A DNA stretch of 64,000 nucleotides from Synechococcus sp. PROS-U-1 (GTDB lineage: Bacteria; Cyanobacteriota; Cyanobacteriia; PCC-6307; Cyanobiaceae): contig NZ_CP047951.1 in NCBI RefSeq assembly GCF_014279755.1, positions 682,001 to 746,000 of the forward strand. Direction: 5' to 3'. Shown here in pieces: positions 1 through 64,000 of this stretch. Numbering within the stretch: the stretch's first letter is position 1; each line of letters begins with the position of its first letter. The notes beneath the pieces are model-generated. The model saw only the letters and a program-made list of their open reading frames with translations, was not told where the DNA came from and did no database searches. The position numbers were made by a program, and so were the translations under genes.

Positions 1-84
1 CTTGAACAGTGGAGTTTGGAGAGCTGCGCTGAGGTGGTTCGGGAGGCTGTCGGCGTGCAGCTGCGCGTCAGCGTTCAGGGTTGA
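1..84 (+). CDS. C-terminal fragment of an unidentified protein
   Basis: An open frame enters from the left edge and ends at a TGA at 82-84, giving 27 residues that finish in LRVSVQG. The fragment is too short to identify. Its last 17 bases overlap the end of the convergent RodZ-like gene, a gene-end arrangement seen repeatedly in this window, which supports it being real. A second plus frame is also open here, so the frame choice is not certain. Confidence 0.45.
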   Translation, partial: LEQWSLESCAEVVREAVGVQLRVSVQG

Positions 85-847
85 GTCGGATCCAGCGGAT
101 TTCGTCCACGGTTCCAAGTGTTCTCATCCCATCGTCCGGTGATGTCAGTTGCACCAGATCAGGCCGGCCCGCGTAAATCTCAACCAGCTCTGGGTCTTCA
201 ATCCTGCGTTCACCGTTCAGAAGCCCTTCAAATTCCACAACTCCCTCACGCCGCAAGGCGATCCAGCTGGGTTCGCTGCTGCTGATCGTGAACACCGTCT
301 TCTCTGGTGGCGGTACTGGAACGACGCTTCCTTCGATATCAACATCGTTTTCCTCTACAGGCGGCGAAGTCGGCGCGCTGTTCACAAGATTTTGACGCGC
401 AGGTCTTAACCGTTGGGCGAAGCGCGACAGTTCGGAGGCGTTGCTCCATACAACCAATCCAAGCCCTGCCACCCCGGCGAGGGCGAGAAGAGGGAGCGGA
501 TTGAGTGTTGCCTGTTTCTGAGGGGAGATCCCCCGTGATGTTGGCCCGGGGGTCGATCGTGCGGGCTTGCCAGTGGTGAGGGGGCCGAGGGCTTGCACCA
601 TGGCGTCAGCATCCAATCCCAGATGGGAGCTGAGCCGACGCACCATGGCCTTGATGAACACGGGTTCAGGTAGTGCTTCTTGATCTCCCCGTTCCAGTGC
701 GGCGAGTTGCTCAACTCCCATGTGCATTTGGGTGGCCAGCTGATCCTGGGTCAGGCCGGCTGCAGCCCTGGCCTCAGCCAACTGTTGCCCTGCTTGGACC
801 AGGCTCGCGTCTTTGCCTTGGACTTCAGCAAGACTGCGCTCGTCCAT
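68..847 (-). CDS. RodZ-like helix-turn-helix membrane protein
   Basis: The 259-residue protein has an N-terminal Cro/XRE-type HTH (about residues 22-75, with AGLTQDQLATQM and VEQLAALERGD), a Ser/Pro/Gln-rich linker, one transmembrane helix (about 118-136, PLLALAGVAGLGLVVW) and a C-terminal beta-rich periplasmic domain like DUF4115. This is the RodZ architecture. RodZ links MreB to the envelope in rods; in near-spherical picocyanobacteria the role is less clear and could concern the envelope or pili. The ATG start is well placed and the gene lies alone before tRNA-Val. The domain assignment is firm, the cellular role is inferred. Confidence 0.8.
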   Translation of the reverse strand: MDERSLAEVQGKDASLVQAGQQLAEARAAAGLTQDQLATQMHMGVEQLAALERGDQEALPEPVFIKAMVRRLSSHLGLDADAMVQALGPLTTGKPARSTPGPTSRGISPQKQATLNPLPLLALAGVAGLGLVVWSNASELSRFAQRLRPARQNLVNSAPTSPPVEENDVDIEGSVVPVPPPEKTVFTISSSEPSWIALRREGVVEFEGLLNGERRIEDPELVEIYAGRPDLVQLTSPDDGMRTLGTVDEIRWIRLNPER

Positions 848-946
848 GAATGAGTAAGTCGACCTAGTTCATCGAAGAACTTAATCCCAATCCACAGTTC
901 AGTCAGCTTTTAGGGAACCCTGAGGGTTAAAGCGCATCAAAAACCA

Positions 947-1018
<72 letters not shown>

Positions 1019-1043
1019 GCACAGAACGATCCTAAACCACCGC

Positions 1044-1805
1044 CTAGTGGGCTTTCGGACGGAACAAGTGGTCGTGGTCAGGGGAGTAGAGGCGTGAGCG
1101 CTGAGGGCCACCGGCCAGAGCCGGACTCACCACGTAAAGCGTCGTTCGAATGAGATTGCGTTCCCGACTGACCTCAGCCATGTCCTTCAGAGGAACCACC
1201 GTGAGCATTTCATCGGGCCAGCTCACTCGATGTCCGATGGCCACGGGAGTATCGGCTGGGTAGTGCTCCAGAAGACTGGCTTGAACATCCTCAACATGTC
1301 TTGCACTGAGGTAGATGCAAAGGCTGGCGCGTAGTGCTGCCAACCTGCCGAGCTGTTCACGTTCCGGCACGCCTGTGCGTCCTCCGGCGCGACTGAGAAC
1401 GATGGTTTGCACCACTCCTGGAAGCGTGAGTTCGCTGGCGAGTCCTGCGGCTGCAGCCTGGTAAGCACTGATCCCAGGCACCACCTCCACCGGGATCCCA
1501 GCATCACTTAAGCCACAGATTTGTTCATTGATGGCGCTGTAAAGCGCTGTATCTCCGTCATGGAGCCGCACCACGCGTTTGCCCTGGCGGTGCTGATCGA
1601 TCAGCAGAGGGATGAGGTCTTCGAGTGTTGTTGTGCTGGTGCGGATCCGTTCGCAATCGGCTGGAGCCAGATCGGTAATCGCTGGACACACCAAGGAATC
1701 TGTCCAGACCAGGACGTCAGCCTTCTTGAGACGTTCAGCTGCACGAAGTGTGAGCAGGTCTGGTGCTCCTGGACCTGCGCCGACAAAACTGACAACTTGA
1801 CTCAA
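1044..1805 (-). CDS. cobM: Precorrin-4 C11-methyltransferase
   Basis: The 253-residue protein is an S-adenosylmethionine-dependent tetrapyrrole methylase that methylates C11 of precorrin-4 in corrin ring synthesis. The family signatures are visible: [18 protein letters not shown] at the N terminus, [14 protein letters not shown] around residue 100, and [15 protein letters not shown] around residue 127. CobM/CbiF is the closest family, matching the start and the DGDTALYSA block. Its ATG overlaps the end of lgt by 4 bases, so it is probably the last gene of a petC-petA-lgt-cobM transcript. A second cobalamin gene, cobK, lies at about 57.6 kb. Confidence 0.9.
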
Positions 1806-2680
1806 ATGCGTTGGCCTGATGGATCAGGCAGGGATCGCTTTCGTCCATATAGCCAATACAGCCCGATCATGCCGAGAGCAACCAGTGTGCAACTCATCAG
1901 TTGGGCAATGCGGATGCCTCCTTCGCAGGCTGGGGGAAGCGAGCCGATGCAGAGGGGATCGATGCGAAGGCCTTCAATCCAGACGCGCCCCAGGCTGTAA
2001 CCGACCAAGTACACGCAGCTCATGGCGCCCGCTGGGAGGAGCCCGGGGGTCTTCAGACCGCGACGGAAGAGCAGCAGCAGAACTGCGAAGAGCAGCAGGT
2101 TCCACACCGATTCATAGAGAAATGTCGGGTGGAAAAATTCCGAACTGCTGTAGAGGACCGGGCGGCTTTGCATCGGAATGAACAGCTTCCAGGGCAGATC
2201 CGTTGGTACTCCAAACGCCTCTGAGTTGAAGAAGTTCCCCCAGCGCCCGATCGCTTGTCCCAAGGCCACGGATGGAACCAGGACGTCCAGCACATCCCAG
2301 AAGGGTTGACGGCGCCAGCGGCAGAACAGGATCAACGTGAGTGTTCCTGCCAGCAAAGCACCGTGGATGGCGATTCCCCCCTCCCAGATGGCCAGGGCCT
2401 TGAGCGGGTTGCCGGCATAGTTGTGCCACTCGAACGCCACGTAGTAGAGGCGTGCTCCGATCACGGAAAACAACACGAGCACGGGCAGCAGGTCGCTGAT
2501 CAGGCCGTTCTCAAGATGCCTCAGTTTGGCCAGGCGACTGGAGAGGTTCAGCCCGATGAGAACTGCCGAGGCGATGAGCAGCCCGTACCAACGCAGGGGA
2601 AGGAACCAGTTTTCGGTATTTGGCAAAAATTCCCCTGGCGACTGGAAGGTCGCCAGGGGAAACAGGGCTTCAAAAGCCAT
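1802..2680 (-). CDS. lgt: Prolipoprotein diacylglyceryl transferase
   Basis: This 292-residue polytopic membrane enzyme transfers diacylglycerol from phosphatidylglycerol to the lipobox cysteine of preprolipoproteins. The Lgt signature around the catalytic region is present ([17 protein letters not shown], about residues 141-157), with HGALLAG near residue 105, a C-terminal GRVWIEGLR motif and seven hydrophobic segments. It lies 5 bases after petA on the same strand. A lipoprotein substrate in this window is Psb27 (lipobox LLTAC). Confidence 0.95.
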
Positions 2681-2685
2681 AGCGA

Positions 2686-3618
2686 TCAGACGCCCTCAGC
2701 TGCCTGAACTTTTTCGATCTGCCTCTTCTTCAGAACCAACATGATCTGAGCCAGAGCAACCGCTGCGAAGAAGGCGAGCAGTCCGTAGATCCGAACGGGG
2801 TTCTGGAGGACAATTTCAGCGTCAACCTGGCCGAAGCCACCCACGTTGGGGTCGCTGGTCAGGGCTGCACCGGCTTCGATGCTGTCACCAACACTGACCA
2901 GAACTTCGGGCCCGACCGGAATGGTTTCGCTCACGCTGTCGCCATCAGCAGTGGTGATGCTGACCACGCTGGCGCCGTTGTCACCGGGCTCGATGGAGTC
3001 GATGGTGCCGCTTGCTGGTGCCGTGAACACGGTGTTGTTGCTCTTTTCACCGGTGGGATACACCTGGCCGCGACCGCGGTTGCCACCAACGTGGATCTGG
3101 TACTTACCGAAGTGGATGTTGCTGTCGGTGGCGGGATCAGGAGAGAGAACAGGGAAGACAACTTCCTGGTGCTGGTCGCCAGGAATAGGGCCAACCAGAA
3201 GGATGTTCGGCTGGTCGTCGCTGTACTGAGTGAAGTAGACCCCTTCCGTTTCCTCCTTGATCTCATCGGTCCAGCGGTCCTGAGGGGCGAGGGTGAAGCC
3301 ATCGGGGAGCATCACAACTGCACCGACCTGGAGGCCTACGTCGCTGCCGTCGGCTCCGATTTCCTGAAGACCCTGCTCATAGGGAATCTTGACGCTGGCG
3401 GTGAAGACGCTGTCAGGCAGAACCGATTGGGGAACTTCGGCCTGGGTCAGCTTTTTGGCCAGGTGGCAGTTGGCACAAACAATCTTGCCGGTGGCTTCCC
3501 GGGGGCTTTCATAGTTCTGTTGGGCCCAGAAGGGATAAGCCCAGCTGGCAGCGGGGGCAATCAGGAGAGCCAGTCCGATGACCAGCGATCCAAGGAAAAG
3601 TGAGAGGTGACGACGCAT
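2686..3618 (-). CDS. petA: Cytochrome f precursor (apocytochrome f)
   Basis: This is the c-type cytochrome of the b6f complex, passing electrons from the Rieske protein to plastocyanin or cytochrome c6. I start it at the internal ATG at 3618 (310 residues), because that places a Sec signal peptide first ([10 protein letters not shown] to ASWA) with mature YPFWAQQNY, whose N-terminal Tyr is the axial haem ligand. The haem motif CANCH follows at about residue 57. One C-terminal transmembrane helix ([17 protein letters not shown]) anchors it in the thylakoid. The longer frame to 3666 would add 16 residues ahead of the signal peptide. It follows petC by 38 bases. Confidence 0.97.
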
Positions 3619-3656
3619 GGGACGGTGAGGGGAAGCAGGCGTAGGGGAGGGAAAGA

Positions 3657-4193
3657 TCAGGCCCACCAGGGCTTGTCACCAGTTCGGAAGTCGGTCTCAG
3701 TCCACTGGCTCATAAACACGTTGTCGTTCTCAACGCTGACGTTGGCCAGGGCCAAGGAGAGAGGTGCAGGGCCGCGGACCACCTTCCCGGTGGCGTCGTA
3801 CTGACTGCCATGGCAAGGACACATGAATTTGTTGGCACCGCTGTTCCAGGGAACGACACAGCCCAGGTGGGTGCAGATGGCATTGATGCCGTAGCTGCCG
3901 ATGGCGTCTTCACCTTCAACAATCAGATATGTCGGATCTCCTTTGAGTCCCTGCACCAAGCTGCGATCACCTTCGGGGTGGCTGGAGAGCCATCCACTGG
4001 CTGTGATCGCATTGCCAAGCTCATCCTTGGCGCTGGTGCCACCACCGCTACCGGCGGCTTTGGGGGGGATGAAGTAGTTCGCCACCGGATAAAGGGCTCC
4101 AAGGGCCACACCGGTCACGGAGCCAAACGTCAGCAGATTCATGAACTGCCGACGACCCATTCCGGGCACATCGCTCGAGGAGAGTTGGGTCAT
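3657..4193 (-). CDS. petC: Rieske iron-sulfur protein of cytochrome b6f
   Basis: The 178-residue protein has an N-terminal membrane anchor preceded by a twin-arginine-like GRRQFMNLL (residues 13-21), then the Rieske domain with cluster-binding motifs CTHLGC and CPCHGS (about residues 107-131). It carries electrons from plastoquinol to cytochrome f. petC is first in the petC-petA pair, the usual cyanobacterial order. A possible -10 (CATAAT) lies about 35 bases upstream on the minus strand. tatC lies close by, although the two genes are separated by a plus-strand gene. Confidence 0.97.
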
Positions 4194-4240
4194 GGCGGAC
4201 GTTCATCCAGCTTGGATTGCCGACCATTATGGATGCTTAA

Positions 4241-4657
4241 GTGCCTGTCAAGCTTTGCAACGACTGGTGTCTTCCTGTCCCTGCCGCATCAGCTTCTGTG
4301 CTTGAAATCGCCAACGCCGTTCCCCAGCCGCCAATCAGCGTCGATGAGGTGATTGGCTGTCTACGCCAGCGCTGGCGGGCTACTTACGACCTTCAACTGG
4401 TGGTTCGACGCCGCCGTTTGTACCTCCAGGTGATGTGGGCCTATCTGGAGCAACAGTCGTTTCACATGGACCTCGAGGCCTATCGGCAGCATCTCGGCGA
4501 AGTGCTGGATGTTGTGAATCGTCTTGGTTTGGCAGGTGAGGTGCGGGATTGGCTCGCTTCCACCCGTGACAAACCGCGTCTGGGGAAGGCGCTGAGTCTT
4601 CCGCTGCAGGCGTCAGGACCAGAGGCGGAAACGCTGATCAAGGAGTTTCTGGTCTGA
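4241..4657 (+). CDS. DUF3067 family protein
   Basis: The 138-residue protein begins at a GTG. Residues about 31-130 form a compact basic domain (VIGCLRQRWRATYDLQLVVRRRRLYLQVMW) that I recognise as cyanobacterial/plastid DUF3067, of unknown function. It is divergent from petC with a 47-base gap and its 3' end overlaps convergent tatC by 20 bases. No signal peptide or membrane helix is seen. Later starts are possible because the first 25 residues look poorly conserved. Confidence 0.75.
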   Translation: MPVKLCNDWCLPVPAASASVLEIANAVPQPPISVDEVIGCLRQRWRATYDLQLVVRRRRLYLQVMWAYLEQQSFHMDLEAYRQHLGEVLDVVNRLGLAGEVRDWLASTRDKPRLGKALSLPLQASGPEAETLIKEFLV

Positions 4658-5441
4658 GCGATTCGGTCAGAGCCACTAGGCCAACTCCGATCAGAAACAG
4701 CGCCGTGATGGCTCCAGCGAGTAGCAACATCGTGATGGGATCTGTGGACGGCGTCAGCACGGCTCCAGCAAGGGCGGATCCCAGCACAACCCAGCGCCAG
4801 GCACCAAGCATCGGCCGCCAGCGCACCAGCCTCAGGGCACCCAGGAGCAGCTGCAGCACCGGCAGCTGAAAGGCCAGCCCGGTCGCCAGCATCAGCAGAA
4901 GAACAAAGTCCAAGTAGCGCTCGATCGACCAAAGCGGCTCAACCACATCCGCGCCATAGCTCACTAAAAAACGCAGTGCGGCCGGCACGAGGGCCCACCA
5001 GGCGAAAGCCAAGCCCGCCATGAATAGAACAGCTGACCCAGCAACGGCGGGGGCGATCAGGCGCCGTTCGCGGACTGTCAGGCCTGGCAGAACGAAAGCC
5101 AGGATTTGGAACAGCACATAGGGAAGGGCCAAGGTGAGTCCGGCATAACCGGCCACCTTGAGCGAGACGAACAGAAACTCGCCTGGAGCGAGCTGGAGGA
5201 AATGAATGCCGCTGGCTGGCGCCTCGAGCAGTCGCACCAGCGGCTTGACGCCCACGAGGCAGGCCAGCGCACCGATCACTACGGCCAACAGGCTGCGCAA
5301 GACGCGTTGACGCAGTTCTTCCAGGTGGTCCACCAGGGGCATCTCCACCTCATTCGGCAGATCAGCATCACCAGGAGCCCTCCCAATGCGAATGGGTGGT
5401 GGTGGCTGCAAGGCTGGGGGACCGTCGGGGCGCTCAGACAC
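4638..5441 (-). CDS. tatC: Sec-independent protein translocase TatC
   Basis: The 267-residue protein has a Pro-rich cytoplasmic N terminus, the TatC signature (MPLVDHLEELRQRVLRS, about residues 34-50) and six hydrophobic helices. TatC is the twin-arginine signal receptor of the thylakoid and plasma membranes. Likely clients in this window are the Rieske protein and the SRRRLLQ-containing phosphoesterase at 35.9 kb. The N-terminal extension of about 30 residues is longer than in E. coli TatC. Confidence 0.95.
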   Translation of the reverse strand: MSERPDGPPALQPPPPIRIGRAPGDADLPNEVEMPLVDHLEELRQRVLRSLLAVVIGALACLVGVKPLVRLLEAPASGIHFLQLAPGEFLFVSLKVAGYAGLTLALPYVLFQILAFVLPGLTVRERRLIAPAVAGSAVLFMAGLAFAWWALVPAALRFLVSYGADVVEPLWSIERYLDFVLLLMLATGLAFQLPVLQLLLGALRLVRWRPMLGAWRWVVLGSALAGAVLTPSTDPITMLLLAGAITALFLIGVGLVALTESLRPETP

Positions 5442-5467
5442 GGACGCGGGTCGGGCGGCGCAACAGG

Positions 5468-7147
5468 TCAGCCCGTTTGTGGGCTCAGGCTAGGGGCAAG
5501 GAGCCGTTGTTCCGCTCGTTGGGGATCCCCCCAACGGATTTCAGCTTGGCCATGGCGCACGGTGCCTGGGCCTGCACCGGGAATCCGCTGCAGTTGATCG
5601 GTTGGAACCATCACCACCGCCACCTGCTTGTTTCCACGTGCCCGACTGAAATAGGCGGCCAGATCCGTTGCCATGGCTAGGTCTGATTCCTCAGCAAGTC
5701 CGTTGGAGCTCTTGAGCACCACATGACTCCCTGGGCATTCCTGGGCGTGGAACCAGAGATCACCGCTACGCGCTTGGCGAAGCGAGATCCAATCGTTTTG
5801 CCGATGGTTCCGGCCCACCTGGATCGTGAGCCGACCTGGGCTGATCAGTTCCAATGGACTGGGCTGATCGCGTCGACGCTGATGACGTGCGTCGCGACGG
5901 GTCTCCTTGGGCTGCAACAACTCATCGAGTTCCTCCCGCAGATCATTCAGGGCGGAGAGTCGTGCTGGGCAGTCCTGCCAGGTTGCGCTCAGTTGATCCT
6001 CGATGAAGGTTTCGCTCTCGCTGATCAGCTCAAGACGTCGCTGATGGTGCGCCAGCCGCTGCTCGAGGATCGGGCGCGATCGCCGCAGTTTCTTGGCACG
6101 GCGATAGAGCGATTGGGCTTCATCGATCTGGTCGCGGCTTGGATTGCCAACACAGAGGAGAGCATCCGCCTGCTGTTGAAGCTCTCCATGCCCTTCGGTG
6201 GCGTCCAGACGATGGCGTTGGTCATCCTGGGCTGCCTGTTCTTTGCTGCGCCAACGCTCCAGGCGATGACGCAGGTCATGGCTGACCCGGGCCAGGGCCC
6301 GTTGCTCCAGGCACTGCTGGTGAAGCGCTCCCAACTGGAGAGCCAGGGATGGTTGGGGATGGCCCTCGTCTTTAGGAGATCCCCAGACCGTGTAACGCCC
6401 GTCGTTTTCAAGCACGAGGGCGAACTGTTCATTCTCGAGCTGATCCAACCAGAGAGACCAGCGGTCATAAAGCTTGCTCCACTGGCTGGCACCCAGGCTG
6501 TCCACGGGGGTGTTGAGGTTGTCTCCGGCGAGCTGTGCCGCCAACGCTGGACTGATGCCCTGGTAGGTCTGCTGAAAAGCCTTGCGCAGGGGGATCGGGA
6601 CGAGAGAGAGCCGCTCCTGCCAGCGTTCAAAGCTCTCCGTTTGATCCGGTGCCAACCCCTGCAGCGTTGGGGGTGGGCTGTAGGAATCGCCGGTTGAGAG
6701 AGGGCGCACGCGGGACTGATGGTCCCGGACCTGACGACCCAGGGCAATGATGCGACGTTGCTCATCGAGGAGCAGCAGGTTGCTGTGCCGTCCCATCAGC
6801 TCCAGCACGAGCACCCGTTGGATCGGTTCGCCGGGGCGTTGGGCAAACTTGAATTCCACCACCCGTTCAAAGCCGCTCTGGTGAAGCTCCACAAGAGCCA
6901 GCTGGCGGAGGGTGTGTTGCAGCTGTTGCGCGAAGGTGCTGCCGCTGCCGCTGCGCGGGGGAGCGTTGACTTCCACCAACCGAGGGGCTTCGGCTTGCCA
7001 GCTCAGTTCCAGCCACACCATCCCGTTGAGGCTGCGGCAGCCAAGTTGAATTGTGGCTGGGTCGGGTTGTTGGGCTTTTTCGAAGCGGCTGGGCACCAGC
7101 CTTGGACGCAGATCCCAGAGCACCGCGCGAAGCGTGGTGAGATCCAT
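5468..7147 (-). CDS. rqcH: RqcH/NFACT family ribosome quality-control protein
   Basis: The protein has 559 residues from the ATG at 7147; an upstream start at 7195 would add 16. The N-terminal NFACT-N region contains [17 protein letters not shown] and a [28 protein letters not shown] stretch split by short linkers. A long coiled-coil middle and the C-terminal NFACT-R domain ([17 protein letters not shown], then [14 protein letters not shown]) follow. Bacterial RqcH binds obstructed 50S subunits and recruits tRNA-Ala to add Ala tails to stalled chains. It is divergent from gmk, and rqcH and gmk are also near each other in Bacillus. Cyanobacterial function is inferred from the family. Confidence 0.88.
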
Positions 7148-7233
7148 TGGCTGCAGGCTTGTGGAGGCGATCACCTGGAGCACCGGGCGGGGCATTGGGG
7201 CTTCCTACTCTGCTGACCCACGCAGACGCCGCG

Positions 7234-7791
7234 ATGTCCACCAGTGGAAAACTCACCTTGATCACTGGCCCGAGCGGTGTCGGCAAGGGAACGCTGGTGA
7301 ACCAGCTGCTGGATCGCCATCCCAAGATCTGGCTGTCGGTGTCGGCCACCACCCGTTCTCCGCGCCAGGGGGAGCAGGACGGCATCAACTACTTCTTCCA
7401 CAGCCGTGCGGGGTTTGAGTCCTTGGTGGAGCAGGAAGGTTTTCTGGAGTGGGCGGAATTCGCGGGGAATTTCTACGGCACCCCCCGACGTCCTGTTGAG
7501 GAACAGATGGCGGGGGGGCGCCCCGTGCTCTTGGAGATTGAGTTGGAAGGTGCGCGCCAGGTGCGTCGCAGTTTCCCGGACGGTTTTCAGATTTTTCTGG
7601 CTCCCCCCAGCTTTGAAGAATTGGAGCGTCGGATTCGCGGGCGCGGTACCGACTCTGAGGAAGCCATTGAGCGCCGCTTGATTCGCGCTCGAGAGGAACT
7701 CGAGGCTCAACAGGAATTCGACGCTGTCGTGATCAACGACGATCTCGAATCAGCGTTGAAACAGGTGGAGACTTTGATGGAGCTGGGGTAA
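7234..7791 (+). CDS. gmk: Guanylate kinase
   Basis: The 185-residue enzyme phosphorylates GMP to GDP using ATP. The P-loop [10 protein letters not shown] is at about residues 10-19, followed by the GMP-binding signature ([21 protein letters not shown]) and [11 protein letters not shown] chose the ATG at 7234 because it lies 9 residues before the P-loop; the frame extends to 7147 but would then overlap rqcH. A hairpin at 7830 follows. Confidence 0.96.
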
Positions 7792-7829
7792 CGCGGAGCT
7801 GATCTTCGGAACGTGGTATGGGCACAAAA

Positions 7830-7853
7830 AAAAGGAACCCGAAGGTTCCTTTT
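7830..7853 (-). terminator. Rho-independent terminator between gmk and psaJ
   Basis: A 10-bp stem AAAAGGAACC/GGTTCCTTTT with a CGAA loop sits between convergent gmk and psaJ. A run of A on the left gives a long U tract for minus transcripts, so it mainly ends psaF-psaJ. The TTTT on the right may also let it act for gmk. Confidence 0.85.
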
Positions 7854-7876
7854 GGATCTTGAAGATCATCCCCGAT

Positions 7877-7993
7877 TCACATCGGGTGGAAGAGAAGATC
7901 AGGGAAGAAGCGGTTCCACTCGATCAGGATTCCTGCGGTGGCGGTGAACCAGATGGCTGCAACCACTGGAGCTGCGGTCAGAAACTTGTTCAT
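7877..7993 (-). CDS. psaJ: Photosystem I reaction centre subunit IX (PsaJ)
   Basis: The 38-residue protein reads [19 protein letters not shown] and ends in DLLFHPM. It is a single transmembrane helix with the typical Psa[13 protein letters not shown] terminus. PsaJ sits beside PsaF in PSI and stabilises it. The gene lies 32 bases downstream of psaF on the same strand, the standard psaFJ order, and is followed by a terminator. Confidence 0.95.
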
Positions 7994-8025
7994 TGTTGAT
8001 GGAGCAATGGTTGAAGTCGTTTGAA

Positions 8026-8502
8026 TCAGCGCGGTGAAACAGTCACCTTGCTGTCGTCTTCGAGCAGCTTGCCGCTGGTGAATTCACCGAAAGCAGCCAG
8101 AGGCCAAGTGGCTGCAGCGAGAAGGCTCTTTATGGCAATGCTGCGATCGATGAAAATTTCGTACTGGGCAGCATTCTTGCCGCGGGTTGCTTTCAGGTAT
8201 TCACGACCGGCCCAGCCGATGCAACCGGTGATGTACAGGAACATGATCCCGGGATAGACAAAATCACCGGCATGGCTCCAGCGGCCGTCCACGATCAGGT
8301 GGGGAAGGCCATCCTCACCACAGGAGGCCTGGCTGTACATCTCGAAGCGAGCTTTGGCCTGAGGCGTTGTAGCTGCAGCGGCACGCTGCTGGAAGCGGGC
8401 GCTTTCAGAACAGGGTGTGAGGCCAGCCACATCCGCCTTGGCGACGGGGGCGAAGCCGAACACCAGGAGTGCTGAAAGCACGACGGCGAAGAGACGACGC
8501 AT
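8026..8502 (-). CDS. psaF: Photosystem I reaction centre subunit III (PsaF)
   Basis: I use the ATG at 8502, giving 158 residues with a signal peptide ([23 protein letters not shown]) before mature [14 protein letters not shown]. The conserved PsaF segment [23 protein letters not shown] and a C-terminal transmembrane region follow. PsaF is the lumen-facing PSI subunit near the plastocyanin/cytochrome c6 docking site. The frame stays open to 8829 upstream, but that part overlaps tsaD and has no PsaF similarity. It is cotranscribed with psaJ. Confidence 0.96.
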
Positions 8503-8579
8503 CGGAACGATTCCTCTGAACGGTGCCCCGAAAGGGCAAGATGTCACAAGTCGGAGAGTAGGAGAGGCGCATCGCTTCG

Positions 8580-9653
8580 ATGCATGCAGTGCTTGCCCTC
8601 GAAACAAGTTGTGACGAGTCCGCTGCCGCGGTTCTTCGCCGTGACGCTGATGGCCGGATCGACGTTCTGGCCTCGCGGATTGCATCCCAGGTGGAGGAGC
8701 ACGCTCGATGGGGTGGCGTTGTGCCTGAAATCGCCTCGCGTCGCCATGTGGAGGCCCTGCCGGGATTGATTGCGGCGGTTGTTGATGAGGCTGGTTTGGC
8801 TTTGGGCCAGTTGGATGCCATTGCGGCAACGATTACCCCAGGATTGGCTGGGGCCCTGATGGTGGCGTCGGTGACCGGACGAACCCTGGCGGCACTGCAC
8901 CGTCGTCCGTTCCTTGGAATTCACCATTTGGAGGGCCATCTGGCCTCGGTGATGCTTGGAGAGAAGCCCCCCCAGGCGCCTTATTTGGTGTTGCTCGTCA
9001 GTGGAGGACACACCGAGCTGATCCTGGTGGCTGACGGTGGTGGGATGAAGCGTCTCGGCCGAAGCCATGACGACGCCGCTGGCGAAGCCTTCGACAAGGT
9101 GGCTCGCTTGTTGGGTCTGGGCTATCCCGGAGGTCCTGCCATTCAGGCCGTTGCCGAAACGGGTGATGCGACGCGCTTCCGCTTGCCCAAAGGGCGGATT
9201 TCGTTGCCAGGCGGTGGGTTTCATCCTTATGACTTTTCATTCAGCGGGCTGAAGACGGCCATGCTCCGGACGGTTGAGACGCTTCGGCAGACCGAGGAGC
9301 CCTTGCCTCTGGCTGATTTGGCCGCCAGTTTCGAACAGGTGGTGGCTGATGTCCTTGTGCAGCGCAGCCTCCGCTGTGCTGAAGATCACGGTGTTCGCCA
9401 CGTCGTGATGGTGGGCGGTGTCGCTGCGAACCGTCGCCTGCGCCATTGCATGCTCGAACGCGGTCAGGAGCGGGGAATTGCGGTCTCTATCGCTCCCCTT
9501 GCCTTCTGCACCGACAATGCCGCGATGATCGGTGCTGCGGCCTTGTTGCGTCTGGGCCAGAACACGGCTTCGACGTCTCTTGAATCCGGAGTGGCTCCTC
9601 GTTGGCCCTTAGACCAGGCCGATGCTCTCTACAGAACAGACCCACCTTTCTAG
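8580..9653 (+). CDS. tsaD: tRNA threonylcarbamoyladenosine transferase
   Basis: The 357-residue protein is the TsaD/Kae1/Gcp ASKHA-fold enzyme that transfers threonylcarbamoyl to A37 of ANN-decoding tRNAs, working with TsaB and TsaE. Landmarks are the N-terminal [13 protein letters not shown], the metal-binding [10 protein letters not shown] motif (about residue 110), [10 protein letters not shown], the C-terminal [13 protein letters not shown] and the metal ligand in CTDNAAMIG. It is divergent from psaF with a 77-base gap that should hold both promoters. Confidence 0.96.
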
Positions 9654-9695
9654 GAAAGCCTTTTAATGTTGATTCCACTCTTCGGACTCTGAATC

Positions 9696-9872
9696 GTGGA
9701 TCAACAGGAATTCAGATCAGATGCTCCCGAGCCAGTGGAGGGGGAAGAGCTGAATGCCTGGAAGCGCGGATTCACTCCTCAGGCAGAAATCTGGAATGGT
9801 CGCCTGGCCATGATCGGCCTGTCCGCGGGGATCGCTGTCGTTCTTTTGGTGCGTGTGTTCAGCGGAGGTTGA
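9696..9872 (+). CDS. hli: High-light-inducible protein (single-helix CAB-like)
   Basis: The 58-residue protein starts at a GTG. The chlorophyll-binding motif EIWNGRLAMIGLSAG (about residues 31-45) opens a single transmembrane helix ending in VVLLVRVFSGG. Hli proteins bind chlorophyll and carotenoid and protect photosystems during assembly and light stress. The TGA ends at 9872, the base immediately before the convergent pilT stop codon, so there is no intergenic space. The gene lies 42 bases after tsaD. Confidence 0.92.
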   Translation: MDQQEFRSDAPEPVEGEELNAWKRGFTPQAEIWNGRLAMIGLSAGIAVVLLVRVFSGG

Positions 9873-11069
9873 TCAGCTCCGGCCCCTCAGGGCCTGAGCC
9901 AGTTCATTGGGTTTGAGGCTTACAGCCACCGCTTGTTCACCCTCGATGCGGTCCGCCTCCACCAGGGCCAGAAGCGATTGATTGGTGGTGATCATTCCAT
10001 CGAATCCGCTGCGTTCCATGATCTCCTCCACCTCATCCAGGGCTCCCCGCTGGATGTAGTCCTTGCAGGCATCTGTGTTGATCAGAATGTCGTGATAGGC
10101 CGCCCGTTTGCCATCGGTTGTCTTGATCAGTCCCTGGGCGATCACCCCCAGAAGCGACTCGGACAACGATCGGCGCACGCTCTCCTGCTCTTCGGGCGGA
10201 TACATGCCGAGGACCCGTTCAACGGTCTTCACCGCTGAATTGGTGTGAAGCGTTCCGAAGACCAAGTGACCGGTCTGTGCCGCTTCAAGTGCTGTTGAGA
10301 GCGTTTCCTGATCCCGGATTTCACCCACCAGGATCACGTCAGGGTCTTCTCGCAGTGCTGCCCTGAGGGCATTGTGGAATTTGAGAGTGTGCAACCCCAC
10401 TTCCCGGTGTCGGATGAGGGACTTGCGACTTTCGTGCACGAATTCAACGGGATCCTCAATGGTGAGGATGTGACGTGCCTCGTTGCGGTTGATCCAATCG
10501 ACCATGGCCGCCAAGGTTGTGCTTTTGCCGGACCCTGTCGGCCCCGTCACCAGGATCAGTCCTTTTGGGCGTGCAGCCAGACTCTGCAGCACACCGGGAA
10601 GGTTCAGCTGCTCCATGGTGAGGATCGTCTGCGGAATCAGGCGCAGCACCATCGCCGGCCCCCGCAGTGAATCCATCAGGTTGATGCGCACCCGCACGAA
10701 CGGGAAGGCATGGGAGCCGTCGAATTCCTTATCTCTAAGAAAAGAATCGATCTTCTGAGGCGACAGGATTTCCTGGAGCCATCCCTGAAAGACGTCGGCT
10801 TGGGTTACAGGCCAGTCCGTGCCCTGCATGTCTCCGCGGGCGCGGTAGCGCGGGACTTCCCCAACCCCCAGGTGGACATCGGAATGGCCGGCATCATGCG
10901 CGATGCGCACAATCTCCTCGAGGCTTGGCGAACCATCTGCAGCTGGCCTGGGCGTTGGACTCTGGCCTTGGATGTCCTGTGAGCGTCCAGAGGTCCGGGC
11001 GGATGGCTCAGATGTTCGGACTGATGTTGGGCGCGGCGGGAAGCTGGGCGGGAAAACCGGCTGAGCCAC
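9873..11069 (-). CDS. pilT: Twitching motility ATPase PilT
   Basis: The 398-residue protein is a type IV pilus retraction ATPase. It has Walker A GPTGSGKSTTLAAMVDW (about residue 170), the Asp box TIEDPVEFVH, Walker B DPDVILVGEIRD, the His box TGHLVFGTLHT and the PilT C-terminal hallmark SLSESLLGVIAQGL. The first 50 residues are a Pro/Ser/Thr-rich extension before the PAS-like N domain (LEEIVRIAHDAG), so a later start is conceivable. No other pilus gene is adjacent. In cyanobacteria pili serve motility, DNA uptake or flotation. Confidence 0.92.
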   Translation of the reverse strand: MAQPVFPPSFPPRPTSVRTSEPSARTSGRSQDIQGQSPTPRPAADGSPSLEEIVRIAHDAGHSDVHLGVGEVPRYRARGDMQGTDWPVTQADVFQGWLQEILSPQKIDSFLRDKEFDGSHAFPFVRVRINLMDSLRGPAMVLRLIPQTILTMEQLNLPGVLQSLAARPKGLILVTGPTGSGKSTTLAAMVDWINRNEARHILTIEDPVEFVHESRKSLIRHREVGLHTLKFHNALRAALREDPDVILVGEIRDQETLSTALEAAQTGHLVFGTLHTNSAVKTVERVLGMYPPEEQESVRRSLSESLLGVIAQGLIKTTDGKRAAYHDILINTDACKDYIQRGALDEVEEIMERSGFDGMITTNQSLLALVEADRIEGEQAVAVSLKPNELAQALRGRS

Positions 11070-11182
11070 GGTGATGGCGAGAGTTCAGTCTTCAGGATCG
11101 TCTCGATGCTGAAGCTGGCAACCTTTTCTCACTGTTCTCTCCGGGTTGACGCCCGTAAACTCCAGCGGACCGTCTGGATCGA

Positions 11183-12295
11183 ATGGCTGAACAGCCCCGC
11201 GTCACGATCGTTCTGGGAACGCGTCCGGAGGCGATCAAGCTGGCTCCGGTGATCCGAATGTTCCAGGCTTGTGATGCGCTGCAGACCCGGGTCGTCTTGA
11301 CCGGTCAGCATCGTGAAATGGTGGCCCAGGTGATGGATCTATTCCATCTCCAAGCGGATCAGGATCTCAACCTGATGGCGCCCCGCCAAACCCTGACGCA
11401 TGTCACCTGTGCAGCGCTCCAAGGGTTGCGTGAAGACTTTCAGGCCTATCCCCCGCAGATGGTCCTGGTTCAAGGTGACACCACCACGGCGTTCGCCGCT
11501 GGTCTGGCCGCGTTCTATGAGCAGATCCCGGTGGGCCATGTGGAGGCCGGTCTGCGGACCGACAATCTTCTGGATCCCTTCCCGGAGGAAGCCAACCGTC
11601 GCCTCCTCTCCCAAATTGCGACACTGCACTTTGCACCGACGGCCCAGGCGGAAACCAACCTGAAGGCCTCCGGTGTGGTCGGGGAGATCTCCGTGACCGG
11701 AAACACCGTGATCGATGCGTTGTTGCTGATGGCGGAATCAGCGCCCGATATTCAGTTTGATGGCCTCGACTGGGCCCAGCAGAGGGTGATCCTGGCCACC
11801 GTGCATCGGCGCGAGAACTGGGGTGAGCGTCTGAACGACATCGCGGCAGGCATGCTTCAAGTGCTTGAGAAGTACCCCGATACGGCACTCCTGTTGCCCA
11901 TGCATCGCAATCCCACGGTGCGTGAGCCGCTGCAGGCTCTGCTCGGGGGGCATCCCCGTGTGGTGCTGACCGAACCCTTGGATTACGACCGCCTTGTCGC
12001 GGCGATGAAAGGCTGCTGTCTTCTGCTCACTGATTCCGGTGGTCTCCAGGAGGAGGCCCCTGCGCTCGGCAAACCTGTCTTGGTGCTGCGACGCACCACG
12101 GAGCGACCGGAGGCTGTTGATGCTGGAACGGCTCGGCTGGTGGGGACCGATCCCGATGTGATTGTGGAAGAGACCTCGCGGCTGCTTGGGGATGCCACGG
12201 CCTATGAAGAGATGTCCCGCGCCGTTAATCCCTTCGGCGATGGTCATGCCAGCGAACGCATCCTTGAGCGCTGTCGCCGGCACCTCGGCGTCTGA
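11183..12295 (+). CDS. wecB: UDP-N-acetylglucosamine 2-epimerase (non-hydrolysing)
   Basis: The 370-residue enzyme interconverts UDP-GlcNAc and UDP-ManNAc for envelope polysaccharides. Family landmarks are TIVLGTRPEAIKLAPVI at the N terminus, VLVQGDTTTAFA, HVEAGLRTDN, PFPEEANRRL, the ATVHRRENWGE block, and LLTDSGGLQEEAP near the C terminus. It is divergent from pilT with a 113-base gap. The downstream DUF1643 gene starts inside its 3' end. Confidence 0.95.
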   Translation: MAEQPRVTIVLGTRPEAIKLAPVIRMFQACDALQTRVVLTGQHREMVAQVMDLFHLQADQDLNLMAPRQTLTHVTCAALQGLREDFQAYPPQMVLVQGDTTTAFAAGLAAFYEQIPVGHVEAGLRTDNLLDPFPEEANRRLLSQIATLHFAPTAQAETNLKASGVVGEISVTGNTVIDALLLMAESAPDIQFDGLDWAQQRVILATVHRRENWGERLNDIAAGMLQVLEKYPDTALLLPMHRNPTVREPLQALLGGHPRVVLTEPLDYDRLVAAMKGCCLLLTDSGGLQEEAPALGKPVLVLRRTTERPEAVDAGTARLVGTDPDVIVEETSRLLGDATAYEEMSRAVNPFGDGHASERILERCRRHLGV

Positions 12296-12866
12296 GGCGC
12301 AGCTGAGCAGCGATGGCTGCTATCGCTGGTGGCTGCGGCGCTGCTGGGGCGCGGGGGAGGGTTGCCTGCTTTTCATTGGACTCAATCCCTCAAAGGCGGA
12401 TGGACAGCGTGATGACCCAACCCTGCGTCGTTTGATCGGTTTCGCAAGGCAATGGGGATATCGGGAGTTACTGGTTCTCAATCTGTTCGCCCGTATTTCG
12501 CCGTCTCCAGCGGCGTTGCTGCGGGTGAAGGACCCCATCGGTGGGCAGAATGATCTTGTTCTGAACCGCTGCCTCAACCACTGGTCCCTGACGCCTCGGG
12601 TCGATCTTTGGTGCGGTTGGGGTGTAAACGGGGCGCGACGGGATCGGGCTCAAGTTGTCCTTGAAAAGATTCAGCGGTTGCTGCCTGAACGCAGGCGATC
12701 CGTTCCCGACTCGCCGCATCCTCTGATGCTGGGACGGACGGCCTCGGGACAGCCTCGTCATCCGCTTTACGCCCCGCGAAACGCCTGTCTTTGCCCTTTT
12801 CTCTGGGCAGACCCTGAACCGATCCGTCATCCTGAGAAGGCCTTGACGGATGTCCTTCCGAACTGA
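12246..12866 (+). CDS. DUF1643 family protein
   Basis: The 206-residue protein contains the DUF1643 core: LLFIGLNPSKADGQRDDPTLRRL, then YRELLVLNLFA and a DLWCGWGVNG segment. The biochemical role is unknown. I start it at the ATG at 12246, 50 bases inside the end of wecB; the frame is open to 12162 and ATG 12240 is also possible. The overlap suggests translational coupling with wecB. Its TGA shares one base with the ATG of the next gene. Confidence 0.8.
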   Translation: MPANASLSAVAGTSASEAQLSSDGCYRWWLRRCWGAGEGCLLFIGLNPSKADGQRDDPTLRRLIGFARQWGYRELLVLNLFARISPSPAALLRVKDPIGGQNDLVLNRCLNHWSLTPRVDLWCGWGVNGARRDRAQVVLEKIQRLLPERRRSVPDSPHPLMLGRTASGQPRHPLYAPRNACLCPFLWADPEPIRHPEKALTDVLPN

Positions 12867-13111
12867 TGTCCCGTACGCCTCGCCGTTATGCCGTCCATCT
12901 CCACCTTGTGGGAGGGCAGACCGAACGGGTGTTCTTCCCGAAACTCGAGACCTTCCAGGAGTGGTATCAAGGTGTGGTCAATGCCGAGAACCAGGGCGGC
13001 TTCGTCAACGTTCCGATCAGCGATCTGGAGGGTGAATATCTGGTCGTTCGGCCCCAGGCGGTGATCGGCGTGCGCGTGGAACCCCAGTTCTCCTCAGTCG
13101 ATGACGCCTGA
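12866..13111 (+). CDS. Small conserved-looking hypothetical protein
   Basis: The 81-residue soluble protein contains FFPKLETFQEWYQGVV and DLEGEYLVVRPQAVIGVRVEP, suggesting a small alpha/beta fold. It is coupled to DUF1643 through a TGATG overlap, and its 3' end overlaps the antiporter start by 11 bases. I do not recognise the family and assign no function. Tight packing on both sides supports it being a real gene. Confidence 0.7.
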   Translation: MSRTPRRYAVHLHLVGGQTERVFFPKLETFQEWYQGVVNAENQGGFVNVPISDLEGEYLVVRPQAVIGVRVEPQFSSVDDA

Positions 13112-14366
13112 GCGTCTGGGCCTCCTCTGGGGCGTCACGGTCTTTTCGGGCGCTGCGGCAAGGCTTGTGGCGGCGAAGTCGGAATTTCCTGGAGTTGTGT
13201 TGCTGCTCCTGTCGGGGCTGCTGATTGGCCGCTCTGGTCTGGGTTGGGTGGAACCCCTCGACCTTGGCCCCGGGCTTGGGACCGTGGTGGGTCTGCTGGT
13301 CAGCCTGGTGCTGTTCGATGGCGGACTCAATCTCCGTCTGCCCGGTGACACGATCAAGGCCACGGTGCAGCGCATTGCCGCCCTGCGTCTGTTGATCTCC
13401 CTGGGAGGGGGTCTGTTGGCGGCCCATTGGCTGGCCGGCCTCAGCTGGTCGCTCGCCGCTGTCTTCAGTGCCATCGTGCTGGCCACGGGGCCAACGGTGG
13501 TTACCCCCTTGGTGCGACAGATTCGGCTCGCACCGCCTCTGGGTGAAGTTCTGGAGGCTGAAGGACTGGTGCTCGAGCCCATCGGCGCTGTTTTAGCCCT
13601 GCTGCTCTTGGAACTTGCCCTTGGCAATTTGCATGGCTGGCGTGAGGTGATGCTCGGACTGTTGTATCGATTGGGTGGTGGTGTGCTGATCGGTGCGAGC
13701 GTCGGCTGGCTGTTGTCTGAAGTCCTGCGACGGCTTAATCCCGATCAGTTGAAAGGGCTACCGCTTCAGCTCAGCCTGGGTTTGTTGTTTTTGATGTATG
13801 GCGTCAGTGAGTGGCTGCTGCCGGAATCAGCTCTTCCCGCTTCGGTGGCGGCTGGAATTGTCGTCGGTCGCCGCCCAGGACCGCACACCGCTGAATTGGA
13901 TGGTCTGATTCAGGAATTGGCCCAGTTGGCGATCACGATGCTGTTTCCCCTTCTTGCGGCTGATGTGTCCTGGGCTGAACTCAGTCCGCTCGGTTGGGGC
14001 GGCATTCTCTGCGTGATGTCGTTGATGCTTGTGGTGCGTCCGATCGGCGTGGGTGTGGCCACGATGGGGCTGCCCTTCAACGTTGAGCAACGCCTGTTTC
14101 TGGGTTGGCTCGCTCCTCGAGGAATCGTCACTGCATCAGTGGCTTCTCTGTTCGCCATTCGTCTGGAGCAGGCCGGCATTCTGGGGGCTGGACGCCTTCA
14201 GGGGCTGGTGTTTCTGACCATCCTGATGACCGTTGGTTTGCAGGGCCTGACAGCCCAACCGTTGGCTCAGGCGCTCGGTCTGGTCAAAACCGACGATGAC
14301 GAACCTGCCTCAGCCGAGGCAGCGGCGCAGCCGCGGCAGGTCCTCACCGATTCGGGACAGCAGTGA
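13101..14366 (+). CDS. Monovalent cation/proton antiporter (CPA family)
   Basis: The 421-residue protein has about 12 hydrophobic segments and CPA-like motifs: [13 protein letters not shown] (about residue 75) and [15 protein letters not shown] (about 128), corresponding to the P-loop/half-helix regions. It probably exchanges Na+ or K+ for H+ in the plasma membrane. NhaP/CPA1 is the nearest class I can name. Its last 57 bases overlap the end of convergent gltX, the largest overlap in the window. Confidence 0.85.
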
Positions 14367-15743
14367 CCATGTGGTGATCAGGTCGGGTCCCTGAAGTCGC
14401 CCCAGCAGAGCGGCACGCAGAGATTTCATCACAACTCCCTTTTTCACACCGGCGGCTTTGGCGGCATCCCCCAACCAGCCTTTGGCCCGATCGCTGTCGC
14501 TTCCATCCCATGCTTCGGTCTCGAGCCGCTGAATGAGATCGGCAAGGGCCGCTTTGGCCCCGTCTATAGCGAGTTGCTCAAGAGCATCCTCCTGAAGTTC
14601 CGGACATTCAAAGAATGGTGCCGCCTGATCGACTCCGTCGTTCAGCAGTGTGAGTGATGGGCCGAGTAAGGCACAGAGGTCGAGGCACCAGCTGGAATCG
14701 CTGGGTGGAACCCAACCACGCTCAGCCCATCGAGGGGTCAGTTCTCCCAGGAGATGTTCCGCCGTCCAGCCATGCAGAACCTGGGCATTGAGCCAGTTGA
14801 GCTTGTCCCAGTCGAAGCGTGCCCCGGCTTTGTTGACACGATCGAAGTCAAAGACGGCAGCGGCCTCGCTCAAGCTGAACCGTTCTTCCATGCCCTCCGG
14901 CACGGACCAGCCCAACAGGGTCATGTAATTAGCAATGGCGTCAGGGGTGTAACCCATGGCGCGGAAGTCATTGATGGAGGTCACCCCATCCCGTTTGGAC
15001 AGCTTCCGTCCTTCGGCGTTGAGGATGAGAGGGGCGTGGGCAAAGGTCGGCAAGGGCAGGCCCAGCGCTTCGTAGAGGAGCAGTTGCTTGGCCGTGTTGG
15101 CGATGTGGTCTTCACCACGGATCACGTGGGTGATGTTCATCGCGGCGTCATCCACAACCACCACAAGGTTGTAGAGAGGGTCTCCGATCTGATCCGCCGG
15201 TGCGCGTCGGGCGATAACCATGTCTCCGCCGAGGTCAGAGCCACGCCAACTCATGGCTCCACGCACCAGGTCGCGCCAGCGGATCTCGGCAGCATCATCA
15301 ATGCGAAAGCGGATCACTGCCTCGCGGCCTTCCGCCTGAAATGCCTGTTCCTGATCCGGCGTCAGATTCCTGTGACGGTTGTCGTAGCGGGGCGCTTGAT
15401 TGGCAGCTTTCTGCGCATCGCGCATGGCCGTGAGTTCCGATTCGCTGGCGTAGCAGCGGTAGGCCAATCCCCGTTCGAGAAGGATCTGAATCGCTTCTCG
15501 ATGCTGTGTCACCCGTTCGCTCTGGATGACGGGCTCTTCATCCCAGTTGAGGCCGAGCCATTGCAAGCCCTCGAGGATGTTCTGGGTGAACTCCGGTTTG
15601 GACCGCTCTTTGTCCGTGTCTTCAATGCGCAACACGAATGTTCCCTGTTCGTGCTTGGCGTAAAGCCAATTGAAGACAGCGGTACGTGCCGTTCCAATAT
15701 GCAGCGTCCCCGTTGGACTGGGGGCCAATCGAACGCGCACCAT
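14310..15743 (-). CDS. gltX: Glutamyl-tRNA synthetase
   Basis: The 477-residue class I aminoacyl-tRNA synthetase begins at ATG 15743 ([12 protein letters not shown]); the frame runs to 15791 but that part overlaps tRNA-Asp. The HIGH-type motif is [11 protein letters not shown], and the KMSKS-type motif is KLSKRDG at about residue 240. Glu-tRNA feeds both translation and 5-aminolevulinate synthesis by the C5 route, which continues with hemL (27.6 kb) and hemC (48.6 kb). It probably also charges tRNA-Gln for amidation, as in most cyanobacteria. Confidence 0.96.
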
Positions 15744-15764
15744 TGTGGCTTTTGGTGTTGAAAA

Positions 15765-15838
15765 CGGGACCGACGGGATTCGAACCCGCAACTTCCGCCG
15801 TGACAGGGCGGTGCTCTAACCGGTTGAACTACGGTCCC
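15765..15838 (-). tRNA. tRNA-Asp (GTC)
   Basis: On the minus strand the acceptor GGGACCG pairs with CGGTCCC, the anticodon loop CTGTCAC carries GTC, and the T arm contains GGGTTCGAATCCC. The discriminator is G and no CCA is encoded. It is 21 bases upstream of gltX. Confidence 0.96.
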
Positions 15839-15991
15839 AGATCCGATTCAGAACTCGCGAGACGCGCTCCGAGGAATCTGATCTGCGTCGCTTGAAGCGA
15901 CCCCACCAGTATCAACTGTTGCCCTGCCCTCCGTCAACAACTGACGTGTTGAACTCCGTCACTTTGTCATCAGCGACTGGGCATAAAAAAA

Positions 15992-16016
15992 TTCCCGACG
16001 ACTTTGTCGTCGGGAA
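15992..16016 (-). terminator. Rho-independent terminator after the 62-residue protein gene
   Basis: An 11-bp perfect stem TTCCCGACGAC/GTCGTCGGGAA with a TTT loop is followed on the minus strand by seven U (the A run at 15985-15991). It ends the rplS / tRNA-Trp / small-protein transcript before tRNA-Asp. Confidence 0.9.
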
Positions 16017-16056
16017 AAGCAGCGCTACATCGATGGTTGATCGATGGAAAGACTGT

Positions 16057-16245
16057 TTAGGGACGGAATCCTGCAGGTTCGATGAGCCGAACCTGATTGC
16101 CGCGGGCGGTGAATTCACGACCTTGATCACTTTGGACGACCACACGGCCGCCGGATTTGACGCGTATCACTCGGGCACGGACCCAGCCGAGGGCGGCTGA
16201 TTCCAACACCTTCACAACATCACCAGGTTGAAGATCCAACTCCAT
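16057..16245 (-). CDS. 62-residue SH3/Tudor-like protein, probable PSHCP
   Basis: The protein from ATG 16245 is exactly 62 residues, MELDLQPGDVVKVLESA to EPAGFRP, with alternating beta strands (VKVLES, RARVIRV, RVVVQS, NQVRLIE) typical of an SH3-like barrel. From memory, the Prochlorococcus/Synechococcus hyper-conserved protein (PSHCP) is a 62-residue Tudor-fold RNA-binding protein found with ribosomal L2. Length, fold and position between tRNA-Asp and tRNA-Trp beside rplS fit. A start at 16278 would add 11 residues. The identification is by recall; the coding call is firm. Confidence 0.8.
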   Translation of the reverse strand: MELDLQPGDVVKVLESAALGWVRARVIRVKSGGRVVVQSDQGREFTARGNQVRLIEPAGFRP

Positions 16246-16282
16246 GCTCAGAACCGGGAAACTGCACGAGGGGGACATCGGA

Positions 16283-16355
16283 CGCGCCGTGGAGGACTCG
16301 AACCCCCGACATCAGGTTTTGGAGACCTGCGTTCTACCAACTGAACTAACGGCGC
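16283..16355 (-). tRNA. tRNA-Trp (CCA)
   Basis: On the minus strand the acceptor GCGCCGT pairs with ACGGCGC, the anticodon stem CAGGT/ACCTG carries loop CTCCAAA (anticodon CCA), and the T arm has GGGGGTTCGAGTCCTCC. The discriminator is G; no CCA is encoded. Confidence 0.96.
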
Positions 16356-16416
16356 AAGGCGATGAACCCCTCAGCCAACGTTGTTGTTGGCAACTGAATT
16401 GAACGAGGTAGATACC

Positions 16417-16881
16417 TCAGCGATCGAAGCGCTGCTTCACGCGGGTGGCCTTGCCCACCCGTTCCCGCAGATAGAAAAGCTTCGCCCTGCGTACTTTACC
16501 GCGCCGCTCCACCTTGACGGAAGCCACTTGTGGGCTGTGCAGCATGAATACCCGTTCGACGCCAATTCCTTGGAAAATCCTGCGGACCGTGATGGTCTGA
16601 TTGAGGCCTCCATGGCGCTTGGAAATCACCACGCCTTCGTAGGGCTGCACTCGTTCCTTGTTGCCTTCGCTGATACGAACGCCAACGCGTACGGTGTCGC
16701 CCACGTAGATCTCAGGAAGATCATCCTTCTGCTGAGCAGTCTCGAACGCCCGTATCAGTGATTCGGGGCTCAGTTTTTTGGCAGGAGCGCTGACCTTCGC
16801 CGCTTTGGGCTCAGGTGCTGTGTCCACAGCCGTTTCGGTGTTCTCGTCGGTCACCGCTGTGTCCTTCGAATCGGCTGCCAT
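16417..16881 (-). CDS. rplS: 50S ribosomal protein L19
   Basis: The 154-residue protein has the L19 core from about residue 39 ([11 protein letters not shown]) through [24 protein letters not shown] and the C-terminal [20 protein letters not shown]19 sits at the 30S/50S interface. I chose ATG 16881 because GGAG lies about 7 bases upstream; a start at 16905 would add 8 residues. Typical bacterial L19 is about 115 residues, so the first 35 or so (Ala/Asp/Glu/Lys-rich) are an extension. Confidence 0.95.
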
Positions 16882-16906
16882 CCCAGCTCCGCGTTGAATC
16901 GCCAAA

Positions 16907-17206
16907 CTATGAGTGTACCTTCCGACGCCATCGTTCGATCAGGAGTCCTGCCCCCGTGATCAGCATCCACAGCAGGCCGACGGCGTTGAGAAGCACAACG
17001 AATGGCTCAAGTGTGGAGCCAAGCCATTCCCCTTCGTGCACCACCATGAGCCAGTGCACTTGCTCGCGGCTTGCTCCGAACCAATCTCGGGCCAACCGAT
17101 AACTGACTCCGGAGAACACAGTCACCAGCAACGGAGCCAGAACGAACGGTGCAATGCTTCGGTGCAGTTCGCGCAAGCGCACAAGCAGCGGCATGACCGG
17201 CATCAA
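16907..17206 (-). CDS. Small PepSY-TM-like membrane protein
   Basis: The 99-residue protein has two hydrophobic helices (about residues 17-36, [20 protein letters not shown]; and about 70-90, [19 protein letters not shown]) flanking [13 protein letters not shown]. The Leu-His-rich first part and the HEGEWLG segment resemble the membrane part of PepSY-associated proteins. No catalytic residues are evident. It lies 25 bases upstream of rplS on the same strand and may share its transcript. Confidence 0.7.
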
Positions 17207-17247
17207 TTCGGTTGCTGTTGATAGCGTGACGGATATTGGGCTGAGTC

Positions 17248-18093
17248 ATGAATCTCTTTGCTGATCTTCTGGCATCCACCCAGGCGGCGCCGGGGCAGGT
17301 CACAGCAACGGGGCCGCGGATTCAGAAGCGTCGGGGCGTTGAGATCAAGTCGGCGCGCGAAGTGAAGATCATGCGCCAGGCCAGTCACATTGTCGCCACC
17401 GTGCTGCGGGAAGTGATGGGGATGGTGGAGCCCGGTCAAACCACTGGGGATATTGACGCCTTTGCTGAAAAACGCATCCGGGAGATGGGCGCGACCCCGA
17501 GTTTCAAGGGCTACCACGGTTTTCCTGCAAGCATCTGCGCCAGCATTAACAACGAAGTGGTGCATGGCATCCCCAGCCCAAAGCGAATGATTCGGCGGGG
17601 TGATCTGCTGAAGGTTGACACCGGCGCCTACTTCGAGGGATATCACGGCGATAGCTGCATCACGATCTGCGTGGGGGATGCCCCCCCGGAAGCTCAGACC
17701 TTGAGCCGCGTTGCTAAAGAGGCCTTGATGGCTGGTCTCAGCCAAGTAAAAGCGGGCAATACCCTGCTCGATATCGCTGGAGCCGTCGAGGACCACGTCA
17801 AGGCGAACGGTTTCAGCGTTGTGGAGGATTACACAGGCCATGGTGTGGGTCGGAACCTGCACGAAGAACCCTCTGTGTTCAACTTCCGCACCGATGAGCT
17901 CCCCAACGTCACCTTGCGCCCTGGCATGACGTTGGCCATTGAGCCCATCCTCAATGCCGGTAGCAAGGCATGCCGCACGCTGCGGGATCAGTGGACTGTT
18001 GTGACCCGCGATGGGTCTCTTTCCGCGCAGTGGGAACACACCGTCCTCGTCACCAGTGACGGTTGCGAGATCCTCACGGATCGGGGCGACTGA
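17248..18093 (+). CDS. map: Methionine aminopeptidase
   Basis: The 281-residue enzyme removes N-terminal Met cotranslationally. Metal-ligand regions of the pita-bread fold are visible: [16 protein letters not shown] (two Asp ligands), [12 protein letters not shown] (His), GMTLAIEPI (Glu) and [10 protein letters not shown] (Glu). An N-terminal stretch of about 35 residues precedes the catalytic domain ([16 protein letters not shown]). The 3' end overlaps the convergent SDR gene by 20 bases. Confidence 0.96.
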
Positions 18094-18793
18094 GAACCTG
18101 GCTGTAGATCCTCCGTCCAAGCTCGGTCAGGGGCATCAGGACATAAGTCAGTGGGTTGGGGGTCACGATCACGAGTCGCAACCCCCAGCCGGCCTGGCGG
18201 AGCACCTGGGCGGCGACAAAATCGGCTCCCATCACCCCAATGGGATTGAGCGACGAGCGGAAGGGGCCGAGTACAAGTTTGCGCAGGATGAGGGCTTCGC
18301 GTCCTGATCCATCGAGCACGGCACCGCGGATGCTCACCAATTGGCCCAACATCCGCTTGGTGAGTTCGTACACCGGACTGACAGCAGGCTGAATTTCCGC
18401 TTCCGAGGTGTTGATCCACATTTCTTTCGGACAACCCTGAGGCGAGGCTCTGCTGATGGCTTCAAAACGCTGCATCAGCCGCCAGCTGCTTAGGGCATTG
18501 ATCTCCAGGGCTTGATTGATCACGTCAGGGCTTTGGTTGCCCTGGGGATTGATGCCATGGTTCAGGATCAGAACATCGATTTTTTCAAGATCGGCATCCA
18601 GGCTGGCTTCTTCACCGCAGCGCCATGTCACCCAACGGTTGGGCCCATCGGGTTGAAGTGGAGGGGCAGAACTGTGTGTGAATCCAATCACCTCGGCGCC
18701 TGCTGCCCGGAAGCAACGGGCCAGGGCTGCTCCCAGTGCTCCGCGTGCACCTGTGATGCCGATGCGTCGGCCTTGGAAGGGGGACTGGGCCAT
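18074..18793 (-). CDS. Short-chain dehydrogenase/reductase
   Basis: From ATG 18793 the protein has 239 residues. The Rossmann glycine motif [13 protein letters not shown] is near the N terminus, VLILNHGIN matches the NNAG-type motif, NTSEAEIQP precedes the active site, and YELTK supplies the catalytic YxxxK. Substrate unknown. The C terminus carries a hydrophobic segment ([18 protein letters not shown]), which may associate with membrane. A start at 18838 would add 15 residues. Confidence 0.8.
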
Positions 18794-18847
18794 GGGGTCA
18801 GCTTGGGGCATCCTTGAAGCGATTGAATCAAGGACCAAGCACCAGCT

Positions 18848-19216
18848 TTGTCAGATGCTGCCCAACTGGTTCTGTTCGCTCCCTATTGCGGTGGTGTCAG
18901 TCGTGAGCAGGATCTAGCCGCAGCCCTGCAGATCCTGCGTCGCGGTGAACTGGAGGGGCGGCGTCCCGTTGCCGGAATGGATGGATACCCCTATCAACTC
19001 CGCTGGAACGGGGTCGCTGCGCCCCTGGAGAGGCTGGAATGCGAACTCCGTTTTCCTGGTCATACCGAGGGGGACGTTGATTTCTCTCTGGTGACTCATC
19101 AACTGGTGGCCTGGCTGATGGATCGCTCTCATCCGCAGCGATCGGAGCCAGACCTCCCTGATGGGTTCTGGCAGTGGTTGTTGATGGAGCGCAGTGATGC
19201 TCCTGAGCAGGCCTAG
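18848..19216 (+). CDS. Hypothetical protein (122 aa)
   Basis: It starts at TTG, divergent from the SDR gene. The protein contains APYCGGVSREQDLAAALQILRRGEL and a C-terminal VTHQLVAWLMDRSHP. No signal peptide, membrane helix or known motif is seen. It ends 8 bases before the next gene, suggesting an operon with the DRTGG protein. Confidence 0.65.
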   Translation: MSDAAQLVLFAPYCGGVSREQDLAAALQILRRGELEGRRPVAGMDGYPYQLRWNGVAAPLERLECELRFPGHTEGDVDFSLVTHQLVAWLMDRSHPQRSEPDLPDGFWQWLLMERSDAPEQA

Positions 19217-19224
19217 ATTCATCG

Positions 19225-20340
19225 ATGACAGGCATCACCTCTATGGGAACGACACTGTTGATCGGATCGTGTGAGCCGTTCAGTGGGAAGTCAGCCCTAG
19301 TCCTGGGAATTGCCCAGCAGCTTGCGCGAGCCGGACAGCAGATCCGCTTCGGAAAGCCCTTGGCCACCAGCCTGGATTGGGATCCAAACCAGGGGCCGTT
19401 GCCGGAACCCCTCATCGATGATGACGTTCGCTTTGTTGGTGAAACGCTGAATCTGCCGCCTGAGCGTCTGATTCCATCGATGCATCTGCTGTCTCCGACA
19501 ACAGCTGCCCAGCGCCTTGGCCTGGGCGAGCTGGATGCAGGCGAAGGTTTCGATGAACTGCGGCAGCAAATACAGTCCGGCGAAGGACTCACCCTTTTGG
19601 AGTGCGCCGGAAGCCTGCAGGAGGGGCTGCTGTATGGCCTCAGCCTGCCGCAATTGGCGACAGGTCTTGATGCCAAGGTCGTGCTGGTGCACCTTTGGCA
19701 AGACAGCCGCAGCGTGGATGCTCTTCTGGCGGCCAAGCAGACCCTTGGAGATCGCCTGGTCGGTGTCGTCCTGAATGCTGTCACCCCCGAGGAGGTCGAG
19801 AGCTTGGAGCGTCAGGTGGTGCCTGCTCTGCAGGGCCTGGGCTTGCAGGTGTTCGGGGTCATGCCGCGTTCCCCATTGCTGCGCAGCGTCACCGTCGGTG
19901 AGTTGGTAAGACGGCTGAATGCGCGGGTGATTTGCTGCCCAGAACGGCAAGAACTGCTGGTGGAAACCCTGAGTATTGGCGCGATGAATGTGAATTCAGC
20001 CATGGAGTTCTTCCGCAAACGACGCAACATGGCTGTCGTCACGGGTGCGGATCGCACTGATATCCAGTTGGCTGCTCTGGAGGCTTCAACCCAGTGCCTG
20101 ATCCTGACTGGAGCGGGGGAACCTCTCCCTCAATTGATCAACCGCGCGGAAGAGCTGGATGTTCCCCTCCTCAAGGTGGAGCACGACACGCTCGCCACGG
20201 TAGAGGTCATTGAGCAGGCCTTCGGTCATGTGCGGCTGCATGAAGCCGTGAAGGCGACCTATGCCTTCCGTCTTGTGGAAGAGCACTGCCACCTCGATCA
20301 GCTCTTCGAAGCATTGAACCTCACGGTTCAGCACGCCTGA
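19225..20340 (+). CDS. BioD/Pta-N-like P-loop protein with DRTGG domain
   Basis: The 371-residue protein has an N-terminal P-loop ATPase domain (LLIGSCEPFSGKSALVLGIA, P-loop near residues 14-24) like dethiobiotin synthetase and the N-terminal part of some phosphotransacetylases. A C-terminal DRTGG-type region includes VVTGADRTDIQLAAL and CLILTGAGEPLP. It lacks the PTA_PTB catalytic domain, so it is not itself a phosphotransacetylase. A regulatory or nucleotide-sensing role is possible. ATG 19243 (MGTTLLIG) is an alternative start. Confidence 0.75.
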   Translation: MTGITSMGTTLLIGSCEPFSGKSALVLGIAQQLARAGQQIRFGKPLATSLDWDPNQGPLPEPLIDDDVRFVGETLNLPPERLIPSMHLLSPTTAAQRLGLGELDAGEGFDELRQQIQSGEGLTLLECAGSLQEGLLYGLSLPQLATGLDAKVVLVHLWQDSRSVDALLAAKQTLGDRLVGVVLNAVTPEEVESLERQVVPALQGLGLQVFGVMPRSPLLRSVTVGELVRRLNARVICCPERQELLVETLSIGAMNVNSAMEFFRKRRNMAVVTGADRTDIQLAALEASTQCLILTGAGEPLPQLINRAEELDVPLLKVEHDTLATVEVIEQAFGHVRLHEAVKATYAFRLVEEHCHLDQLFEALNLTVQHA

Positions 20341-20356
20341 TGGTTGCTAACTTCCG

Positions 20357-20893
20357 ATGAAATCAGGCGGCGGGTTTTCCTTGGGTCAGTCACTGGATCT
20401 GCCAGCCCTTGATCGGGTTGACACGCTTGCGCAGGAACTCGCACTGTTACAGGACAAAAGTCAGCGACGAATCGCCATCCTTGGCAGTCGGCATGTGCCT
20501 GTTGTGGCGGTTCATCTGATCGAATTGGTTGCACGCTCTCTCGTGCAGGAAGGTCATTCCCTGGTGACATCGGGATCTCAGGGCGTGAATGCTGCCGTGA
20601 TTCGAGGGTGTCTTGAAGTGGATCCTTCGAAGCTCACCGTGTTGTTGCCCCAGAGCCTCGATCGACAGGTTCCTGAAATCCGAGATCTTCTGGATCGGGT
20701 GCTGCACCTTGTGGACAAGCCCGAGCAGGATGATCTCCCCTTGCCAATGGCCAGCAGTTTGTGCAACCAAGAGATCATTAACCGGTGTGATCAGTTGATC
20801 TGCCTCGCGTTTCATGACAGCGAGACATTGTTGGCAAGTGCCCGAACAGCTGAAGATATGGGAAAAGTAGTGAGCCTTTTGTATTTTGACTAA
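20357..20893 (+). CDS. DprA/LOG-like Rossmann protein
   Basis: The 178-residue protein carries RRIAILGSRHVPVVAVHLIELVARSLVQEGHSLVTSGSQGVNAAVIRG, split by short gaps, which resembles the DprA Rossmann fold (GSR and SGSQGVN motifs). It is much shorter than DprA (about 290 or more residues) and has no DNA-binding extensions. The role is unknown; DNA-recombination mediation is only suggested by fold. It lies 16 bases after the DRTGG gene. Confidence 0.65.
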   Translation: MKSGGGFSLGQSLDLPALDRVDTLAQELALLQDKSQRRIAILGSRHVPVVAVHLIELVARSLVQEGHSLVTSGSQGVNAAVIRGCLEVDPSKLTVLLPQSLDRQVPEIRDLLDRVLHLVDKPEQDDLPLPMASSLCNQEIINRCDQLICLAFHDSETLLASARTAEDMGKVVSLLYFD

Positions 20894-20983
20894 GTCTTGA
20901 TTTGAGGTTCAAGGCTCGATAAAATTTGTTTTTGAATCACTGAACATATGGTTTGAGTAGAAGAAGCTTTTGTCTAATTGTTA

Positions 20984-22153
20984 TCATTTTGACCATTTCC
21001 TTGCGGTATTGATGGTTTTAAGGCTGCTTTTGATGAAGTGGTACTGAGGGATGTCTGTCGCCAGCCATGGGTTCGGTGCTTTGTTGATAAGGAAGACAGC
21101 TCCATTGGCCCCATCCAAGCTGATGATCGAAAGGCTTAAGTATCCATTGCCAGAGCCTGAGTGGAATAAGTATCTTCCTTGAGTCGCCGTGTCAGCGTCT
21201 CGGTTGCCGATAAAAAATCCAAGGCTGCGGCTTGGGCTGGAACTGGGAATGCTGAGTTGTTCGGCCAGGTCCTTGCTGATGAGCTTGTGCTTAGCGATGA
21301 GCGCCTGGGTGAAGGCAATGTTGAAGCGTGCCAGGTCGCTTGCTGTGCTCCACATCAAGCCGGTGGAAAGGATGGGATGCCGCATTGGTGCACGGTGATG
21401 GGGCTGATCATCCACGTCGTAGGGGATGGCAATTGTGCTGGTGTCGTTCAGAAAAAAGCGGTTGTTGAAAGTGCTCCGGTCCATGCCAGCTGGTGTCAGC
21501 ACCAACTCCTGCATGAGAGCGGGGAAGGATTGTTGGCTGATCGATTCCAAGGCCGGCTGCAGCACCGAGTAGCAGCCGTTGCAGTAGTCGAAGCTGCTGC
21601 CGGGGATCCGCACAACGGTGAGTGGTTGGTTGTTGGCAGGGGGCATTCCACGCAACACCTGCTGCAATGTCGGCAGTGTTTCCTTGGGCCCGCAGCAACC
21701 GTCGGGATAGGGATTGCTTAGGGCTCCGGTGTGGTTCAGCAGCATGCGAAAACTCACCGCTACCTTTGCTGTGTAACGATTTTCAGGGATCGTCCAACCT
21801 GTTAAATAGCGGTTGACAGGCTCATCAACTGCAATCTGTTTGGATGCCAAAAGTTTCACCGTGGCTAAGGCGGTGAGCGTTTTGGTGATCGATTGAGCCT
21901 GAAACAAGGTGTCTGCAGTCACCGGCCGCCCGCTGGCCAGGTCTGCCACGCCAAAGCCCCGCGCCCAAGCAATCCGGCTGTTTTCGATTACGGCGATGGA
22001 AGCACCAGGAATGTTGTGCTCCTGACGCAACTCTTCAATCCGCTGTTGCACTGGGCTGAACTGGACCTGCGCCAGACCTGGTTTGGACAGGAGCCCTGTT
22101 GAGAGGGTTGCCAATGTTGCCAGGCAGCCCCAGCCCAAGAGTCTGAAGGGCAT
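20984..22153 (-). CDS. Exported beta-lactamase-fold serine hydrolase (class C / PBP-like)
   Basis: The 389-residue protein has an N-terminal hydrophobic signal segment (LGWGCLATLATLSTGLLS). The catalytic motif SITK (SxxK, in FQAQSITKTLTAL, about residue 92) and the second motif YCN (YxN, near residue 193) are present, with a late LFHSGSGNGYLS matching the KTG-like HxG box. Such enzymes include D-alanyl-D-alanine peptidases and esterases; the substrate cannot be told. It is probably periplasmic. Confidence 0.82.
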   Translation of the reverse strand: MPFRLLGWGCLATLATLSTGLLSKPGLAQVQFSPVQQRIEELRQEHNIPGASIAVIENSRIAWARGFGVADLASGRPVTADTLFQAQSITKTLTALATVKLLASKQIAVDEPVNRYLTGWTIPENRYTAKVAVSFRMLLNHTGALSNPYPDGCCGPKETLPTLQQVLRGMPPANNQPLTVVRIPGSSFDYCNGCYSVLQPALESISQQSFPALMQELVLTPAGMDRSTFNNRFFLNDTSTIAIPYDVDDQPHHRAPMRHPILSTGLMWSTASDLARFNIAFTQALIAKHKLISKDLAEQLSIPSSSPSRSLGFFIGNRDADTATQGRYLFHSGSGNGYLSLSIISLDGANGAVFLINKAPNPWLATDIPQYHFIKSSLKTINTARKWSK

Positions 22154-22200
22154 CGCTGGTGCAGTCAGCTAAGCCACAAACCTAGGCCGAAGGCTTGTGG

Positions 22201-22653
22201 TCAACCATTCAGGAGTGCTTTCAGCCCTTCGCTGTACAGAATGCCGCTGCAAAGCAGACCAGTGGCCCAACACAGGCCCCGAGCGGGGGGGGTGTTGGCC
22301 ACATAGGCGGCGATGTAGGCGAGGCGCAACGCTGGATGGGCAAATGCGGCCACCACGGCTGCCGAAGGCAATGCGCCGGTATGTAGTGCAGCGGTTAGGG
22401 CCAACAAAGCTGCCGGGGCATGCAGCGTGAAGGCCTCAAAGCTGTTTTGGTGGGCCCAGCTGGCGCGCTTGCCCCAGGCCGGATAGCGGTCGAACATGGC
22501 CCGGGGTGCGGCCATGTCTTTCATTTCGAAGTTTGCGGCTGACCGCGCGGCGCCCAACGGAAGAATGCTGGCCACGACTGAGCCACCGGAGAGCACTAGC
22601 GACCAGGCGTAAGGAGCCGCATCTGTGGCGGTGAACAGCTGCAGCAGCGACAT
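22201..22653 (-). CDS. MAPEG family membrane protein
   Basis: The 150-residue protein has four hydrophobic helices and the MAPEG-like segment RASWAHQNSFEAFTLHAPAALLALT, with the conserved N and E of the second helix. The family includes glutathione-dependent membrane enzymes. The specific activity is unknown. It follows the serine hydrolase locus in the minus direction with a 47-base gap and is divergent from yajQ. Confidence 0.8.
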   Translation of the reverse strand: MSLLQLFTATDAAPYAWSLVLSGGSVVASILPLGAARSAANFEMKDMAAPRAMFDRYPAWGKRASWAHQNSFEAFTLHAPAALLALTAALHTGALPSAAVVAAFAHPALRLAYIAAYVANTPPARGLCWATGLLCSGILYSEGLKALLNG

Positions 22654-22708
22654 TGTTGGGGAATCAGACCGCGCCTTTCTAAGCTGAGCTCAGGTAAGAG
22701 CGCGAGTC

Positions 22709-23206
22709 ATGGCCAGCACCTATTCCTTTGACGTTGTCTCCGATTTCGATCGGCAGGAGCTGGTCAACACCCTGGATCAGGTGCGTCGGGATGTGGGCAA
22801 TCGTTATGACCTCAAGGATTCCAACACGGAGATTGAGCTGGAGGAGACGGAGTTGGTGATCACCACGGCCAGTGATATGACGCTCCAGGCAGTTGAGGAT
22901 GTGCTTCGAACCAAAGCGACCAAACGCAACCTTTCACTCAAGATTTTTGATTTTCAAACCCCTGAAACAGCGGGGGGTAATAGGGTGAAGCAGGTGGTGA
23001 AGTTACGCAAGGGTCTCAGTCAGGAGATCGCAAAGAAACTGAGCAAGATGGTTCGCGATGAACTCAAGAAAGTGACCGTTGCAATCCAGGGCGAAAGTGT
23101 GCGGATTACTGGTAAAAACAAGGATGATCTTCAGGCTGCTATCCAGCTGGTGAAGAGCAAAGAGGATGAACTTGATGTTCCCCTGCAGTTTGAGAACTAT
23201 CGCTGA
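22709..23206 (+). CDS. yajQ: YajQ family cyclic-di-GMP-binding protein
   Basis: The 165-residue protein has the UPF0234 features: YSFDVVSDFDRQELVNTLDQ at the N terminus, then NRYDLKDSNTEIEL, and the C-terminal VRITGKNKDDLQAAIQLVK. The fold is two ferredoxin-like domains. Some homologues bind cyclic-di-GMP or nucleic acid. It is a single-gene unit here. Confidence 0.92.
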   Translation: MASTYSFDVVSDFDRQELVNTLDQVRRDVGNRYDLKDSNTEIELEETELVITTASDMTLQAVEDVLRTKATKRNLSLKIFDFQTPETAGGNRVKQVVKLRKGLSQEIAKKLSKMVRDELKKVTVAIQGESVRITGKNKDDLQAAIQLVKSKEDELDVPLQFENYR

Positions 23207-23277
23207 TCAAAGGGAGCAGGGTCTGACATTGCGTTGAGGTCCATCCTTGGAATCGCTTGGACTGCATTGCAATGACG

Positions 23278-23475
23278 ATGCCAGCCAGGGATGTCCTGCA
23301 CTTGTGGTGGGATGCCCTCAGCTCGCGCAGGCCTGGTTGGATTGCCTTGGCTTGCGGGCACAACAACGCTGATCTGATTATCTCGAGGGGGCAGGCTTGG
23401 TTGGAGAGGCGTGCCACGGGGATCTCCAGATGGATGGATTCAGGGATGCTCGGTTTGCCCGAAGCAGATCCCTAG
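23278..23475 (+). CDS. Possible small protein (65 aa), uncertain
   Basis: The 327-base gap between yajQ and the glycosyltransferase (23207-23533) holds one plausible frame beginning at ATG 23278. It encodes a Trp- and Arg-rich peptide with DVLHLWWDALSSRR and RGQAWLERRATG. The frame could start at 23257. No family is recognised. The rest of the gap, especially 23476-23533, is AT-rich (TGGTAATTTAAACC) and probably carries the glycosyltransferase promoter. Confidence 0.35.
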   Translation: MPARDVLHLWWDALSSRRPGWIALACGHNNADLIISRGQAWLERRATGISRWMDSGMLGLPEADP

Positions 23476-23533
23476 ATACAGAATGTTTTTTAGGGACATT
23501 GTGTGGTAATTTAAACCAAATTCAATTTTTTTG

Positions 23534-24535
23534 GTGAGCAGTTACGCCATCGTTGTGCGCGCTTTTGATGGTGAAGCTCCTTACCTCCAGTCTTTCATTG
23601 ACTATCATCGTCGCCTTGGTGTTGAGGCCTTTTATCCAGTGCTTGCTCCAGGGGCAGCGCCATTGTGTAGAGACATATTCGCAAAAAATCAGATTCGCTT
23701 CCATGAGTCCGAAGGTCAGAGAATTGGCAGTGTTCAGGATCTAATTCGAGAGGATTATGTTGCCGTTATCGATGCAGATGAATACTTGCATCCTGATTTA
23801 TTTCGATTCCTTGACGAAGAAAGTGTTGAATCTCTCCTGATGCCATGGAGGCTGACAGCATCGCTGGATGATGATTTTTTTGAGTCTGCTCAAAAGAAGT
23901 TTTTTGTTTTTCCCCAGGTCAAATCGATCGTTCAAACCTCCGCGCTCAAGCGGCTGCGTCTCCATGCTTCCAACACCAGTGGCTCCGGTCGCTGTCTTGG
24001 GATTGCCCAAGGTCAACAATTCCCTGTTCAGCACTACTACCTTCGCGGTCTTGATGATCTGCTGTTGAAGGAGGGTGGTGTGGTCAGGCGAACCCTGGCT
24101 CAGAGCTCAGGCCGGAAGCAGGTGAATTTGAATGCGGATGCGGATGCGGATTCGCTGGATTTTCCCAGCCGCCATGCCCGAGTGGCGTTTTTATTGAACG
24201 TTCTGGAGACCAGGCCTGAGCAGCTCGATCCCTACAGCATGACGTTGGATCGATCCATGTTGGATTATCTCCGGAACAGTGTTCATGGTGATCCTGATGC
24301 TGCCAAGCAAGCTCTTCGTGACAGCGTTGCAAGGATCCAAAGGGTGTATCGAAAGCGCACGATCCATCGAGAAATTAGAGCGACGCAGCAACTGCTTGCT
24401 TCAGATCCACACAAGGTCAGTTATCAGAAACGGGTTTTGAAGTTGCTACGGCGTGATTTTGAATTTCGTCAATCTTGGTTGGGGCTTTTTGAAAATGCTC
24501 GGGATTCCTTGTTGATGAACAGGGGGCGCTTGTAA
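23534..24535 (+). CDS. Glycosyltransferase family 2-like protein
   Basis: The 333-residue protein starts at GTG 23534. YAIVVRAFDGEAPYLQSFIDYHRRLGVEAFYP is the nucleotide-sugar-binding start, split by gaps, and VAVIDADEYLHPD (about residue 77) supplies the DxD-type metal motif. This layout matches the glycosyltransferase-92/GT2_4 type used in surface glycan synthesis. The C-terminal third is basic and helical. Codon use and base composition are AT-richer than the flanks. A triple GCGGAT repeat encodes an ADADAD run near residue 202. Confidence 0.78.
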   Translation: MSSYAIVVRAFDGEAPYLQSFIDYHRRLGVEAFYPVLAPGAAPLCRDIFAKNQIRFHESEGQRIGSVQDLIREDYVAVIDADEYLHPDLFRFLDEESVESLLMPWRLTASLDDDFFESAQKKFFVFPQVKSIVQTSALKRLRLHASNTSGSGRCLGIAQGQQFPVQHYYLRGLDDLLLKEGGVVRRTLAQSSGRKQVNLNADADADSLDFPSRHARVAFLLNVLETRPEQLDPYSMTLDRSMLDYLRNSVHGDPDAAKQALRDSVARIQRVYRKRTIHREIRATQQLLASDPHKVSYQKRVLKLLRRDFEFRQSWLGLFENARDSLLMNRGRL

Positions 24536-24553
24536 GTCTGCGATGTTGGCTTG

Positions 24554-24799
24554 TTATGTCGCATCTCGTCGACCGTCAATGATTCGAGCCAGTTCCAGGA
24601 AGTAGCCAGCGGTGCACCAACGTCCGTGGCTGCGGGAGCGGTTCTCCGTGTCCGAGCGGATTTCGCCGGTTTCGGCCATCAGCAAATCGAGTTCCCCCTG
24701 CGGCAAGTCATAGAGCTCCTGCAGTTCCAGCTCCCGGTTCAGCAGATGGCTGCGGAACCATTTGCGGGTTTGTTCCTGGGGTGGGACGTCGCTGTTCAC
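24554..24799 (-). CDS. Small conserved-looking hypothetical protein (81 aa)
   Basis: The protein is acidic and helical (LNRELELQELYDLPQGELDLLMAETGE) and ends in RCTAGYFLELARIID-like sequence (HGRWCTAGYFLELARII). No family is recalled with certainty. It is convergent with the glycosyltransferase and divergent from the PRTase, filling an otherwise empty gap. Confidence 0.6.
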   Translation of the reverse strand: MNSDVPPQEQTRKWFRSHLLNRELELQELYDLPQGELDLLMAETGEIRSDTENRSRSHGRWCTAGYFLELARIIDGRRDAT

Positions 24800-24834
24800 G
24801 GTGCATCTTGGCCTGAATGTGTCATTCTCCGGCC

Positions 24835-25227
24835 ATGCGGGTTCTCAGCTGGGCTCAATTTGATCAGGCTGTGGCCCAGCTCGCAGCGCGCTTTGCAGAT
24901 GCAGAGCTGACGGGGGTCTATGGGGTCCCCAGAGGTGGGCTGTGCCTTGCGGTTGCACTCAGCCATGCCATGGAGCGGCCGCTGCTGTCGGTCCCCAACC
25001 GATCGGCGTTGATTGTGGACGATGTTTATGAAACCGGTCGCACGTTGAAGGCAGTGCATGATCAGGTTCCGCAGGCCTCATTCGCGGTGTGGGTAAGCAA
25101 AGGCACGCCAGATTGGTGGACGGCAGCGCTGGTTGCCGACTCCTCGGAATGGGTGGTGTTCCCCTGGGAAAACGTTGAGCGGGCCCGTGCGGATGAGCAG
25201 GCCTATCGCGCCTCTCGTGGTTTGTGA
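24835..25227 (+). CDS. Phosphoribosyltransferase-like protein
   Basis: The 130-residue protein (ATG 24835) has the PRPP-binding loop SALIVDDVYETGRTLKA (about residues 58-74) and a VYGVPRGGLCLAVAL region like the PPi loop of type I PRTases. It is shorter than GPT/HPRT (about 150 or more residues). The base specificity is unknown. Its TGA overlaps the ATG of the deoxyribosyltransferase, giving tight coupling of two nucleobase-handling genes. An upstream start at 24817 is possible. Confidence 0.78.
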   Translation: MRVLSWAQFDQAVAQLAARFADAELTGVYGVPRGGLCLAVALSHAMERPLLSVPNRSALIVDDVYETGRTLKAVHDQVPQASFAVWVSKGTPDWWTAALVADSSEWVVFPWENVERARADEQAYRASRGL

Positions 25228-25697
25228 TGAATAACACCTCACGCACGATTTATCTGGCGTCTCCCTATGGCTTCTCGGCCCAGTGGAAGCGACTGTTGTT
25301 GCCGGAGTTCGTGCGTGCGTTGGAAGCGCTGAACCTGGAGGTGTGGGAGCCCTTCGCTCGTAATGGCCAGGTGAACCTGGCGGAACCGGGTTGGGCGTAT
25401 CGCGTCGCGCAGCGCGACCTGCAGGATGTGCGCGATGCCGATGCACTGTTGGCGATCGTCAATGGAACCCCACCGGATGAAGGGGTGATGGTGGAACTTG
25501 GGGCTGCCATCGCTTTGGGAAAACCGACGTTTCTGTTTCGAGATGATTTCCGCAGGTGCACCGATTCCGAGCAGTATCCGCTCAATTTGATGTTGTTTGC
25601 CGGTCTGCCGGAGCAGGGCTGGAACGATTACGTCTACACCGATCTTGCGGAGCTCGGGGATCCCCGAAAGGCCATGGCACGCTGGGCGCTCTCCTGA
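25227..25697 (+). CDS. Nucleoside 2-deoxyribosyltransferase-like protein
   Basis: The 156-residue protein has the family start TIYLASPYGFS, the Asp/Glu-rich block RDLQDVRDADALLAIVNGTPPDEGVMVELGAAIALGKPTFLF (given here in parts: NGTPPDEGVMVELG contains the probable catalytic Glu), and a C-terminal helix. The enzymes exchange the base of deoxynucleosides or hydrolyse deoxynucleotides. Adjacent to the PRTase, it suggests a purine/pyrimidine salvage pair. A preceding GTG at 25224 is an alternative start. Confidence 0.82.
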   Translation: MNNTSRTIYLASPYGFSAQWKRLLLPEFVRALEALNLEVWEPFARNGQVNLAEPGWAYRVAQRDLQDVRDADALLAIVNGTPPDEGVMVELGAAIALGKPTFLFRDDFRRCTDSEQYPLNLMLFAGLPEQGWNDYVYTDLAELGDPRKAMARWALS

Positions 25698-25706
25698 GTT
25701 GAGGTC

Positions 25707-26795
25707 ATGCCGGCGACGCTCTATCTGATCACGCCACTGATTGCTCTGCTGGCCTCCGGGCTGGTCATTGCAGTGATCCGTTTCCTTGATGTGTTGGAGC
25801 GCGAGTCGTGGTGGGCAATCGGCCTCTGCTTTGTCATCGGCCTGATGACTGTGATCCCGGCCATCGTGATCTGCAGTATCTCCACCATCTATTGGGCGGC
25901 CCTCTTGGGTGAATCGGCTCCGTTGGAGATGCTGCAGGTCACGGTTGATGCCCCATTGTTTGAAGAGATTGTCAAGGGGATCGGTGTTGCAGTGGCATTA
26001 CTGCTGATTCGTCGTCAGATCGATTCGCTCACGGACTACATCGTTTACTCCGCTGTTGTTGCGATTGCCTTTGAGTTTTGCGAAAACATCCTTTATTTGT
26101 GGTCTCGTCTTTCCATGCCAGACGGCGCACTGTTGGCATGGATTGGTGAAATTAATGCTCGCACGATTGGCTCGGCGGGCATGCATGCTCTCTTTACGGT
26201 TTGGATCGGATTTGCATTGTGGTGTCTGATCGAAGGGCGGGGATACCTTCGCTGGGTTGGTGGTTTGTTCGGTGTTGTTTTGGCGGTGCTTTTGCATGCC
26301 ATCAACAACATCGGAGCTTATTTCAGCAATGTGGGTGATCCCGCAACAATTAGCGCGGTGAACCAGGCGGGTTTCACCGTCGGAGTGATTGGAAACACGA
26401 TTCAAATGGCTTTGTTCTTGGCCTTGATCGGATCCGCGATTCTTCAGGATTTGCACCTGCTTTCCAAATATGGATTGGCTCTTCAGCAGCGTCTGCTGGC
26501 TCTCCCTGATGATCAACAGGAGGTTGCTATGGCCAGGCTTCAGGCTTTCCTCAATCCCTTCCATCACCTTGTGGCTCACTCCCAGAGCACCTGGTTGCTC
26601 ACACCACTTTCCAGAACGTCACCGGTCGCTCGGGCGGAGTACGGCCGGTTCGCGAAGGCGGCTCTTCAAGCCAGCAAGCAACTAAAAGCCAGCAAACAAG
26701 GTCGCGAGATGGCATCGGCTTTATCGGACGCGGGCCTTGGCCTTCTTCTTATGAACTGTGATCCAGCTCAAACGGATGGGGAAGCAGCTCGCTGA
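25707..26795 (+). CDS. PrsW-family intramembrane protease
   Basis: The 362-residue polytopic protein has the three PrsW/CAAX-like motifs in hydrophobic helices: FEEIVKGIGV (EExxK), FEFCENILYL (FxxxE) and LLHAINNIGAYF (HxxxN). About eight membrane helices are followed by a cytoplasmic tail of about 105 residues. PrsW in Bacillus cleaves an anti-sigma factor; no anti-sigma gene is adjacent here. The last 47 bases overlap convergent cdd. Confidence 0.82.
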   Translation: MPATLYLITPLIALLASGLVIAVIRFLDVLERESWWAIGLCFVIGLMTVIPAIVICSISTIYWAALLGESAPLEMLQVTVDAPLFEEIVKGIGVAVALLLIRRQIDSLTDYIVYSAVVAIAFEFCENILYLWSRLSMPDGALLAWIGEINARTIGSAGMHALFTVWIGFALWCLIEGRGYLRWVGGLFGVVLAVLLHAINNIGAYFSNVGDPATISAVNQAGFTVGVIGNTIQMALFLALIGSAILQDLHLLSKYGLALQQRLLALPDDQQEVAMARLQAFLNPFHHLVAHSQSTWLLTPLSRTSPVARAEYGRFAKAALQASKQLKASKQGREMASALSDAGLGLLLMNCDPAQTDGEAAR

Positions 26796-27162
26796 GGTGT
26801 TGGTGCCCCACGCCATCAATGTGAATCTTGGCGTCTGCAGGTAATAACTCTTGCATCACCTGACGGCACGCGCCGCATGGCATGCGGGAGCCAGGAGCGG
26901 CATCGGTCTGGGCATCGACGCAGCTCACGGCCAGTTCCAGTGGTCGTTTGCCCTGGGTAATCGCTGCAAACAACGCAACGCGCTCTGCACAGATGCTGAG
27001 CCCATAACTCGCGTTTTCCACGTTGCAGCCGTCGATCACGCTGCCGTCGTCACACCGCACGGCGGCACCCACATGGAAGTTGGAATAAGGGCAATGGGCA
27101 CGGGTTGCAGCCTGTCGTGCGACTACTAGCAGCGACTCAGCGTTGTTGTCGGCAGAAGCCAT
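26749..27162 (-). CDS. cdd: Cytidine deaminase
   Basis: The 137-residue enzyme (ATG 27162) deaminates cytidine/deoxycytidine. The zinc site is visible as the CNVENASYGLSICAERVALF block (Cys and the Glu of the motif) and PCGACRQVMQEL (PCxxC). YSNFHVGAAVR is the N-terminal substrate segment. It completes a salvage neighbourhood with the PRTase and deoxyribosyltransferase on the other strand. A start at 27174 would add 4 residues. Confidence 0.93.
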   Translation of the reverse strand: MASADNNAESLLVVARQAATRAHCPYSNFHVGAAVRCDDGSVIDGCNVENASYGLSICAERVALFAAITQGKRPLELAVSCVDAQTDAAPGSRMPCGACRQVMQELLPADAKIHIDGVGHQHLSELLPHPFELDHSS

Positions 27163-27601
27163 GGGCCGTTTCAAGAAGGCTGGTCAGGGTTTGGGTCCCA
27201 CCGGATTGGGTCAGGCGTGATTGTTGGCTGAGTTTGAAGCCGTGCTGTGCATCAATCATCAGATCGCCGTTCACAGCGACACGACTTTCGCTGGCTGGCT
27301 GTGTGGAGCCATCGGCACCGCTGAATTGCAGCGGGCCCAATGGAGCTTCGTAGGACCAGTGATAGCTCGTTTTTGAGCCTTCACTCTGTTCAAGACCGGA
27401 GCTGCTGAAGCGTTCGACCAGGGGTGTGAGTCTGCTCTCGATCACCGTCGCCGGTTCAATGCTGGGCTTGCCACCTCGGCGAACCAGAAATTGTTGCTGT
27501 TCAAGCTGGCGAATGCCATCAATGGGCTGGCCTGACCAATGGCTCTCCACGGTCTGGATGGTGCAGACCAGTGGAGGTGGAGGAGGTGCTGAGGCCAGCA
27601 C
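27137..27601 (-). CDS. Hypothetical protein (154 aa), possibly exported
   Basis: It starts at GTG 27601, 8 bases after the hemL stop, and overlaps the cdd start by 26 bases, suggesting a hemL-hyp-cdd transcript. The N terminus LASAPPPPPLVCTIQTVESHW has Pro-rich and Cys features but no clear signal peptide. The body is beta-rich with Ser/Gln repeats (LSQQSRLTQSGGTQTL). No family is recognised. Confidence 0.6.
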   Translation of the reverse strand: MLASAPPPPPLVCTIQTVESHWSGQPIDGIRQLEQQQFLVRRGGKPSIEPATVIESRLTPLVERFSSSGLEQSEGSKTSYHWSYEAPLGPLQFSGADGSTQPASESRVAVNGDLMIDAQHGFKLSQQSRLTQSGGTQTLTSLLETAHGFCRQQR

Positions 27602-27609
27602 AATCAGGA

Positions 27610-28911
27610 TCAGGCCACGGCCGCGAAGCTTTCGCGGAAGGCATTGATCGTGGCCTCAATGTCTGCGTCGGAGTGGGCCAGCGACGTGAAACCCGCTTCG
27701 AAGGCGGAAGGCGCGAGGTAAACGCCACGCTCGAGCATGGCGCGGTGCAGCTTGCCGAAACGTTCCGAATCCGTGGTCTTGGCGTCCTCGAAGTTGCGAA
27801 CGGGGCCTTCGCAGAGGAAGAAGCCGAACATGGCACTCACGCTGCCAGTTGTGATCGGCAGGCCGGCGGCCTGTGCTGCGTCCTTGATGCCCGCCACCAG
27901 CTTCTGGGTTGTGGCCGTCAGCTTGTCGTAGGTGCCGGGCTGCTTGAGCAATTCAAGGGTCTTGATGCCAGCAGTCATCGCCAGGGGGTTACCGCTGAGG
28001 GTTCCGGCCTGATACATGGGGCCTGCAGGGGCCACCATTCCCATGATGTCGGCCCGGCCGCCGTAGGCACCCACGGGCAGACCGCCACCAATCACTTTGC
28101 CCATGGTTGTGAGGTCTGGGGTGACACCGAAATGGGCTTGGGCGCCGCCGTAGCTGATCCGGAATCCGGTCATCACTTCGTCGAACACCAGCAGAGCTCC
28201 GTTCTCTTTGGTGAGCTCGCGTAGCCCCTCGAGGAAGCCTGGTTCCGGCTGAATGAAACCAGCGTTGCCGACGATCGGCTCGAGAATTACACCCGCAATG
28301 GCGTCCGGGTTCTCGGCAAACAGAGCCTTAACGGCCTCTAGATCGTTGTAAGGAGCCGTCAGTGTGTTGGCGGTGGTGCTGCGGGGCACGCCAGGGGAAT
28401 CGGGCAGTCCAAGGGTTGCCACTCCGGAACCAGCCTTCACAAGGAACATGTCCGCATGGCCGTGGTAGCAGCCCTCGAACTTGATCACCTTGTCGCGGCT
28501 GGTGTAGGCACGGATCAGGCGCAGCACAGCCATGCAGGCTTCCGTGCCGCTGTTCACGAAACGCACCATCTCAACGCTGGGGACAGCGTCGATCACCATC
28601 TCGGCCAGGGTGTTCTCTAGGGCACAAGGTGCTCCGAAGCTGGTGCCCTTCTCGATCGCCTCCTGCAGTGCTGCGATCACCTCGGGGTGGGCGTGGCCGC
28701 AGATTGCAGGCCCCCAGCTGCCGATGTAGTCAATGTATTTATTCCCATCCACGTCCCAGGCGTAGGGACCCTTGACCCGATCGAACACGATCGGCTGACC
28801 GCCGACCGACTTGAACGCCCGCACAGGGGAGCTGACACCTCCGGGCATCAGGGCCTGTGCTGCTCCGAAGATGGCTTCGGAATTGCTGGTGTTCAACGCG
28901 GGAGCTGTCAC
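27610..28911 (-). CDS. hemL: Glutamate-1-semialdehyde 2,1-aminomutase
   Basis: The 433-residue class III PLP enzyme converts glutamate-1-semialdehyde to 5-aminolevulinate, the second step after Glu-tRNA reductase. Features are the N-terminal [58 protein letters not shown], and the PLP lysine in [16 protein letters not shown] at about residue 267. The start is uncertain: GTG 28911 or TTG 28926. It is divergent from glcD. Confidence 0.96.
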
Positions 28912-29047
28912 TGGAACCGACGCCAAAGGGCTGATGCAAACCGTGCAACATCCTGACTCAGGAACGTCCAGTTCTGTTTGCTGTGTTTCTTAATTGCCCA
29001 CTTCGCAAGCTTTTTGATGCGTAGTCTTGGGTCAGATCGAGATCGCT

Positions 29048-30499
29048 GTGAGCCACGACTGGTCAGTTCTGGAGAGGGATCTGCGCCGCTGTCTGCCCCC
29101 TCGGGCCATCGTGGCGAAGCGTCAGGAACTGCTGAGTTACGACTGTGACGGACTGACCCTCGAGCGCCATTGCCCGCCCCTTGCGGTGCTGCCAGAAACC
29201 ACTGAACAGGTCGCCGCGGTTCTGCAGTGCTGTCATCAACGCGGTGTGCCTTTCGTGGCCCGCGGTAGCGGCACTGGCCTCTCGGGGGGAGCGCTGGTGG
29301 ATCAGCAGGCGCTCCTCGTTGTGACCAGTCGGATGCGTCGCGTGCTCGAGCTTGATCTGGCCAATCAACGGGTCACGGTCCAGCCCGGGGTCATCAACAG
29401 CTGGGTGACACGGGCCGTGGCGGGTGACGGCTTCTATTACGCCCCGGACCCGTCCAGTCAAGTGGTCTGCAGCATCGGCGGCAATGTGGCGGAAAATTCA
29501 GGCGGGGTGCATTGCCTCAAGTACGGCGTGACCAGCAATCACGTGCTGGGGCTTGAGGTGGTGTTGCCCGATGGAACCACCACGCAGCTGGGGAACGGCC
29601 TGGCGGAATCGTGCGAGTTGGATCTTCGTGGTGCGTTCATCGGCAGTGAAGGCACCCTGGGCATCGCGACCGCCATCACCCTGCGACTGCTCCGTGCGCC
29701 GGAGTGCGTGAACGTGCTGTTGGCTGATTTCGCCACGATGGAAGCGGCAGGGGAAGCGGTGCGATCCGTGACCGCCAGCGGCCTGCTGCCGGCGGGGATG
29801 GAAATCATGGACAACGTCACCATCAACGCTGTGAATGATTTCTTCGGCTACGACGAATACCCCCGCGATGCGGCGGCGGTGCTTTTGATCGAGCTGGATG
29901 GGCAGGATGCCGAAGTTCAGGCATCCGCAGAACGGGCCGATGTGTTGTGTCGTGCCGCAGGGGCCCGTGGCCTGCGTCGGGCCCAAGACCCCACGGAGTG
30001 CGCGGTGCTCTGGAAAGGACGTAAATCTGCGTTTTCAGCGGTGGGCAAAATCACGCCGACCTATTACGTGCAAGACGGTGTAGTGCCCCGGAGCAGCCTT
30101 CCCTCGGTGCTGGCCGCGATTGAACGGCTCAGTCAGGAGCACGGCCTGCCCGTGGCCAATGTGTTTCATGCCGGCGATGGCAACCTTCATCCGCTGATCC
30201 TCTATTCCTTGGACCAGCCGGATGTGGAGCGGAGCGTCAAGGAGCTTGGCGCCGCCATCCTGCGGGTGTGTCTCGATGCCGGTGGCAGCATCAGCGGTGA
30301 GCATGGTGTCGGGGCGGACAAGCGTTGCTATCTCGACTGGATGTTCGGCCCGGATGATCTGGAAACGATGGGTTTGTTGCGGTCTGCTTTCGACCCCCAC
30401 AACCGCGCCAATCCGGGCAAAGTGCTGCCCACGCCTCGCACCTGCGGTGAATCGGCCAAACGCATCGTGACGCTGCCTGCCGGAGTTGAGGTCTACTGA
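29048..30499 (+). CDS. glcD: FAD-linked glycolate/lactate-type oxidase, GlcD-like
   Basis: The 483-residue protein has the FAD_binding_4 (PCMH) domain with VARGSGTGLSGGAL (about residue 73) and NSGGVHCLKYGVTSNHVLGLEVVLPDG (split), then the FAD-oxidase C domain with HAGDGNLHPLI and SGEHGVGADKRCYL. GlcD in photorespiratory glycolate oxidation converts glycolate to glyoxylate; D-lactate is also possible. The GTG at 29048 is chosen; TTG 29027 is the longer alternative. glcE/glcF are not adjacent. Confidence 0.9.
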   Translation: MSHDWSVLERDLRRCLPPRAIVAKRQELLSYDCDGLTLERHCPPLAVLPETTEQVAAVLQCCHQRGVPFVARGSGTGLSGGALVDQQALLVVTSRMRRVLELDLANQRVTVQPGVINSWVTRAVAGDGFYYAPDPSSQVVCSIGGNVAENSGGVHCLKYGVTSNHVLGLEVVLPDGTTTQLGNGLAESCELDLRGAFIGSEGTLGIATAITLRLLRAPECVNVLLADFATMEAAGEAVRSVTASGLLPAGMEIMDNVTINAVNDFFGYDEYPRDAAAVLLIELDGQDAEVQASAERADVLCRAAGARGLRRAQDPTECAVLWKGRKSAFSAVGKITPTYYVQDGVVPRSSLPSVLAAIERLSQEHGLPVANVFHAGDGNLHPLILYSLDQPDVERSVKELGAAILRVCLDAGGSISGEHGVGADKRCYLDWMFGPDDLETMGLLRSAFDPHNRANPGKVLPTPRTCGESAKRIVTLPAGVEVY

Positions 30500-30505
30500 A
30501 CAGGA

Positions 30506-31339
30506 TCAGAACAACGGTTCATCGCCTTCGTCGTCCTCGGCTGGAGGCCAGTCGAGATCAACGCTGACCGGGGCATGGTCGCTGGGTTGCTGGTTGCCGC
30601 GCATGCCTTTGTGGATGACGCAGCTCCGGGCGAGCCCTAGGAGTTCCTCACACAGATAGATGTGATCGATTCTCCAACCGCGGTCCCGATCCCAGGCGCC
30701 GCTGCGGTAGTCCCACCAGCTCCAGTGGCCGGAATCGGGCTCGAACACTCGGAACACGTCCTGAAGCTGCTCGCCAAGCGCCGCACGGAGAGCACTCCGT
30801 TCAGCATCGCTGGCCATGATTCCGCCGGTCTGTCGGTCGGGGGCGGGAAGATCTCGTGCCTCAAGGCCGATGTTGAAGTCGCCGACCATGCACAGCGGTT
30901 CACCGCGCTCCTGCTGGGCTGCGATGTAACGCTTCAGGCAGCCAAGCCAGGCCAGTTTGTAGGGGTATTTCTCTGACTTCAGGCTTGAGCCATTCGGGAC
31001 GTAGAGGTTGAGCACGCGGACGCCATTCAGCAATCCGCTGATCACGCGCTTCTGTTCGCTGAGATCCGCAGCTTCAGCGTCATCAGGAAGCTCCCCAACG
31101 AATCCGCAGCGCACATCCTCAAGGGGGTCGCGGCTGATCAGGGCGACTCCGTTGTAGGCCTTCTGGCCATGGATGTGGATGTGCCATCCAGCAGATTTGA
31201 AGGGCTGCAACGGGAACAGGGGGTCATCAACCTTGGTTTCCTGCAGACAGAGCAGATCCGGTTGCTCGTTCTCCAGCCAACTGAGCACCTGATCCAGTCG
31301 CGTGCGAACGGAATTCACGTTCCAGGTGGCGATCTGCAC
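30506..31339 (-). CDS. xth: Exodeoxyribonuclease III / AP endonuclease
   Basis: The 277-residue protein starts at GTG 31339 (QIATWNVNSVRTRL). Catalytic elements are LLCLQETKVDD (Glu), VLNLYVPNGSS, MVGDFNIGLEARD, WSWWDYRSGAWDRDRGWRIDHIY and the C-terminal SDHAPVSVDLD. It repairs abasic sites and 3' blocks in base excision repair. The frame stays open upstream to 31456 but lacks the family start. Its end lies 6 bases after glcD. Confidence 0.95.
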   Translation of the reverse strand: MQIATWNVNSVRTRLDQVLSWLENEQPDLLCLQETKVDDPLFPLQPFKSAGWHIHIHGQKAYNGVALISRDPLEDVRCGFVGELPDDAEAADLSEQKRVISGLLNGVRVLNLYVPNGSSLKSEKYPYKLAWLGCLKRYIAAQQERGEPLCMVGDFNIGLEARDLPAPDRQTGGIMASDAERSALRAALGEQLQDVFRVFEPDSGHWSWWDYRSGAWDRDRGWRIDHIYLCEELLGLARSCVIHKGMRGNQQPSDHAPVSVDLDWPPAEDDEGDEPLF

Positions 31340-31394
31340 GGTTGATCCGATGGTGAGAAAGACCCTTAGCATCAGCCCACCTCGAAATCCGCTG

Positions 31395-31679
31395 ATGTCC
31401 TTCCGTCTTGCGGCCGTCGCACAACTTGTTTTTCCCTGCCTGATCGCAGCGACCATTCCTGTTGATGCACGTGCCCAGATGGATGCGCCTTATCAGAACC
31501 GCGAAGAACGCGAGATTTACGGAGATACGAATGACAACGGCTCAGTTCTCGATGCCGCCAACCCCATGGATCTGCTGAACAGGATCAGACGTTCGACGGC
31601 CATGAATGACGCCACGCCACCCTCCGATGCCATTGATGCGGCGCTCAAGGCCTTACAGAACCAGCCCCAATCGCCATAG
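31395..31679 (+). CDS. Small exported protein
   Basis: The 94-residue protein begins MSFRLAAVAQLVFPCLIAATIPVDARAQ (28 residues, split here as SFRLAAVAQLVFPCLIAA and TIPVDARA), a typical signal peptide with an AxA cleavage site, then an acidic, disordered-looking mature part (EEREIYGDTNDNGSVLDAANPMDLL). No homology is recognised. It is divergent from xth with a 55-base gap and convergent with the TPR-like gene. Confidence 0.7.
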   Translation: MSFRLAAVAQLVFPCLIAATIPVDARAQMDAPYQNREEREIYGDTNDNGSVLDAANPMDLLNRIRRSTAMNDATPPSDAIDAALKALQNQPQSP

Positions 31680-31690
31680 AGCTTGGCTGC

Positions 31691-32452
31691 TCAGAGGTGG
31701 CGTGCAGCGTTCAATCCGAGCTGTCCTGCCAGAACATCGATCAAAGGATTGATGCGTCCGTTTGAATCCGGCCGTTGACGGGCCTGCTTCAGTGTCGCCT
31801 GAACGGCCAGCGTATGGCCTTGCTCCTGCTGCAACAGGGCTAGGGCCAGCAAAGGTCTTGCATTTGTCGGCTCCTCTTCAGCCAGCAGGCGATACATGTT
31901 GACCGCTGCTTGGTCGGATTCGCCCTGGCGCAGAAGATCGGCCAAGAGCAGCCCGATTTCTAGACGCTGGCCAGGCTCGAGCTCCTTGAACCGGGATGTC
32001 AGATCTTTGACAGCCTGTCTCTGGCGGCCCTGCTGTTGATCCAGCAGCACCAGCAATTGCAGACCCTGCGGATCATTCGGATGCAGGCGCATCAGGTGCT
32101 GGAGGCTGCTCCGTGCTGATTCGGGTTGGCCATTGCGGCGCTGCAGCTCCGCTTTGAACAGGCTGAGTTCGCGCGGGGTGGAACGGCCAGACAACCACGG
32201 TTGCAGCACCACTTCGGCTTCTTGCAGGCGTTCCTGGGCAACAAGACGTTCCAGCAGCATCACCCGTTCGGCCTCGCTCAGCTCGTCTTGCCCCTGAAGT
32301 TGCTTCATCAGCGTTTCGACCTGCTGATCTTCAGCCGGACGGCTCCCCCGCGCACGGGTCTCTGGAGCCATGGAGGCTGCAGTGATCCACCCGACCAGTA
32401 CCGCCCCAACCATGGACATCAGTAGCAACAGAATCCGGCGAGGGCTCTGCAT
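31691..32452 (-). CDS. Membrane-anchored TPR-like protein
   Basis: The 253-residue protein has an N-terminal transmembrane helix (ILLLLMSMVGAVLVGWITAA) followed by helical repeats of TPR type (ERLVAQERLQEAEVVLQPWL, SSLQHLMRLHPNDPQGLQLLVLL). TPR solenoids mediate assembly. No specific partner is indicated. It is divergent from the 32.5 kb operon with a 93-base gap. Confidence 0.7.
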   Translation of the reverse strand: MQSPRRILLLLMSMVGAVLVGWITAASMAPETRARGSRPAEDQQVETLMKQLQGQDELSEAERVMLLERLVAQERLQEAEVVLQPWLSGRSTPRELSLFKAELQRRNGQPESARSSLQHLMRLHPNDPQGLQLLVLLDQQQGRQRQAVKDLTSRFKELEPGQRLEIGLLLADLLRQGESDQAAVNMYRLLAEEEPTNARPLLALALLQQEQGHTLAVQATLKQARQRPDSNGRINPLIDVLAGQLGLNAARHL

Positions 32453-32545
32453 CCGATCTCGAATCAGCCACTTCAGTCTGAGGGGATTGCGGTGGGCTGG
32501 CTACAGTCTTCACAAGGGCTTTTGACTCCGCCCGGATCTGCATCA

Positions 32546-33166
32546 ATGCGCGCCCATCCGATTCCCCCGGTCACAGAGCCGTTGCAGTACCGGGCCATCG
32601 GGATTGTTCGGGGTACCTATGCCCCAACCGATCCCGAGCAACTCACCCGCGGAACGTTGACCGATGCCCAGGGTGTCCCCCTGGAAACCGTTGTGCTCGG
32701 TCGAGTTCTCACCCTGATCCGGCGGCATCTGCCCTTGGATCAGCCCCACCTCTGGGTGGTGTATCCCAGAAGTCGTGAGAGCGACCATCTGCATCTTCAG
32801 ATCGCTGGGGTCTGGGAACCCAGCACGCTGGCACCAGAGCAGGTTGATGCCTCTGACTCCTTGCCGGAGGGAGACGACTACTTCTCAGTTCGGGGGGAGT
32901 TGATCTTCACCAAACCCGAGACCGGCGAAATGGTGGTGAAGGTGCGGCAGCAGGCCCGGGCCGACGGCCACCGGCCCCTCCCCTTCAAGCTCCAGATCAA
33001 GGGCGAGCTCCCCCTGGAACATCTGCGCCACTTCGTCAGCCTCGACCTGCGCCGCCAGGGCCAGGAACTTCACTTGGAACAGCACGAGGTAATCGCCCCG
33101 ATGCCGACGCGTGGAGGCAAATCCAAGGGAGGCCGCGGTCGTTCCACCTCCCGCGTTCGGAGCTGA
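32546..33166 (+). CDS. Conserved hypothetical protein, first gene of a coupled operon
   Basis: The 206-residue protein (ATG 32546) has YRAIGIVRGTYAPTDPEQLTRGTL and WVVYPRSRESDHLHLQIAGVWEP and ends in a basic tail (TRGGKSKGGRGRSTSR). The beta-rich core may bind nucleic acid; the Gly/Arg/Ser tail is consistent. Its last A is the first base of the ATG of the FtsH-like gene (TGATG overlap). A start at 32492 would add 18 residues. Confidence 0.72.
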   Translation: MRAHPIPPVTEPLQYRAIGIVRGTYAPTDPEQLTRGTLTDAQGVPLETVVLGRVLTLIRRHLPLDQPHLWVVYPRSRESDHLHLQIAGVWEPSTLAPEQVDASDSLPEGDDYFSVRGELIFTKPETGEMVVKVRQQARADGHRPLPFKLQIKGELPLEHLRHFVSLDLRRQGQELHLEQHEVIAPMPTRGGKSKGGRGRSTSRVRS

Positions 33167-33813
33167 TGGCGGAGGAGGGGCAGGGCTCCACGGGGGTATT
33201 GCGCGCTGGTATTGCTGTTGCCGGCATCACTGTTCTCGGTGCCTTTGGGCCCGCTCTGGGGTTGTCTTCAGCTTGGATTGTGGTGGCTGTTGGGGGTGCT
33301 CTGGTCACCCTCAGCGTTGATGCCGCCACGTGGCAGGGCATGGGTGGTCACATCCTTGCCGAAGCCTTGCCCGGTGGTCAGGAGCGTCTACGTCGGATTG
33401 CAGTGCATGAGGCGGGCCATGTCTTGATCGCTGAAGAAGAGCAACTTCCGGTTCAGCAGGTGCTTGTTGGAACCTTGGCCTGTGTACGTGCGGGGCTGCG
33501 TAGCAGCGGCGCGACGGAGTTCACGGTTCCTGACAGCGTCCGCATGCCCCTAGAAGATCTACGGCGTTGGAGCAGGGTGCTCCAGGCCGGCATCGCTGCG
33601 GAGACCGTGGTCTTCGGTCAGGCCCGCGGTGGGGCCGATGACCGCGCTTTGCTCGGGCGGCTCTGGGGACTGTCGGGCCATGACGTGGCCACTGCCCAGC
33701 GGGAGCAGCGTCGAGCCCGTCGGGAGATCGAGCAGCAACTGCGTCAGCAGCGTCAGGCGCTTGACCGTGAGGCGGTTGCGCTGTTGGAGGCGGCCCCGCG
33801 TTTGGGGCGATGA
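33166..33813 (+). CDS. FtsH-like M41 metallopeptidase domain without AAA ATPase
   Basis: The 215-residue protein has two hydrophobic N-terminal segments (about residues 13-50) and then a zinc-peptidase core with RIAVHEAGHVLIAEEE (HExxH at about residues 82-86) and ARGGADDRALLGRLWGL, which resembles the FtsH segment carrying the third zinc ligand (Asp). The ATPase domain of FtsH is absent. It is probably a membrane metallopeptidase. The gene is sandwiched between overlapping neighbours, with LarC starting 3 bases before its stop. Confidence 0.78.
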   Translation: MAEEGQGSTGVLRAGIAVAGITVLGAFGPALGLSSAWIVVAVGGALVTLSVDAATWQGMGGHILAEALPGGQERLRRIAVHEAGHVLIAEEEQLPVQQVLVGTLACVRAGLRSSGATEFTVPDSVRMPLEDLRRWSRVLQAGIAAETVVFGQARGGADDRALLGRLWGLSGHDVATAQREQRRARREIEQQLRQQRQALDREAVALLEAAPRLGR

Positions 33814-35018
33814 GCGCGCTCTGGATTGATGCGCCAACGGGTTTGGCGGGGGACATGCTCCTTGCCGCCCTGTTGGATCTCGGTGTGGACCAGGCGGTGG
33901 TGGAGTCGCCCCTGGCGGCCCTCGGTTTGGCAGGGCGCTACCGCCTCACCCAGCACGAGGCGCGCAGCGGCGGACTGCGGGGGATCCGCGTTGATGTGCA
34001 GGGGCTCGAGGATCAGCCCCCCCACCGCCACTGGTCGGAGATCCGCGTTCAAATCAATGAAGCCGACTTGGCGCCAGCGCTGAAGCAGAGGGTTCTTGCC
34101 GTGTTCACCCGTTTGGCTGAAGCCGAAGCCACGGTGCATGGAAGCTCGGCTGAGGCCGTTCACTTCCATGAAGTTGGGGCCATCGATGCTCTCGTGGATG
34201 TCGTGGGGGTCTGTGCCGCGATGGAAGCCCTTAAGCCTGCCGAAATTGTTTGTTCCCCATTGCCTGCGGGGAGTGGGACGGTGTCGACGGCCCATGGTCT
34301 GTTGCCCGTGCCCGTTCCAGCGGTGCTTGAACTGGCGCGTCGTCACCGCATTCCGTTGATTCAAGGCAGGGGCCTGCCCACAGGGGAATTGGTGACGCCC
34401 ACGGGCCTGGCCCTGGTGTCGGTGCTGGCGGATCGCTTTGTCGCCCCTGACGTGCTGGTGGCCGAAAAGATCGGGATCGGCCTTGGCCATCGCCAGCTGG
34501 ATCGCCCCAACCTGGTGCGCTTGGTTCTGCTTACCCCGTCGGCAGCTGCGGGTGCGGCTCCCCGCTGGGAGTCACTGGTCGTGCAGGAAGCCTGGATTGA
34601 TGACGCCACCCCTGAGGAGGTTGCGGCATTGGCGAACCGGTTGCGTGATGCAGGGGCGCTCGATGTGGCGGTACAGCCGTTGTTGATGAAAAAGGGCCGC
34701 AGTGGGCAGTCGGTGACCGCGCTGGTGCGGGATGGGGATGCGGATGAGATTCGCGGGCTTTGGCTCAGTGCTGGCAGCAGCATCGGTTTGCGGGAGCGGC
34801 GCCAGGGCCGCTGGGTCTTGCCAAGGCGCCATGGCGTGCTCGATACACCCTGGGGGCCCCTCGCAGCCAAACAGGTGCGTCGTCCGGATGGCCGTTGCAC
34901 CGTCAAAGCAGAAGCGGATGCCCTGGAGGCTCTTCAGGCCAGCACTGGGTGTGGTCTTGATGAGCTGAGGGCCGCCGCAGCTGCTGCACCGTTTGTCAGC
35001 ACGGAAGATTGGGCCTGA
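33810..35018 (+). CDS. larC: LarC-type nickel-pincer cofactor protein (DUF111)
   Basis: The 402-residue protein matches LarC: LWIDAPTGLAGDMLLAALLDLGV at the start, HFHEVGAIDALVDVVG (about residues 112-127), and LPTGELVTPTGLALV. LarC inserts nickel into the P2TMN cofactor of lactate racemase LarA, made by LarB and LarE. No larA, larB or larE is visible in this window, so the cofactor role here is unproven. It overlaps the FtsH-like gene by 4 bases and the next gene by 1 base. Confidence 0.88.
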   Translation: MSALWIDAPTGLAGDMLLAALLDLGVDQAVVESPLAALGLAGRYRLTQHEARSGGLRGIRVDVQGLEDQPPHRHWSEIRVQINEADLAPALKQRVLAVFTRLAEAEATVHGSSAEAVHFHEVGAIDALVDVVGVCAAMEALKPAEIVCSPLPAGSGTVSTAHGLLPVPVPAVLELARRHRIPLIQGRGLPTGELVTPTGLALVSVLADRFVAPDVLVAEKIGIGLGHRQLDRPNLVRLVLLTPSAAAGAAPRWESLVVQEAWIDDATPEEVAALANRLRDAGALDVAVQPLLMKKGRSGQSVTALVRDGDADEIRGLWLSAGSSIGLRERRQGRWVLPRRHGVLDTPWGPLAAKQVRRPDGRCTVKAEADALEALQASTGCGLDELRAAAAAAPFVSTEDWA

Positions 35019-35932
35019 TGGGCAAAATCCTTCGCCAACCCAAACTCTGGATCACGCTGGCCAGCTTGGTGTTCATCGCTGTTGCGCTGTCCCAGCAGGC
35101 GGGCCAGCTTCGCCAGCTGAGCCTGGTGGCCCATGGTTGGTGGTGGCTGTCGCTGGGTCTGGGCCTGACTTGGCTCAGCATTTTGATTAACGGTCTGGCC
35201 TGGCGCGACGTGCTGGTCTGGTTGAGACACCCTCCCCGGGGCCTTGAGGTGGTGCCGCTGTTTGTGCGCAGCAACCTGCTCAAGTACCTGCCGGGTGGGG
35301 TCTGGCATCTGGTGGAGCGGGTCCGGGTGCTGCGCCCGCTAATTGGCGGTGGACCGGCCCTGGCCGGTGTGATTCTTGATCCGCTGCTGATCGTGGCGGC
35401 GTCCGTTCTTGTTGTGGTTGCTGGTGGTTGGCAGCAGGGCTTCGCACTGGTCGCTCCCTTGCCAGCGCTCCTGATGATTCCGCGGTGGCGGGAGCCGCTC
35501 CTGCGTCGGCTGGAGCGTTCGAAGGCGGCGCAGTTGCAGTCGGTTAGCGGTGGGCCACTGGAGAGTGAGGGGTGCGGCCGCGGCGGCTACCCCTGGCGGC
35601 CCCTCGCCCTGCAGCTGTTGTTTGTGCTCTGCCGCTTTGCCGGGTTCTGGTGCAGCGTGCAGGCCTTCGGCATCCGCAGCCCGGCTCCATTCACCTGGCT
35701 CGCGGCCTTCGGCCTGGCCTATGCCGTTGGGCTGGTGGTCCCCGGTGCCCCCGGGGGACTGGGGGTCTTTGAAGCCACGTTGTTGCTTCGTTTGGGTGCT
35801 GCCTTACCGGAGGCGCAGTTGCTGGCCGTCGTGCTGAGTTACAGGCTCCTGTCCACCTTGGCGGATGTTGCTGCCAGCGCTGCTTTGGTTGCTGATCAGA
35901 TCGTGGCGCAACGGTTAAAACGTTCATGCTGA
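35018..35932 (+). CDS. UPF0104 / lysylphosphatidylglycerol synthase-like membrane protein
   Basis: The 304-residue protein has about eight transmembrane helices and ends in VVPGAPGGLGVFEATLLLRLG, the signature Pro/Gly motif of the UPF0104 (LPG synthase membrane domain) family. The family resembles flippases and lipid synthases but no catalytic domain is fused here. Its ATG shares a base with the larC stop. A TTG at 35009 is an alternative start. Confidence 0.8.
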   Translation: MGKILRQPKLWITLASLVFIAVALSQQAGQLRQLSLVAHGWWWLSLGLGLTWLSILINGLAWRDVLVWLRHPPRGLEVVPLFVRSNLLKYLPGGVWHLVERVRVLRPLIGGGPALAGVILDPLLIVAASVLVVVAGGWQQGFALVAPLPALLMIPRWREPLLRRLERSKAAQLQSVSGGPLESEGCGRGGYPWRPLALQLLFVLCRFAGFWCSVQAFGIRSPAPFTWLAAFGLAYAVGLVVPGAPGGLGVFEATLLLRLGAALPEAQLLAVVLSYRLLSTLADVAASAALVADQIVAQRLKRSC

Positions 35933-35945
35933 CCCCCGTGCCCTT

Positions 35946-36935
35946 GTGGAGCTGAGTCGTCGCCGGCTGCTGCAGCTGATGCTTGGAACCGGCTGTAGTG
36001 CTGCGCTTCTACCGATAAGGGCTGCCAACCGGTCTGCGCTGCGGGTCGGGCTGATCAGTGACCTCAACAGCAGCTATGGCTCCACCAGCTACATCCCTTC
36101 CGTTCATCAGGGGGTGGAGCGACTGATTGCCCTTCAGCCCGATCTGGTGGTGTGTGCTGGCGACATGGTCGCGGGCCAGATGCGAGGGCTCAGTGGCCAG
36201 CAGCTCGATGCGATGTGGCGGGGGTTCGAGGCTGCTGTGCTGCAGCCGCTTCAGATGGCAGGTATCCCTCTGCTGCCCGCGATCGGGAACCATGACGGTT
36301 CGCCGGGGTTTGCGGCTGATCGAGCCGCTGTGTCCCGGTTCTGGCCCCCAATCCGTTCACGCATGGGATTGGGGTTCGTGGATGCCTTGCAATTCCCCTT
36401 CCGTTACACAGTGCTTCAGGAGGGGATCTTCTGGCTGGTCTGGGATGCCAGCTCGGCCCGGATCCCTGAGGACCAACTGGTCTGGGCACAACAGCAGTTG
36501 GCCAGCACCAAGGCACAAGCGGCGCGCGCACGGTTCGTGGTTGGCCATCTGCCCTTGGTTGGTGTTGGTCAGGGCAAGGATCGCCCCGGTGAAGTGTTGG
36601 ACCGAGGAAGCGAGCTTCAGGCTCTGATGGAGAACACCCGCGTTCAGGCCTACATCAGTGGTCATCATCACGTTTGGTTCTCCGGTCGTCGTGGCCAGCT
36701 CGATCTCATCCAGCTCGGCGCGCTGGGCAGTGGCCCCCGGCGTCTGCTTGATGTTGATGCTTCCCCTCAGCAGACCTTCACGTTGCTGGAGATGGATGGG
36801 GTGCGGGACGCCATCAGGGAGACCACCTATGCCGTTTCCTCTGGAGAGCCGCTTGCCTGGTCCACACTCCCTGCTCGCCTCAAGACCCGTGCTGGGCTGC
36901 TCCAGCGCAATTCCTCAGAGAGGTTGCTGCGGTGA
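35946..36935 (+). CDS. Tat-exported calcineurin-like phosphoesterase
   Basis: The 329-residue protein starts at GTG 35946 with a twin-arginine signal (ELSRRRLLQLMLGTGCSAALL). Metallophosphatase motifs are LISDLNSS (partial first motif), VVCAGDMVAG (GDxV/x), PAIGNHDGSPG (GNHD), FVVGHLPLVG (GH) and ISGHHHVWFSG (GHxH). The substrate is unknown, probably a periplasmic phosphoester. The first Asp-x-His motif is degenerate (SDLN). It overlaps the convergent ABC permease by 21 bases. Confidence 0.82.
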   Translation: MELSRRRLLQLMLGTGCSAALLPIRAANRSALRVGLISDLNSSYGSTSYIPSVHQGVERLIALQPDLVVCAGDMVAGQMRGLSGQQLDAMWRGFEAAVLQPLQMAGIPLLPAIGNHDGSPGFAADRAAVSRFWPPIRSRMGLGFVDALQFPFRYTVLQEGIFWLVWDASSARIPEDQLVWAQQQLASTKAQAARARFVVGHLPLVGVGQGKDRPGEVLDRGSELQALMENTRVQAYISGHHHVWFSGRRGQLDLIQLGALGSGPRRLLDVDASPQQTFTLLEMDGVRDAIRETTYAVSSGEPLAWSTLPARLKTRAGLLQRNSSERLLR

Positions 36936-38483
36936 TGATGAGACCTCACCGCTGGAGCCATGATCCAGCGTCGGCACCAGAGCCATAGCGGCAATCAGTC
37001 CCAGAACGAGGATCATCAGCGCCGGCAACAGCGCTTCGGCCAACCGTTCATCGCCGGCGTACTGGAACACCCGCACTGAGAGGGTGTCGAAGTCGAAAGG
37101 TCGCAGAGCAAACGTGAGTGGAAGCTCTTTCACCGTGTCGACAAAGACCAGCAGAAGACCGACGGTGATGGGCCCTCGCAACAAGGGCAAGTGCACGCGT
37201 TTGAGCACGCTCTGCCACGGGGAACCCATTCCGGTGGCGGCCTCATCGAGGGTTGGACTGATCCGCTCGAGGGCAGCGTCCAAACCGCCTTTCGCCACGG
37301 CCAGGAACCGATCGCTGTATCCCCACAGCAGCAGGAGCAACGGAGCGACTTGCCAGGGGGCTCCTGTCAGCAGCAGGGCCAGAGCCAGAACGGTTCCTGG
37401 GATCGCGTAACCCGTTCCCGCCAGGAAGGTGAGGCTTTTCAGCCATCGGGCATCAGACCAGCGTTTGGCGATGGCAAGCACCAGAGCTGCCGCAACCGCC
37501 AAAACGGCGGCAGCAAGGGCCAGCAGAAGACTGCGCCCACACAGGCTGATGAGATCGTCGTTCCAGCCGTTCTGGAGCTGATCCAGGTTGGTGGCAGCCC
37601 ACAGCAGAGGGGTTCCCAGGCTCAACACAGGAGGGATGATCGCCAGCAGTTGAGCCACCAGTGCACGGATTCCATGAAGGGGCCAGGCCGTTGAATCCCC
37701 ACCGGCCACCCCATCGCACCAGCGCCGACTGCGGCTGCGAAGGCTGCGTTCACAGATCACCAAACCCAGCACGATCACCAACGTGATTAAGGCCAAGTAG
37801 ATGGCTCCAGAGGGATTGCCGTCGGATTGCCAGGTTTCGAGGATGCCTGCTGAGAGGCTTGGTATGCCGAGGAGTTGAACAGCACCGAGTTCATTCACAA
37901 CTTCCATTCCCATCAGGGCGACACCGGCCCCGATCGCGGGAAGAGCGATCGGCAAGGCAACGCGACGGAAGGCCGACCAGGGGCCGACCCCCAGGCTGCG
38001 ACATGCCTCCAGCTGACGCCGACCGCTGACGGAGAAATTCTCTGTGCTCAGCAGAAACACGTAGGGGTAGGTCGTCAAGCCCATGACAGTGATCCCCCAA
38101 CCCATGCCATGAATCGTCCAGCTGTGGCGACTCCCCAGATCGATCAGTGTTGCTGAGAGCAGATAGGCCGGTGTTGCTAGCGGAATTAGCTGAGCAATCC
38201 GCAGCCCTTGCCGACCGGGAAAACGGCAGTTGCACAGCAGCCATCCATTGGCCGTGCCCAGCACGGTGCCCAATGTGGCTGTTCCGAGCAGCAGCTTGAT
38301 TGTGCCCACCACTTGGCGCACCCCATCAGGCCCAAGATCGGTGAAGCCGCTCTGCAGGGTTTGGATCGCCTCCCGCACCAACGTCAGCACCGGCCAGATG
38401 GCAATCAGGGCTGTGATCGAAGCGAGCAGAAAGAGGGCCAGCCGGCTCGAGCTTGGAACAATCCGGTTGGTCAGCAACGTCAA
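36915..38483 (-). CDS. futB: Iron(III)-type ABC transporter permease (FutB/FbpB-like)
   Basis: The 522-residue protein contains two fused permease halves with about 12 transmembrane helices. Each half has an EAA-type loop: LEACRSLGVGPWSAFRRVALPIALP (split as EACRSLGVGPWSAFRR, VALPIALPAIG) in the first and LDEAATGMGSPWQSVLKRVHLP in the second. This two-domain layout is typical of Fe(III) permeases. The divergent ATPase (38712) is its likely partner. No substrate-binding protein (futA) is adjacent. Confidence 0.82.
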   Translation of the reverse strand: MTLLTNRIVPSSSRLALFLLASITALIAIWPVLTLVREAIQTLQSGFTDLGPDGVRQVVGTIKLLLGTATLGTVLGTANGWLLCNCRFPGRQGLRIAQLIPLATPAYLLSATLIDLGSRHSWTIHGMGWGITVMGLTTYPYVFLLSTENFSVSGRRQLEACRSLGVGPWSAFRRVALPIALPAIGAGVALMGMEVVNELGAVQLLGIPSLSAGILETWQSDGNPSGAIYLALITLVIVLGLVICERSLRSRSRRWCDGVAGGDSTAWPLHGIRALVAQLLAIIPPVLSLGTPLLWAATNLDQLQNGWNDDLISLCGRSLLLALAAAVLAVAAALVLAIAKRWSDARWLKSLTFLAGTGYAIPGTVLALALLLTGAPWQVAPLLLLLWGYSDRFLAVAKGGLDAALERISPTLDEAATGMGSPWQSVLKRVHLPLLRGPITVGLLLVFVDTVKELPLTFALRPFDFDTLSVRVFQYAGDERLAEALLPALMILVLGLIAAMALVPTLDHGSSGEVSSSPQQPL

Positions 38484-38711
38484 TTGAGCGATGGGCCGGA
38501 CACCGTCGTTGCGACATTGCCCTGGAATGAGTCTGGCGATAAGGGGGGTGGGTCAGGCAGACGATCAGCAAATCATTCATCCCAGCGATCTGTGCGTCCG
38601 ATGGCGGACAAGGCGTTGATGGTTGCGCGGCTCAAGACGTGCAAAACGCACGCCAGCATCGATCATTTGACACACTCTTAAGGTCTGTCCGTTCCCAAGC
38701 TGCTTTGATCT

Positions 38712-39797
38712 GTGGAACAGCAGCTCCCGATGGAGCCAACGGTTGAGTTGAACGGGGTTTGGCATTGCTACGGCAATGCTTCCGAGGGCTGGACCCTTCA
38801 GGGGGTGGATCTTCAACTGGCGCAAGGGGAGCTGCTGGGTTTGCTTGGCCCCTCCGGTTGCGGCAAAACCACCCTGCTGCGCTTGATTGCTGGCTTCGAA
38901 CGTCCCCAGCGGGGAACGGTGAAGCTGGCCCAGCGCAGCGTGGCTGGTGAAGGGGCCTGGATGGAGCCAGAACGCAGGGGTGTTGGCATGGTCTTTCAGG
39001 ACTATGCGCTGTTTCCTCATCTGAATGCTTGGCAAAACGCCAGTTTTGGCCTGCCTCAGCGGCACCCCAATCCTGAGCGGGTGGCCTGGCTGTTTGAGTT
39101 GCTGGGGTTGCATGGACTGGAGCAGCGCTACCCACACCAGCTGTCCGGTGGTCAGCGTCAACGGCTGGCTTTGGCGCGGGCCCTGGCCCCAGCTCCAAGG
39201 GTTGTGCTCTTGGATGAGCCCTTTTCCAGCCTGGATGTGGAGGTGAGGCTGCGACTGCGAAGTGAGCTTGCTTCTGTGCTGGACGCTTGTGGAGCCAGCG
39301 GCGTGATCGTCACCCATGACCCGGGAGAAGCCTTGGCGATCTGCGATCGCGTCGCTGTCATGAGGGATGGCATTTTGCATCAATGTGCCTCCCCCCAAGA
39401 CATCGTGCGATCACCAGCGACGCCGTTTGTTGGATCCTTCGTGCTTCAACGCAACTTGATTCCCGTGCAGTCGCGGGAGCGAGGGCAGTTGTCTTGTCTG
39501 CTGGGCGATCTGGATGAATCGAAGCCCATGGTGTTGGCTGACCGCCGAGCATCCGGCGATTGTTGTGTGTTGGTCGACCCGCACGACATCAATGTCGTTG
39601 CTGACAGCGAAGGAAATGCCAGTGTTCTGGGGCGTGAATTTCTGGGTGACGCGTGGGAATACCGAATCCGTGTCGGAGATGTGATGGTGCGGGCCAACTG
39701 CCCGATTGATCAGGAGCATCCTCCACAAACCCGTTGCCGCCTCATGTTTAGGGATGGGGCCAGAGTCACGCTGCTGCCGCATGCCGACGTGAGCTGA
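38712..39797 (+). CDS. futC: ABC transporter ATP-binding protein (FutC/FbpC-like)
   Basis: The 361-residue ATPase starts at GTG 38712. Walker A is GLLGPSGCGKTTLLRL (about residue 41), the Q-loop VFQDYALFPH, the signature LSGGQRQRLALARALA, and Walker B VVLLDEPFSSLD. A C-terminal TOBE-like domain of about 120 residues follows. It resembles the CUT/ferric subfamily. A TTGACA hexamer lies at about 38668 upstream. Confidence 0.85.
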   Translation: MEQQLPMEPTVELNGVWHCYGNASEGWTLQGVDLQLAQGELLGLLGPSGCGKTTLLRLIAGFERPQRGTVKLAQRSVAGEGAWMEPERRGVGMVFQDYALFPHLNAWQNASFGLPQRHPNPERVAWLFELLGLHGLEQRYPHQLSGGQRQRLALARALAPAPRVVLLDEPFSSLDVEVRLRLRSELASVLDACGASGVIVTHDPGEALAICDRVAVMRDGILHQCASPQDIVRSPATPFVGSFVLQRNLIPVQSRERGQLSCLLGDLDESKPMVLADRRASGDCCVLVDPHDINVVADSEGNASVLGREFLGDAWEYRIRVGDVMVRANCPIDQEHPPQTRCRLMFRDGARVTLLPHADVS

Positions 39798-39839
39798 GCC
39801 GAGGAGCGGCCGTCCCGGTGGCCACGCATTGCCATAAAA

Positions 39840-39863
39840 AATCCCCCACCTCAGTGGGGGATT
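39840..39863 (-). terminator. Terminator of the phhB-GTPase-small membrane protein transcript
   Basis: A 10-bp stem AATCCCCCAC/GTGGGGGATT with a CTCA loop. The A run at 39835-39841 gives U on the minus strand, so it terminates the leftward transcript from 40031. Confidence 0.88.
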
Positions 39864-39884
39864 AAGTAGGAGCTTTCGACGTGT

Positions 39885-40031
39885 TCAGCGCTGTTGATGG
39901 CGGACAGGAATGGGCACTAGAGCCGGCTGCCGCAGACCACCGCCACCGTTGTCATCATCGGAATCAGCCAGGAGCCACAGGAGCAAACTGGCGAGAACAA
40001 AAACTGTTCCAAGCAGCAGCGGTTCGACCAT
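39885..40031 (-). CDS. Small single-helix membrane protein (48 aa)
   Basis: It reads MVEPLLLGTVFVLASLLLWLL, then an acidic DSDDDNGGGG linker and a basic tail. The hydrophobic start resembles small cytochrome b6f subunits such as PetG, but the tail does not match PetG. I chose ATG 40031 because GGAAG lies about 8 bases upstream; starts at 40046 and 40067 are possible. It is 53 bases downstream of the COG0523 GTPase and just before a terminator. Confidence 0.65.
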   Translation of the reverse strand: MVEPLLLGTVFVLASLLLWLLADSDDDNGGGGLRQPALVPIPVRHQQR

Positions 40032-40084
40032 TGAGGTGTCTTCCATGGCACGCACAATAAGCAGCATTCATGGGTTCTGCTGAA

Positions 40085-41179
40085 TCAGCTGAAACCTTTT
40101 CCAGCATCAGGTGCAACACAAGCCTGGAGTTGCTCCCGCAGGGTCTTGTGGTCGATGTCACGGCCAATCAGCACCAATTGGTTCTTGCGATCACCGGTCC
40201 AGTCGGTGTCGTCGATGGAAAAGCGTTTGCCTGCCAGATGGAACACGTGGCGGCGTTCGCTTTCGTTGAACCAAAGCACTCCCTTGGCACGGAACACCTC
40301 CTGGGGCATTTGGTTGTCGAGGAAGTTCTGGAACTTGCGCAGTGAGAAGGGTCCATCACTCTGGAAGGACACGGAGGTGAATCCTTCGATCGCCTGATGA
40401 TCCGCGTGATCACCATGGCTGTGGTCATGGTGATGGCTGTGGTCATGGTGATGATTGTGGCCATGACCGTGGCCATGACCGTGGTCGTGGTCGTGGTCGT
40501 GGCTGTGATCGTGGTCGCTGTGATCCAGGCTCTGATCGTCGGCGGGGGCACTCACCTTGTCGGATTCGAACAGGCCGACACTGAGCAGTAAGGCTAGGGG
40601 GACATCCCCTTTCACCGATCGCAGGATGCGGGCATCGTTCTTGACGTCTCTGAGTTTCTGCTCAACGGCCTCAAGCCGCTCCTTGGAGACGAGATCACAC
40701 TTGTTCAGCAGCAAGATGTCGCCATAAATCACCTGGGCTCGGCCGACTTCCGTCTCGAGCACGACTTCATCGAAGTTTTCTGCATCGATCAGCGTGATGA
40801 TCGAATCAAGGCGGGTCTGATCGCGCAGCTCACTACCCAAGAAGGTCATGGCAACGGGCAGGGGATCGGCCAGACCGGTGGTTTCGACAACGATGTAGTC
40901 GAGAGGTTCAGGCCGTTCAATGACCCGCTCCACTGCCTGCATCAGTTCGTCGTTGATCGAGCAGCAGATGCAACCGTTGCTCAGCTCCACCATGTCTTCA
41001 TCGGTGGTGACGATCAGATCGTTGTCGATGCCGATTTCGCCGAACTCGTTCACCAGCACCGCAGTCTTCACACCCTGCTGATTGGTAAGGATGTGGTTCA
41101 GCAGCGTGGTCTTCCCTGCTCCGAGGAAGCCGCTGAGAATGGTGACCGGGACGCCTGAAGCGACTGGTGCAGTGGTCAT
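40085..41179 (-). CDS. His-rich COG0523 (CobW-type) metal-chaperone GTPase
   Basis: The protein has 364 residues from ATG 41179. Features are the P-loop LSGFLGAGKTTLLNHIL, the metal motif GCICCSI (CxCC), ETTGLADP (switch), LLNKCDLV (NKxD) and the CobW C-terminal domain with FHLAGKRFSIDDTDW. A stretch of about 45 residues (nucleotides about 40396-40530) is nearly all His and Asp (HSHDHDHDHGHGHGHGHNHH). COG0523 proteins transfer zinc or other metals. ORFs antisense to the His tract are artefacts. Confidence 0.9.
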   Translation of the reverse strand: MTTAPVASGVPVTILSGFLGAGKTTLLNHILTNQQGVKTAVLVNEFGEIGIDNDLIVTTDEDMVELSNGCICCSINDELMQAVERVIERPEPLDYIVVETTGLADPLPVAMTFLGSELRDQTRLDSIITLIDAENFDEVVLETEVGRAQVIYGDILLLNKCDLVSKERLEAVEQKLRDVKNDARILRSVKGDVPLALLLSVGLFESDKVSAPADDQSLDHSDHDHSHDHDHDHGHGHGHGHNHHHDHSHHHDHSHGDHADHQAIEGFTSVSFQSDGPFSLRKFQNFLDNQMPQEVFRAKGVLWFNESERRHVFHLAGKRFSIDDTDWTGDRKNQLVLIGRDIDHKTLREQLQACVAPDAGKGFS

Positions 41180-41198
41180 GCGCAAGGTCCCTCAGCAC

Positions 41199-41489
41199 TC
41201 ATGCTGGCAACAGGGCGTCGATTTCGGTAGCCAGTTCCACATCGAGACTGCTGAGGCCACCGAGATCATGAGTGGTTAGGTCGATCGACACGCGGTTATA
41301 AACATTGCTCCAGTTCGGATGGTGATTTTTGGATTCGGCCAAGAGGGCCACCTGTGCCATGAATCCAAACGCCTCAACGAAACTGTTGAACTGCAGATCG
41401 CGGTGCAATCGTTCCTCCTGAACGCTCCAGTGGGGCAAACGTGTAGCGAGCGCCGACTTCTGGGTGGCGTCGAGAAGTTCAACCGGCAT
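41199..41489 (-). CDS. phhB: Pterin-4a-carbinolamine dehydratase
   Basis: The 96-residue protein has [20 protein letters not shown] at the start, [29 protein letters not shown] with the catalytic His pair and Asp, ending in [11 protein letters not shown] recycles tetrahydropterin and moonlights as a transcriptional cofactor in animals. Here it precedes the COG0523 GTPase by 19 bases on the same strand; PCD-COG0523 pairing is seen in other bacteria under zinc limitation. Confidence 0.93.
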
Positions 41490-41966
41490 CAGCTCGCAAA
41501 TTCACCCAACCATTCTGGCGGGAGGGAGAGACATGCCAAGCGTTGTGAACTCCCTTGACGACCAGTCCTTCACCATTTTTAAGGCCTCTTTGGCAGACGA
41601 GGCTCTTGGAGAGCCTGGTGGATGGTGCGAGGCAGGTACAGCCCCACGCTGCTTGGAATGTTCGGTGATGAGTGGTTGTTTGGGGATCGATTTGGCTTGT
41701 TCGTATTGAATGCAGAAAGGTTTGAATTTAAGACTTGAACTAGAATTGGCTCTTAAAGTTTTGGAGGATGTTGGTTGCTATTGAAGATAATTATTAAGCA
41801 TTTGTATGTAATTAGTTCAATTGATTCTTGCGCTACTTCTCTCCCTGTGCAGGTCAAGGCCATGGCGTTTTAGCTGGCAAGTGCGGCGATAGCATGGTGT
41901 TGCTGTACAGGTTGTAACTATCAGTGTTAAGTGCTGGTGGTAGCTTTGGTTGTTGCAGAAAAGTGA
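41490..41966. other. Non-coding, AT-richer spacer
   Basis: This 477-base stretch lies between phhB and an orphan gene. Short frames exist (for example an 81-codon plus frame at 41464-41709) but show no motif or convincing start. The right half (41700-41966) is markedly AT-rich (AAGATAATTATTAAGC). It may contain the promoter of the downstream gene; no clear sites are seen. Confidence 0.6.
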
Positions 41967-42674
41967 ATGCTCGACGCGCCTGGTAGGAGCTCTGAACCAT
42001 CCCGTGAAAATTTTGAGAAAGCAGTAGTGATGATGACCGCATCCATTGCTGAATGGGTTGATCACCAGAAACGTGAAGATCCTTCGGCTGCTGAGGATGA
42101 TGAGTCCCTGAAGAAATCGCAACTTCTATTGCAGGCAACAGATCATTTGCGTCAATACGGAATCATGGGTGCACGAACAGCAGGCTTCGTTGGCCTAACG
42201 GTTGCAGCTTTATGGGCGCAAAGCCAGTTCAGGATTGGCTGCTGTGAAGAGTCAGAGCTGAAAAGTCAGATGTTATGGGTGATGCAGTCTCCAGCAGTGC
42301 AGGCTGCTATCCAGGAGACGTTCAAGCCTCTTGATGATGAAAGTAAGCGTGATGCTCAGAACTTCGCAAGAGGTTCGGAGGATACTATTATTTTGTTTGT
42401 GAGCACTGCTCTGGAGAAATACTCTTCAATGTTGAAAGGTAAAGGTGATCATTTTATTGAAAATAATTTAGCTGATCTCAAAGAATTGAGTGGATTCTTT
42501 GCCGCCATCGACGAGGGTGGTTTGAGTTATCTTGCCAAGGTGTTGGAGCTTGCAGTGGTAACAACCATGAATTGTGCTCTGTTCGGCAGTGAGTTTCGCG
42601 CTGAAAATTCGTTTTATTTTTCCGGGACTATTGAGCTGATCGGAGAGGTTTTGGGGCTGGAGGCTTCTGTGTAG
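41967..42674 (+). CDS. Orphan hypothetical protein (235 aa)
   Basis: The protein is mostly helical and acidic, with SLKKSQLLLQATDHLRQYGIMGARTAGFVGLTVAAL (split; one hydrophobic stretch around residues 64-85) and LKGKGDHFIENNLADLKEL. A CC pair (GCCEES) occurs near residue 92. No family is recognised. Base use is AT-richer than the flanking housekeeping genes. It is isolated: 476 bases of gap before and 680 after. A start at ATG 42030 (MMTAS) is also possible. Confidence 0.65.
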   Translation: MLDAPGRSSEPSRENFEKAVVMMTASIAEWVDHQKREDPSAAEDDESLKKSQLLLQATDHLRQYGIMGARTAGFVGLTVAALWAQSQFRIGCCEESELKSQMLWVMQSPAVQAAIQETFKPLDDESKRDAQNFARGSEDTIILFVSTALEKYSSMLKGKGDHFIENNLADLKELSGFFAAIDEGGLSYLAKVLELAVVTTMNCALFGSEFRAENSFYFSGTIELIGEVLGLEASV

Positions 42675-42834
42675 GGATTGCTTCTTTTCGGGAGAGGTCG
42701 CTGCGGCCTGAATTCATCTCGGCTGGGTAGCGTCGAGATCGAACGAGTACTTTTGCAGTGGTCATGAAACTTCATTGCGATTCAAGTCATGATCGCCTGT
42801 GATGTGTTGAAGTGTGCTAGGGACATAGTCTTTT

Positions 42835-43014
42835 ATGGGACGGCGTGTAGAAGCTAAAGAGCTACTAGCAAGGCAGCAAACTGAAGCAGCTTTGCTGCAT
42901 CGACGGGTGCAATTAATCTATTTTCGTCAAAGCACGGCCGCAAAGTATTTAATCTCCATTTGTGTTGGAATTGTTGCCGCTCAGAACTACTGCCTTGCTT
43001 GTGAGAATGACTGA
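42835..43014 (+). CDS. Possible small protein (59 aa), uncertain
   Basis: The frame begins ATG 42835 and ends TGA 43014. It encodes a basic N-terminal half (GRRVEAKELLARQQTE) and a hydrophobic segment (KYLISICVGIVAAQ) ending in two cysteines (NYCLACEND). The layout (positive, then helix) could be a small membrane protein. No convincing ribosome binding site is seen. Confidence 0.3.
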   Translation: MGRRVEAKELLARQQTEAALLHRRVQLIYFRQSTAAKYLISICVGIVAAQNYCLACEND

Positions 43015-43222
43015 TTCATCCAAATGAATTGTTTGTTTCTTGACTTGTTTTGATGCTGGTCGAGATGTGGATGTGGCTTCGGACCTGGAAGACTTTGATC
43101 GGTACCAATGCTTCATCCGAATATTATCTTGCCCATGACTCCCAAGCCAAAGTGATTGTGGATGACGCGTAGGAATGTGTTGTGCATCCGATGGCTTGAT
43201 CCACGTCATCTGTTGCTGGTCA

Positions 43223-43262
43223 CTGCACTGACTCCCTTCCCCTTCACGGGGAGTCAGTGCAG
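43223..43262. repeat. Perfect 14-bp inverted repeat (hairpin)
   Basis: CTGCACTGACTCCC at 43223-43236 is followed by a 12-base loop (TTCCCCTTCACG) and the exact reverse complement at 43249-43262. No U tract follows on either strand, so it is not a standard terminator. It may be a structured RNA, a protein site or a remnant of a mobile element. Confidence 0.75.
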
Positions 43263-43355
43263 CGTTATCCAGTCTGTGATGCATGGAGCCACCAGCCATG
43301 ATTAAGGGAAGCGTTGTTATCAAGGGCTCCTCACCAGATTTGAATTTGTAAGGCG

Positions 43356-43565
43356 TTAAGGAAGCTCCCTGTCGTGCTGACCACGCTCAATGCAATAAGC
43401 CCAAAATTTTTGGATCCAACGAGGCTTGGGATGGCGGTTGGCAACACTCAGAACCCCCATCGAAATGATCCCGAGGACGACTGCAAAAGCGGGATCGATC
43501 CAAACCCAGAACAGGACGATCAAACCGCTGACAACAACAATCCGTAGAACCTGCCCAAGGGTCAT
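43356..43565 (-). CDS. Small membrane protein (69 aa)
   Basis: The protein has two hydrophobic helices (VLRIVVVSGLIVLFWVWI; FAVVLGIISMGVLSV) and a basic soluble tail (NRHPKPRWIQKFWAYCIERGQ). It looks like a real small membrane protein but has no recognised family. It is in the same direction as the YjbQ gene, 51 bases downstream. Confidence 0.6.
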   Translation of the reverse strand: MTLGQVLRIVVVSGLIVLFWVWIDPAFAVVLGIISMGVLSVANRHPKPRWIQKFWAYCIERGQHDRELP

Positions 43566-43616
43566 GGAACCGACATGAAGACAACCACTAAATCATCCAT
43601 TTCGCATCCTCCAGGC

Positions 43617-44237
43617 TTAGTCGCTCAGATCATGCAATCGATCAATCATCAGATCGGTGTCTGTATCGATGCCATTGTCTGTTTCCCAGGCATTGGGGTC
43701 GTGTCTCGCCTGAATGGCTTGATTGATCCGTTCCGCATTGCGAAGACTCAACAGGGTTTGAGGCTTGGCTGAGGCGTTCTGCGTCGTGGAACGAGGTGCC
43801 GTGACGCTGGATGGTTCGCCGAAAAGGTGGCAGGCGATCGTTCTGGTGTGAGCAGCGCTGCGGTGCTCCCAGAGGTACACGGCTTGCCAGGTGCCCAGCA
43901 GCAGCTGTCCTCCACTGACGCTCAGGCTGAGGGTTTGGCTGGTGAGTGCTGTTCGGATATGGGACGGCATGTCATCCGCTCCTTCGTCGTCATGGAGATA
44001 GCGGCGGTGTTCCGGAACGGCATCGGCCATCCACGCATCAAGGTCTTGCAGCACCCGTGGATCAGCGTTCTCGTTGATCGTGAGGCTTGCACTGGTGTGC
44101 AGACAGGTGAGGTGCAGAACGGCTTGGTCCAGGCCCGTGCTGCGGATCCAGGCATTCAACCGACCGTCCAGACGGGTGAACCCTTTCCCAGGGGTTTGGA
44201 CCGAAATCTGATGCAGGATCTGCTGCACTCCCACCAC
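43617..44237 (-). CDS. YjbQ/UPF0047 family protein with C-terminal extension
   Basis: The YjbQ core runs from VVGVQQILHQISVQTPGKGF through HTSASLTINENADPRVLQDLD (catalytic-like His and Glu) to LGTWQAVYLWEHRS. It has 206 residues from GTG 44237; ATG 44288 is an alternative that begins in the same CCATGG as the divergent DCC gene. The family has thiamine-phosphate-synthase-like activity in some species. About 60 residues beyond the usual end (NAERINQAIQARHDPNAWE to LHDLSD) are an extension not typical of the family. Confidence 0.8.
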   Translation of the reverse strand: MVGVQQILHQISVQTPGKGFTRLDGRLNAWIRSTGLDQAVLHLTCLHTSASLTINENADPRVLQDLDAWMADAVPEHRRYLHDDEGADDMPSHIRTALTSQTLSLSVSGGQLLLGTWQAVYLWEHRSAAHTRTIACHLFGEPSSVTAPRSTTQNASAKPQTLLSLRNAERINQAIQARHDPNAWETDNGIDTDTDLMIDRLHDLSD

Positions 44238-44286
44238 TCTCGAGCGTTCTCTCCTTACTTTGCGTGTTGCAGCACCGCCTGAGTCC

Positions 44287-44694
44287 ATGGCCAGTCCCTC
44301 TGCCCCCGAACTGACCCTGCTTTTCGACGGGGGCTGTCCGTTGTGTGTGCGGGAAGTTCGCTTTCTGCAGCGGCGTGACCGTCGGGGCCGGCTTGAGTTT
44401 GTTGATATCGATGCTGCGGGGTACGACCCTGAGGCCCATGAAGGCATCAGCTACCGCGCTGCCATGGGCCGCATTCATGCCATTGCGGGCTCCGGTGAGG
44501 TGCTGCGGGATGTGGCCGTCTTTCGTGAGGCGTACCGCCTGATTGGTCTGGGGTGGCTGTACGCACCGACCCGCTGGCCAGTCATCGGTGGCGTGGTCGA
44601 TTGGGTATATGGGATTTGGGCGGCCCGGCGGCTTCAAATGACGGGGCGAGCGGATTTGGAGACCCTGTGCCGAGGCCGATGTGAGTTGCACTGA
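44287..44694 (+). CDS. DCC family thiol-oxidoreductase-like protein (DUF393)
   Basis: The 135-residue protein has the DCC motif LLFDGGCPLCVREVRFLQRRD at its start (DxxCxxC, with C-P-L-C), and a C-terminal hydrophobic helix. The family is predicted to be thiol-disulfide active. ATG 44287 is used; the frame is open from 44260. The gene is divergent from yjbQ. Confidence 0.85.
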   Translation: MASPSAPELTLLFDGGCPLCVREVRFLQRRDRRGRLEFVDIDAAGYDPEAHEGISYRAAMGRIHAIAGSGEVLRDVAVFREAYRLIGLGWLYAPTRWPVIGGVVDWVYGIWAARRLQMTGRADLETLCRGRCELH

Positions 44695-44700
44695 CCGGCG

Positions 44701-44838
44701 TCACTGGATGGTCGACGGCTGTCGGTAGATCAGTTTGAGCGGCCAAAGAGCCATGGGAAGGGCGAGCCCAAAGGCTGCGCGCAGCATCAGTCGGCGCATC
44801 GATGCAGGAAGACCGAACTGCTTCACCATGCCCTGCAT
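44701..44838 (-). CDS. Possible small membrane protein (45 aa)
   Basis: From ATG 44838 the frame encodes MVKQFGLPASMRRLMLRAAFGLALPMALWPLKLI and a short tail; the middle is hydrophobic. It fills the gap before the carboxypeptidase gene, ending 7 bases after the DCC gene. No homology is recognised. Starts at 44838 and 44829 are equally possible. Confidence 0.35.
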   Translation of the reverse strand: MQGMVKQFGLPASMRRLMLRAAFGLALPMALWPLKLIYRQPSTIQ

Positions 44839-44891
44839 CGCAGCTTCGATGCCACCCCCAGAGTCGTTAAATTGATTGAAAGGAGAGCGAG

Positions 44892-46400
44892 ATGGCTTCT
44901 GCCGCAATGGCTTGGGGGCAGCTGGGAGCCCATTTGCGTGAAACACAGCTGCTCGGTTCGATCCAGAGCACGCTGTATTGGGATCAGAACACCCGCATGC
45001 CCTCTGGTGGTGCACCCTGGCGAGGTGAGCAGCTCACGCTTCTGGCGACCCAGCTTCATGCACGTCAGAGCTCCGCGGCCTACGCGGATGTGCTGGCTGC
45101 AGCTCGTGAGCATTGGAATTCCGGTGAACGATGCCCCGAGCAGGGCCGCAATTTGGATTTACTGGAGCAGGACCTGTGCAGGCAGCAGGCTCTCGACCCA
45201 GCCCTGGTCGCCGCCTTGGCGACGGCCAAGGCTGAGGGCTACAACCTGTGGCAGCAGGCTCGAACGGCGTCTGATTTCAGCCTCTTTGCACCCGCACTGC
45301 AGACGTTGATTGACCTGCGCCAGGAGCAGGCCAAACAGCTGAACGAGCTCCGCTCGTGCTGGGAGACCCTGGCGCAACCCTTTGAACCGGACCTTCGGCT
45401 TGAACGTCTCGAGGCCCTGTTTGCTCCCTTGCGGGAACGGTTGCCGCACTTGGTCGCTCAGGCATCCACCCATCCACGCCCACGATCAGCGGACTGGGAT
45501 CTCGATGAGTCCAGCCAGCAACATCTCTGTGATGGGCTCCTGCAGGCCTGGGGCCGTAACCCCGCCATCACCTGCATGGCGCGCTCCCCACACCCTTTCT
45601 CCATCACGGTGGGACCGGCGGATTACCGGATCACCACGCGTGTGGTGCCTGGACAGCCGTTGTCGTGCTTCCTGGCCACCGCCCATGAGTGGGGACACTC
45701 CCTGTACGAACAAGGTTTGCCAGACCAAAGCCACCAGTGGTTTGCCTGGCCGCTGGGTCAGGCCACCTCGATGGCCGTTCATGAAAGTCAGTCGTTGTTC
45801 TGGGAGAACCGCGTTGCCCGGAGTCGTCCGTTTGCGGAGCAGTGGTGGCCCCGTTTTGCTCAGGCTGGAGCTCCCTTCAGCTGTGCCCAGGAGATGTGGC
45901 AGGCCATGAACCCCATCTCGCCAGGCTTGAACCGCGTTGAGGCGGATGAACTCAGCTACGGCCTCCACATCCTGATTCGCACCGACCTCGAGATCGCCTT
46001 GTTAGAGAACGGGTTGGCGGTGAAGGATCTGCCCGGCGAATGGAACCGGCGTTACGGGGAGCTCCTGGGAGTCCGTCCCATGAACGATGCGGAGGGATGT
46101 CTTCAGGATGTGCACTGGAGTGAAGGGCTGTTTGGCTATTTCCCGTCTTATCTGTTGGGGCACCTGATCAGTGCGCAGTTAAGCGAAGCGATGGCGGAGG
46201 CGATCGGTGCTCCGGAAGAGCATGTTGAGCGTGGCAATGTCACGCCGCTTCTGGATTGGCTCCGTGAGCATGTGCACCCCCTCGGTCGCAGTGTGAATGC
46301 GGAGCAATTGGTGGAAAAGGTCAGCGGTCGTGCCTTGAGCACCGAAGCCTTTCTTGGCTATCTGGAGAACAAGCTTGATCGGTTGCACCAAGCGTCCTAG
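44892..46400 (+). CDS. Carboxypeptidase Taq-type metallopeptidase (M32)
   Basis: The 502-residue protein is a thermostable carboxypeptidase 1-like enzyme. The zinc motif HEWGHSLYEQGL (HExxH) is near residue 260 and the third ligand Glu lies in MAVHESQSLFWENRV (about residue 300). The N-terminal QSTLYWDQNTRMPSGGAPWRGEQL is the family start. It is expected to remove C-terminal residues from peptides. It is followed 61 bases later by ppa. Confidence 0.92.
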   Translation: MASAAMAWGQLGAHLRETQLLGSIQSTLYWDQNTRMPSGGAPWRGEQLTLLATQLHARQSSAAYADVLAAAREHWNSGERCPEQGRNLDLLEQDLCRQQALDPALVAALATAKAEGYNLWQQARTASDFSLFAPALQTLIDLRQEQAKQLNELRSCWETLAQPFEPDLRLERLEALFAPLRERLPHLVAQASTHPRPRSADWDLDESSQQHLCDGLLQAWGRNPAITCMARSPHPFSITVGPADYRITTRVVPGQPLSCFLATAHEWGHSLYEQGLPDQSHQWFAWPLGQATSMAVHESQSLFWENRVARSRPFAEQWWPRFAQAGAPFSCAQEMWQAMNPISPGLNRVEADELSYGLHILIRTDLEIALLENGLAVKDLPGEWNRRYGELLGVRPMNDAEGCLQDVHWSEGLFGYFPSYLLGHLISAQLSEAMAEAIGAPEEHVERGNVTPLLDWLREHVHPLGRSVNAEQLVEKVSGRALSTEAFLGYLENKLDRLHQAS

Positions 46401-46461
46401 CTGTTTCAGGCCTGGGTGGATGAGGTGCCCGTAGGATGCGCCGCGCTGTTCATCGCCGTTT

Positions 46462-47049
46462 ATGGCCAACCTCGATCAGGCACCCAGCCGCAGCATGCCC
46501 AATTTGCTGCATGTGCTGCCGGCCTTCGCTGATGAAGCCGAACTTCGTCTCAACACGATCGTGGAGCTCAACTCCAACACGATCAACAAGTACGAGCTGA
46601 TCACGGAAACCGGCCATCTCAAGCTGGACCGCGTCGGTTACTCCTCCCTGGCTTACCCCTTCGCCTACGGATGCATCCCCCGCACCTGGGATGAAGACGG
46701 TGATCCTCTCGACATTGAAATTGTTGGTGTCACTGAGCCTTTGATTCCGGGTTCGATTGTGGAAGCCCGCATCATCGGGATCATGACCTTCGACGACGGT
46801 GGCGAAGTTGACGACAAGGTGATCGCGGTGCTTGCCGATGACAAGCGTATGGATCACATCAAGAGCTGGGAAGATCTCGGTGATCACTGGAAGAAAGAGA
46901 CCACCTACTACTGGGAGCACTACAAGGATCTGAAGAAGCCCGGCACCTGCACGGTGAACGGTTTCTTTGGAACCGAAAAAGCCATTGAGATCATCAAGAG
47001 CTGTGAGGCTCGCTACATGGCTGAGATCGATCCCAAGCTGGTGGACTGA
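46462..47049 (+). CDS. ppa: Inorganic pyrophosphatase
   Basis: The 195-residue family I enzyme hydrolyses PPi. Visible signatures are the substrate-binding Lys/Glu region, YPFAYGCIPRTWDEDGDPLDIEIVG (the metal-binding DGDPLD), and KSWEDLGDHWKKETTYYWEHYKDLKK near the C terminus. A strong terminator follows. Confidence 0.96.
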   Translation: MANLDQAPSRSMPNLLHVLPAFADEAELRLNTIVELNSNTINKYELITETGHLKLDRVGYSSLAYPFAYGCIPRTWDEDGDPLDIEIVGVTEPLIPGSIVEARIIGIMTFDDGGEVDDKVIAVLADDKRMDHIKSWEDLGDHWKKETTYYWEHYKDLKKPGTCTVNGFFGTEKAIEIIKSCEARYMAEIDPKLVD

Positions 47050-47074
47050 ACAATCCAGTCGTTGGCTGGTGATC

Positions 47075-47100
47075 AGGCGGGGAATGTCCCCGCCTTTTTT
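47075..47100 (+). terminator. Terminator of ppa
   Basis: A GC-rich 8-bp stem AGGCGGGG/CCCCGCCT with loop AATGT is followed by five or six T. Confidence 0.92.
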
Positions 47101-47105
47101 ATGGC

Positions 47106-47984
47106 TCAGCGCTGGAACATGTTCACCAGGACGGCACGGCGTGCTTGAGGGTGTTGCGGGTGACCGCAGTGGGCGCCGCGCTGCGATGAGAGCACCATGT
47201 CTCCTGCCTTGGCAAACAAAGCGATGGCTTCAGCCCCTTGCAGCTGACTGAATTCAAACGGTCCCAGACCGTGCCGTTTGTTGTAGCGGGCATTGCGCCA
47301 CCAGAGCCGTCGTCGGCGTTGGGACCTGGGCACAAAGCAATAGGGCCCATCGGCCAGCGATTGAACATCGCTGAGGTAAACGAAGGATTTGAACTTCAGG
47401 GAGCGTCCATCGCAGTGGTAGCTGCGCGTGTCCTGAACCCCGCGGTTGAGGTAAAGATTGCGGCATTTCACCCGCAGACGATTGAAGCTGCTCGCCAGAA
47501 GCAAGCGCTGAATCAAGGTTTCCTGAAGACACTCTCGGATGCTGGAGTTCAGGCTTTCTGAGAGGCGCTCTGGATGAAAGATGTCGATCATTCCCGCATC
47601 GCTGCCGCTGCGGCCATCGGGGCGTTTAACCCGGTAGTTGATGACGGCCCGATCCGCATCGCGGAACTGGTTGTAGCCCTTCAGCACACGGTGATCGGGA
47701 AGATTGAGATAGGCCAGGGAAGCGAGTCGACCGTGATCTCCTGATTCGATTTCCTCGAGCAGCTGGGCGACATCGCTGTTGATCGACGCGATTAGGTCAG
47801 CAGGTGCCGCTTCCCGCAGGCAAATGATCCCCCGTCGCCGCAGCGTCCAGGCAGCGGCAAGGAAGGTTCTGCGGTTGCTGACGACGTCGGAGAAGCGAAA
47901 ACTGATCGATTGAACCTCCTGACTGAGGGCATTGCCGTGGAGCAGGGTTGGCCGCGCCGTTGCGATCGCCGTGGAGGTCAACAC
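47106..47984 (-). CDS. PhyH-like Fe(II)/2-oxoglutarate dioxygenase
   Basis: The 292-residue protein has the double-stranded beta-helix metal triad candidates YHCDGRSLKFKSFVYLSDV (HxD at about residue 201) and GAHCGHPQHPQARRAVLVNMF (distal His plus Arg for 2-oxoglutarate). The N terminus is basic. Substrates of PhyH-like enzymes vary widely. It is convergent with ppa. Confidence 0.75.
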   Translation of the reverse strand: MLTSTAIATARPTLLHGNALSQEVQSISFRFSDVVSNRRTFLAAAWTLRRRGIICLREAAPADLIASINSDVAQLLEEIESGDHGRLASLAYLNLPDHRVLKGYNQFRDADRAVINYRVKRPDGRSGSDAGMIDIFHPERLSESLNSSIRECLQETLIQRLLLASSFNRLRVKCRNLYLNRGVQDTRSYHCDGRSLKFKSFVYLSDVQSLADGPYCFVPRSQRRRRLWWRNARYNKRHGLGPFEFSQLQGAEAIALFAKAGDMVLSSQRGAHCGHPQHPQARRAVLVNMFQR

Positions 47985-48099
47985 GCAGAAAAGAGAGTTG
48001 GTGAAGGGTACCGCTGGATTGTCAGTCTCATGCTTGAGAACAAAAAGAATCTGAAGAGTTCAAATTGGCAGCCCAGGTCTGCGGTTTTTTCGCGCAGCG

Positions 48100-48639
48100 A
48101 TGAATACGTTGAGACCAATGGGTCTTGTGCGTCTCATGAAGTGGCCATTGCTTTCAGTGCTCTTGGGCGGTGTGTTGGCGGGATCTTTGCTGCCGTCGCT
48201 TTCCGCTCATTCCGCTGAGGTGGCGTTGCAGCGTGTTCCGCGGGAGTCGCGCATCGTTCTCGACCTGAGCAAGCGACAGATCTCTCTTGTTCGCGGTGGC
48301 CAGCGGCTTGGATCGTGGCCGGTGGCGATCGGTGATCCGAAGACGCCCACCCCTAAGGGGGAGTTCGCCATTCTCACCAAGAAAGTCGATCCCATCTATG
48401 TGACGAACAAGGCGGGGCAGCGGCGGGAGTTGCGCGGACCCAGCAGCCCCATCGGCGATCGCTACATGGCCTTTCACCGCAATGGCCGCGGCGAATTTGG
48501 CATTCATGGAACGGCGTGGCCGCACTGGGTTCAGATTCGTGCTGCCGTCAGTCTTGGCTGCGTGCGCATGCTCAACAGCCACATCCGGCAGCTGTTTGAA
48601 GCCGTGGATGTTGGTACGCGCCTTGAGATTCGCAGTTGA
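48100..48639 (+). CDS. L,D-transpeptidase (YkuD/ErfK family)
   Basis: The 179-residue exported enzyme has an N-terminal signal helix (LMKWPLLSVLLGGVLAGSLL) and the YkuD domain with IVLDLSKRQISLVRGG at its start, FGIHGTAWPHWV, and the catalytic SLGCVRM (HxxxSxGC[VI]R). It cross-links peptidoglycan peptides by 3-3 linkages. Its stop abuts the convergent hemC stop. Confidence 0.92.
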   Translation: MNTLRPMGLVRLMKWPLLSVLLGGVLAGSLLPSLSAHSAEVALQRVPRESRIVLDLSKRQISLVRGGQRLGSWPVAIGDPKTPTPKGEFAILTKKVDPIYVTNKAGQRRELRGPSSPIGDRYMAFHRNGRGEFGIHGTAWPHWVQIRAAVSLGCVRMLNSHIRQLFEAVDVGTRLEIRS

Positions 48640-49593
48640 TCAGGCTTCAGGGCGAACGGTGTCGAAGATCTCTTTGAGGATCTCTCCTGCACCCTGATCT
48701 TTGAGGGTGTGGGCGAGGGAGAGGCCGATGGCTTCGGGGTCGCTGGCAGGGCCGCTGGCCTGGTCGCGGATCAAGCGTTTGCCATCGAGGCTGGCCACCA
48801 TGCCCACGAGGATCAGTTGATCGCCTTCGAAGTGGGTGTTCACTCCGATGGGAACCTGACAGCCGCCTTCCAGTTCCCGCAGAAAAGCGCGTTCGGCCAG
48901 GCAGCGCTGGGAGGTGGGACTGTGCTCCAGCACTTTGATTGCCTCCAGCACTTCGGGCTTGCCCTCCACGCATTCGATGCCCAGTGCTCCCTGGCCAACG
49001 GCGTGCAGGGAGATATCGCCGGGGATCAGTTGGTGGATCCGATCGGCAAAGCCCAGGCGGCCAAGACCGGCTGCAGCCAGGATCAGGCAGTCGTAATCGC
49101 CGCTGTCCAACTTCTCCAGCCGAGTGATCACATTCCCTCGAACGTCCTTGAAAATCAGGTGGGGGTAGTGGTGACGCAGCTGGGCCAGGCGGCGTAGGGA
49201 GCTGGTTCCCACCACAGATCCTTCAGGGAGTGTGTCGAGTTTGTAGGCCTGGTTTTTGGCATTCACGACAAGTGCGTCAGCCGGATCTTCCCGCTCGGTG
49301 ATGACACCGAGCATCAGCCCCTCAGGAAGGTTGGTCGGCAGGTCTTTCAGGGAGTGGACGGCGATGTCCGCACGATCCACCAGCATCTGGGCTTCCAGTT
49401 CTTTGGTGAACAGGCCTTTGTCGCCGATTTTGGCCAGGGCGACATCCAGGATTTTGTCGCCCTGGGTGGCCATGGCCTCCACGGTGATTTTCAAGCCTGG
49501 ATGGGCCTTTTCGAGTTCCGCTTTGACCCAATTGGTCTGCACCATGGCCAGCTGGCTGCGTCGTGAGGCGATGCGCAGTTCGGTGAGGGCCAT
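48640..49593 (-). CDS. hemC: Porphobilinogen deaminase (hydroxymethylbilane synthase)
   Basis: The 317-residue enzyme condenses four porphobilinogens to hydroxymethylbilane. The N-terminal [36 protein letters not shown], and the dipyrromethane-cofactor Cys in [11 protein letters not shown] (about residue 243) are present. It is part of the tetrapyrrole supply with gltX and hemL. There is a 138-base gap before the next plus gene. Confidence 0.95.
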
Positions 49594-49731
49594 GAAGAGG
49601 GCGAATCAGCCGCCCAGCCTACGCTTTTGGGCAGGTCTCCATGGATTGACACCCTTGAGGTTGTGAAGCTTCGAAAGAGAAGATCGTCTTTGTGAAGAAC
49701 GCTTAACATTCCCAATCAACGCAGGAGAGTC

Positions 49732-50199
49732 ATGCCGGGACCCGTCGTTAATGGCGTTCGTCAGGCGGGAGCGATTGGCTCGGTTGCCCCTGAAACCCAG
49801 GAGCAGGAGACCATGATTCCGTTGATGGCAGAAGGGTGCATTCGTCTTGTCCTGTTGTGCAGTGGCGATGTCTTGCTGGCGCGGCTCCGGCACACAACGG
49901 ATCGCGATGGTGACCATGCCTATCAGTTGCTGCGGCCGCGTCTGGTTCGCCCCGTCGTGGAGCCGTCGAGCGATGCTCAGCCCAGTTGGGTGCTTCAGCC
50001 TTACCTGCTGGGGCTGACGTCCCAGCCCAATCTGGTGCTGTTCAAGGCTGCAGTGGCCTCTGTGCTTGAGCCCGATGCCCTTCTGCTTCAGGCCTATGCC
50101 CAGGAAACGCGCCAAGAGTGCCCTCTTGAAGAAACTCCCGTGGAGCGCCTGAAGCGCGCTTTCCAGGAATTTACGGAGACCTTCGAAGGCTCCCAGTGA
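49732..50199 (+). CDS. Conserved-looking hypothetical protein (155 aa)
   Basis: A helical soluble protein with CIRLVLLCSGDVLLARLRHTTDRDGD and WVLQPYLLGLTSQPNLVLFKA. The second part may be a coiled/amphipathic dimerisation region. The C terminus (PVERLKRAFQEFTETFEGSQ) is acidic. No named family is recalled. Its position between hemC and rpoD leads into the terminator/small-RNA region. Confidence 0.65.
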   Translation: MPGPVVNGVRQAGAIGSVAPETQEQETMIPLMAEGCIRLVLLCSGDVLLARLRHTTDRDGDHAYQLLRPRLVRPVVEPSSDAQPSWVLQPYLLGLTSQPNLVLFKAAVASVLEPDALLLQAYAQETRQECPLEETPVERLKRAFQEFTETFEGSQ

Positions 50200-50224
50200 A
50201 GTGTGGAGCTGAACCTGAATTTCT

Positions 50225-50294
50225 AAAAAGGAAAACCCCAGTCTCAGACTGGGGTTTGATCTCTTCCGTGTGAGGAGGGCGTCTCAATTCCCTC
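50225..50294 (-). ncRNA. Yfr1-like small RNA candidate downstream of rpoD
   Basis: On the minus strand, TATAAA (50306-50301) could be a -10 with a start near 50294. The RNA begins with stem GAGGG (50294-50290)/CCCTC (50279-50275), then an unpaired CTCCTCACAC (50277-50268, overlapping the stem end), then GGAAGAGATC and a perfect terminator hairpin (50257-50233) with a U tract to about 50225. Cyanobacterial Yfr1 is recalled as two hairpins around an unpaired ACUCCUCACAC; here 10 of 11 bases match. An rpoD 3'UTR fragment is the alternative. Confidence 0.45.
50233..50257. terminator. Strong hairpin terminator between hypothetical gene and rpoD
   Basis: An 11-bp stem AAACCCCAGTC/GACTGGGGTTT with a TCA loop. 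A run of A to its left gives U for minus transcripts; a TTT follows on the plus side, so it may act both ways. Confidence 0.85.
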
Positions 50295-50338
50295 TGGCTC
50301 TTTATAGGAGCCCATCGGTGCTTTGAGCCAGGGGGAAT
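50287..50338. repeat. Imperfect 14-bp inverted repeat in the rpoD 3' region
   Basis: ATTCCCTCTGGCTC (50287-50300) pairs with GAGCCAGGGGGAAT (50325-50338) with one G-T wobble, around a loop containing TTTATA. It could compete with the first stem of the small-RNA candidate. A third hairpin, CCCGAG(50355)...CTCGGG(50382), lies nearer rpoD. Confidence 0.6.
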
Positions 50339-50391
50339 GTACTTATGTATTACTCCCGAGACTGTTTGGAGGCAGCCTCGGGCCGGACGAT

Positions 50392-51741
50392 CTATTTGAT
50401 GTATTCCTTGAGTACCCCATTGCGGTTGGGATGGCGCAGCTTGCGCAGGGCCTTGGCCTCGATCTGACGGATCCGCTCGCGGGTCACATCGAAAATCTGG
50501 CCAATTTCCTCAAGGGTTTTCATGCGACCGTCGTCGAGGCCATAGCGGAGGCGAAGCACATCCCGCTCACGGGGGCTGAGCGTTGCCAAGACTCCCTCGA
50601 GGTCTTCACGGAGAAGGTTTTTGGCGACGTCCTGTTCGGGGTTCTCAATGTCGGCTTCGATGAAATCGCCGAGACGGGAATCTTCCTCTTTGCCGATGGG
50701 GGTCTCCAGGGAGATCGGCAGCTGGGCACTCTTGGCGATGAACCGCAGTTTTTCGATGGTCATTTCCATCGATTCAGCGATTTCTTCCTCGGTGGGCTTC
50801 CTGCCGAATTCCTGGGAAAGAACCTTGGTGGTCTTTTTGATCCTGGAGATGGTTTCGTAAAGGTGCACCGGTAGGCGAATGGTGCGGCTCTGGTCGGCGA
50901 TGGCTCGGGTGATGGCCTGACGAATCCACCAGGTGGCGTAGGTGGAGAACTTGTAGCCCTTTTCGTGATCGAACTTTTCCGCTGCACGAATCAAGCCAAG
51001 GCTGCCTTCCTGAATCAGATCCTGGAAGCTCAGGCCCCGATTCATGTACTTCTTGGCAATCGAGACAACGAGGCGCAAGTTGGATTGCACCATTTTTTCC
51101 TTGGCCCGTCGGCCCAACATCAAGCGACGGCGGAAGCGGATGAGTGGCATTTCCACCAACGCAGCCCACTCTTTTTTGTCGGGCTCCCGACCGTTGTCGC
51201 TTTCAAATTGAGACGCCAGTTCCTCGAGATAGAGAAGGTCAGCGATTTTGCGGGCCAGTTCGATCTCTTCATCGGGACGCAGCAGGCGGATCCGTCCGAT
51301 TTCCTGCAGGTAAACCCGGATGGAGTCTTCGGTGTAAACGCCTTTGGGGCCGATTTTGATGCTGGCCAGGGCTTTGGCCTTGGCTTCCTTCTCGGCAGCG
51401 GCTGTTTTGGCCTTCTCTTCAGCTGTTGGTTGAGCTGTAGCTGCCTTGGCTGTGGTTGCTTTCTTGGTGGCTGCCTTCTTGGTGGTGGTTTTTGCCTTTG
51501 TTGCCTTCTTGGCGGTGGCTGCTTTCTTGGTGGTGCCCGAAGCCTTGGCTTGATCGGCCGCGGCCAAGAGCTCATCGGCCGCAGCGTTCAGGTCCTTCGC
51601 GCTTGTCTTGCTGGTGCGTCGGCGTGCGGGAGCTTTTTTGGTTTCTTTGCTGGAGCTCGAAGAGACTTCCTTCACCGTGCCATCAGCATTGGCCAAAAGA
51701 ACGATGTCCGGCTTGGCAGCTTTGGTGGCAGCAGGGGTCAT
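50392..51741 (-). CDS. rpoD: Principal sigma-70 factor RpoD/SigA
   Basis: The 449-residue protein has sigma regions 2-4: [14 protein letters not shown], the region 2 [43 protein letters not shown] (quoted in parts), and the region 4 [25 protein letters not shown]. The first about 130 residues include a long Lys/Ala/Thr tract ([20 protein letters not shown]), unusual in length. It drives housekeeping transcription. The TAG stop is at 50392. Confidence 0.95.
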
Positions 51742-52043
51742 GGTGAGTCGAAGTCGGATGAAGGGGGACGCAAATGCGGAAACACCTCAACCACGGCAGA
51801 AGCCGTGATGGCCTTGATCTCCTGTCTGAACGAAAGGACACGACGCAGCTGACGCTGAGACGGAGATCATGGGCTGATGGTGGTGTCCGCGAGTCAACGA
51901 AACGCTTGGACTGATTGTCTGTGCTGTCCGGGGTGGTCTCAGACCGGTCAAAGTGGCAAGGACAAGGCCTTGACTTCAGACTCTGTGTCTTCCCTCTGGA
52001 TCGAGCGCAGGGTTGGCATAAAACGTCCAACCTCCTCACGTTA
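51742..52043. other. Divergent promoter region between rpoD and priA
   Basis: This 302-base gap has no confident gene. A short hairpin CACGGC-AGAA-GCCGTG is at about 51793-51808. AT-rich promoter-like segments occur (CATAAAA at about 52018 on the priA side), but no clear pair of -35/-10 boxes was verified. The plus frame upstream of priA is open to 51915 but poorly conserved in look. Confidence 0.5.
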
Positions 52044-54290
52044 ATGAAGTCTTCCGAAGTTTGCAAGGTCCTGTCGCATCCGAGGCGCTGCGTTGATGTC
52101 TGGCTTGAGGCCGGCAGGGAGGGGCGGTCCTTCAGTTACTCCGCTGATCCGGCCATGGGATTGATGCCAGGGGACCTTGTTCAGGTGCGCCTTCGGGGTC
52201 GCGCCATGCATGGGCTGGTGGTCGCGGAGCGGGAGTGGGGAGCGGAGGAGCCCCCAGGACTGCAACCTGTTGAATCACTCCTGCAGCGGGCTGCTGTCGA
52301 TCCGGATTGGTACAGCTGGTTGGAGCGGGTCGCCGACCGTTGTCATCTCAGTGCCTTTCGCACGTTGAAGGCAGCTCTGCCGGCGGGCTGGATTGGTCAG
52401 GCGGGCCAACGCTCGCTGGCGGGGGGACGTCAGATGTGGTGGATCCAGGGTTGTGATCCCCCCGATCATGCGGACCAGCCCACCACCCGCCAGCGGGAGC
52501 TTCTGGTTTGGTTGGAGGGCCAGGGTGGAGGCAGCTGGCAAAAGGACCTGCTGGCCAGTGGGTTTGGTGCCCAGTTGCTGACCACCCTTGTCGAGCAGGG
52601 CTACTTGGTGCGTGAGCGCCGGCGGGCTGAGCACAAGGGGGCCGTTGACGATGCACCCCAGGAGCCTCCCCAGGCCTTGACCGCTGAACAGCAGGCCGTG
52701 GTTGATGCCTACCAGCAGCTTTCGCCGGGGCGTGGCCTATTGCTGTGGGGAATCACCGGTTCAGGTAAGACCGAGGTCTATCTCCAACTGGCTGCCCAGG
52801 AGTTGGAGCGGGGCCGCCATGTGCTGCTGCTCACCCCTGAGATCGGTTTGATCCCCCAACTCATCGATCGCTGCCGCAGACGCTTTGGCTCGCGCGTCGT
52901 GGAATATCACAGCGGTTGTGGTGACGCCGAACGGGTTCGGAGCTGGCGCCGCTGTCTCGCCGCGGATCAACCGTTGGTGGTGGTTGGGACACGCTCCGCC
53001 GTGTTTGTTCCTCTGAAGCCTCTGGGATTAATCGTTCTGGATGAGGAGCACGACAGCTCTTACAAGCAAGACGCACCGATGCCTTGCTATCACGCCCGCG
53101 ACGTGGCCTTGGATCGGGTTGTGATGCAACAGGCACGGCTTGTGCTGGGCAGTGCCACACCGTCGCTCGAGAGCTGGATTCAATCGGGCTCCGATGGCCC
53201 CTTGACCCTGGTGCGCCTGACGGAACGGATTTCCCGGCAGGCTCTCCCTCCTGTGCATGTGATCGACATGCGCCATGAGTTGGCTGAAGGACACAAGCGC
53301 CTGGTGAGCCGTGCCTTGATGGATCGTCTTGCGGCGTTGCCCGAGCAAGGCGAACAGGCGGTGGTTCTGGTGCCTCGCCGGGGATACAGCCCTTTTTTGA
53401 GTTGTCGCAGTTGCGGCGAAGTGGTGATGTGCCCCCACTGCGATGTGGCTCTCACCGTCCACCGCGGCCAGGGGGGACGCCAGTGGCTGCGATGCCATTG
53501 GTGTGACCATCGTGAGGACTTAGAGAACCGTTGCAGTCACTGTGGTTCCACGGCGTTCAAACCTTTTGGCGCAGGCACGCAGAAGGTGTTGGAACTTCTT
53601 TCCAAGGAGCTTGAAGGGCTTCGCTTGCTCCGCTTCGATCGGGATTCCACAGGGGGGCGGGATGGTCATCGCCGCCTGTTGGATCGCTTTGCGTCTGGAG
53701 AAGCAGATGTCTTGATCGGCACCCAGATGTTGGCCAAGGGGATGGATCTGCCGCGGGTCACCCTGGCGGCGGTGCTCGCGGCGGATGGGCTTCTGCACCG
53801 CCCCGATCTACGCGCAGGAGAGCAGGCACTGCAGTTGTTGTTGCAGTTGGCGGGCCGTGCTGGCCGGGGCGAGCGACCGGGGCAAGTGTTGGTGCAGACC
53901 TACACCCCAGAGCATCCGGTGATCCAACACCTGGTGGATGGTCGCTATGAAGCGTTTCTGGCCCAGGAGGTGGCCCTTCGCAAGGAGGCTGGCCTGGTGC
54001 CCTTCAGTCGCGCTTGTCTGTTGCGTCTCTCGGGAGACTCCCCGAGCAAAACAGCAACGGCGGCAGCAGTGCTTGCGGAGCGGATTCGGCCGATCTGTCA
54101 GAGCCAGAGCTGGTGGTTGTTGGGGCCTGCCCCTGCCCCGGTGGCCAGAGTGGCCGGACGGAGCCGATGGCAGCTGCTGCTGCATGGGCCAGCGGGCTCC
54201 TCTCTCCCGTTGCCTTCGGGGCAGGAGCTCTGGGATGGCTTGCCTCGTGGTGTGGCGCTCACCGTGGATCCCGATCCGCAGCAGCTTTGA
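52044..54290 (+). CDS. priA: Primosomal replication protein N' (PriA helicase)
   Basis: From ATG 52044 the protein has 748 residues. It shows Walker A LLWGITGSGKTEVYLQL (about residue 237), DEEHD (DEAH box), LVPRRGYSPFLSCRSCG, zinc-binding Cys motifs (CPHCDVAL, CHWCDH, CSHCGS), and GTQMLAKGMDLPRVTLA. PriA restarts stalled replication forks. The frame extends to 51915 but the extra 43 residues are not PriA-like. Confidence 0.94.
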   Translation: MKSSEVCKVLSHPRRCVDVWLEAGREGRSFSYSADPAMGLMPGDLVQVRLRGRAMHGLVVAEREWGAEEPPGLQPVESLLQRAAVDPDWYSWLERVADRCHLSAFRTLKAALPAGWIGQAGQRSLAGGRQMWWIQGCDPPDHADQPTTRQRELLVWLEGQGGGSWQKDLLASGFGAQLLTTLVEQGYLVRERRRAEHKGAVDDAPQEPPQALTAEQQAVVDAYQQLSPGRGLLLWGITGSGKTEVYLQLAAQELERGRHVLLLTPEIGLIPQLIDRCRRRFGSRVVEYHSGCGDAERVRSWRRCLAADQPLVVVGTRSAVFVPLKPLGLIVLDEEHDSSYKQDAPMPCYHARDVALDRVVMQQARLVLGSATPSLESWIQSGSDGPLTLVRLTERISRQALPPVHVIDMRHELAEGHKRLVSRALMDRLAALPEQGEQAVVLVPRRGYSPFLSCRSCGEVVMCPHCDVALTVHRGQGGRQWLRCHWCDHREDLENRCSHCGSTAFKPFGAGTQKVLELLSKELEGLRLLRFDRDSTGGRDGHRRLLDRFASGEADVLIGTQMLAKGMDLPRVTLAAVLAADGLLHRPDLRAGEQALQLLLQLAGRAGRGERPGQVLVQTYTPEHPVIQHLVDGRYEAFLAQEVALRKEAGLVPFSRACLLRLSGDSPSKTATAAAVLAERIRPICQSQSWWLLGPAPAPVARVAGRSRWQLLLHGPAGSSLPLPSGQELWDGLPRGVALTVDPDPQQL

Positions 54291-55349
54291 TCAGGAGGGC
54301 AGTTCTGGGAAGCCAAAGCCCAGTTTTCGCCGCACGACCTGCAGCAGCAGGCTGCTCGACAGCAGGATCAAAATCACCAGCCCCCCGAGGCCGAGCGGAT
54401 TCCAGCGCCAACCCTGCCAACTGAGCTCGGTGGTTGTGCCGGAATGAGCCGTGCTCTCCATTCGTCCATGGTTGAGGCTCAGATGCACGTCGAGCCCTGG
54501 AATCTCGGGAAGATTGCTGAGGTCGACGATCAGTTGCACGTGCTGCTGCACCCCCAGGAGCCAGTTGCGTTCCTCGAGCTTGAGCACCGGTGCTGGGAGT
54601 GAGACTCCCGCCGCGTGACCCGCCACTTCCACCACGGAGGCCATCTGTTGCGCCAGATCGTGCGATGACACAACGCGACTGCTGATGCGTTGGTGTCCAG
54701 GACCCACCTGCTCGATCCTTAGCCCCGACACCTCCCGTTTCAGGTCCCGCTCAAATTGGTCTTGCCAGGGCAGCTGTCGTTCCTGGGTGCTCTGCACGTC
54801 CCAGGTGACGGCCAGTCGATCCGGGCCACGAAGCTCAAGATCGGCCTGGATCCGCACGCAGCCACTCAAAAGCAGAGTGATCCCCAGCAAAACCGCCAGG
54901 ACGAACACGGCGAACCCTGCCGCCGGTGGGCGCGTCGGTCCCGTCGGTGGTGGTGGTGGTGGTTCGGGGCGCCGGGAGCGCCGCCGTCGCATGGGGCTCG
55001 TCTGCCCGCTGCCGGAGGCATTCAGCTCCAGCTGCGGCATTGTCATTGACCAGCGTTCCGGACGATCCAGGCTGGGGGCTTCGAGAATTCCGAGCAGTTG
55101 TTGCGCTTGCTGGCGCAGCTTGGGATCTCGGCATCGACTCAGCAGACGGCAGGTGGCGATGGCCTTGTCGTCCTGCCCTTGCCCCATCCAGGCGGTGATC
55201 ATCAGGAAACGCAGGCGGGGCCCCTCAGGACTATTGGGCGGGTGGGTTTCAGCTAGGGGGAGGAGCAGCTCCAGGCATAGTCCGTAGTCCCCGCGATCAA
55301 GGGCCGCCTCCGCTTCGGACAGGTCCAGTGCTGAGTTCTGCTCGCTCAC
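54291..55349 (-). CDS. DUF3153 protein with N-terminal helical domain and internal lipobox
   Basis: The 352-residue protein has an N-terminal TPR-like part (residues 10-90, LELLLPLAETHPPNSPEG), a Pro/Arg-rich linker (RRRRSRRPEPPPPPPTGP), then a hydrophobic segment ending LLLSGCVRI (about residue 162), and a DUF3153 beta domain with a C-terminal helix (LGGLVILILLSSSLLLQVV). DUF3153 proteins are usually shorter lipoproteins with this lipobox at the N terminus. Here the domain is preceded by about 150 residues. It abuts the priA stop. Confidence 0.78.
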   Translation of the reverse strand: MSEQNSALDLSEAEAALDRGDYGLCLELLLPLAETHPPNSPEGPRLRFLMITAWMGQGQDDKAIATCRLLSRCRDPKLRQQAQQLLGILEAPSLDRPERWSMTMPQLELNASGSGQTSPMRRRRSRRPEPPPPPPTGPTRPPAAGFAVFVLAVLLGITLLLSGCVRIQADLELRGPDRLAVTWDVQSTQERQLPWQDQFERDLKREVSGLRIEQVGPGHQRISSRVVSSHDLAQQMASVVEVAGHAAGVSLPAPVLKLEERNWLLGVQQHVQLIVDLSNLPEIPGLDVHLSLNHGRMESTAHSGTTTELSWQGWRWNPLGLGGLVILILLSSSLLLQVVRRKLGFGFPELPS

Positions 55350-55352
55350 CCT

Positions 55353-56234
55353 TCAGCTGCGTCCCACAACCATGGTGCCGATGCCGGCATCGGTGAAGAC
55401 CTCGAGCAACAGGGCATGGGGAACCCGGCCATCAATGATGTGGGCAGCAGCTACTCCTTGCGCCAAGGCGCGGATGCAGCATTCCGTTTTTGGGGTCATG
55501 CCCCCTGCGACAACACCGTCTTCAATCAACTGTCTCGCTTCCGACAGGCGAAGTTTGCGGATCAAGGAGTCGGCATCGTCCCGGTCTTTGAGGATGCCGG
55601 GGGTGTCGGTCAACAGGATGAGTTTTTCGGCCTCCAGGGCCGCTGCCAGTTCCCCGGCCACCGTATCGGCGTTGATGTTGTGAGCACGGCCGTCATCGGG
55701 GGTCGCCGCCACGCTGGAAATGACCGGCACATAGCCCTTGTTGAGCAGGGGTTCCAGCACGTCGGGATTCACGCGGGCGACATCCCCCACCAGTCCATGG
55801 CTGCCATCTCCCCAGGGGCGCGCCTCCACAAGGCTTCCATCACTGCCACTCAAGCCAACGGCACGGGTGCCGAGCTGATTGAGCCCATTCACGATTTGTT
55901 TGTTGACGCGACCCACCAGCACCATCTCCACCACATCCATGGTGTCGGCGTCGGTGACGCGAAGTCCATCGCGGAATTCGGCCGGAATCTCCAGCCGCTC
56001 CAGCCATTGGTTGATTTCGGGGCCACCGCCATGAACCACAACGGGTTGGACCCCCACGCATGCCAGCAACGCCAGATCGCGGAAGACCGCAGAACGCAGC
56101 TCGGCGTGGGCCATAGCGGCTCCGCCGTACTTGATCACAATGCGTCGTCCAGAGAAGCGCTGGATGTAGGGGAGCGCTTCACTCAGCACCGACACCCGTA
56201 AGGCGTCATCGTTGTTCTGGGCGGGTTGGGCCAT
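55353..56234 (-). CDS. argB: Acetylglutamate kinase
   Basis: The 293-residue enzyme phosphorylates N-acetylglutamate in arginine synthesis. It has [12 protein letters not shown] (ATP-binding Lys/Gly) and [17 protein letters not shown] near the N terminus, and [17 protein letters not shown] and [22 protein letters not shown] at the C terminus. In cyanobacteria it is PII-regulated. It is followed by the DUF3153 gene after a 3-base gap. Confidence 0.95.
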
Positions 56235-56237
56235 GGG

Positions 56238-56777
56238 TTAGGCCTCTCCCGCTGGAAGCAGAACAAGATCGAGCCGCTGCTGATCCAATTCCCGTAGTTC
56301 CGCCCGCATCCCCTTGGCGAAGAAACGACCAAGCCGCTCCTGTCGCTCCTGCCAGCGTTCGATGGGGACGGCTCCCAAAACAAAGCGGAGCCGCAGGCCA
56401 TAGCCGGTGTCGAAATGCAGCTCTTCGATTTCCTCCAATTGCGGCGGGGTGTCCTCGTCCCAGAGCTTGAGAGCCTCGAGCGAGGTTTCCAAATGGGCTT
56501 TCTGGCCGTAGCGCCAGCGCGTGACGTCACCCAGCAATTTGCCTAATTCAGGGGCCGCTTCGCGCTCTTTTTGGAAGGTTTTGATGGGTGTCACCCGGAT
56601 TGCGGGTGGCAGTTCCGACGACTTCAGAGCCAGCCCCCCCAACAGGATGGGGATGCCATAGAAAATTGTGGGCAGGCTGAGGTTGGCGCTTCCCGTGGCG
56701 TAGGCGGTGGCACCGACCACCGTCAGGACGCCTCCAGCGATGGTGATGAGGCTGCCGGGGGAGAGGAAATCCTTCAT
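56238..56777 (-). CDS. DUF2854 membrane protein
   Basis: The 179-residue protein has two N-terminal transmembrane helices (LITIAGGVLTVVGATAYATG; PTIFYGIPILLGGLALKS) followed by a soluble domain (LLGDVTRWRYGQKAHLETSLEAL). I recognise the DUF2854 family of cyanobacteria and plastids, function unknown. It lies 3 bases upstream of argB on the same strand. Confidence 0.8.
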   Translation of the reverse strand: MKDFLSPGSLITIAGGVLTVVGATAYATGSANLSLPTIFYGIPILLGGLALKSSELPPAIRVTPIKTFQKEREAAPELGKLLGDVTRWRYGQKAHLETSLEALKLWDEDTPPQLEEIEELHFDTGYGLRLRFVLGAVPIERWQERQERLGRFFAKGMRAELRELDQQRLDLVLLPAGEA

Positions 56778-56821
56778 GAAGGCCTTGGCTTGATCGCCAT
56801 TTTGACCTCTGGCCCATCAGG

Positions 56822-57034
56822 ATGGAGATCCGCAGCCTGAGCTTGATGCCTGATCCTTCGTCGACTGGCATGGACGATCTCTTGCAGCAGCTCGATCGCG
56901 ATCGCAGCTGGTTGCTGCAGCAGATTGACGGCGGGCGTTGGCCCGAACTCAGGCTTGACCTTGCAGCTTTGGAGCGAGAGCTCGGGCAACTGATCACCCG
57001 AGCCTCAGAGCTGCAGGATGCAGGCGATCGGTAA
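56822..57034 (+). CDS. Small helical protein (70 aa)
   Basis: It contains MDDLLQQLDRDRSWLLQQIDGG and ELRLDLAALERELGQLITRASEL, a mostly alpha-helical, Leu/Glu-rich (possibly coiled-coil) protein. The start may be ATG 56822 or 56870. Divergent from the DUF2854 gene (44 bases). No family is recognised. Confidence 0.6.
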   Translation: MEIRSLSLMPDPSSTGMDDLLQQLDRDRSWLLQQIDGGRWPELRLDLAALERELGQLITRASELQDAGDR

Positions 57035-57063
57035 AACGCTCCGAAGGTGGAGCATCCCCTGAT

Positions 57064-57528
57064 TCAGAACGGAATGTCGTCGGTGTCGGGAACCAGGGGA
57101 GCGGCATTCCAGCTGGCCGGTTCGGGCTCTTTGGCGACAGGTGTTGGCGCTGCTGCTGGGGCCTGGCGACCTGCGGCTGGGGCTGGTGCTGGTGGTCGGC
57201 CCGCGGGGGATGAACCCGTGGATGCCGCACCGATCGGATGCAGCCGAGCCAGGGTGAATTCAGCCCGTTTTTCCTTCATGCCATCGCCCCGGGGCATGGT
57301 GTTCATCCGCAACCGGCCTTCAATCAGAAGGCGCTGTCCCGTCTGCACCCGGTTCTGCAGCTCCTGGGCAAGGTTGCCCCAGCCCACCACCTTCAATTCT
57401 CCTGGCGGATCACCCTCCCGCAGGGCGTCAAAGCGCACGGCCATCTCGGCAATGGGAGTCTGGTTGTCCTGGGTGTATCGAACCGTCGGTGCGTCGATCA
57501 CCTCCACTTCGAGCACGCAATGGTTCAT
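57064..57528 (-). CDS. ssb: Single-stranded DNA-binding protein
   Basis: The 154-residue protein has an OB-fold (CVLEVEVIDAPTVRYTQDNQ, VVGWGNLAQELQNRVQTGQRLLIEG) and a Pro/Ala-rich disordered middle ending in the acidic tip DTDDIPF that binds partner proteins including PriA. It is 29 bases from cobK, which is on the opposite strand. priA lies 3 kb away. Confidence 0.92.
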   Translation of the reverse strand: MNHCVLEVEVIDAPTVRYTQDNQTPIAEMAVRFDALREGDPPGELKVVGWGNLAQELQNRVQTGQRLLIEGRLRMNTMPRGDGMKEKRAEFTLARLHPIGAASTGSSPAGRPPAPAPAAGRQAPAAAPTPVAKEPEPASWNAAPLVPDTDDIPF

Positions 57529-57557
57529 GGCTTGATCTGGAGTTGGGGCACATCCTG

Positions 57558-58349
57558 ATGCAAGGGCTCGCGAATGACCAGCGTCGTGTGCTGCTGCTGG
57601 CTGGAACTGGTGAGGGGCCGCAGTTGGTGCGAGATCTCACCCGCCGCCACTGGCGGGTGAGCGTGAGCGTGGTGACCCCGAGTGCGGCGAATGCCTATGC
57701 GGGGCTCGCGTTGGAGGGGATCTCGGTCGGTGCTTTGCAGGGCATTGGCGGGATCACGGACGCCTTGCGCCAGGCGGGACCCTTCCGCTGGGTGTTGGAT
57801 GCCACGCACCCATTCGCATCACAGATCAGCCATGCCTTGGTCAGGGCCTGTGCGGAGGTTGGTCAACCGTTGGTGCGTTATGAGCGTCGCCTTGAACCAC
57901 TGGGTGGTGCATCCCTGGTGACTGATGCCCAGGCGTTGGCTGCGCTGCCGCTGCAGGGCCAGCGCCTGCTTCTGGCCATCGGTGGTCGTCACCTGCCTGT
58001 GATGGCTGCTGCTGTGCGCCGCGCCGGTGCCATCCCCTATGGCCGCGCCCTTCCGTCTCCTGACGGATTATGTGCAGCATTGCGGGCGGGTCTGCCCCCG
58101 GATCACCTTGCGGTGGTGCGCCCCCTGCAGGGGGATGTGGCGGGGGCGATCGAGCGGGCCCTCTGCCGTCGATGGGGCATCAGTGCGGTGCTGTGCCGAC
58201 AGTCCGGTGGAGTGACCGAACAGCTCTGGCATCGCCTGACCCGAGAGCTTGAGCTCAGCTTGTTGCTCTTGCGTCGGCCGGCACCCCCCGATCGCATGGT
58301 TTGTGTCGAGGATGTGAGCACCTTGTTGGAGTGGCTTGAGCGTGACTGA
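57558..58349 (+). CDS. cobK: Precorrin-6A reductase
   Basis: The 263-residue protein (ATG 57558) has VLLLAGTGEGPQLVRDLTRR, LDATHPFASQISHAL and FRWVLDATHPFA-type Rossmann features. CobK/CbiJ reduces precorrin-6A in cobalamin synthesis. The frame is open to 57489, overlapping ssb. Its last bases (GTGACTGA) overlap the cutA start. Confidence 0.88.
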   Translation: MQGLANDQRRVLLLAGTGEGPQLVRDLTRRHWRVSVSVVTPSAANAYAGLALEGISVGALQGIGGITDALRQAGPFRWVLDATHPFASQISHALVRACAEVGQPLVRYERRLEPLGGASLVTDAQALAALPLQGQRLLLAIGGRHLPVMAAAVRRAGAIPYGRALPSPDGLCAALRAGLPPDHLAVVRPLQGDVAGAIERALCRRWGISAVLCRQSGGVTEQLWHRLTRELELSLLLLRRPAPPDRMVCVEDVSTLLEWLERD

Positions 58350-58686
58350 TGCGAGCGGGCTTGTGTTGGCCCTCACCACGGAAGCGAGCCCTGAATGTGC
58401 CCAACACCTCGCCGATGCCTTGCTGGAGCGCCGTCTCGTGGCCTGTGTGTCCATCCACCCCGTTCAGTCCTTCTACCGCTGGGAGGGGGCCCTGCAGCAG
58501 TCCCATGAGGTGCAACTGCTGATGAAGACCTCGACCCAACATTTGGAGGCGCTTCGCTCGGTTGTCTCACAGCTGCACAGCTATGACACCCCTGAGTGGT
58601 TGAGCTGGCCGGTGATGTCCTCACCGGCCTATGGGGCCTGGGCCCTGGCGGAGCTCAGTTCAGATGTGTCGTCGCCAGCTGCTTGA
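58342..58686 (+). CDS. cutA: Divalent-cation tolerance protein CutA
   Basis: The 114-residue protein has LVLALTTEASPECAQHLADAL, LVACVSIHPVQSFYRWEG and EVQLLMKTS, typical of the CutA trimer (ferredoxin-like fold). Its GTG start overlaps the cobK stop. The last 32 bases overlap the convergent PfkB kinase. A copper/divalent cation role is inferred from the family. Confidence 0.9.
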   Translation: MTDASGLVLALTTEASPECAQHLADALLERRLVACVSIHPVQSFYRWEGALQQSHEVQLLMKTSTQHLEALRSVVSQLHSYDTPEWLSWPVMSSPAYGAWALAELSSDVSSPAA

Positions 58687-59668
58687 GCGAGACCTGGGAT
58701 CTTGCCCCCAGTTGGGTCACGATCTGGCCGGCGCAAAGAGCACCGAGCTGACCACAGCGCTCGAGGGATTCGCCCTGCGTGAAGCCATGGAGGAATCCCC
58801 CTGCGTAGAGGTCGCCTGCTCCTGTGGTGTCCACCAGGTCGCCTAGGCCGAAGATGCCGATATCCCAGCGTTGATCTCCACTCAGCACGACGGATCCCTG
58901 GGCTCCACGGGTGATTGCGATCACCGAGCAGCAGCCTCGGACACGCTCCAGTGCCTGGTTGAAGTCCTCGGTTTCATAAAGCGACTGAATCTCAACATCG
59001 TTGGCAAACAGCACATCGACGTGGCCATTCACCAGCTCGAGGAAACTTTCCCTGTGCCGATCCACGCAAAAGCCATCCGAGAGGGACAGGGCGACCTTGC
59101 CACCCGCTTCACGGCAGGCTTCAGCGGCGGCGATGAAGGCCCGCTTGGCCGCTGGACTGTCCCAGAGATAGCCCTCCAGATAGAGCACCTTGGCCTGCTG
59201 GACCATCGATAGATCGAGATCCTCCGGCTCCAGCTGGGTGGAGGCCCCCAGGAAGGTGCACATGGTCCGCTCCGCATCGGGCGTGACGTAAATCAGGCAG
59301 CGCGCTGTTGTGGCTCCGCTGGTGGCTGCCGGGGTCTCAAACCTTGCACCCACGGCGCGGATGTCGTGGCTGAAAATGCTGCCGAGCTGGTCATTTCGGA
59401 CACGACCGATGAAACCGGCGCGACCCCCCAGCTGGGCGATGCCAACCATGGTGTTCGCGACAGAACCACCGGAGGTCTCAAGGCCTGGGCCGCTCGCCTT
59501 GTAGAGGGTCTCCGCTTGTCCCTCGTCGATGAGGGCCATGCCTCCTTTCTGGAGGCCTTGCTCACTAATGAAGCTGTCGTCGGTTTGAACCAGAACGTCA
59601 ACAATGGCGTTGCCGATGCCCACGACATCGAGACTGCAGGCGCTGGGGAAACGGGTCTCAGATGACAT
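58655..59668 (-). CDS. PfkB-family carbohydrate/adenosine kinase
   Basis: The 337-residue ribokinase-fold kinase has GNAIVDVLVQTDD at the start, GGSVANTMVGIAQLGGRAGFIGRVRNDQLG, and the catalytic DTTGAGDLYAGGFLHG (Asp base, anion hole). The Ala-rich middle binds the sugar or nucleoside. Adenosine kinase or fructokinase activity are possibilities; the sequence resembles the adenosine-kinase subgroup. Confidence 0.85.
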   Translation of the reverse strand: MSSETRFPSACSLDVVGIGNAIVDVLVQTDDSFISEQGLQKGGMALIDEGQAETLYKASGPGLETSGGSVANTMVGIAQLGGRAGFIGRVRNDQLGSIFSHDIRAVGARFETPAATSGATTARCLIYVTPDAERTMCTFLGASTQLEPEDLDLSMVQQAKVLYLEGYLWDSPAAKRAFIAAAEACREAGGKVALSLSDGFCVDRHRESFLELVNGHVDVLFANDVEIQSLYETEDFNQALERVRGCCSVIAITRGAQGSVVLSGDQRWDIGIFGLGDLVDTTGAGDLYAGGFLHGFTQGESLERCGQLGALCAGQIVTQLGARSQVSLKQLATTHLN

Positions 59669-59709
59669 CGGTGCTGTGAAGGCAGCACCGAAGTATGAAC
59701 CTCAGCGGC

Positions 59710-61029
59710 TCAGGCGCTCAATAACGCGCGCTTGGGGCCGTGGATTGGATCTTCGACAACGATGGTCTGATCACGGCTGGCGCCAAGGGAGACGATCGCG
59801 ATCGGCACCTCCATCAAATCGGCCAGGAAGCGCAGGTAATCCATGGCCGGCTTGGGGAGATCCTCAAGACTGCGGCATTCTTCGGTGGAACACTGCCAGC
59901 CAGGAAGCGTTTCGAAAATAGGTTTGCACTGCGCGAAGTCATCGGCACTGCTCGGGAAGTGCTCGATCCGCTCGCCGTTGAGTTCATAGGCCACGCAGAC
60001 CTGGATCTCGTCGAGCTCATCGAGAACATCGAGCTTGGTCACAGCCAGACAGTCCAAGCCATTCACCTGAACCGCATAACGACCGATCACCCCGTCAAAC
60101 CAGCCGCAACGCCTTCGCCGGCCGGTGGTGGTCCCGAATTCCCCACCCCGTTCGGTGAGTTGGTCATTCAGGCTTCCGCTCAATTCCGTGGGGAATGGGC
60201 CTTCTCCCACGCGGGTGGTGTAGGCCTTGGCGACACCGATGACACGGTCAATCAAGGTCGGACCGACGCCAGCACCGATGCAGGCCCCGCCGGAGACAGG
60301 GTTGGACGACGTGACGTAGGGGTAGGTGCCATGGTCCAGGTCCAACAGCGTGCCCTGGGCTCCTTCAAAAAGGATGTTCTTACGTTCCCTGGCGGCTTGA
60401 TGAATGGTCTGGGTGCACTCGACGACATGGGGCGCGAGGCGCTTCCCGTACTCGAGGTATTCCTGGATGACATCCCCGGCGTTCAGAGGCGCCACGCCAT
60501 AAATGGTTTCAAGAAGTTCGTTCTTCTCTTGAAGAGGACCCTCAAGCCGTTCGCTCAGTCGCTGTTCGTCCAGCAGGTCGATGACGCGGATGCCACTGCG
60601 CTGGGACTTGTCTGCATAAGTGGGGCCGATCCCGCGGCCTGTGGTCCCGATGCGGCGCGCTCCGCGTTGCTTCTCCATGGCCTGATCCAGCAGGCGGTGG
60701 TAAGGCATCGTCACGTGGGCCGTTGATGCCAGACGCAGGCCGGAAATATCGATGTCGTTGGCGATGAGCATGTCCAGCTCGCCGAGCATCACTTTGGGAT
60801 CCACGACGGTGCCGGATCCGATCAGGCAGATCGTGTCGGGGTAGAGGATTCCGGAGGGAATGAGGTGCAGTTTGAGGACACGCTCGTCAACGACGATCGT
60901 GTGGCCTGCATTCACACCACCCTGATACCGCACCACCACATCGGCGGAACGGCTGAGGAGATCGGTGATCTTTCCTTTTCCCTCGTCACCCCACTGCGCT
61001 CCGATGACGACAACGTTGGCCAAGAACAC
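59710..61029 (-). CDS. purA: Adenylosuccinate synthetase
   Basis: The 439-residue enzyme has [21 protein letters not shown] (GTP-binding P-loop and substrate motif), [28 protein letters not shown], and [11 protein letters not shown]. It makes adenylosuccinate from IMP and Asp in AMP synthesis. GTG 61029 is used; TTG 61023 would remove two residues. Confidence 0.95.
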
Positions 61030-61112
61030 GGCGGCCCGAAGCCGCAGATCTGCACAATCCGCGAGTATCTCAGATCTCGGGTGGCCTCGTCAAAGCTTGT
61101 GTGTCCAGGGGC

Positions 61113-61538
61113 TCAACTGCCCCGGACCACAGACTTCTCGGCTTTGTTGAGTTCTTTGGCGATACGGTCATGCAGTGCCTCCGGCAGGGGACGGTTGGCG
61201 TAGGAGGCGTAGTGACCGGCCAGAGAGTTCACGGCGGTCTGCATGGTGGTGAAGGAGCTCAGGCCATTCACGCGCGGTTGGGGCCTGTAGCGGGACATGT
61301 AGTCGTTGATCAGCGCCCGAGCGTCCGCTTCAGCTTCAGCGTGGGTCGGATCGTCTTGGGGCAAGTCGATCACAGTCCTCAACTGGCGAGAGACCGCCAC
61401 CGTGTCTTCCACGTAGTTTCCACTCAGGCGCGCTTCAGCATCACCACTGCATGCCGTTAAAAGGAGGCATAAGCCCAGGCCAAGAGCCACGGCAGCCCGG
61501 CTCAAGGGGCGAAGCAGGCCTGTCAGTGCTGAAAGCAT
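61113..61538 (-). CDS. psb27: Photosystem II assembly lipoprotein Psb27
   Basis: The 141-residue protein has a lipoprotein signal (AVALGLGLCLLLTACSGDAEA, lipobox LLTAC) and the four-helix Psb27 domain (NYVEDTVAVSRQLRTVIDLPQDDP, YMSRYRPQPRVNGLSSF). It binds the lumenal side of CP43 in PSII repair intermediates. purA follows 83 bases downstream on the same strand, and proS lies 24 bases upstream. Confidence 0.93.
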   Translation of the reverse strand: MLSALTGLLRPLSRAAVALGLGLCLLLTACSGDAEARLSGNYVEDTVAVSRQLRTVIDLPQDDPTHAEAEADARALINDYMSRYRPQPRVNGLSSFTTMQTAVNSLAGHYASYANRPLPEALHDRIAKELNKAEKSVVRGS

Positions 61539-61562
61539 GAAACCCTTAAGAATCCACTGACT

Positions 61563-63344
61563 TTAGGGGTGGAGTGCCTTGATCAGGCATGACACGGCCT
61601 CTGCTTGGGGAAGTTTTTGCACCTCACGGTTGCTGCGGCACACCAGCTCAACGTTGCCATCGGCGGCGTCGCGTCCCACCACGATCCGCCAGGGGATGCC
61701 GATCAGATCAGCATCCTTGAACTTGACGCCTGCACGCTCCTTGCGGTCGTCGATCAGCACATCGACCCCAGCGTGTTGAAGCTCCGTGTAGAGCGCCTCC
61801 CCCAGCTGGGCTTGGGTCTCGTCCTGAATATTGGCGACAACCACGATGGCTTCGAAGGGGGCGATGGCCGTCGGCCAGCAGATGCCGCCGTCATCGTGGT
61901 GCTGTTCGACGGCAGCCTGCGCCAGCCTGGAAACGCCGATCCCGTAGCAACCCATCCAGAACGGTTCGGTCTTGCCGTTTTCATTGGTGAAGCGACTCTC
62001 CATGGCTTCGGAATATTTCCGACCCAGCTGAAAAATGTGGCCAACTTCGATGCCGCGTTTTTCGGTGAGCCGTGATTCCGCGTTGTGTTGGCAGGTGTCG
62101 CCTGCCCGTGCATTGCGCAGATCCAGGCTGGTCGGCTTCTGCCCGATGGCGGCCCAGCTGGTGTTGAAACGGTGCTGATCGGGAGTATTCGCACCACACA
62201 CAAAACGGGCGAGCTCAGTGGCTGTTTCGTCTGCTAGACGCAGGAAGCGTGGCTCCCAGGTCTTGGCACCCTGCAGGACGTCATCGGACAGGTCTGGTCC
62301 AATGGATCCGAAGGGGATCGGGTCGATTTTCTGACGGTTTTGGTCGTCTGGTGTGATCGGACGGCAATCGAGGACGCCCTTCTCCAGGATTCGGCTGACG
62401 GCGTTCACGACTTTGGTCGGGTTCACCTCTTGGTCACCACGCAGGCTGACCAGCAACGGTTGCAGGGTCTCATCGTCCAGTGTCGCCACGAACAGCAGCA
62501 CTTTCACCACTTGGCTCGGATCCCAGCCTTTGGCGTCGCAGAGACTCTCGATGCTGCCCAAGCCAGGGGTTGGAATCGATGCTTCCGGGCCATCAGGGAG
62601 AGGAGATGCGGCGGATGGGATCGAAACAGCCTTTTCTTGATTGGCGGCGTATTGGCCGTCATCGCTGATCAGGATCAGGTCTTCCCCGGCATCCGCCGTC
62701 ACCATGAATTCCTGGGAGGCGGCGCCGCCGATCGCTCCGCTGTCGGCATCGACGGGTACAGCATCGAGGCCACACCGTTCAAAGATGCGGCGGTAGGCCT
62801 GATCCATGTCGCCGTAGGTCTCGCGGAGGTCCGCTTCGCTGGCATGGAAGGAGTAGGCGTCCTTCATGATGAATTCGCGGCCTCGCATCAGACCGAAGCG
62901 GGGACGAATCTCGTCTCGGAATTTGGTCTGGATCTGATACAGGTTCACCGGAAGCTGCCGGTATGACTTCAACAACTCACCAGCCAGGTTGGTGACGACT
63001 TCTTCGTGGGTCGGCCCAAGCCCCAGCTCTCTGCCTTGCCGGTCTTCGAGGTGAAACATGATCCCTTCACCAGCGGTGTAGCCCTGCCAGCGGCCGCTTT
63101 TCTGCCAAAGCTCTGCAGGATGCAGCTGTGGGAGGAGGGTCTCTTGAGCACCGGCGCGGTTCATCTCTTCGCGCACCACGGCTGTGATCTTTTGAAGCAC
63201 CCTCCACATGAGAGGCAGGTAGGCGTAGATCCCAGACCCGACGCGGCGGATGTATCCACCGCGCAGGAGCAGCTGATGCGAGGTGATCTCCGCTTCGGCG
63301 GGAACATCCCGCAGCGTCACCAGCAGCAGGCGGGAGACGCGCAT
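61563..63344 (-). CDS. proS: Prolyl-tRNA synthetase (bacterial type)
   Basis: The 593-residue class II enzyme has TSHQLLLRGGYIRRVGSGIYAYLPL, the motif-2-like FRDEIRPRFGLMRGREFIMKDAYSF, a long editing (INS) insertion in the middle (about residues 220-410), and the anticodon-binding C-terminal domain ending LIKALHP. It lies 24 bases upstream of psb27. Confidence 0.95.
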   Translation of the reverse strand: MRVSRLLLVTLRDVPAEAEITSHQLLLRGGYIRRVGSGIYAYLPLMWRVLQKITAVVREEMNRAGAQETLLPQLHPAELWQKSGRWQGYTAGEGIMFHLEDRQGRELGLGPTHEEVVTNLAGELLKSYRQLPVNLYQIQTKFRDEIRPRFGLMRGREFIMKDAYSFHASEADLRETYGDMDQAYRRIFERCGLDAVPVDADSGAIGGAASQEFMVTADAGEDLILISDDGQYAANQEKAVSIPSAASPLPDGPEASIPTPGLGSIESLCDAKGWDPSQVVKVLLFVATLDDETLQPLLVSLRGDQEVNPTKVVNAVSRILEKGVLDCRPITPDDQNRQKIDPIPFGSIGPDLSDDVLQGAKTWEPRFLRLADETATELARFVCGANTPDQHRFNTSWAAIGQKPTSLDLRNARAGDTCQHNAESRLTEKRGIEVGHIFQLGRKYSEAMESRFTNENGKTEPFWMGCYGIGVSRLAQAAVEQHHDDGGICWPTAIAPFEAIVVVANIQDETQAQLGEALYTELQHAGVDVLIDDRKERAGVKFKDADLIGIPWRIVVGRDAADGNVELVCRSNREVQKLPQAEAVSCLIKALHP

Positions 63345-63491
63345 CGATCGGAAGAAAATGGAATTCGGAAGCTATCACCGCTTCGGAAGCATGCCGATCG
63401 TAGAAGTGTCTGTTTTGCTGGAATTCCCCTGTGCGCCCTGAGTCTCGGCTGCTACCGTCCAGCTCAATCCAGCCTGTCCTAGGCACGTCTC

Positions 63492-63956
63492 ATGTTTCCT
63501 CGGTCTGTTGAATCTGTGACGTCACACCTTCAACAGCAGGCAGAGCTTTCCATGGATTCAGCCCAGGCGTCCGCGCAGGCTGAAGCCTTGGTGGGGATTG
63601 ACGACGTTCAGAAGTCTCTTAATCGTTCTCGCGCATCGGTCTATCGCTACACGAACACAGACCCTCGCAACCTCAATCCCCCCTTCAATCCCCGCAAGCT
63701 GAATCCGGAATATCGCAGCGATCAAAAAGATCCGCTGATGTTCCATCCCAATGAAGTGGCGCGCTTCGCCAAGGATGTTCTCCGGATTAAGGAAGTCACG
63801 GTTGAGGTGTTGAACTCTCCTTCAACAGCAACCCAGCAAATGTTGGGCTCAATTTTGGAAGAGCTCCGCCTGATCCGTACCCACCTCGAAGGCAGTGGGC
63901 AGGCACCCTCTGATCTGAGCGCACGCCTCGACCACCAGGATCGTCCCGCTGCTTAA
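63492..63956 (+). CDS. Hypothetical protein with HTH-like segment (154 aa)
   Basis: The protein contains VGIDDVQKSLNRSRASVYRYTNTD, a helix-turn-helix-like stretch resembling the DNA-binding part of some resolvase-related proteins, then a Pro/Asn-rich RNLNPPFNPRKLNPEYRSDQ and acidic helices. A start at ATG 63552 (MDSAQAS) would shorten it. I recall similar picocyanobacterial proteins annotated as possible resolvases, but no catalytic serine motif is visible. Confidence 0.6.
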   Translation: MFPRSVESVTSHLQQQAELSMDSAQASAQAEALVGIDDVQKSLNRSRASVYRYTNTDPRNLNPPFNPRKLNPEYRSDQKDPLMFHPNEVARFAKDVLRIKEVTVEVLNSPSTATQQMLGSILEELRLIRTHLEGSGQAPSDLSARLDHQDRPAA

Positions 63957-64000
63957 CGATCGCTGCGCCAGGCTTTCAGCAGTGACAGAATGAAGAAATC

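Follow-up and report, generated by a model that had tools for sequence, protein, structure and literature searches.

Organization of the locus

In the window (the whole stretch of 64,000 nucleotides of Synechococcus sp. PROS-U-1 DNA that was analysed), a candidate small RNA (sRNA) gene was found on the minus strand between rpoD and a convergent protein-coding gene (Table 1). Starting from a TATAAA located 85 nt past the rpoD stop codon, its elements follow in the order TATAAA, GAGGG, a 10-nt loop, CCCTC, the tail CTCACACGGAAGAGATC, an 11-bp terminator hairpin and a T tract. All of the parts described by the first-pass annotation (the minus-strand TATAAA, the GAGGG/CCCTC hairpin, the Yfr1-like motif CTCCTCACAC, and the 11-bp terminator with its T tract) could be located, at 50306-50225. 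A covariance model of the RNA (R1) matched genome positions 732229-732296, corresponding to window positions 50229-50296, with 97.0 bits. The 5' end of the predicted transcript was placed 7 nt after the -10 element and its 3' end was set from the terminator. A coding peptide was considered and rejected: a TTG/ATG frame is present, but at the PROS-U-1 locus it continues across the terminator, and one homolog (G019) has C as the first base of the frame.

Table 1. Features of the rpoD-side sRNA locus (window positions)
Feature	Position	Strand	Remark
sRNA gene, predicted transcript of ~70 nt	50225..50294	-	covariance-model match, inferred start, terminator end
Hyperconserved 37-nt body GAGGGAATTGAGACGCCCTCCTCACACGGAAGAGATC	50258..50294	-	96.5% mean pairwise identity, 27 genomes
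5' hairpin GAGGG/CCCTC with 10-nt loop AATTGAGACG	50275..50294	-	predicted folding; nearly invariant
Hairpin arm GAGGG	50294-50290	-	
Hairpin loop AATTGAGACG	50289-50280	-	
Hairpin arm CCCTC	50279-50275	-	
Yfr1-like motif CTCCTCACAC	50268..50277	-	preceded by C, not A
Rho-independent terminator, 11 bp, 3-nt loop	50233..50257	-	T tract to about 50225
-10 element TATAAA	50301..50306	-	conserved in homologs
Upstream box CATAAGTACA	50338..50347	-	31 nt ahead of TATAA; putative activator site around -50
rpoD (sigma-70)	50392..51741	-	upstream, same strand; Pfam Sigma70 regions 1.2, 2, 3, 4
Convergent 155-aa gene	49732..50199	+	weak DUF6561, below cut-off

Conservation and distribution of the sRNA

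A 551-base query matched 31 of the 34 genomes of the genus, weak matches counted. In 10 genomes, PROS-U-1 included, an unbroken match extends from rpoD over the sRNA. Many of the others show a separate, distant match that begins at the -10 element and reaches into the terminator. The covariance model, which was built from 19 homologs and used to search 400 genomes of the family (34 of them of the genus), detected the RNA in 28 of the 34 genus genomes with scores of 70.7 to 98.7 bits. When only near-complete genomes (completeness at least 90%, contamination at most 5%) are counted, it was present in 18 of 19, the exception being G029; the remaining misses (G010, G014, G020, G026, and G031) are every one incomplete. 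Under strict filters, which remote relatives may escape, nothing in the 366 other family genomes scored above 30.1 bits, compared to 70.7 bits for the weakest member, and the best non-genus match (L103, 30.1 bits) has neither the motif nor the body. The convergent gene was found in 10 loci of other genera. The end of rpoD lies on the same stretch in eight of them (it was not found on the stretch in L052 and L053), and no RNA was detected between the two genes in these eight loci, the best model score being 10.7 bits; in one of them (L045), CTCCTCACAC occurs there by itself, hairpin and terminator being absent.

A 19-nt pattern returned 13 loci from a named collection, 12 cyanobacterial and one from Spirochaetaceae. 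All 12 cyanobacterial loci have the upstream box, the -10 element (a variant in L091) and the RNA; some are identical in sequence to genomes of the above set and supply names (Synechococcus) rather than independent support. The Spirochaetaceae match has neither promoter nor RNA and was taken as chance. A phage origin was also rejected: one exact IMG/VR match sits inside a reading frame on a contig that lacks all other parts of the RNA, and no match was found in a phage collection or, with a broader pattern, in viral contigs.

The body averages 96.5% identity over 27 genomes (G019 escaped the pattern used for this alignment and was read by eye). Identity is 29% in the 30 nt beyond the terminator and 50% in the promoter spacer (16 rows with exactly 31-nt spacing). 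Such a nearly invariant body suggests a strong constraint on pairing partners. Conservation near rpoD in other Synechococcus, on which the first-pass annotation had made its claim depend, was indeed observed: the motif is kept in 27 of 28 homologs, each time preceded by C, and is lost in G001, where the loop is kept. In the terminator, both partners have changed in 5 of the 10 pairs tested. In the whole structure, this holds for 6 pairs, compared to none to four in slid controls, and 22 cells are changed on both sides, a value reached by 0 of 500 shuffles; the alignment itself had been fitted to this structure. Because the 5' hairpin hardly varies, it offers little covariation evidence on its own pairing. 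On this comparison, it is near certain that the sRNA gene, which is restricted to the genus in the genomes searched, is real. The first-pass proposal of an sRNA gene with a Yfr1-like motif looks correct, with conservation in other marine Synechococcus.

Promoter and independence from rpoD

The -10 element reads TATAA in 26 of 28 homologs, CATAA in G028 and TGTAA in G001; no -35 consensus was found at the PROS-U-1 locus. The pattern for an AAGTACA-type box matched in 20 of 27 rows, each time 30-32 nt ahead of the -10 element (exactly 31 nt in 16 rows, 30 or 32 in four more). The strict pattern failed in seven rows, in each of which an AAGTAC or AAGTAG box was seen by eye, and G019 has an AAGTACA box. 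The identities of box and -10 element in the 16 rows with 31-nt spacing are partly built in by selection. In the window, TAAGTACA occurs once, with 0.06 expected, and the box of G003 includes the stop codon of rpoD. Judged from its sequence, the AAGTACA box is a candidate, and probable, transcription-factor site.

The order and strand of rpoD and the RNA are always the same in the 25 of 28 genomes that have both on one contig (they are on separate contigs in the remaining three). The distance from the rpoD match to the model match is 95 nt here and 48 nt in G001 and G003, while gaps of 191 to 9,951 nt were observed in 13 genomes and exceed 1 kb in 10 of them. These gaps sometimes contain mobile islands, and promoter and RNA are intact nonetheless, which makes a pure rpoD 3'UTR product unlikely, though some read-through from rpoD may occur in PROS-U-1. 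At the other side, 32-55 nt separate the end of the convergent protein match from the sRNA model match in seven genus genomes, in a search that covered part of the genus. Own promoter, own terminator and conserved non-coding body, as expected of a stand-alone sRNA, are all found as judged by sequence conservation.

Some further observations concern the surroundings of the promoter. In PROS-U-1, the promoter spacer (window 50287-50337) is largely complementary to the sRNA start (ATTCCCCCTGGCTC / GAGCCAGAGGGAAT), so that an RNA reading through from rpoD would fold differently around the motif; this complementarity is not universal among relatives. Islands between rpoD and the sRNA in L147 and L148 (G024 and G027) carry VapE-like and resolvase genes. 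The island of G027 is flanked by a 22-bp direct repeat, and no repeat of 10 nt or more was found in G024. The interval resembles an integration hotspot. In G006, a 2217-aa RTX-repeat protein is encoded between rpoD and the sRNA (L146:3457-10110, minus strand).

Relation to Yfr1, Yfr10 and other known RNAs

The ultraconserved Yfr1 11-mer ACUCCUCACAC is matched here in 10 of 11 letters, as had been counted in the first pass, with C replacing A before the motif. The Rfam model of Yfr1 (RF01116) did not match window 50150-50420 at E 10 or below, nor L059 at E 0.5 or below. In the same genome it matched L004 with 66.2 bits, between guaB and trxA, and the canonical copy thus lies elsewhere, as the first-pass annotation had expected. 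Of the 34 genus genomes, 33 have a single RF01116 match above the cut-off. Since Yfr1 is present besides, the rpoD-side sRNA is an additional RNA, and the idea of a second Yfr1 copy was not borne out. The two RNAs are alike in size, in having two hairpins of which the second is a terminator, in CUCCUCACAC, and in their predicted partner Yfr2. They differ in location (beside rpoD, whereas Yfr1 of picocyanobacteria lies between guaB and trxA), in the C for A before the motif, and in the larger share of the motif that lies in the hairpin arm here.

The Yfr10 model (RF02362) scored 16.3 bits here (cut-off 43, E 6), and the sRNA locus is not among its matches in the PROS-U-1 genome at E 10. Yfr10, Yfr12, Yfr18 and Yfr104 (Yfr10-like) resemble our RNA in occupying loci other than that of Yfr1; they carry the Yfr1 motif, of whose 11 letters our RNA has 10. 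Two papers (PMC6778093, PMC2518516) place the Yfr10 motif in a loop atop a stem and Yfr10 next to Yfr2 in MED4, whereas the present sRNA adjoins rpoD. Yfr103 has 290-328 nt and is hence another RNA. At the gathering level, Rfam yielded only tRNAs in the window; the weak matches to rnk_pseudo (24.2 bits, cut-off 55, E 0.036) and to Yfr10 were judged chance or terminator-driven. By the sequence features tested, the rpoD-side sRNA is neither Yfr1 nor RF02362, and we read it as a separate family that belongs loosely to the Yfr1-motif group as this is outlined in parts of the literature (PMC6778093, PMC2518516).

No printed description of the rpoD-side sRNA was found in the open main texts of the literature searched. 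A survey of marine Synechococcus ncRNAs was reportedly made in 2012. Yfr1 and Yfr2 are described in earlier work as almost universal in cyanobacteria. One study (PMC6778093) reports interaction of Yfr2 with both Yfr1 and Yfr10 in Prochlorococcus MED4, names porins as Yfr1 targets in MED4, and states that the Yfr1 motif is present in further RNAs more often than believed.

Frequency and pairing state of the motif

CTCCTCACAC occurs once in the window, where 0.14 occurrences are expected and 14 of 100 shuffles contain one, and five times in the 2,576,003-base genome, compared to four for the reversed control pattern. The 10-mer by itself is weak evidence, its genomic frequency being effectively no higher than that of the reversed control; the sRNA locus is lifted above chance because it is conserved, not because of the 10-mer count. 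The five genomic occurrences are antisense to a grpE-like gene (L001, named by eye), in the sRNA locus beside rpoD (L002), in an unlisted sRNA-like element (L003), in canonical Yfr1 between guaB and trxA (L004, genes named by eye), and on the strand opposite to a Cyano-1 (Yfr2) RNA located past rplL (L005, named by eye).

In Yfr1, the motif characteristically lies single-stranded between two stem-loops. The first-pass description of the motif as fully unpaired did not hold here, because the motif overlaps the CCCTC arm, sharing its own opening three letters with the end of that arm. In the ensemble predicted for the PROS-U-1 sequence, motif letters 1-3 (CTC) are 0.01-0.02 unpaired and the next CTC about 0.5, and ACAC alone reaches about 1.0. 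For Yfr1 of the same genome (longer version), the first two letters of the 11-mer are predicted to be paired and the others at least 0.73 unpaired; the Yfr1 motif of MED4 is predicted to be fully open and that of the L003 RNA intermediate. As modelled, the masking relative to Yfr1 is a difference of degree. An alternative 5' helix that would conceal the whole motif was rejected, as it has no covariation.

Predicted pairing with Yfr2

The PROS-U-1 genome contains four Cyano-1 (Yfr2) RNAs, three of them over cut-off; Yfr2 and Cyano-1 (RF01701) are taken here to be one family. Yfr2 is the predicted partner of the sRNA and carries the complementary motif: the Cyano-1 RNA beyond rplL starts with GUGUGAGGAG, a perfect 10-nt complement of the motif CUCCUCACAC, and another copy has UGUGAGGAGG, a perfect 10-nt complement to CCUCCUCACA, shifted by one letter. 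A Yfr2-like copy GTGAGGAGTG (the 8-nt complement GTGAGGAG, then TG) was found in 28 of the 34 genus genomes, with a pattern that covers only 8 complementary letters and a position beside rplL that was checked in PROS-U-1 alone. Two-strand folding, in which the Yfr2 RNA ends were guessed, predicted -14.4 kcal/mol with the rplL-side Yfr2; shuffled bodies gave -4.2 (sd 2.1), 0 of 100 being as strong, and Yfr1 was modelled at -10.3 kcal/mol. For the other three Yfr2 copies, the modelled binding strength of the sRNA is attained by 4, 3 and 1 of 100 shuffled bodies, and Yfr1 is the stronger modelled binder in two of the four copies. Pairing of the sRNA with Yfr2 is plausible on the basis of these models and the precedent from MED4. 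A co-evolving sRNA-Yfr2 pair was rejected: a copy with GAGGAGG, able to pair also with the C that precedes the motif, was limited to G000 and G030 of the 34 genomes.

The ppa gene (named by eye), which lies within the window and is a documented target in MED4, is not supported as a target of the sRNA, ranking 46 of 70 start regions; it ranks 8 of 70 for the Yfr1 seed. The best predicted duplex among the 70 window start regions, -30.0 kcal/mol, falls about 30 nt into the frame of an 81-aa ORF at 12866-13111.

A sister family without the motif

The weaker model matches revealed a sister RNA of the form GGGG-loop-UGAGACA-CCCC followed by UCACACACGGA. By a pattern with up to 3 mismatches, this family was found in 19 of the 34 genus genomes (L109-L127), and it was not found in PROS-U-1. 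Its members lack the 10-mer and keep the UGAGACRCCC loop and mostly CACACGGA. A GTCACA..GGACA-like box lies upstream of GGGG..TGAGACACCCCTCACACACGGA; L120 is doubtful, and several members have no clear T tract. Together, the motif loss in G001 and the motif-less sister family suggest that the loop may matter more than the motif, and they are the main sequence-based evidence against regarding the motif as the heart of the molecule.

Interpretation and rival explanations

Computation gives a conserved gene with promoter, terminator and complementarity. We favor, with a probability of roughly 60%, a stand-alone trans-acting sRNA of about 70 nt in marine Synechococcus that is linked to Yfr2 and has its own promoter and terminator; given that the gene is real, the modelled link to Yfr2 appears somewhat better than an even bet. 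A chance hairpin joined to an rpoD terminator, chance having been one origin offered in the first pass, would agree with a motif count that is by itself at chance level, but it is refuted by conservation: the covariance-model members in the genus, the conserved body and the terminator covariation leave it a negligible probability. An sRNA derived from the rpoD 3'UTR, through processing or through read-through ending at a shared terminator, had also been suggested. Between rpoD and the sRNA, the scan revealed no further terminator-like site, the rpoD 3'UTR of PROS-U-1 folds strongly (z -5.6), and the unbroken alignments from rpoD through the RNA fit this origin as well, but the conserved -10 element and upstream box, kept at up to 10 kb from rpoD, and the intact unit in the 10 genomes with more than 1 kb to rpoD make it very improbable.

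A real sRNA with an incidental Yfr1-like motif, whose loop AAUUGAGACG and CACACGGAAGAGAUC tail act on targets outside the Yfr1/Yfr2 network, is unlikely. Loop and tail vary about as little as the motif, which is partly masked in the predicted fold, and both G001 and the sister family do without it; retention of the motif in all other homologs, as well as the widespread Yfr2-like copy carrying its complement, speaks against this reading. It is rather doubtful that the sRNA is the Yfr10 RNA verified in Synechococcus WH8102 and thus already detected. That paper (PMC6778093) does report a Yfr1-motif RNA besides Yfr1 in WH8102, verified as Yfr10, but the L003-type RNA with its complete 11-mer is the likelier candidate.

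For the favored trans-acting, Yfr2-linked sRNA, we infer transcription, the start site, pairing in the cell, targets and regulation. The 5' hairpin would display the loop AAUUGAGACG and partly mask the motif; the exposed CACACGGAAG stretch would initiate pairing, upon which the hairpin would open and CUCCUCACAC could zip onto GUGUGAGGAG-type sequences, located where Yfr2 (Cyano-1) RNAs begin and perhaps also in ribosome-binding sites of mRNAs. The sRNA may then compete with Yfr1 for Yfr2 and serve as a differently regulated input to the Yfr1/Yfr2 network. More tentatively, a genus-specific sRNA with a partly masked motif under the control of an AAGTACA-box factor might, together with the motif-less sister, form an extra layer of the Yfr1/Yfr2 system built on one scaffold. 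If true, sRNAs with and without the motif would share a single scaffold. A conserved carrier that is matched by no Rfam family and has an apparently regulated promoter would represent a testable new network node in ecologically important Synechococcus.

Other elements with a Yfr1-type motif

A further sRNA-like gene without Rfam match is present at L003:1466-1545 (about 1057812-1057891 of the PROS-U-1 contig C1, plus strand), in which a hairpin is followed by the full ACTCCTCACAC and a terminator. This type of RNA is conserved with the motif in 12 of the 34 genus genomes (13 DNA matches, of which L145 lacks the motif). In G005 and G006, a hairpin, TCCTCACAC and a terminator (L105:781-842 and L108:782-844, both on the minus strand) directly follow a reading frame that ends in ...GLVKTTFKF and is porin-like by eye.
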